From: a virus | DNA: 21,723 bases | Direction: 5' to 3' (one strand) | IMG/VR virus record: IMGVR_UViG_3300006928_000113 | Coordinates: 1-21,723 of that record | Notes under the pieces: model-generated | What the model was told of the DNA's origin: nothing | Databases searched by the model: none | Seen by the model: only the letters and a program-made list of their open reading frames with translations | Position numbers and translations under genes: made by a program | Shown here: piece by piece, positions 1 through 21,723 of the stretch | How the letters are laid out: every line of letters starts with the position of its first letter | Numbering within the stretch: the first letter of the stretch is position 1

Positions 1-708
1 CTTATTGATAATTTTAGATATTTTAGTTCAGCACTAACGGCTGCAAATATTCAAGACCTATACAATACAGAATATCAATGCTATATTACTAAAAATGCAT
101 CAGACCCTTTTGGATCAGGGGAAGTAGCTTTTTTTAATTTTAATAATAATTTAACTGATAGTACAGGGAGTTATGCCGCAAGTGCTTCGAGTGTATCTTA
201 TACAACGACAGATCCAGCTTTTGGAACTCACTCATTAAGTTTTAATGATAGTAGCAATTACATTGATTTTGGGACTAATGGTATTCCACTTCAAAGTGTT
301 AGTTATTGGGTAAAAATGAATGCAAATGGACACAATACTAGAGACACTTTAATTTATAGTGAAGAAACGAGTAGCACATATTTTGGTTGTACAAGATGGG
401 GTTCAAATGACGGGGCTACTGGGTTTTATGCTGGAGGTTCATATTGGAATTACTCTGGTACAGATTGGGCTTTAACGGGGAAATGGCATCATATTTATCA
501 AGATAAAGATTTGAATGTATATCTAAATGGTGTGCAAATTAATTCAGGGTCAGTAGGGGCAACTTCACAAAATATAAGGTATATAGGAAAATATCCTACC
601 GGTGCATCTGATTATTACATGAACGGATATATGGATCATCTTAGAGTTTTTAATACTAAACTAACAGGTGATCAAATTTGGCAATTATATTCTGAGAGAA
701 ATAATTAA
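1..708 (+). CDS. LamG/concanavalin-A-like lectin domain protein (5' end outside window)
   Basis: The frame is open from the first base of the window to the TAA at 706-708, so the start lies upstream and 235 residues are visible. The first residues (IDNFRYFSSALTAANIQDLY) look like the last strand and tail of one LamG-type jelly roll. The final residues (MDHLRVFNTKLTGDQIWQLY) repeat the same pattern, with a complete second domain between them (FNFNNNLTDSTG, then GKWHHIYQDKDLNVYLNGVQI). So at least two lectin-like domains lie in tandem. Such domains bind carbohydrate and in phages occur on fibres and other surface proteins. The position at the head of a fibre cassette fits a role in host attachment. 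The fold assignment is by pattern recognition and the sugar-binding role is inferred. It could also be a purely structural fibre segment. Confidence 0.8.
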   Translation, partial: LIDNFRYFSSALTAANIQDLYNTEYQCYITKNASDPFGSGEVAFFNFNNNLTDSTGSYAASASSVSYTTTDPAFGTHSLSFNDSSNYIDFGTNGIPLQSVSYWVKMNANGHNTRDTLIYSEETSSTYFGCTRWGSNDGATGFYAGGSYWNYSGTDWALTGKWHHIYQDKDLNVYLNGVQINSGSVGATSQNIRYIGKYPTGASDYYMNGYMDHLRVFNTKLTGDQIWQLYSERNN

Positions 709-720
709 ATAAAATAAATT

Positions 721-1137
721 ATGAGTCAAAAAAAGAAATTTAAAGATACCGGAGTTGGAAAATTTTTATTAAATAAAATTCCAAATGTCGTAGGAGCTAT
801 TGCCGGTGATACTCCCGTTGGTTCAGTTATTCAAGCAATAATTGGCGGAAGTGATATGAGCCAAGAAGACAAAGATATTGCTCTTGAAAAATTAAAAATA
901 GAAAGAGCAGAAATTGATGGAACAACAAAGCGTTGGGTAGCGGATGCAAAATCAGGGTCATGGCTTGCATCAAATGTCCGGCCACTTACACTAATTTTTT
1001 TAGTAATTTCTTATGTGGCAGGTTGGTATATGAGTTACCCGCTTGATTCTATTACTGGGCTTTTAACCATTGTAATTGGGGGATATTTTGGGTCTCGCGG
1101 AGCAGAAAAAATATTTGGAAATAAAATGCATAAATAA
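721..1137 (+). CDS. Holin, three-transmembrane type (Holin_3TMs-like)
   Basis: 138 residues. The C-terminal half carries the hallmark order of the 3-TM holin family: SGSWLASNVRPLT, a hydrophobic helix at about residues 89-105, a second at about 110-124, and the closing GGYFGSRGAEKI. A weaker hydrophobic stretch at residues 20-42 (PNVVGAIAG...VIQAIIGG) could be the first segment. The middle (48-70) is charged and helical. Holins collect in the inner membrane and open it at a set time so that lysis can proceed. The gene starts 12 bases after the lectin gene behind an A/T-only leader and ends with a one-base overlap with the next gene. No endolysin is seen nearby, so the partner enzyme must lie outside the window or differ from known types. 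Family recognition is good; timing and topology are inferred. Confidence 0.8.
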   Translation: MSQKKKFKDTGVGKFLLNKIPNVVGAIAGDTPVGSVIQAIIGGSDMSQEDKDIALEKLKIERAEIDGTTKRWVADAKSGSWLASNVRPLTLIFLVISYVAGWYMSYPLDSITGLLTIVIGGYFGSRGAEKIFGNKMHK

Positions 1138-1463
1138 TGGCAAAAATATCAACATATTCAAAAGATTCTTCCTTAACTGGAAATGATACTGTATTAGGTA
1201 CAGATGGAGATAATGAAAATACAACTGTTAATTTCTCTTTATCTACCTTAGCAGATTTTTTCAATGAAAATGATAACTACACCCATACACAAACTACAGC
1301 TGCTTCTACATGGTCTATTCCTCATAATCTTGGTAAATACCCTTCTCCAATAGTTATAGATTCCGGGGGAAATCAAGTAATAGGCTTAGTAAATTATACT
1401 AACACTAACGCATTAACAATAACATTTACGTCTTCCTTTTCAGGAACCGCGCATTTATCTTAA
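1137..1463 (+). CDS. Small beta-rich structural/fibre-tip protein
   Basis: 108 residues, beginning inside the stop codon of the holin gene (TAATG), which suggests translational coupling. The N-terminal 50 residues are polar and may be an attachment segment. The C-terminal half (from YTHTQTTAASTWSIPHNLG) is a short beta module with the pattern IPHNLGKYPSPIVIDSGGNQVIG, ending in TITFTSSFSGTAHLS. The same overall pattern (VTHSL...VIVQLYDA...LTVAFSTAP) ends the next gene, so the two C-termini look like related tip domains. Modules of this kind are common in fibre and decoration proteins of marine phages. No enzymatic motif is visible. The role as a fibre tip or small virion protein is inferred from composition and from position between other fibre genes. 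Confidence 0.7.
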   Translation: MAKISTYSKDSSLTGNDTVLGTDGDNENTTVNFSLSTLADFFNENDNYTHTQTTAASTWSIPHNLGKYPSPIVIDSGGNQVIGLVNYTNTNALTITFTSSFSGTAHLS

Positions 1464-1475
1464 AATAATAAAAAA

Positions 1476-2507
1476 ATGGCAATAAAATATTTAAATAACG
1501 TTGACCTTAATAAGAATCAATTACAGAATCCTGTAATTCATCCGTTAGGAACAGCCCCGGGTTCTCCTGCACAGGGTCAAATGTATTTTAACTCTACCGA
1601 TAAAAAATTATATTTTTATGACAATACATCTTGGATAGATGCATCTGGAGATATAAAAAGTATAACAAGTTCTACAACAGATACTTTAACTGTAGCAAAT
1701 GGTACTGGTCCAAATCCAGCATTAAGTATTGTAACAGCAACTGTAGCAAATGGGGGATCTGCTCTTGCAAATGGAGACCAAATATATGACTTTGTTGATG
1801 GCTTTGTTAACAATGCTAAATTACTAAGTTTATTAGCTGCTTTGGAATCTTCTAGTGGTGCAGCTGATGAAACAATATCTATTGGTACAGATTCAGGTGA
1901 TACAGTTAGTTTTGGAGGTAATGTAACAGTTACTGGAAATCTTACTATATCAGGAACTACAACAACTATAAATAGTAATACAGTAAATATTGGAGATAAT
2001 ATTTTAGTATTAAATTCAGATGCAACTGGTTCGCCATCAGCAGATGCTGGGATTGAGATTGAGAGGGGATCATCTACAAATACATTAATTAAATGGAATG
2101 AAAGTACAGATCGTTGGACATTCACAAATGATGGTTCTAATTATTTTAATATTCCTTTATCTACAGAATATGCATCAGGTGCTGCCGCTAGTACAAGTGC
2201 AGCGGGTCTTGTAGAATTAGCGACAAGTGCTGAAGCTTTAGCCGGTAGTGATACAGCTAGGGCAGTAACCCCTTCCGGGTTAGCCGCGAGGTCATTTGTT
2301 GGTACGATAGGTGATGGGTCTGCCACATCAATAACAGTTACACATAGTTTAAATTCAAGGGATGTCATTGTTCAGCTATATGATGCATCTTCTTACGAAA
2401 CAGTGTATGCAGACGTTACAAGAGCTACAGTAGATACTTTAACCGTAGCATTTTCTACAGCACCAGCAAGTAATGATATAAAAGTATTAGTTACTAAAAT
2501 AGATTAA
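1476..2507 (+). CDS. Modular tail fibre-like protein
   Basis: 343 residues behind an A-only leader, with no Shine-Dalgarno sequence. Modules in order: an N-terminal adaptor (MAIKYLNNVDLNKNQL, then a SPAQGQMYFNSTDKKLYFYD segment) related to that of the next gene; a beta repeat region at about 50-155; a segment at about 155-215 (GTTTTINSNTVNIGDNILVL, then ADAGIEIERGSSTN and RWTFTNDG) of a kind common in marine-phage fibres; the fibre motif AAGLVELATSAEALAG with RAVTPSGLAA at about 240-272; and a C-terminal knob at about 273-343 (GTIGDGSATSITVTHSLNSRD). The order adaptor, shaft, VELAT motif, knob is that of a receptor-binding fibre. Attachment to the virion through the shared N-terminus is inferred. 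The antisense open frames in this stretch are composition artefacts. Confidence 0.85.
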   Translation: MAIKYLNNVDLNKNQLQNPVIHPLGTAPGSPAQGQMYFNSTDKKLYFYDNTSWIDASGDIKSITSSTTDTLTVANGTGPNPALSIVTATVANGGSALANGDQIYDFVDGFVNNAKLLSLLAALESSSGAADETISIGTDSGDTVSFGGNVTVTGNLTISGTTTTINSNTVNIGDNILVLNSDATGSPSADAGIEIERGSSTNTLIKWNESTDRWTFTNDGSNYFNIPLSTEYASGAAASTSAAGLVELATSAEALAGSDTARAVTPSGLAARSFVGTIGDGSATSITVTHSLNSRDVIVQLYDASSYETVYADVTRATVDTLTVAFSTAPASNDIKVLVTKID

Positions 2508-2516
2508 TAATAAAAT

Positions 2517-4589
2517 ATGGCTATTAAACATAAACACTCCATCGATATTGATGGGGATTTAACATTTTCTGCCGGAAGGACCGTAACTATTCCTAATGGT
2601 ACAACAGCCCAAAGGCCTGGATCAGCTGCTGTTGGTATGTTCCGTTATAACACGACAACCAATGAGTTTGAAGGTTATACTGGTTCAAGCCCGGCGTGGG
2701 GAGCAATTGCTGGTAGTGGGGGTAGTAGCAGTGGAACTGTAACTGTAGAAAAAAATGTATACACTGGAGATGGATCAGACGTTACATTCAATACTTCAAC
2801 TGCAATTGTAAGTGAAAATAATGTACAAGTATATTTAGATGGCGTTTATCAATCTAAAGATAATTATACAACAAGTGGCAGTACTGTAACAATGTCCACT
2901 GCCCCTGCTAATAACGTGTCTGTAGAACTTATACATATAGTCGCTGTTAGTGGTATTATTGCAAGAGATAATTTTACTGGCAACGGTTCAACTACAGCAT
3001 ATGTACTTACTATGAGTATTTCAAATGAAAATGCTACGCAAGTATATTTAGATGGTGTATATCAAAGTAAAGATAGTTATTCAACTTCTGGTAGCACATT
3101 AACGTTTTCAACCGCCCCTCCGAACGGTACTGTTATAGAAGTTATTCATATGGAAGCTGTTGACACTTCATCACTAAATCAAAATAATTTTACAGGTGAT
3201 GGATCAACTACAGCATTTACATTATCTGCAAGTATTGATAATGAAACTAAAACATTTGTTTTTATACAAGGTGTTTATCAAGAAAAATCAACCTATAGTA
3301 TATCAGGTACAACTTTAACTTTTTCTACGGCCCCACAAAATGGTTATACCATTGAGGTTATGGCGTTTAGTACTATAACAGTTGGTAATGCTACAATTAG
3401 TGCAACTGATTGGCAATCAGCAATAAAAACATCAAACTTTACGGCGGTTGCAGGAAAGGGTTATTTTGTTAATACTACTTCAGGAGCGATAACAGTAACG
3501 CTACCAGCTGGAGTAGTTGGTGAAGAAGTAGTTATTCAAGACTATGCCGGAACTTTTGCTACTAATAAGCTTATATTTGCTTCTAATGGTTCTGAAAAAA
3601 TACAAGGGGATACTGATGATTACAAATGTGTTACTAACAATGCTACATGTACCTTAGTCTACCAAGATGCTACAAAAGGATGGACGGCTGATAATATTGA
3701 AATAGACGCAGTAGCAGTTAATTATGTAGTAATTGCTGGAGGCGGCGGTGGAGCTGGATCCGGAGGTAATGGTAATGGACAAGGTGGTGGTGGTGCCGGT
3801 GGATATCGCTCAGCTTATAATAGCGAAACCTCAGGTGGAGGAGGCTCATCTGAAACTGCTTTATCATTAAGTACAGCAACTAATTATACTGTAACAATAG
3901 GTGCTGGTGGAGCCGGCGGAGCTGCTTATAGTGGTGTTGGAGGTAATAATGGAAGTGTCGGTTCTAATTCTATATTTTCTTCAGTTACATCTGCAGGAGG
4001 TGGTTATGGAGGTAAATTAAGTGTTGCTGGTGGACCAGGTGGATCTGGTGGTGGTGGTGGTGCTTACTCAGGAGCTGGAGGAACTGGGACAAGTAATCAA
4101 GGTTATGCTGGAGGTACCGCAACAGCAAGTGGAAATTCATTATACTGCGGCGGCGGCGGTGGTGGTGCTGGAGAAGCTGGTAACACTGATGGCACTGGAT
4201 ACGGAGGGGATGGAGTTGCATCAACAATAACTGGATCATCTGTCACACGCGGCGGCGGTGGTGGTGGTGGAAGATATACTAATGCCTCTGGAACAACTGG
4301 AATTGCTGGTGATGGTGGTGGTGGTACTGGTGGAATTGGAGGAAGTGGTAATCAACCTGGTGGCGCTGGTACTGCTAATACTGGTGGCGGTGGTGGTGGT
4401 GCTGCCTGGCCAAGTTCTGGTACAGGATATGTTGGGGGTAATGGAGGTACTGGTGTTGTAATACTTAGATACCCAAATACTTCAACCTTAACTAATCCCG
4501 GTGGCGGATTAACACTCAGTACAGCAACAAATGGTTCAGATAAAGTTACTACTATTACAGCGGGAACAGGAAATATACAATTAAACTAA
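2517..4589 (+). CDS. Large fibre/adhesin with 72-residue repeats and polyglycine domain
   Basis: 690 residues. The N-terminus (MAIKHKHSIDIDGDLTF, then a GMFRYNTTTNEFEGY segment) parallels that of the preceding gene, so both may dock at the same virion site. Next come three copies of a beta repeat (pattern FTGDGSTTAF...QVYLDGVYQSK...LTFSTAP) starting at residues 80, 152 and 224, an exact 72-residue period. A shaft module at about 305-398 (GYFVNTTSGAITVTLPAG, KGWTADN) follows. From about residue 402 (YVVIAGGGGGAGSG) to about 650 the protein is dominated by glycine runs, ending in GTGVVILRYP. Glycine-rich domains of this type form packed polyglycine helices in some phage adhesins, with variable loops contacting the receptor. 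By analogy this is a prime host-range determinant. Other open frames here are shadows of the GGT/GGC repeats. Confidence 0.87.
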   Translation: MAIKHKHSIDIDGDLTFSAGRTVTIPNGTTAQRPGSAAVGMFRYNTTTNEFEGYTGSSPAWGAIAGSGGSSSGTVTVEKNVYTGDGSDVTFNTSTAIVSENNVQVYLDGVYQSKDNYTTSGSTVTMSTAPANNVSVELIHIVAVSGIIARDNFTGNGSTTAYVLTMSISNENATQVYLDGVYQSKDSYSTSGSTLTFSTAPPNGTVIEVIHMEAVDTSSLNQNNFTGDGSTTAFTLSASIDNETKTFVFIQGVYQEKSTYSISGTTLTFSTAPQNGYTIEVMAFSTITVGNATISATDWQSAIKTSNFTAVAGKGYFVNTTSGAITVTLPAGVVGEEVVIQDYAGTFATNKLIFASNGSEKIQGDTDDYKCVTNNATCTLVYQDATKGWTADNIEIDAVAVNYVVIAGGGGGAGSGGNGNGQGGGGAGGYRSAYNSETSGGGGSSETALSLSTATNYTVTIGAGGAGGAAYSGVGGNNGSVGSNSIFSSVTSAGGGYGGKLSVAGGPGGSGGGGGAYSGAGGTGTSNQGYAGGTATASGNSLYCGGGGGGAGEAGNTDGTGYGGDGVASTITGSSVTRGGGGGGGRYTNASGTTGIAGDGGGGTGGIGGSGNQPGGAGTANTGGGGGGAAWPSSGTGYVGGNGGTGVVILRYPNTSTLTNPGGGLTLSTATNGSDKVTTITAGTGNIQLN
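2754..3378 (+). repeat. Three tandem 72-codon (216-bp) repeats in the fibre gene
   Basis: Each unit begins with (N)(V/F)(Y/F)TG(D/N)GS, at 2754, 2970 and 3186, and contains a (V)Y(L)DGVYQSK-like strand, SGSTLTFSTAP and a closing IEV strand. The spacing is exactly 216 bases twice. Conservation is at protein level, with the DNA already diverged. The end of the third copy is approximate. Confidence 0.85.
3724..4470 (+). repeat. GGT/GGC-rich polyglycine-coding tract
   Basis: This stretch encodes the glycine-rich domain and is full of GGN runs. An 18-base stretch (GCGGCGGCGGTGGTGGTG) occurs perfectly at 4150-4167 and 4249-4266, 99 bases apart and in the same reading frame. Several shorter GGTGGTGGT runs lie around 3785, 4050 and 4390. 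The tract is locally far richer in GC than the rest of the cassette. Confidence 0.85.
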
Positions 4590-4597
4590 TAAATAAT

Positions 4598-4966
4598 ATG
4601 GCACATTACGCATTTTTAGATATGGCTAACGTAGTAACCGAAGTAATAGTAGGTAGAGACGAAGGTGATACAAATACAAACTGGGAATTAGAGTACCAAG
4701 ATGTAAGAAAACAAGTTTGTAAAAGAACTTCTTATAATACACAGGGGGGTGTACACTCAGAGGGTGGTACTCCTTTTAGAAAAAATTATGCAGGAATAGG
4801 TTTTACTTATGATTTCGGTAGAGATGCTTTTATACCACCTAAACCTTATCCTAGTTGGTTACTAGAGGAATCTTCATGTATGTGGAATCCTCCTATTGAG
4901 TATCCAGACGATGGGGAAAAATATGATTGGGATGAAGAAAACCAAGAGTGGGATAAAGTATCATAA
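4598..4966 (+). CDS. Conserved marine-phage protein of unknown function
   Basis: 122 residues, starting eight bases after the polyglycine fibre gene behind an A/T leader. I recognise the overall pattern as a small protein frequent in marine phages: an N-terminal MAHYAFLD...VVTEVIV strand pair, SYNTQGGVH, the motif TPFRKNYAGIGFTYD at about 58-72, FIPPKPYPSW at about 79-87, and an acidic tryptophan-containing tail (DWDEENQEW). The N-terminal part (about 20-45) seems longer or more variable than the rest. No catalytic motif is visible. Its place between fibre genes suggests a virion component or fibre-assembly helper, but I know of no experimental function. Confidence 0.75.
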   Translation: MAHYAFLDMANVVTEVIVGRDEGDTNTNWELEYQDVRKQVCKRTSYNTQGGVHSEGGTPFRKNYAGIGFTYDFGRDAFIPPKPYPSWLLEESSCMWNPPIEYPDDGEKYDWDEENQEWDKVS

Positions 4967-5021
4967 AAAATATTAAATGGCACAAACTAAACCTAAAAAA
5001 AATAATTAATAAAATAAAAAA

Positions 5022-5528
5022 ATGGCTTTAACTAAAGTAACAAGTAACGTACTAAACGATGATGCTGTAACAACTTCAAAAATAGTTGCGGATGCTGTAA
5101 CAGCTGCTAAATTAGCGGATGATGCGGTAGTAACTGCTAATATAGTTGATGTTAATGTAACTACAGCTAAACTAGCTAATGATAGTGTGACTAGTGCTAA
5201 AGCGGGTAATGAATTTACTACAGCAGCAGCTTTAACAATGGCTTCTCCTGTAGTGTTAGATTATACCGCAGCACAAGTATTTACATTAACGCCTAATGCT
5301 AATATGACTATAAATATTACTAACCCCGTAATTGGTGTTACTAAAGCAATAGTTATAACAGGCTCTGGTGGTAGCAGAACTTTAGCTTTTAATGTTGGAG
5401 GAGCTTCCGGTACATTTAATAAAATATCAGGAGATTACGATGATACTTCTTCTAAGAAAAACTTTGTACAAGTAACTTGCGTAGGCGCAACAGAATTTTG
5501 GTACACAATTTCACAAATAGCATCATAA
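5022..5528 (+). CDS. Decapeptide-repeat tail fibre-like protein
   Basis: 168 residues. After a short leader (MALTKVTSNVLND), residues 14-63 are five consecutive ten-residue repeats of the type DAVTTSKIVA / DAVTAAKLAD / DSVTSAKAGN. Such AVTTAKL repeats are a familiar shaft element in marine-phage fibres and are thought to form a trimeric rod. The remainder (about 64-168) is a beta-rich domain (VFTLTPNANMTINITNP, AIVITGSGGSRTLAFNVGG, EFWYTISQIAS) similar in style to shaft modules of the neighbouring fibre genes. The gene lies between other fibre genes and is separated by one base from the next start. The role in the adsorption apparatus is inferred. The repeat structure itself is directly visible. 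Confidence 0.82.
   Translation: MALTKVTSNVLNDDAVTTSKIVADAVTAAKLADDAVVTANIVDVNVTTAKLANDSVTSAKAGNEFTTAAALTMASPVVLDYTAAQVFTLTPNANMTINITNPVIGVTKAIVITGSGGSRTLAFNVGGASGTFNKISGDYDDTSSKKNFVQVTCVGATEFWYTISQIAS
5061..5210 (+). repeat. Five 30-base (10-codon) repeats
   Basis: In-frame units encode DAVTTSKIVA, DAVTAAKLAD, DAVVTANIVD, VNVTTAKLAN and DSVTSAKAGN. The DNA copies share words such as GATGCTGTAACA and ACAGCTAAA, but none are identical. Confidence 0.8.
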
Positions 5529-5529
5529 T

Positions 5530-6207
5530 ATGTTTGGACAATCATTACTTTCTGGGGCTTTTGGATCGGCGTTAGGGACGGAAGGTAATCCGGCCGCCTC
5601 AGGTATAGCTTTATATAATGCCGGGATAACAACATCGGGCAATTACTGGATAAACGGAGGTTCGGGCGCTTATGAGGCATATATAAAAATGGACGCTGGT
5701 GGGGGTTGGATAAATGTTAATCTTAGCAATTCGGTATATAGCACTCTTTTATCTGGTGGGCACGGTACTGGTGGTAGTAATATGGCAGCAGGTGGTGGCA
5801 GTGGCACAGCACTACTAAACGCTAATAATGGTACACATGCACAGGCAAATAGCTACGGATGTGGTGGAGATTCCCAAAAAAGTTATCTTGATTTAAATTC
5901 TACTTTTGTTAGTGATTTTAGTATAACGAAAGTTAGAATAGTAGTTTTATATGTTAGTGATAATGGTGGTGTTGTTTGTGGGCCTTATTGGACAAGCACC
6001 ACAAGTAGCAGAACTCAGTTACAAGGTACAGCAACTCAATTAAATGGGGCATGTAATAATTACCCTAATAGATACTCTGATCAGGTAGGCACTGGATTTA
6101 CTGTAGAATTCCACGGTACGCTAAATACTACTACAAGGCTATTCCAACAATTTACCGCATGTGCTGGTAGTTACACAAGTCAATTGAAAGAAGTTTACGT
6201 AAAATGA
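5530..6207 (+). CDS. Putative adhesin with fibrinogen/collagen C-propeptide-like motif
   Basis: 225 residues, starting one base after the previous stop. Residues about 22-62 (ASGIALYNAGITTSGNYWI, then AYIKMDAGGGW) match the pattern seen at the start of fibrinogen-related and fibrillar-collagen C-terminal-like domains: (S)GxYWI, a strand ending in a methionine, then GGGW. I have a clear memory of this pattern in marine-phage structural proteins. The rest is glycine-, serine- and asparagine-rich and beta-like. It carries four cysteines (111, 150, 175, 211) that could pair, unusual for the cassette. No signal peptide is seen. A receptor-binding role is inferred from the domain resemblance and the position. 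The stop overlaps the start of the oxygenase gene (ATGA). Confidence 0.72.
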   Translation: MFGQSLLSGAFGSALGTEGNPAASGIALYNAGITTSGNYWINGGSGAYEAYIKMDAGGGWINVNLSNSVYSTLLSGGHGTGGSNMAAGGGSGTALLNANNGTHAQANSYGCGGDSQKSYLDLNSTFVSDFSITKVRIVVLYVSDNGGVVCGPYWTSTTSSRTQLQGTATQLNGACNNYPNRYSDQVGTGFTVEFHGTLNTTTRLFQQFTACAGSYTSQLKEVYVK

Positions 6208-6785
6208 TAAAAGAACACAATATAGCAGGAAATAAAATATTTACTTTAGACAATAAAGATAATGTATTAATAGAAAAATTGTTACAAAATAATTATAGTG
6301 TGCATGATTACTATATGGACATATATAATTCTAATAATTTTAATTCTTTTTATACACCCATTGAAATGGATCCTAAAAGTAAAGGGCCTGGGTATCAAAA
6401 TGATTTAAGAAACAGAGGGCTACATCTTGAATGGGAAGAATATATTTGTACTCCTTTCAATGAGCACATTAATAAAGAGGGGATAGAGGGAAAAGACTTA
6501 TTTCTTTTTGAATCTTGGTATCTTTACCAGCCGAATGAAGACTGGATTGATAATCCTCCTCATCAGCATCAAACTGCTGATTATGTAGCAGTGACTTATT
6601 TAGAATTATCAGAAGGTGATCATATAATATTTTATGATACTGAGAATAACCCTGAAAGTTATTATCCAAAGTTAGGAGAAACTGTATTTTTTGGAGGTGA
6701 TATTATGCATAAACCTGGAGAATCTTCAGGCGAAAAAAGAGTTTCATTAAATGGTAATTTAACTTACCTAGAGCGAAAAACGTAA
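6204..6785 (+). CDS. Putative 2-oxoglutarate/Fe(II)-dependent oxygenase
   Basis: 193 residues. The C-terminal half has the layout of a double-stranded beta-helix oxygenase: PPHQHQTADYVAVTYL (H120 and H122, possible iron ligands) followed by GDHIIFYD; then PKLGETVFFGGDIMHKPGES with H169 as the likely distal ligand; then KRVSLNGNL, with R179 where the family usually binds the 2-oxoglutarate carboxylate. Enzymes of this class hydroxylate proteins or small molecules using iron, oxygen and 2-oxoglutarate. The N-terminal about 100 residues (WYLYQPNEDW and before) probably form the helical support. The start codon overlaps the preceding stop (ATGA), so it is probably translated together with the adhesin. 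It resembles the phage proteins grouped as putative 2OG-Fe(II) oxygenases. The substrate is unknown and the exact ligand set is uncertain. Confidence 0.72.
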   Translation: MIKEHNIAGNKIFTLDNKDNVLIEKLLQNNYSVHDYYMDIYNSNNFNSFYTPIEMDPKSKGPGYQNDLRNRGLHLEWEEYICTPFNEHINKEGIEGKDLFLFESWYLYQPNEDWIDNPPHQHQTADYVAVTYLELSEGDHIIFYDTENNPESYYPKLGETVFFGGDIMHKPGESSGEKRVSLNGNLTYLERKT

Positions 6786-6788
6786 AAA

Positions 6789-6950
6789 ATGAAAAACCAT
6801 AAAGGACTAGGAGATACAGTAGCAGCACTTACAGGATTAGTTGGTATAAAAAAAACAGAAGGTTGTGGTTGTCAAAAAAGACAAGAATGGTTAAATAAAA
6901 AAATACCTTATAATACCAAAATAAATAACAGTAATAAAATTATATCCTAA
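6789..6950 (+). CDS. Small conserved phage protein with CGC motif
   Basis: 53 residues, starting three bases after the oxygenase stop. The sequence opens with GLGDTVAALTGLVGIKK, then GCGCQKRQEWLNKKIPY and a polar tail. I recognise the arrangement GLGDT...GIKK...CGCxKRxExLNxxxPY as a recurrent tiny protein in phages and prophages of Bacteroidota and in marine phage contigs. The function is unknown to me. The two cysteines separated by one residue could bind a metal or form a redox pair, but with only two cysteines a dimer would be needed for a four-ligand site. The open frame fills the gap between neighbouring genes, which supports its being real. Confidence 0.72.
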   Translation: MKNHKGLGDTVAALTGLVGIKKTEGCGCQKRQEWLNKKIPYNTKINNSNKIIS

Positions 6951-6961
6951 TAATACAAGTT

Positions 6962-7048
6962 ATGGATTCAACAATTTTAAAAGGATTATTAATTGGAGGG
7001 ATATTTCTTATAATAATAATAATATATGTAATAAAAGAACTAAGGTAA
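6962..7048 (+). CDS. Predicted 28-residue single-pass membrane peptide
   Basis: A short frame encoding a single hydrophobic helix (about residues 6-24, rich in Ile, Leu and Gly) with a charged C-terminus (VIKELR). It starts 11 bases after the CGC-motif gene and fits the spacing of the block. A membrane role, possibly as a small lysis accessory or superinfection factor, would be pure inference. AT-rich DNA produces Ile/Leu-rich short frames by chance, so reality is uncertain. What favours it is the clean fit in an otherwise empty gap of about 140 bases, which also holds a 42-base leader of repeated TAAATAAA-like words. Confidence 0.4.
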   Translation: MDSTILKGLLIGGIFLIIIIIYVIKELR

Positions 7049-7090
7049 TTATATTCAATAAGTTAAATAAATTAAATAAAATTAAATAAA

Positions 7091-7333
7091 ATGAGCAAAA
7101 AAATAAATAAAGAAGAATTAAAAGAAGTACAAGATCTTAATTCTAAAATAAATTCAATAACAACAAGTATAGGTGTTCTTGAATATCAAAAAGCAATTTT
7201 AATGGGCCAATTAGTTGATGTAAATAACGAAATGGAGGTTAAAAAGAAACAACTACAAAAAGAATATGGGGATGTTTCTATAGATATTAAAGATGGGTCT
7301 ATAAAAAATAGTAAAAATGAATCTAATACGTAA
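7091..7333 (+). CDS. Small coiled-coil protein, conserved in phages
   Basis: 80 residues, mostly one long amphipathic helix from about residue 6 to 60 (EELKEVQDLNSKINSI, then VLEYQKAILMGQLVDVNNEM), ending in a short strand (VSIDIKDGSI) and a polar tail. This shape, a coiled coil followed by YGxVSIxIxDG, is one I associate with small conserved proteins just upstream of the terminase genes in phages of Bacteroidota and marine phages. No function is established that I know of. It could be a packaging or assembly helper. The start follows a purely A/T leader. The 3' end overlaps the next gene by 17 bases in another frame. Confidence 0.75.
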   Translation: MSKKINKEELKEVQDLNSKINSITTSIGVLEYQKAILMGQLVDVNNEMEVKKKQLQKEYGDVSIDIKDGSIKNSKNESNT

Positions 7334-7535
7334 GATAAGCATTGGAAGAGATTATAAAAACGATGCAATGCATTATGCTGTAGGGCAAGAAGTTTTTGGG
7401 GGACATAAAATTTCTCAAATAATGGAAGATAGTGGAGAGTATAAAATATTTATTGAAAAAAATAATGAAATTCTTCCTTGGAAACATTTTAATAAAAACA
7501 TGGCAGTTGCAGTAGAATTTAATCTAGACTATTAA
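7317..7535 (+). CDS. Small conserved phage protein upstream of terminase
   Basis: 72 residues, overlapping the coiled-coil gene by 17 bases and the next gene by one base (TAATG). The sequence pattern KISIGRDYKNDAMHYAVGQ, then GGHKISQI, EYKIFIEKN, and PWKHFNKNMAVAVEFNLDY is a compact beta-rich fold that I recognise as a conserved small protein of Bacteroidota-type phages, without a known function. The first methionine is preferred because conserved residues start almost at once (KISIG). A later start would remove them. Overlaps on both sides point to coupled translation with its neighbours. Confidence 0.75.
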   Translation: MNLIRKISIGRDYKNDAMHYAVGQEVFGGHKISQIMEDSGEYKIFIEKNNEILPWKHFNKNMAVAVEFNLDY

Positions 7536-8134
7536 TGAAAAATATTCATTGTTATATTATAAAGCCAATTAATGGTAGATATAATAACAAGATTAAGATA
7601 CAAGACAAAGAATTAATATTAAATACATCAATAGAAGATCACAAATTTGTTAATAGATTTGGAGAGGTTATTGCAACCCCTATGATTGATAATATTAATA
7701 ATATAAATGTTGGAGACGAAGTAATTATTCATCATAATATTTTTAGGAGATATTATAATGTTAGGGGAGAGGAAAAAAATAGTAAGAGTTATTTTAAAGA
7801 AGATTTATACTTTTGCTATTATGATCAAATATTTTTATATAAGAATAAAAATGATTGGATGCCTACGGACGGATTTTGCTTTGTAAAACCAATAAAAAAT
7901 AAAAATAAGTACACTACAGATAAAGAAAAGCCTCTAATAGGCGTTTTAAAGTACTTAGGGGATGATTTAAGGAGCTTTGGACTTAAAGCTAATGATTTAA
8001 TAGGTTTTACTCCAAATAGTGAGTATGAGTTTGTTATTGGAGACCAAAGACTTTATAGAGTGCCTATAAATTCAATTTCAATTAAATATGAACATAAAAA
8101 AGATGAAGTCGAATATAATCCAAGCTGGGTATAA
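7535..8134 (+). CDS. Putative GroES/Cpn10-like protein with two similar halves
   Basis: 199 residues. Two successive segments look like Cpn10 beta-barrels. Segment one is about 37-103: FVNRFGEVIATPM, INVGDEVIIHHN, then DLYFCYYDQIFLYK. Segment two is about 108-186: MPTDGFCFVKPI, IGVLKYLG, LKANDLIGFTP, then RLYRVPINSISIKY. Both follow the order of GroES: a gene-product-value strand, a G-x-V strand, VGDxV, and a closing strand reading like a command to bind iron-free barrel edges. GroES co-chaperonins cap GroEL during folding, and some phages (T4 gp31) carry their own for capsid folding. The position before the head genes fits that job. The resemblance is by eye, the mobile loop is not obvious, and another small-barrel fold is possible. 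Confidence 0.55.
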   Translation: MKNIHCYIIKPINGRYNNKIKIQDKELILNTSIEDHKFVNRFGEVIATPMIDNINNINVGDEVIIHHNIFRRYYNVRGEEKNSKSYFKEDLYFCYYDQIFLYKNKNDWMPTDGFCFVKPIKNKNKYTTDKEKPLIGVLKYLGDDLRSFGLKANDLIGFTPNSEYEFVIGDQRLYRVPINSISIKYEHKKDEVEYNPSWV

Positions 8135-8363
8135 AGCAGTAGAGGAATTAATAAAAGTAGCAGAAGAAGAAATTATTGTTGAAGACAAAGATGATGAATT
8201 AGCTGCAGATAGATTAAAAAATGCTGCTGCTACAAAAAAATTAGCAATATTTGATGCATTTGAAATATTATCTCGTATTGAAAATGAAAAAAATTTGATG
8301 GAGGATAAGCCTGTAGAAAATAAGCAAGCTTTTAGTGGGTTTGCTGAAAAAAGATCTAAATAA
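8088..8363 (+). CDS. Small helical protein before TerL, candidate small terminase subunit
   Basis: 91 residues, overlapping the preceding gene by 47 bases and TerL by one base (TAATG). A second in-frame ATG at 8103 would give 86 residues and a 32-base overlap, and may be the true start because the recognisable sequence begins MKSNIIQAGYKAVEEL. The protein is largely helical: residues 6-30, then AADRLKNAAATKKLAIFDAFEILSRIE from about 39, and a polar tail. Small terminase subunits commonly lie directly before TerL and are helical oligomers that recognise the packaging site. Size and position fit, but I see no helix-turn-helix I can defend. I treat the role as a hypothesis. Confidence 0.7.
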   Translation: MNIKKMKSNIIQAGYKAVEELIKVAEEEIIVEDKDDELAADRLKNAAATKKLAIFDAFEILSRIENEKNLMEDKPVENKQAFSGFAEKRSK

Positions 8364-10573
8364 TGTACGAGCAAAATCTTGTAAAAACAATTACCCCAAT
8401 TAGACAAAATATTATAAAGAGGCTTAATAAACAAAAAAAATGGGAATATGGGTATAATAGAGAGCATGATATTATTGTTATTAGCAAAACTGGTCAAATT
8501 GGAGAAATAGTAGAAATTCAAAATTTACCAGTTGCACTTCCACTTGCCCCTAAAAATATAGTTAATACAAATAATAAATGGGTACCAAAAGAACACCCAA
8601 AAGAATTAGATAGAATACGAACTATTTTTGATTGGGAAGGTTATCCGGAAACTTTTAAAAATAAATGGTATGATTATATTAATGATGAGTTTAAAAAACG
8701 TGAAGAAGGTTTTTGGTTTTATAATAAAGGCGTTCCTACTTATATCACTGGTTCTCACTATATGTACTTGCAGTGGACCAAGATTGATGTTGGGAAGCCA
8801 GACTTTCGAGAAGCAAACAGACTTTTCTTTATTTTTTGGGAAGCGTGTAAATCCGATATTAGGTGTTACGGAATGTGCTACCTTAAGAATCGTAGATCGG
8901 GATTTTCTTTCATGGCATCATCAGAACTGGTACACCAGGCCACTATATCCTCTGATTCACGATATGGAATATTATCTAAAACTGGAGCTGATGCGAAGAA
9001 AATGTTTACTGACAAAGTGGTACCAATATCAGTTAACTATCCCTTCTTTTTCAAACCGATCCAGGACGGTATGGACCGCCCCAAGACGGAACTCGCGTAT
9101 AGAGTCCCTGCCTCGAAACTTACCAGAAAGAAATTGGAAACTAGTACAGCCCTTGAAAAGGAACTCCAGGGGTTGGATACAACCATCGATTGGAAGAACA
9201 CCGGGGACAACTCCTACGATGGGGAGAAGTTACAACTCCTTGCCCACGACGAATCCGGCAAATGGGAGAGGCCCGACAACATCCTCAACAACTGGCGGGT
9301 TACGAAAACGACGTTAAGATTAGGAAGAAAAATAATTGGAAAGTGTATGATGGGGTCTACTTCTAATGCACTTGATAAAGGAGGCGATAATTTTAAAAAA
9401 CTATATAATGATTCAGACGTCACAAAAAGAAATCGTAATGGACAAACTAGCACGGGACTATATAGTTTGTTCGTACCTATGGAATGGAATTACGAAGGAT
9501 ACATTGATTCTTATGGACACCCTGTCTTTAATACGCCGGAAAAACCGACGCTTGGAAACGATGAAGAATTTATTGACACCGGGGTTATAGAGTTTTGGGA
9601 AAATGAAGTTGAGGGATTAAAACACGATTCTGATGGTTTAAATGAATATTATAGACAATTCCCAAGAACAGAAGAGCACGCATTTAGGGATGAGGCTAAT
9701 AATAGCATATTCAATTTAACAAAAATATATGAACAAATAGATTGGAATGAAGATCTTATTAGAAAAGGAATAATAACAAAAGGTTCTTTTGTTTGGGAGA
9801 ATGGAATAAAAGACACAAGGGTTATTTTTCATCCATCTCAGAACGGTAGATTTTTAATTGCATGGACACCTGAATCTGCTTTACAAAATAATATTATAGT
9901 AAAAAATGGTATAAGGTATCCAGGTAATGAGCATATGGGTGCTTTTGGATGTGACTCATATGATATATCAGGTACTACTGACGGTATTGGCTCTAAAGGG
10001 GCTTTACACGGATTAACAAAATTCTCTATGGAGAATGTTCCACCAAATACATTCTTTTTAGAATATATAGCTAGACCACAAACAGCTGAAATATTTTTTG
10101 AAGATGTCTTAATGGCTTTAGCTTATTATGCAATGCCAATTTTAGCTGAGAATAATAAACCTAGATTATTATATTATTTAAAGAGGAGAGGGTATAGAGG
10201 GTTCTCAATGAATCGCCCTGATAAGTTAAGTAATAAATTATCTGTTACAGAAAAAGAAATTGGAGGAATACCAAATACATCAGAAGATGTAAAACAAGCC
10301 CACGCAGCTGCAATAGAGACATATATAGAAAAGCATGTTGGCCTACAAAATGATGGGGCTGGAAATATATATTTCAATAAAACACTTAATGATTGGGCAA
10401 GATTCGATATAAATAAAAGAACAAAATATGATGCTTCGATTAGTTCCGGTTTAGCCATTATGGCTTGCAATAGACATTTATATCACCCTAGACCAAAATA
10501 TGAAAAACCCACATTAGATCTTAAAATTTCAAAATTTAACAATAAAGGAGTGCATTCGCAAATAATTAGATAG
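8363..10573 (+). CDS. terL: Terminase large subunit (packaging ATPase-nuclease)
   Basis: 736 residues. The ATPase domain occupies about 80-440: a deviant Walker A at 175-182 (KNRRSGFS, lacking the usual GK[ST]), Walker B at 292-297 (LLAHDE, with the catalytic glutamate), and a coupling motif GSTSN at 331-335. The C-terminal nuclease is RNase H-like: CDSYDISGTTDG at about 530-541 offers the first acidic residues, the EYIARP strand near 567 follows, and D690 (KYDASISSGLAIM) is a likely third metal ligand. The enzyme cuts concatemeric DNA and drives it through the portal. Portal starts one base after the stop. Bases about 9045-9310 have a base composition and codon use unlike the rest of the gene, coding residues about 229-315 around Walker B. 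An alternative frame at 8628-9317 is judged a shadow. Confidence 0.93.
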   Translation: MYEQNLVKTITPIRQNIIKRLNKQKKWEYGYNREHDIIVISKTGQIGEIVEIQNLPVALPLAPKNIVNTNNKWVPKEHPKELDRIRTIFDWEGYPETFKNKWYDYINDEFKKREEGFWFYNKGVPTYITGSHYMYLQWTKIDVGKPDFREANRLFFIFWEACKSDIRCYGMCYLKNRRSGFSFMASSELVHQATISSDSRYGILSKTGADAKKMFTDKVVPISVNYPFFFKPIQDGMDRPKTELAYRVPASKLTRKKLETSTALEKELQGLDTTIDWKNTGDNSYDGEKLQLLAHDESGKWERPDNILNNWRVTKTTLRLGRKIIGKCMMGSTSNALDKGGDNFKKLYNDSDVTKRNRNGQTSTGLYSLFVPMEWNYEGYIDSYGHPVFNTPEKPTLGNDEEFIDTGVIEFWENEVEGLKHDSDGLNEYYRQFPRTEEHAFRDEANNSIFNLTKIYEQIDWNEDLIRKGIITKGSFVWENGIKDTRVIFHPSQNGRFLIAWTPESALQNNIIVKNGIRYPGNEHMGAFGCDSYDISGTTDGIGSKGALHGLTKFSMENVPPNTFFLEYIARPQTAEIFFEDVLMALAYYAMPILAENNKPRLLYYLKRRGYRGFSMNRPDKLSNKLSVTEKEIGGIPNTSEDVKQAHAAAIETYIEKHVGLQNDGAGNIYFNKTLNDWARFDINKRTKYDASISSGLAIMACNRHLYHPRPKYEKPTLDLKISKFNNKGVHSQIIR
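8760..9310 (+). other. GC- and codon-usage island inside terL
   Basis: My hand counts give 60, 43, 50 and 60% GC for the four 60-base lines 9061-9300 (128 of 240, about 53%). Ordinary lines of the same gene give 28% (8461-8520 and 9361-9420) and 27% (9601-9660). In codons 9062-9298, 54 of 79 end in G or C. A mixed shoulder (33-45%) runs from about 8760 to 9060, and the fall on the right near 9300-9310 is abrupt. The reading frame is intact. Confidence 0.85.
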
Positions 10574-10574
10574 C

Positions 10575-12992
10575 ATGGCAGAAACAATATTAAAAAGTTC
10601 TTTTCCTAGTCAAATAGCTAGTGACCAAGAAAAAGCGAGTCAAGAATACGGTTTGAAAGTAGCTCGTGCTATTGAGCATGAGTGGTTCAAAAGAGATTCT
10701 GGATCAACTAGATTTTATTCTAATAGGGATGAATATCATAGATTAAGATTATACGCAAGAGGCGAACAATCTGTAAAAAAATATAAAGATGAATTATCTA
10801 TAAATGGAGATTTATCTTATTTAAATTTAGACTGGAAGCCTGTTCCTATTATTCCTAAATTTGTAGATATAGTAGTTAATGGTATGTCAGATAGGCTTTA
10901 TGATATTAAAGCATTTTCGCAAGACCCTTCATCAGTAGCAGAAAGAACTCAATATGTAGAGTCTCTATTAAGAGATATGGCAATAAAAGACTTTGCTGGA
11001 AATATACAAAATACCTTAGGTGTTAATACACTAGCTAATGATCCTGATGCAATTCCAGATACCCCAGAAGATCTCGCTCTTCACATGCAATTAGATTATA
11101 AACAATCTGTGGAAATAGCTGAAGAACAAGCTATTAATTATATTTTTGAAGATAATAATTTTGATTTAACTAAAAAAAGAATAAATTATGATCTTACTGT
11201 CTTAGGTATTGGATGTGTAAAAAATACTTTTACTACAACACAAGGTATTAAAATAGAATATTGTGATCCAGCAAATATGGTTTATTCTTATACAGATTCA
11301 CCTTATTTTGATGATATTTATTATGTTGGGGAAGTTAAAAGTGTTAATATAAATGATTTGATGCAGGAGTTTCCTTATATGACAAAAGATGAATTAAAGG
11401 AAATTTCGCAGCAAGGCGTGCAAACCTCTGCTTCACATAATAGATATATAAATGAGGACGCTGTATTAGACGCCAATACTATTCAAGTATTATATTTTAA
11501 TTTTAAAACTTTTAATAATGAAGTTTATAAAATTAAGACAACAGCTTCTGGAGGCGAAAAAGCTATTGAAAAAACTGATCAATTCAATCCCGAAGAAAGT
11601 GAATTGTTTATTAAAGAAGGGAGGTCTTTAGAGACAGTTTATGATGGTGTTTATATTTTAGGAAAAAATAAATTACTAAAATGGGCTAAATCTAAAAACA
11701 TGATTAGACCTAAAGCTGATGGAACTAAAGCGTGGTTAAATTATAATATTGTTTCCCCTAGAATTTATAAAGGTAAAATCGAATCATTAGTTAGTAGAAT
11801 AACTAGTTTTGCCGATATGATTCAATTAACACATTTAAAATTACAACAAGTACTTGCTAGAATGATTCCAGATGGAGTTTATTTAGATGCAGATGGATTG
11901 GCAGAAATTGATTTAGGTAATGGTACAAATTATAATCCGCAAGAAGCATTAAATATGTTTTTCCAAACCGGTTCTGTAATTGGTAGAAGTATGACACAGG
12001 ACGGGGATTTAAACCATGGAAAAGTTCCTATTCAAGAATTAACTTCCAACGGTGGTAATAATAAAATAGGGTCTTTAATAAATACTTATAATTATTATTT
12101 ACAAATGATAAGAGATGTTACCGGATTAAACGAAGCGAGAGATGCTAGTACCCCTGATAAAAATGCATTAGTTGGGGTACAAAAATTAGCAGCGGCTAAT
12201 TCAAATACAGCTACAAGACATATACTACAATCTAGTTTATATTTAACAGCAAAAACAGCAGAATCGGTAAGTTTAAGAATTTCCGACGTTCTTGAATTTG
12301 CACCAACAAGAGACGCTTTTGTAGCTTCTTTAGGCAGATTCAATGTAGGAACATTAGGGGAGGCCTCTAAACTGCATTTACATGACTTTGGAATATTTAT
12401 TGAATTAGCACCCGATGAAGAAGAAAAACAATTATTAGAAAATAATATTCAACAAGCACTAGCAAAGGACCAAATATTTTTAGAAGATGCTATTGATATT
12501 AGAGAAGTTAAAAATTTAAAATTAGCAAACCAGCTTTTAAAATTAAGAAGGAAAAATAAGGAAGCGGCAGATATGCAAAAGCAACAAGCTAATATACAGG
12601 CTCAAGCTAATGCAAATTCTCAAAATACACAAGTTGCTGCAAAAATGGAAGTAGAAAAAAATGCTGCTATTACTAATCAAAAATCTGAGCTATTAAAAAT
12701 GGAGAGCCAGTTAGAATTACAAAAATTACAAAAAGAAAAAGAACTAAAGAAAGAATTAATGCAATTTGAATTTCAATTAAATCAAATGACTTTAGAAAAA
12801 GAAAATAGTGTTCTTGATAAGAAAGAAAAATATAAAGAAGACAGAAAAGATGAAAGAACAAGAATACAAGCGAGCCAACAATCAGAACTTATAGAACAAA
12901 GGAAAGATAAAAGGGGATCGCAACAATTTGAGTCTGCTGGAAATGATACAATGGGTAGCGGATTTAATATGGAGGCTTTTGAGCCAAAATAA
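10575..12992 (+). CDS. Portal protein
   Basis: 805 residues, one base after terL. The N-terminal region carries a segment I recognise from portal proteins of related phages (LNLDWKPVPIIPKFVDIVV at about 85-105, then NGMSDRLYDI). The central part includes a helix-rich core and, at about 514-545, RDVTGLNEARDASTPDKNA followed by LVGVQKLAAANSN, the conserved portal stretch after the wing/stem region. From about 618 to 790 the protein becomes a long Lys/Glu/Gln-rich helix, predicted coiled coil, which could form the inner barrel or contact packaged DNA and internal proteins. The portal is a dodecameric ring at one capsid vertex through which DNA enters and leaves. Gene order TerL-portal-scaffold-capsid supports the call. 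Length is at the large end for portals. Confidence 0.88.
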   Translation: MAETILKSSFPSQIASDQEKASQEYGLKVARAIEHEWFKRDSGSTRFYSNRDEYHRLRLYARGEQSVKKYKDELSINGDLSYLNLDWKPVPIIPKFVDIVVNGMSDRLYDIKAFSQDPSSVAERTQYVESLLRDMAIKDFAGNIQNTLGVNTLANDPDAIPDTPEDLALHMQLDYKQSVEIAEEQAINYIFEDNNFDLTKKRINYDLTVLGIGCVKNTFTTTQGIKIEYCDPANMVYSYTDSPYFDDIYYVGEVKSVNINDLMQEFPYMTKDELKEISQQGVQTSASHNRYINEDAVLDANTIQVLYFNFKTFNNEVYKIKTTASGGEKAIEKTDQFNPEESELFIKEGRSLETVYDGVYILGKNKLLKWAKSKNMIRPKADGTKAWLNYNIVSPRIYKGKIESLVSRITSFADMIQLTHLKLQQVLARMIPDGVYLDADGLAEIDLGNGTNYNPQEALNMFFQTGSVIGRSMTQDGDLNHGKVPIQELTSNGGNNKIGSLINTYNYYLQMIRDVTGLNEARDASTPDKNALVGVQKLAAANSNTATRHILQSSLYLTAKTAESVSLRISDVLEFAPTRDAFVASLGRFNVGTLGEASKLHLHDFGIFIELAPDEEEKQLLENNIQQALAKDQIFLEDAIDIREVKNLKLANQLLKLRRKNKEAADMQKQQANIQAQANANSQNTQVAAKMEVEKNAAITNQKSELLKMESQLELQKLQKEKELKKELMQFEFQLNQMTLEKENSVLDKKEKYKEDRKDERTRIQASQQSELIEQRKDKRGSQQFESAGNDTMGSGFNMEAFEPK

Positions 12993-13021
12993 CATTTTTA
13001 TTAATTTTATAATATTTTATT

Positions 13022-14281
13022 ATGTCAAAAGAAAAAGAAGTAGTTGAGAAAGTTGAAGAACAGGACTCAACTAAAACGGAGAATACACTAGATAACAAAG
13101 GTGATACTCCTAAAGAAGAAACTGCTAAAGCAGAAACTTCTAAAGAACAAGAAAATCCACCAACTCCAAAAACAATGAAAAAACTTGTGGACGAAGGGGA
13201 TGATAACGTTATTAAAGTAGATTTATCACAAATAAATAAAGATCAAGATGCCGTACAAGAAGAAACACAACAAGAAGACAAAAAAGAAGAGCCCTCAAAT
13301 GAAGAAGAGCAAAAAGAAGAGCCAGTACTAGAAAAGGTTGAAGAGACGGAAGAAGAAAAAGTTGATGAAAAGGCGGAAAGTGAAGAAAATACTGAAAAAG
13401 AAGCTGAAGAAAAGCTTAAAGAAGAAACAGAAAGTGTAAATAATAATCAAGAGGAACTCCCTGAAAATGTTACTAAATTAGTAGATTTTATGAAAGAAAC
13501 AGGTGGAACTCTTGAAGATTACATTAAATTAAACAAAAATTATGAGGATTTGGAGGATATAGATCTTTTAAAAGAACACTATAAACAAACAAAACCTCAT
13601 TTAAACGATACTGAAATTAATTTTTTAATTGAAGACTCATTTTCTTATAATGAAGAAGAAGATGATGATAAAAATATTCAAAGAAAAAAATTAAGAATGA
13701 AAGAGGCGATTGCAGAAGCTAAATCAAATCTTACTAGTTTGAAGAGTAGATATTACGATGAGGTTAAGTTAAGCTCTAAGTTAACTCCTAAACAAAAAGA
13801 GGCGGTTGAGTTCTTCAATAAATATAACCAAGAACAAGAATCAACACAAAAAATAGCTCAAAAAAGAAGATCTATATTTGAAAATAAAACAAATAATTTG
13901 TTTTCCGAAAATTTCAAAGGTTTTGAATATAAAGTAGGGGAAAGCAAATATAGATTTAATATAAAAGACAAAAATAATGTAAAAGACAAACAGTCAGATA
14001 TAAATAATCTTGTAAACAAATTTGTTGATAAAGATGATAATATATCAGATGCGACTGGTTATCATAAAGCATTATTTACAGCTATGAATGCAGACGCTAT
14101 TGCTAATCATTTTTATGAGCAAGGTCGGGCTGATGCTATTAAAACTAGTATGGCTAAATCTAAAAATGTGGATATGAATCCACGTGGTACTCATGAAGCG
14201 ATTACAACAGATTCTGGATTTAAAGTTCGAGCTGTTAGTGGAGAGGATAGTTCTAAATTGAGAATAAAACTTAGAAACTAA
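13022..14281 (+). CDS. Scaffolding-like head assembly protein
   Basis: 419 residues between portal and major capsid protein, the usual place of a scaffold. The first about 150 residues are low complexity and very acidic, dominated by Glu and Lys (KVEETEEEKVDEKAESEENT). After that comes a helical stretch (about 150-290) and a more ordered C-terminal part with FKGFEYKVGESKYRFNIKD, GYHKALFTAMNADAIANHF, YEQGRADAIKTSMAKSKNV, and a basic end (SSKLRIKLRN) that could bind the capsid protein, as scaffold C-termini do. Scaffolds template the procapsid and then leave. I recognise the C-terminal half as conserved among related marine phages. No protease motif is seen, so proteolytic removal cannot be inferred. 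It starts behind a T/A-only leader of 29 bases. Confidence 0.8.
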   Translation: MSKEKEVVEKVEEQDSTKTENTLDNKGDTPKEETAKAETSKEQENPPTPKTMKKLVDEGDDNVIKVDLSQINKDQDAVQEETQQEDKKEEPSNEEEQKEEPVLEKVEETEEEKVDEKAESEENTEKEAEEKLKEETESVNNNQEELPENVTKLVDFMKETGGTLEDYIKLNKNYEDLEDIDLLKEHYKQTKPHLNDTEINFLIEDSFSYNEEEDDDKNIQRKKLRMKEAIAEAKSNLTSLKSRYYDEVKLSSKLTPKQKEAVEFFNKYNQEQESTQKIAQKRRSIFENKTNNLFSENFKGFEYKVGESKYRFNIKDKNNVKDKQSDINNLVNKFVDKDDNISDATGYHKALFTAMNADAIANHFYEQGRADAIKTSMAKSKNVDMNPRGTHEAITTDSGFKVRAVSGEDSSKLRIKLRN

Positions 14282-14303
14282 CAAAAATAAAAATTAAAAA
14301 CAA

Positions 14304-15776
14304 ATGGGATTATTTGCAACGGGTGGATCGTATCCAGCAGGATTAACGCCATCCCCAACAAAAACGCTTTTCGCGGGTAACTACCTTACATTTGATGCTG
14401 CATCAGGTGGAGGTACATTCGCACAACAATTCCTACCTGACGTTTATGAAAAAGAAGTAGAAAGATATGGAAACAGATCTGTAGCTTCTTTTCTAAGAAT
14501 GGTAGGAGCTGAAATTCCTTCTGCTTCAGATCAAATAATTTGGTCAGAGCAAGGAAGATTACACATCGCATACAGCGGTGCAAGTGCTAATACATCAACT
14601 GGTGTAATTACACAAAACGGACATGCTATTAGAGTCGGACAAACTGTCGCTGTTATTGAAGCAGGGAACCATCCTAATGATGGTGTTGTTTGGACTGCTG
14701 ATAAAGTAGTTAAAGGTGTCGTTTCTGCGGTAGCTACTAACACATTTACTGTATTAGCATACGGAGGCGCTACACTTACAGCTGCAGGACTTACTTCAGG
14801 TTCTTCTGTAACTGTAAAAGTATTTGTCTACGGTTCTGAATTTGCTAAAGGATCTGCTGGAATGGCTGGCTCAATTGATGCTGGTTTTCAGAAGTTCAGT
14901 AATTCACCAATTATCATAAAAGATAAGTACAATATTTCTGGTTCTGATACTGCTCAAATTGGGTGGGTTGAAGTTACTAGTGAGAATGGTGCTTCTGGTT
15001 ATCTTTGGTATCTAAAATCTGAGCATGAAACAAGGCTCCGTTTTGAAGATTATCTTGAAATGGGATTGGTAGAAGGTGAACTTGCCGCTGGTAGTTCAGG
15101 TGCAATTGGAGCTTCTTATAAAGGTACCGAAGGTCTCTTTGCTGCTATCGAATCAAGAGGTAATATTTATCAAAACTTTAACTCTGGAGAGAACGCATTA
15201 GATAACTCTGATGGAGGAGCAAGAAGTGCATTAGGTGATTTTGATGAAATTCTTAAAAACCTAGATAAGCAAGGCGCTATTGAAGAGAATATGATGTTCT
15301 TAAATCGTGCTACTGCTTTATCTATTGATGACATGTTAGCTGCTCAAAATTCTTACGGTGCTGGAGGTACTTCTTATGGAGTATTCCAAAACAGTGAGGA
15401 TATGGCATTAACGCTAGGTTTCAGCGGATTTAGAAGAGGTTCTTATGACTTCTATAAAACTGATTGGAAATACTTAAATGATGCTTCTACAAGAGGACTT
15501 GGTGGAAACATTGATGGTGTACTTGTACCTGCCGGTACTTCAACAGTATACGATCAATCACTTGGTAAAAATATCAAGAGACCATTCCTTCACGTAAGGT
15601 ATAGAGCTTCAGAAGCTGATGATAGAAAAATGAAATCTTGGATCACAGGATCTGTAGGTGGAGTTTATACATCTGATGTTGACGAAATGAATGTACACTT
15701 CTTATCTGAAAGATGTTTGTGTGTTCAAGGAGCTAATAACTTCGTATTATTTAAGACTGCTGCACAGGTAGCTTAA
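14304..15776 (+). CDS. Major capsid protein
   Basis: 490 residues, following the scaffold by 22 bases of A-rich leader. It begins MGLFATGGSYPAGLTPSPT and continues with the helix-rich N-arm (AQQFLPDVYEKEVERYGNR), the inserted beta-domain around 85-150 (ITQNGHAIRVGQTVAVIE), and a long spine/axial region. Composition, length, position after the scaffold and the hairpin terminator right behind it all fit an HK97-fold shell protein. Codon choice contains visibly more C-ending codons (TTC, TAC, AAC) than most neighbouring genes, as expected for a highly expressed protein. Assembled shells of hundreds of copies enclose the genome. No single signature motif proves the call, so the strongest evidence is synteny with portal and scaffold. 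Confidence 0.87.
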   Translation: MGLFATGGSYPAGLTPSPTKTLFAGNYLTFDAASGGGTFAQQFLPDVYEKEVERYGNRSVASFLRMVGAEIPSASDQIIWSEQGRLHIAYSGASANTSTGVITQNGHAIRVGQTVAVIEAGNHPNDGVVWTADKVVKGVVSAVATNTFTVLAYGGATLTAAGLTSGSSVTVKVFVYGSEFAKGSAGMAGSIDAGFQKFSNSPIIIKDKYNISGSDTAQIGWVEVTSENGASGYLWYLKSEHETRLRFEDYLEMGLVEGELAAGSSGAIGASYKGTEGLFAAIESRGNIYQNFNSGENALDNSDGGARSALGDFDEILKNLDKQGAIEENMMFLNRATALSIDDMLAAQNSYGAGGTSYGVFQNSEDMALTLGFSGFRRGSYDFYKTDWKYLNDASTRGLGGNIDGVLVPAGTSTVYDQSLGKNIKRPFLHVRYRASEADDRKMKSWITGSVGGVYTSDVDEMNVHFLSERCLCVQGANNFVLFKTAAQVA

Positions 15777-15792
15777 TATTATTTGTAAAGAT

Positions 15793-15825
15793 GGGGCACT
15801 CTAATTGGGTGCTCCTCCCTTTACT
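15793..15825 (+). terminator. Hairpin terminator after the major capsid gene
   Basis: A nine-pair stem joins GGGGCACTC (15793-15801) to GGGTGCTCC (15807-15815) around the loop TAATT, with two G-U pairs. It is followed by the T-rich run TCCCTTTACTTTTG. It begins 16 bases after the capsid stop. It probably trims or attenuates transcripts so that capsid mRNA exceeds that of the genes downstream. Confidence 0.75.
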
Positions 15826-15851
15826 TTTGTTAAATTATATTATATTATATC

Positions 15852-16664
15852 ATGAAAAAACAACAAAGTATTGAAACCGCTGATGAACAAATTGATGTTA
15901 AATCAGCACCTAAGAAAATTAAAAAAAGTAGTTGGGAATTAAAGAATAGAACTTATATGCTAAAAGGAAATAAAACTCCTTTAACATTCACATTAGCATC
16001 TAAGCATCATTCTAGGACTCCTTTAATGTGGTTTGATGAGACACAAGGCTTATCTAGAGAACTTAGATATGCAATTAATCAAAACTCACCTTTTGTAGAC
16101 GAACAAAAAGGATTATCAACATTAAGTCATATAGTATTTAAAGATGGCATGTTGTTTGTTCCAAAAGTAAATCAAGGCCTACAAAAACTTTTATCTTTAT
16201 ATCATCCTCAAAAAAATCAAACATATTATGAGGTTGATGAAGTTGCAGAAGCAACAGATGATCTTGTCGATCTTGAAATGGAGATAGAAGCTCTTAATAT
16301 GGCAAAAGAATTACCAGTAGACCACGCCGAAGCCGTTTTGCGGGTTGAGCAGGGCTCTCAGGTATCGTCTTATAAGAGTGCACAAATAAAAAGAGATATT
16401 TTATTATTTGCTAAAGAACAACCACAATTATTTTTAGAACTTGTTAAAGATGACAATGTTCAGCTTAGAAACGTAGCAATTAAAGCTGTTGAGGCTAATG
16501 TTATTAATCTAGATTCTGAACAGAGGAATTTTTATTGGACAAGCAATAAAAAGAAATTAATGACAGTACCTTTTGATGAAAATCCATATTCTGCATTTGC
16601 AGCATTTTTGAGAACAGACGAAGGAACTGAAATTTTTAAATCAATAGAAAAGAAACTTAAATAG
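15852..16664 (+). CDS. Conserved phage structural protein downstream of the capsid gene
   Basis: 270 residues. The N-terminus is Lys-rich (KKIKKSSWELKNRTYMLKG), followed by recognisable conserved segments: TPLMWFDETQGLSRELRYA, NSPFVDEQKGLSTLSHIVF, QGLQKLLSLYHPQ, an acidic middle, KRDILLFAKEQPQLF, and a C-terminal PYSAFAAFLRTDEGTEIF. The N-terminal ELRYAINQNSPFVDEQ pattern and the TDEGTEIFKSIEKKL ending are shared with proteins I recall from marine phages, where they are called structural. No enzymatic motif is seen. It lies between two terminators, so it may be separately expressed. A head-decoration or head-completion role is inferred. Bases around 16321-16380 are again richer in GC than their flanks. 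Confidence 0.72.
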   Translation: MKKQQSIETADEQIDVKSAPKKIKKSSWELKNRTYMLKGNKTPLTFTLASKHHSRTPLMWFDETQGLSRELRYAINQNSPFVDEQKGLSTLSHIVFKDGMLFVPKVNQGLQKLLSLYHPQKNQTYYEVDEVAEATDDLVDLEMEIEALNMAKELPVDHAEAVLRVEQGSQVSSYKSAQIKRDILLFAKEQPQLFLELVKDDNVQLRNVAIKAVEANVINLDSEQRNFYWTSNKKKLMTVPFDENPYSAFAAFLRTDEGTEIFKSIEKKLK

Positions 16665-16680
16665 TTTGTATATAGTGGTA

Positions 16681-16703
16681 GGGCCGCTATATGCGGCTTT
16701 ATC
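16681..16703 (+). terminator. Hairpin terminator between structural genes
   Basis: Stem GCCGC (16683-16687) pairs with GCGGC (16693-16697) around the loop TATAT, extendable by two G-U pairs at the base, followed by TTTATC. It starts about 17 bases after the preceding stop. The trailing T run is short, so strength is uncertain. It overlaps an upstream in-frame ATG of the next gene. Confidence 0.6.
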
Positions 16704-16723
16704 ATTATAATAAAAAATATAAT

Positions 16724-17407
16724 ATGGTTAGCGTAGATACAGTTTATCAAAGAGTCCAAGCTATTCTTAATAAAGAAAATCGAGGATATATGACACCTCA
16801 GGAGTATAATCTTCTAGCGAATCAAGCTCAACTAGAAATATTTGAACAATATTTTTATGATCTTAGTCAATTTAATCGAGCTGGTGAAATTACAAATGAA
16901 TACGCTAATATAATTAGTAATATAAGAGAAAAAATAAGTTTATTTAGAACAACAGCAACACTTTCATATGCAAGTAATGTTTTTGCATTACCAGAAAATT
17001 TATATAGGATAGGTACTATATATTATAATAGTGCCACAGAAATTGAAGAATTAGATCAAAATCAATTTTTATATATTAACGCATCTCCTCTAACCAAGCC
17101 AGATACAACACGCCCTGTGTTTGTTAGAAATGGTGATGATTTATCAATATATCCTACAACAATTACAAGTAGTGTTGATTGTTCATATGTTAAAATTCCT
17201 AATATAGCAGAATGGAGGTATCAAGAAATAAGTGGTACAGCATTATATGATGCTACGGTTTCTACCGACTATGATCTTCATGAATCAGAAGAGCCTGTAT
17301 TAGTATATAAAATATTAAGTTATGCTGGTCTAGTAATTAAACAGCCTGAAATTAGTACAGTAGCTGAAAGTTTAGATCAGAAAAGAATAACACAAGAAAA
17401 ATCATAA
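16724..17407 (+). CDS. Head-tail connector/neck-like protein
   Basis: 227 residues from the ATG at 16724. An in-frame ATG at 16691 exists but lies in the terminator hairpin. Its 11 extra residues (MRLYHYNKKYN) look unlike the recognisable start MVSVDTVYQRVQAIL, and the 16724 codon has the usual A-rich leader. Conserved parts are NRGYMTPQEYNLLANQAQ, IFEQYFYDLSQFN, a beta segment with VFALPENLYRIGTIYY, and PVFVRNGDDLSIYPTT. The protein ends in a helix (EPVLVYKILSYAG). It occurs beside the next gene in related marine phages. A place in the neck that joins portal and tail hub is inferred from order and helical-plus-beta layout. No function is proven. Confidence 0.75.
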   Translation: MVSVDTVYQRVQAILNKENRGYMTPQEYNLLANQAQLEIFEQYFYDLSQFNRAGEITNEYANIISNIREKISLFRTTATLSYASNVFALPENLYRIGTIYYNSATEIEELDQNQFLYINASPLTKPDTTRPVFVRNGDDLSIYPTTITSSVDCSYVKIPNIAEWRYQEISGTALYDATVSTDYDLHESEEPVLVYKILSYAGLVIKQPEISTVAESLDQKRITQEKS

Positions 17408-17410
17408 TAA

Positions 17411-18301
17411 ATGGCACTAACTACAGAAACAAATAAAGCATACTATGACGGTGGTAATAAAGGCTCATATCAGTTTATAAAATTAGCTGATATAATTAGT
17501 AATTTTATAATTTCACAAGTTGGGGATGATAAAATAATTAAAAAAACTAAAAGAGCAGAAGTTGCTTATCATGCACAAAGAGGGATACAGGAATTAAATT
17601 ATGATACCTTGGCCAATATTAAAATGCAAGAAGTAGAACTACCTTCTTCTCTAAGCTTGCCAATGCCACATGATTATGTAGATTATGTTGAAATGTATTT
17701 TATAAATGATTCCGGTATTAAATATTATATTCATGAAAGTAACTTATCACTAGAACCAACTGCTGTATTGCAAGATTCCGCTGGTAATTATTTGTATGAT
17801 AGTAATGGAGGTTTATTGACTGGGGCACAATCAATAACTAGAGATAGATTCAAAACATCAACATCAGAAGACATTTCTGGTAAAGATACAAATATTAATT
17901 TTTTGGAAGAAGGATATGGATATAACGTAGACTATGGTAAGCGCTATGGCTTAAACCCTGCTTATGCTACAAAAAACGGATTTTTTACTATAAATAAAGA
18001 TAATGGTACAATAAGTTTTAGTAGTGACTTAAAAGATAAATTAATAGTAATAACATATGTAACAGATGGCTTGAATAATGATGATGATATGGAAGTTCAT
18101 AAATTTGCTGAAGAAGCTATTTATAAATGTATTGCTTATGGTGTTATGTCTGCTAAATCTAATATACCTGAATATCAAATAAATAGAGTTAAAAAAGAAA
18201 AAAGAGCTGCAATTAGATCAGCTAAATTAAGACTTTCCAAAATAAGTGTTCCGGATATTATCCAAACAATGCGCATTAAATCAAAACAAATAAAAAAATA
18301 G
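17411..18301 (+). CDS. Second connector/tail-adaptor-like protein
   Basis: 296 residues, three bases after the previous stop. Recognisable parts are IKLADIISNFIISQVG, RAEVAYHAQRGIQELNYDT (a helix near 50-70), LPMPHDYVDYVEMYFIN (a beta strand pair), a variable middle, and the helical C-terminus HKFAEEAIYKCIAYGVMSA then NIPEYQINRVKKEKRAAIR. Helices flanking a beta insertion resemble gatekeeper/tail-tubular-A style adaptors (T7 gp11, P22 gp4). The order two adaptors then a giant hub is what a short-tailed phage needs to build its neck. Assignment is by synteny and general shape. A strictly structural ring role is likely but unproven. Confidence 0.72.
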   Translation: MALTTETNKAYYDGGNKGSYQFIKLADIISNFIISQVGDDKIIKKTKRAEVAYHAQRGIQELNYDTLANIKMQEVELPSSLSLPMPHDYVDYVEMYFINDSGIKYYIHESNLSLEPTAVLQDSAGNYLYDSNGGLLTGAQSITRDRFKTSTSEDISGKDTNINFLEEGYGYNVDYGKRYGLNPAYATKNGFFTINKDNGTISFSSDLKDKLIVITYVTDGLNNDDDMEVHKFAEEAIYKCIAYGVMSAKSNIPEYQINRVKKEKRAAIRSAKLRLSKISVPDIIQTMRIKSKQIKK

Positions 18302-18306
18302 CTTAG

Positions 18307-21300
18307 ATGCCTGAAATAAAACACACTTTCTTATCCGGTCGAATGAATAAAGATCTGGATGAGAGGCTTATACCAAATGGAGAATACATTGACGCTTTAA
18401 ACATACAAATCTCGTCCTCTGAGAGTTCCGATGTTGGAGCAGTAGAAAATTTACCAGGTAATAAATTGTTATCTAGTATTCCAACAGCTAACAATGCAAC
18501 TGTTATAGGCTCATATGCTTATACATTGAAGGATAAAGTGTATTGGTTTTTAACTTCAGATACTTCAGATGCTGTTTATGAGTTTGATGAAAAAACTGGT
18601 ATTTCAAAACCTATTATTTTTGATGCTAAAGCTAGCAATGATGGAGTATTAAACTCTATTGGAATCAGGGGGAATGCAGACGGTGAATTAATATTATATG
18701 ATTTTGCAGAAGGAAGTATAAATAATTTGCTAGGAACAACAATACCGACATCTATAAAAGGGCAAGGGCTAGTTGGGAATAACATTGTTTTAACAATAGA
18801 CAGTAAAGAAATAATAATATCTATACCTAAAAACACTACTATATTAAGAAATGCTGATAATGAATTAACATTTAAAAATATAGAATATGATTATAGTGAT
18901 TTTGGTGGTATAGATATTTCTTTTTCATATACAACAAGCGGAGTATTAAACTTTTCAAAGGATAATCTTATAACAGGTATAAATATAATAGATGGATTAT
19001 TATTTTGGACAGATAATTTTAATCAACCTAGAAGAATAAATATTAAAGATTTTAGCAGAGGAAATATTGAAGAGGGGAAAGACACTAAAATTTCTTTTGA
19101 GAAAAAACAAAGCGACGGTAGCGTAGTAACTGAAACAAGACCGTTTATAGAAGATGACATTTCTGTTATCAAAAAAGCACCTATGAAAAGTCCTTCTTTA
19201 ATACTTAAAGATACTAAAATTGAGGGTGTAAATGAAATAACAGAAACATTTAATTTATTTGAGAAAGAAGCAGGGGATGATATAATATTATCAAATGTTG
19301 ACCCCTTACCCACTTGGAAAATAGGAGATAAAATTTCAATTACTAACAGTGAATTAAATGCGAGTGAAATTACAGCGGTAGTCTCTGAAATAGAAGCAAG
19401 TAAAAGTGAAGAAGAAACAACTGGGTGGCAAAAAACCTCTACAACTAATTATACAAATTATATTAAATTAAATATAAAATCTCTTGACATAGATGGGGAT
19501 GATGAAATAAATAATGCGGTTGAAGCTTGGCAATTAGAACTTGAGGAGGGGGACCCTATTTATGAATTAACATTTGTAAGATTTGCTTATAGATGGAAAT
19601 ATAAAGACGGAGAATATTCTTCTTTATCCCCTTTTACAGTGCCTGCATTTATACCCGGGGAGCATCAATATGATACTCAAATTGGGCTTAATTATGGCAT
19701 GCTAAATGAACTTAAAAAAATTATTTTAAAAGATTTTGATTTAGGAGGAAGTGATGTAGAATCAATTGATGTTGTATTTAAAGAAGTAAAAAATTCAAAT
19801 ATATATACCCTTCAAAATAAGAAAAAATTAGACTTTCCAGATGTTTACGAAATAACAAAAGAACAAATCCACGCTGTTTTACCTAATGACCAATTATTAA
19901 GGCAATGGGATAATGTGCCTAGGCGTGCACTAGCACAAGAAATAACAGCTAATAGGATTATATATGGTAATTATGTACAAAATTATGATATTTTAGAAGA
20001 TCCTGAATTTGCAGTAAAATTAAAAGGAGGGGAAACAGAACATAACCGTAGTATAAAATCAAATAGAAATTATCAAATTGGGGTGGTGTACACGGATGAG
20101 TATAATAGACAGTCTCCAGTTCTTTCTAATGATTCAGGTAGTATTAAAATTGGTAAAGAAAATTCTACTGTTAAAAACCAATTTGAAATATCTTTAAAAA
20201 ATAATCCGCCTGCTTGGGCAACACATTATAAGTTTTTTGTAAAAGACACTTCTTCAGAATATTATAATATAGCAGCAGATAGATTTTATGTAGATGAATC
20301 TACTGGCCTTGTTTATGTATCATTTTCTTCTTCTGATAGGAATAAAATTACAGAAGATACTTATCTATTCTTAAAAAAGAAGCATGGCAGTGATGACCCT
20401 ATAACATCAGATGATAATAGATACAAAATATTAGATATTTATAATGAAGCTCCTGATTTTGTATGTTCTAGAAAAACCCTTAAGGACACCTTTGACAAAG
20501 TAATATTTGATACTGCTTTTGGGCAAGGGGGCTCAACCCAAAATACAAGAACCCCAAACCAAACTCCTACAGGTGGTGGGGAAGTTGTTCTTATTGCAAA
20601 AGTTGATGGTGGAGAAGTTAGTGCTGGCAAACAAACTAATATAAAACCTGGTAATTATATATCTTTTAAAACCGGGGAAAGTGAAACAAACCGTTATGAG
20701 ATAAGAGAAATGGAAACGCATATTGATGGGTCGGTTGAAGTAAGAATAAAAATTGAAGGGCAATTTGGGGAAGAAGTTGAAGAATTATATGCTCCTGACG
20801 GGAAGTTTTTAGAGGAAAATAATGTGGTTATGAAAGTTTGGGCTGAAGAAACTCGCCCTGGTGACACGGAGTTTGATGGAAGATTTTTTGTAAAATTATT
20901 AGGAAATAATACTTTTACTACTGCTATAAAAGGAGATGATGATTATGTAATAAAAAAATCATTTTTAATGGACTCTCAATGGCGACAACACAAGCTCACT
21001 CAAGACATCAAGAGATATAGGAATAGCACCCCAAACCATTTAGATTATCCTTTATATATTGTTATAGGCGATAATGGAGAAGGGGGTGGGCCTAATCTTA
21101 CTATTAGTCACAAAGATGGTGGGGATTATGATCTTTTAATTGAGGAATGTAATCATAGAGTTGAACCAGCAGTTATACAAAGTTTTCACGTGGGTGCTTT
21201 TATTAGATTTAGTAATCATGATACTATATATCATATTGGGGAAATAAAAGAAGAATTTAGTGAAGGGAAAAAACAGATGATAGGCGGGGGTAAAAATAAA

Positions 21301-21723
21301 ATATATCGAAGATACTTAAAATTTACCGATGCAAAGCACGACACAAGAACTGGATTAACAACATCTTTAGGATTAACAAAAAACGAAGGTAAAGACAAAG
21401 CAGAAAAACTTGACGTACAAATATTAGGAGAAGCAGATACAAATAAAATACCTTTTTCTGAAAAAGCAGCAATATTTGAAACAGAACCAGCAGACAACAA
21501 AGTAGAGCTTAATCTGTATTATGAAACAGAAAAAGCTTTCCCAATAAGTGAACATGGTAAGGCCAATACTATTGATTGGTTTAATGTGTTTTGTTTTGGC
21601 AATGGAGTAGAGTCCAATAGAATAAGGGATGATTACAATGCTCCTTATATAAATAGTGGTGTAAAAGCATCTACAACTTTAGCAGAGCCATTTAAAGAAG
21701 AACATAAATTTAATGGCCTTATA
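18307..21723 (+). CDS. Giant tail-hub protein, stabilisation/muzzle/nozzle-like (3' end outside window)
   Basis: I read this frame codon by codon from ATG 18307 to the last base with no stop, giving at least 1139 residues. It starts five bases after the adaptor gene. The N-terminus (MPEIKHTFLSGRMNKDLDER, LIPNGEYIDALNIQI, then GAVENLPGNKLL) is a signature I recognise from tail stabilisation/nozzle proteins of short-tailed marine and crAss-like phages. Repeated strand-turn motifs suggest a beta-propeller and further barrels (ITGINIIDGLLFWTDNF, RIIYGNYVQNYD, YQIGVVYTDEYNRQSP). The last visible part (FCFGNGVESNRIRDDYNAP, about 1096-1114, then VKASTTLAEPFKEEH) is also typical of the group. It would form the tail tube below the connectors and keep DNA in the head. 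It is truncated by the window edge. Confidence 0.8.
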   Translation, partial: MPEIKHTFLSGRMNKDLDERLIPNGEYIDALNIQISSSESSDVGAVENLPGNKLLSSIPTANNATVIGSYAYTLKDKVYWFLTSDTSDAVYEFDEKTGISKPIIFDAKASNDGVLNSIGIRGNADGELILYDFAEGSINNLLGTTIPTSIKGQGLVGNNIVLTIDSKEIIISIPKNTTILRNADNELTFKNIEYDYSDFGGIDISFSYTTSGVLNFSKDNLITGINIIDGLLFWTDNFNQPRRINIKDFSRGNIEEGKDTKISFEKKQSDGSVVTETRPFIEDDISVIKKAPMKSPSLILKDTKIEGVNEITETFNLFEKEAGDDIILSNVDPLPTWKIGDKISITNSELNASEITAVVSEIEASKSEEETTGWQKTSTTNYTNYIKLNIKSLDIDGDDEINNAVEAWQLELEEGDPIYELTFVRFAYRWKYKDGEYSSLSPFTVPAFIPGEHQYDTQIGLNYGMLNELKKIILKDFDLGGSDVESIDVVFKEVKNSNIYTLQNKKKLDFPDVYEITKEQIHAVLPNDQLLRQWDNVPRRALAQEITANRIIYGNYVQNYDILEDPEFAVKLKGGETEHNRSIKSNRNYQIGVVYTDEYNRQSPVLSNDSGSIKIGKENSTVKNQFEISLKNNPPAWATHYKFFVKDTSSEYYNIAADRFYVDESTGLVYVSFSSSDRNKITEDTYLFLKKKHGSDDPITSDDNRYKILDIYNEAPDFVCSRKTLKDTFDKVIFDTAFGQGGSTQNTRTPNQTPTGGGEVVLIAKVDGGEVSAGKQTNIKPGNYISFKTGESETNRYEIREMETHIDGSVEVRIKIEGQFGEEVEELYAPDGKFLEENNVVMKVWAEETRPGDTEFDGRFFVKLLGNNTFTTAIKGDDDYVIKKSFLMDSQWRQHKLTQDIKRYRNSTPNHLDYPLYIVIGDNGEGGGPNLTISHKDGGDYDLLIEECNHRVEPAVIQSFHVGAFIRFSNHDTIYHIGEIKEEFSEGKKQMIGGGKNKIYRRYLKFTDAKHDTRTGLTTSLGLTKNEGKDKAEKLDVQILGEADTNKIPFSEKAAIFETEPADNKVELNLYYETEKAFPISEHGKANTIDWFNVFCFGNGVESNRIRDDYNAPYINSGVKASTTLAEPFKEEHKFNGLI

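Follow-up and report, generated by a model that had tools for sequence, protein, structure and literature searches.

2-Oxoglutarate (2OG) oxygenases are common 'auxiliary metabolic' genes of marine phages. Those of cyanophages have been read as acting in nitrogen control and the drawdown of 2OG, or else in the repair of DNA (PMC3037559), and the metabolic reading was repeated for phage DSL-LC04 (PMC10611076). Phage 2OG oxygenases have also been treated as partner auxiliary metabolic genes with ferrochelatase (PMC9599517) and as seasonal auxiliary metabolic genes (PMC11561400). In the available parts of these four sources, the fibre neighbourhood of the 2OG oxygenases is not mentioned. Our literature search, which likewise covered partial texts, found no paper on oxygenase action upon phage fibres.

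The window, that is, the whole stretch of DNA analysed here, is a virus record of 21,723 bases from a marine virus infecting bacteria, and its oxygenase-like protein can be compared with several known systems. The phrog_81 phage oxygenases (cyanophage and pelagiphage type) resemble it in the profile, the HxH...H...R motif, and the fold; however, no named relative is more than about 25% identical to the window protein, the gene of which lies in a fibre module of flavophage-like type. The PF13759 cassette oxygenases of freshwater phages (DSL-LC04 and L190) have the same motif, the same length, and a neighbourhood of a Gly_rich_2 fibre gene and a g122-family gene, whereas the window protein shows 24% identity to them, has no PF13759 score, and is not encoded directly beside g122. 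The best structural matches are 3bvc and 2rg4, uncharacterised proteins of marine alphaproteobacteria (Z about 15). The profile of our 43-row alignment of oxygenase relatives (A3) finds both of them (E 1.6e-25 and 2.5e-24, respectively), and they carry the same HxH...H...R motif; they are, however, bacterial and 15–16% identical to the window oxygenase. The lysyl hydroxylase domain of mimivirus L230 and the chlorella-virus vCPH are also similar in fold (Z 13.9 and 13.2, respectively), but L230 and the other collagen hydroxylases modify collagen, whereas the window is without a collagen-like repeat.

Profile searches of the window ORFs indicated that positions 1–6785 constitute a host-recognition module, including a lectin-like protein (PF13385, E 1.9e-15), a holin, and several fibre proteins. 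The cassette in this module is entirely on the plus strand and has the following order: a Gly-rich fibre protein gene (2517–4589; PF21722 Gly_rich_2, E 1.2e-9, and the PF03906 T7 tail-fibre N-terminal domain), a g122-family gene (4598–4966; phrog_7759, E 8.7e-39), a gene for a 168-aa tail-fibre protein with repeats (5022–5528; phrog_892 tail fibre protein, E 6.2e-16), a gene for a 225-aa adhesin-like protein, the N-terminal part of which is fibrinogen-like (5530–6207; phrog_1959, E 1.6e-8), and the gene for the 193-aa 2OG-Fe(II)-oxygenase-like protein (6204–6785; phrog_81, E 2.6e-9). A gap of 8 bases separates the Gly-rich gene from g122. The Gly-rich fibre gene is the usual upstream partner of g122, and the g122 family is a recurrent neighbour of 2OG oxygenases elsewhere. 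Downstream of the oxygenase gene, small genes are followed by the terminase and portal genes. Among the named phage records (87 records in all), the terminase is closest to that of a spring-water contig (62.7%), and the next closest ones belong to podoviruses that infect Flavobacterium (45.8% for the phages listed), Cellulophaga, Tenacibaculum, and Maribacter. Because these terminase relatives are flavobacterial podoviruses, the window virus is likely to have a Bacteroidota host. The gene starts in the window are A/T-rich and without clear Shine-Dalgarno motifs, a feature that fits such a host.

The phrog_81 (2OG-Fe(II) oxygenase) profile covers residues 16–187 of the window oxygenase. PF13640 (2OG-FeII_Oxy_3) scored 19.1 bits, under its gathering cut-off of 27, and PF13759 (2OG-FeII_Oxy_5), which the relative L190 scores at E 3.8e-22, was absent from the matches at E up to 10. 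The sole match in the NCBIfam search was FlmC, at a sub-threshold score, and a PDB search with the window oxygenase as a single sequence found no sequence relative. The 2OG oxygenase fold anticipated by an earlier, sequence-only reading was borne out by the AlphaFold model built from A3 (mean pLDDT 79.5; residues 44–60 poor): by PDB comparison, it is a double-stranded beta-helix, the fold of the superfamily. The top match was 2rg4 (Z 15.4, rmsd 2.9, 165 residues aligned), followed by 3bvc (Z 15.2), the L230 lysyl hydroxylase, a Pseudomonas prolyl hydroxylase (Z 13.4), and vCPH; PHD2, OGFOD1, and AlkB (Z 12.5 for AlkB) were nearly as high. Since PHD2 and AlkB score close behind the hydroxylases, the fold cannot name the substrate. 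The tree gave no firm placement of the window oxygenase, the supports beside its own pair being 0.065 and 0.167. The assignment to a fibre context rests on the window's own neighbours.

The metal motif, H120-x-H122...H169...R179, is invariant in all 43 rows of A3, as are W105, N117, S181, and N185. On the plus strand, the H120-Q-H122 codons occupy 6561–6569, the H169 codon 6708–6710, and the R179 codon 6738–6740. The sequence-only reading had expected an H/D/H iron site. Instead, His occupies the position of the usual carboxylate ligand (Asp/Glu), so that HxH...H replaces the canonical HxD/E...H triad in 43 of 43 rows, and A3 contains no conserved Asp. We therefore file the protein not as a member with the canonical triad but only as a phrog_81-type protein. 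The expected Arg was indeed present: R179, located ten residues past H169, corresponds to the Arg/Lys of the superfamily and would bind the 2OG carboxylate. The sole acid just after HxH is residue 126 (codon 6579–6581), an Asp in the window that is replaced by Asn in the close relative L001 (1461–2042). Asp occurs there in 10 of the 43 rows, and its replacement by Asn in L001 argues against D126 as an iron ligand. The putative enzyme probably works like a canonical 2OG-Fe(II) oxygenase.

The oxygenase ORF starts in the ATGA of the adhesin-like gene stop, and these 4 nt (6204–6207, plus strand) are shared by the two genes, as had been noticed before. The overlap had been taken as a sign of functional partnership, a view that we do not retain: 6 of the 22 neighbouring gene pairs in the window overlap, including terL and its upstream gene, and, because overlaps are so common there, the overlap alone is weak evidence. 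The listed starts of two tiny ORFs (s1 and s2) are off by one base, but the count is the same with them corrected. The identity of the adhesin is moderately supported: its residues 6–63 match proteins encoded next to one another in the fibre cluster of Synechococcus phage S-SSM5, but the protein does not match PF00147 (Fibrinogen_C), for which two of the S-SSM5 relatives give weak scores (17.8 and 20.1) below the cut-off of 22. The proposed pairing of the adhesin and oxygenase genes is seen in 3 of 3 records (the window, L001, and L002), but these observations are not independent, because the three records represent one population. In unrelated phages, adhesin-related proteins and oxygenases share a cluster in S-SSM5 and, according to gene-cluster labels, in P-RSM4.

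The oxygenase is a protein maintained under purifying selection: the comparison with L001 revealed 6 synonymous and 2 non-synonymous changes (pN/pS 0.077, Fisher P 7.5e-4), and the corresponding values for the fibrinogen-like gene were 20.3 and 7.7 (pN/pS 0.113, P 3.7e-8). The 36 differences from L001 lie in one tract over the two genes (5676–6579), and the flanks are free of substitutions, none being found at 4949–5675 (where one indel region exists at 4955–4996) or at 6580–8448. Thus, the adhesin and oxygenase genes were exchanged, or diverged, together. The oxygenase gene is accessory: the records of the 80 best terminase relatives (72–81% identical to the window terminase), many of them fragmentary, gave no phrog_81 match (0 of 80). 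The long locus closest to the window, L005, carries the Gly-rich and repeat fibre genes without an oxygenase. Only two other contigs in IMG/VR were found to encode the oxygenase, and in both of them the order relative to the fibrinogen-like gene is that of the window.

Outside the window, oxygenase genes occur near g122 in several arrangements. In phage DSL-LC04, the oxygenase gene has lectin and fibre genes around it and overlaps with a gene of the g122 family, while in the Manatee Spring podovirus MW202483, the gene immediately upstream of the oxygenase is g122. The S-SSM5 cluster begins with a tail fibre gene, three relatives of the window fibrinogen-like gene, a carbamoyltransferase gene, and a 2OG oxygenase gene, and continues with ferrochelatase, g122, a TPR protein, and a further pair of 2OG oxygenases; a few other genes are interspersed. 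When IMG/VR was scanned for g122, an oxygenase was found in 13 of 80 loci, and in 7 of these 13 the oxygenase stop overlaps the g122 start; most g122 loci (67 of 80) thus lack an oxygenase. The terminase-anchored loci used as the comparison set contained none (0 of 80). In the scan with the PF13759-type cassette subfamily, g122 abuts the oxygenase gene in 68 of 80 loci and is present within the locus in 77, but the former rate is inflated and gives no unbiased estimate, because the seeds were oxygenases chosen near g122; many of the contigs are also near-identical. After clustering, g122 abuts in 11 of 14 clusters at 90% identity and in 4 of 6 at 80%. The non-abutting cases mostly have an HNH gene or a second oxygenase-like gene in between, or reach the contig end. 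The gene preceding g122 is Gly-rich in 60 of 75 loci, and this is also the case in the window. With cyanophage-type seeds, all of the 80 oxygenase loci were without g122 nearby, and the S-CAM1 protein, which is closest to the window oxygenase among the named relatives, is encoded in a region of photosynthesis and nucleotide genes; therefore, the fold serves several contexts. Bacterial genomes scanned with the cassette subfamily yielded only 3 loci, all in metagenome-assembled alphaproteobacterial genomes.

As an independent check, we used 21 named phages picked for g122 alone from 41 g122 records; duplicates, HTVC033P, 023Pt_psg01, and two large uncultured records were left out. Oxygenases were found in 12 of the 21 phages, and within 5 kb of g122 in 10 of them: DSL-LC04, MW202483, S-SSM5, P-RSM4, S-CAM8, S-MS29, S-RSM4, S-SM1, HTVC023P, and HTVC008M. 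In Bellamy and Melnitz-3, the oxygenases are away from g122. The 12 positive genomes contain 47 oxygenase genes, of which 21 are at most 5 kb away from g122. Random placement would put 3.3 of them there (P about 1e-5), but this null ignores the possibility that both genes prefer the structural half of the genome. With one genome per arrangement group (8 genomes), the number was 10 against 2.5 expected (P 7.5e-4), and in five large genomes it was 7 against 1.7 (P 0.006). A carbamoyltransferase gene is present in the same cluster in S-SSM5, P-RSM4, S-CAM8, and S-MS29.

A collagen-like fibre had been put forward as the substrate. No run of at least 6 G-X-Y triplets exists in any window frame of at least 60 residues, the window being a fragment, and among the g122 loci collagen repeats are not associated with the oxygenase (5 of 13 loci with it vs 19 of 67 without, P 0.52), so that the collagen substrate is unsupported. 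Collagen repeats were found in 24 of the g122 loci and 23 of the subfamily loci (80 loci in each set), as compared with 6 of 80 cyanophage-seeded oxygenase loci and none of 80 terminase loci; they belong to fibre clusters generally. The Gly-rich genes do not track the oxygenase among the g122 loci, either (9 of 13 with it and 58 of 67 without, P 0.21). As for g122 itself, its model (pLDDT 86) had no significant PDB match (Foldseek best E 2.1). Among the VIA rows only two reached a Z of at least 2, namely, a fibre of cyanophage Pam3 (Z 4.2, 55 residues) and the Mu tail fibre-chaperone complex (Z 2.1); this modelled similarity to fibres may be a hint at most. No Pfam family occurred in more than 1 of 43 g122 members (best E 0.021), and no PDB sequence relatives of g122 were found (best E 1.4).

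We assign the oxygenase, a double-stranded beta-helix protein, to the host-recognition (fibre) module of the phage, and this position gives a concrete candidate substrate class, the phage's own fibre proteins. The tie between the enzyme and fibre proteins suggested by the sequence-only reading holds in part: the link of the oxygenase to fibre-module genes recurs across unrelated phages, but the overlap and the collagen idea do not serve as evidence for it. The order of the genes speaks for an enzyme that modifies proteins, namely those of the phage's own fibres or tip, and our tentative reading, to which we give somewhat less than an even chance, is that the protein is a putative fibre-module protein hydroxylase. 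The oxygenase would be made late, together with the fibre proteins, and, with the help of Fe(II), O2, and 2-oxoglutarate, would hydroxylate side chains in one of the fibre or tip proteins, with the Gly-rich fibre, g122, and the fibrinogen-like protein as candidates. The target residues may be Asn, Asp, Lys, or Pro, a collagen-type role not being favoured here, and the modification may tune the assembly, stability, or binding of the substrate protein. Against this reading, the window protein is not a close member of the PF13759 cassette subfamily, and its low identity to named relatives, its weak placement in the tree, the many g122 loci that lack an oxygenase, the cyanophage-seeded loci that lack g122, the S-CAM1 neighbourhood, and the His in place of the usual carboxylate ligand also count against it. 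A wider proposal, which is possible but rather doubtful, is that aquatic phages have a dedicated fibre-modification cassette, composed of a Gly-rich fibre, g122 as a tip or assembly partner, and at least one 2OG oxygenase (often with a ferrochelatase-like gene), that hydroxylates their own receptor-binding apparatus. If true, many genes listed as metabolic would be virion-maturation enzymes, enzymatic hydroxylation of tail fibres would add a new layer to the maturation of virions, and the ecological inferences drawn from phage 2OG oxygenase genes would need revision.

Other explanations of the same data were weighed. Genes come and go in fibre modules, and the oxygenase may be a passenger in such a recombination hot spot, functionally unrelated to the fibres; the HNH genes inserted at the same place and the absence of the oxygenase from all 80 terminase relatives agree with this. 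It is nevertheless unlikely, because the oxygenase is under purifying selection and the two families meet repeatedly in unrelated phages, often with stop and start overlapping. The joint variation of the adhesin and oxygenase genes, as well as the carbamoyltransferase genes in the four clusters named above, would also fit the case in which a host surface molecule or small metabolite is hydroxylated, for example, for receptor change or superinfection exclusion, with the linkage to fibres reflecting co-selection for host type; we regard this as distinctly unlikely.

The reading given in the four sources cited at the outset, namely, an auxiliary metabolic gene for 2-oxoglutarate drawdown or for reprogramming host nitrogen or iron metabolism, appears improbable for the window: the gene sits in a structural block, and the NtcA model was put forward for cyanobacteria, while the hosts of the window's terminase relatives are flavobacteria. 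The replacement of the usual Asp/Glu ligand by His in every A3 row could mean that the protein is a beta-helix protein binding metal via three histidines, no longer working as a 2OG oxygenase but serving as a chaperone or a structural component. The Arg that would be expected to hold 2OG is also invariant, however, and the solved proteins 3bvc and 2rg4 carry the same motif, which makes this very improbable. An AlkB-like role in nucleic-acid repair or modification is hardly to be expected: AlkB structures do match the model, and DNA repair is mentioned for cyanophage members in the available part of PMC3037559, but 2rg4, 3bvc, and the lysyl hydroxylase are better matches, and the gene is positioned in a fibre module.

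Several further features were seen in the cassette loci. By inspection of the sequences, HNH homing-type genes directly follow the oxygenase gene in L208 (4953–5420), L276, L278, L286, L311, L315, and L324, and separate it from g122 in those loci that have g122, so that this junction is a target of mobile elements. In most of the loci (L257–L335; L089, 3468–3752), an unnamed gene of about 75–100 aa, located just upstream, overlaps the oxygenase start; no Pfam family was found for the DSL-LC04 copy of this small gene. In L272, L335, L210 (3262–3876), and L241 (6912–7487), the oxygenase gene seems to have beside it another oxygenase-like gene from a different family, and L241 also carries three g122-family genes with fibre-like genes between them (3090–6884). 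Next to g122 and the oxygenases, cyanophages and pelagiphages repeatedly carry a gene annotated as ferrochelatase (L176, L342, L344, L345, and L350). Finally, genes annotated as 'leprecan', the name of a prolyl-3-hydroxylase, occur in the same fibre-side cluster of P-RSM4 (L342, 6784–7305) and S-SM1 (L348, 6817–7341).
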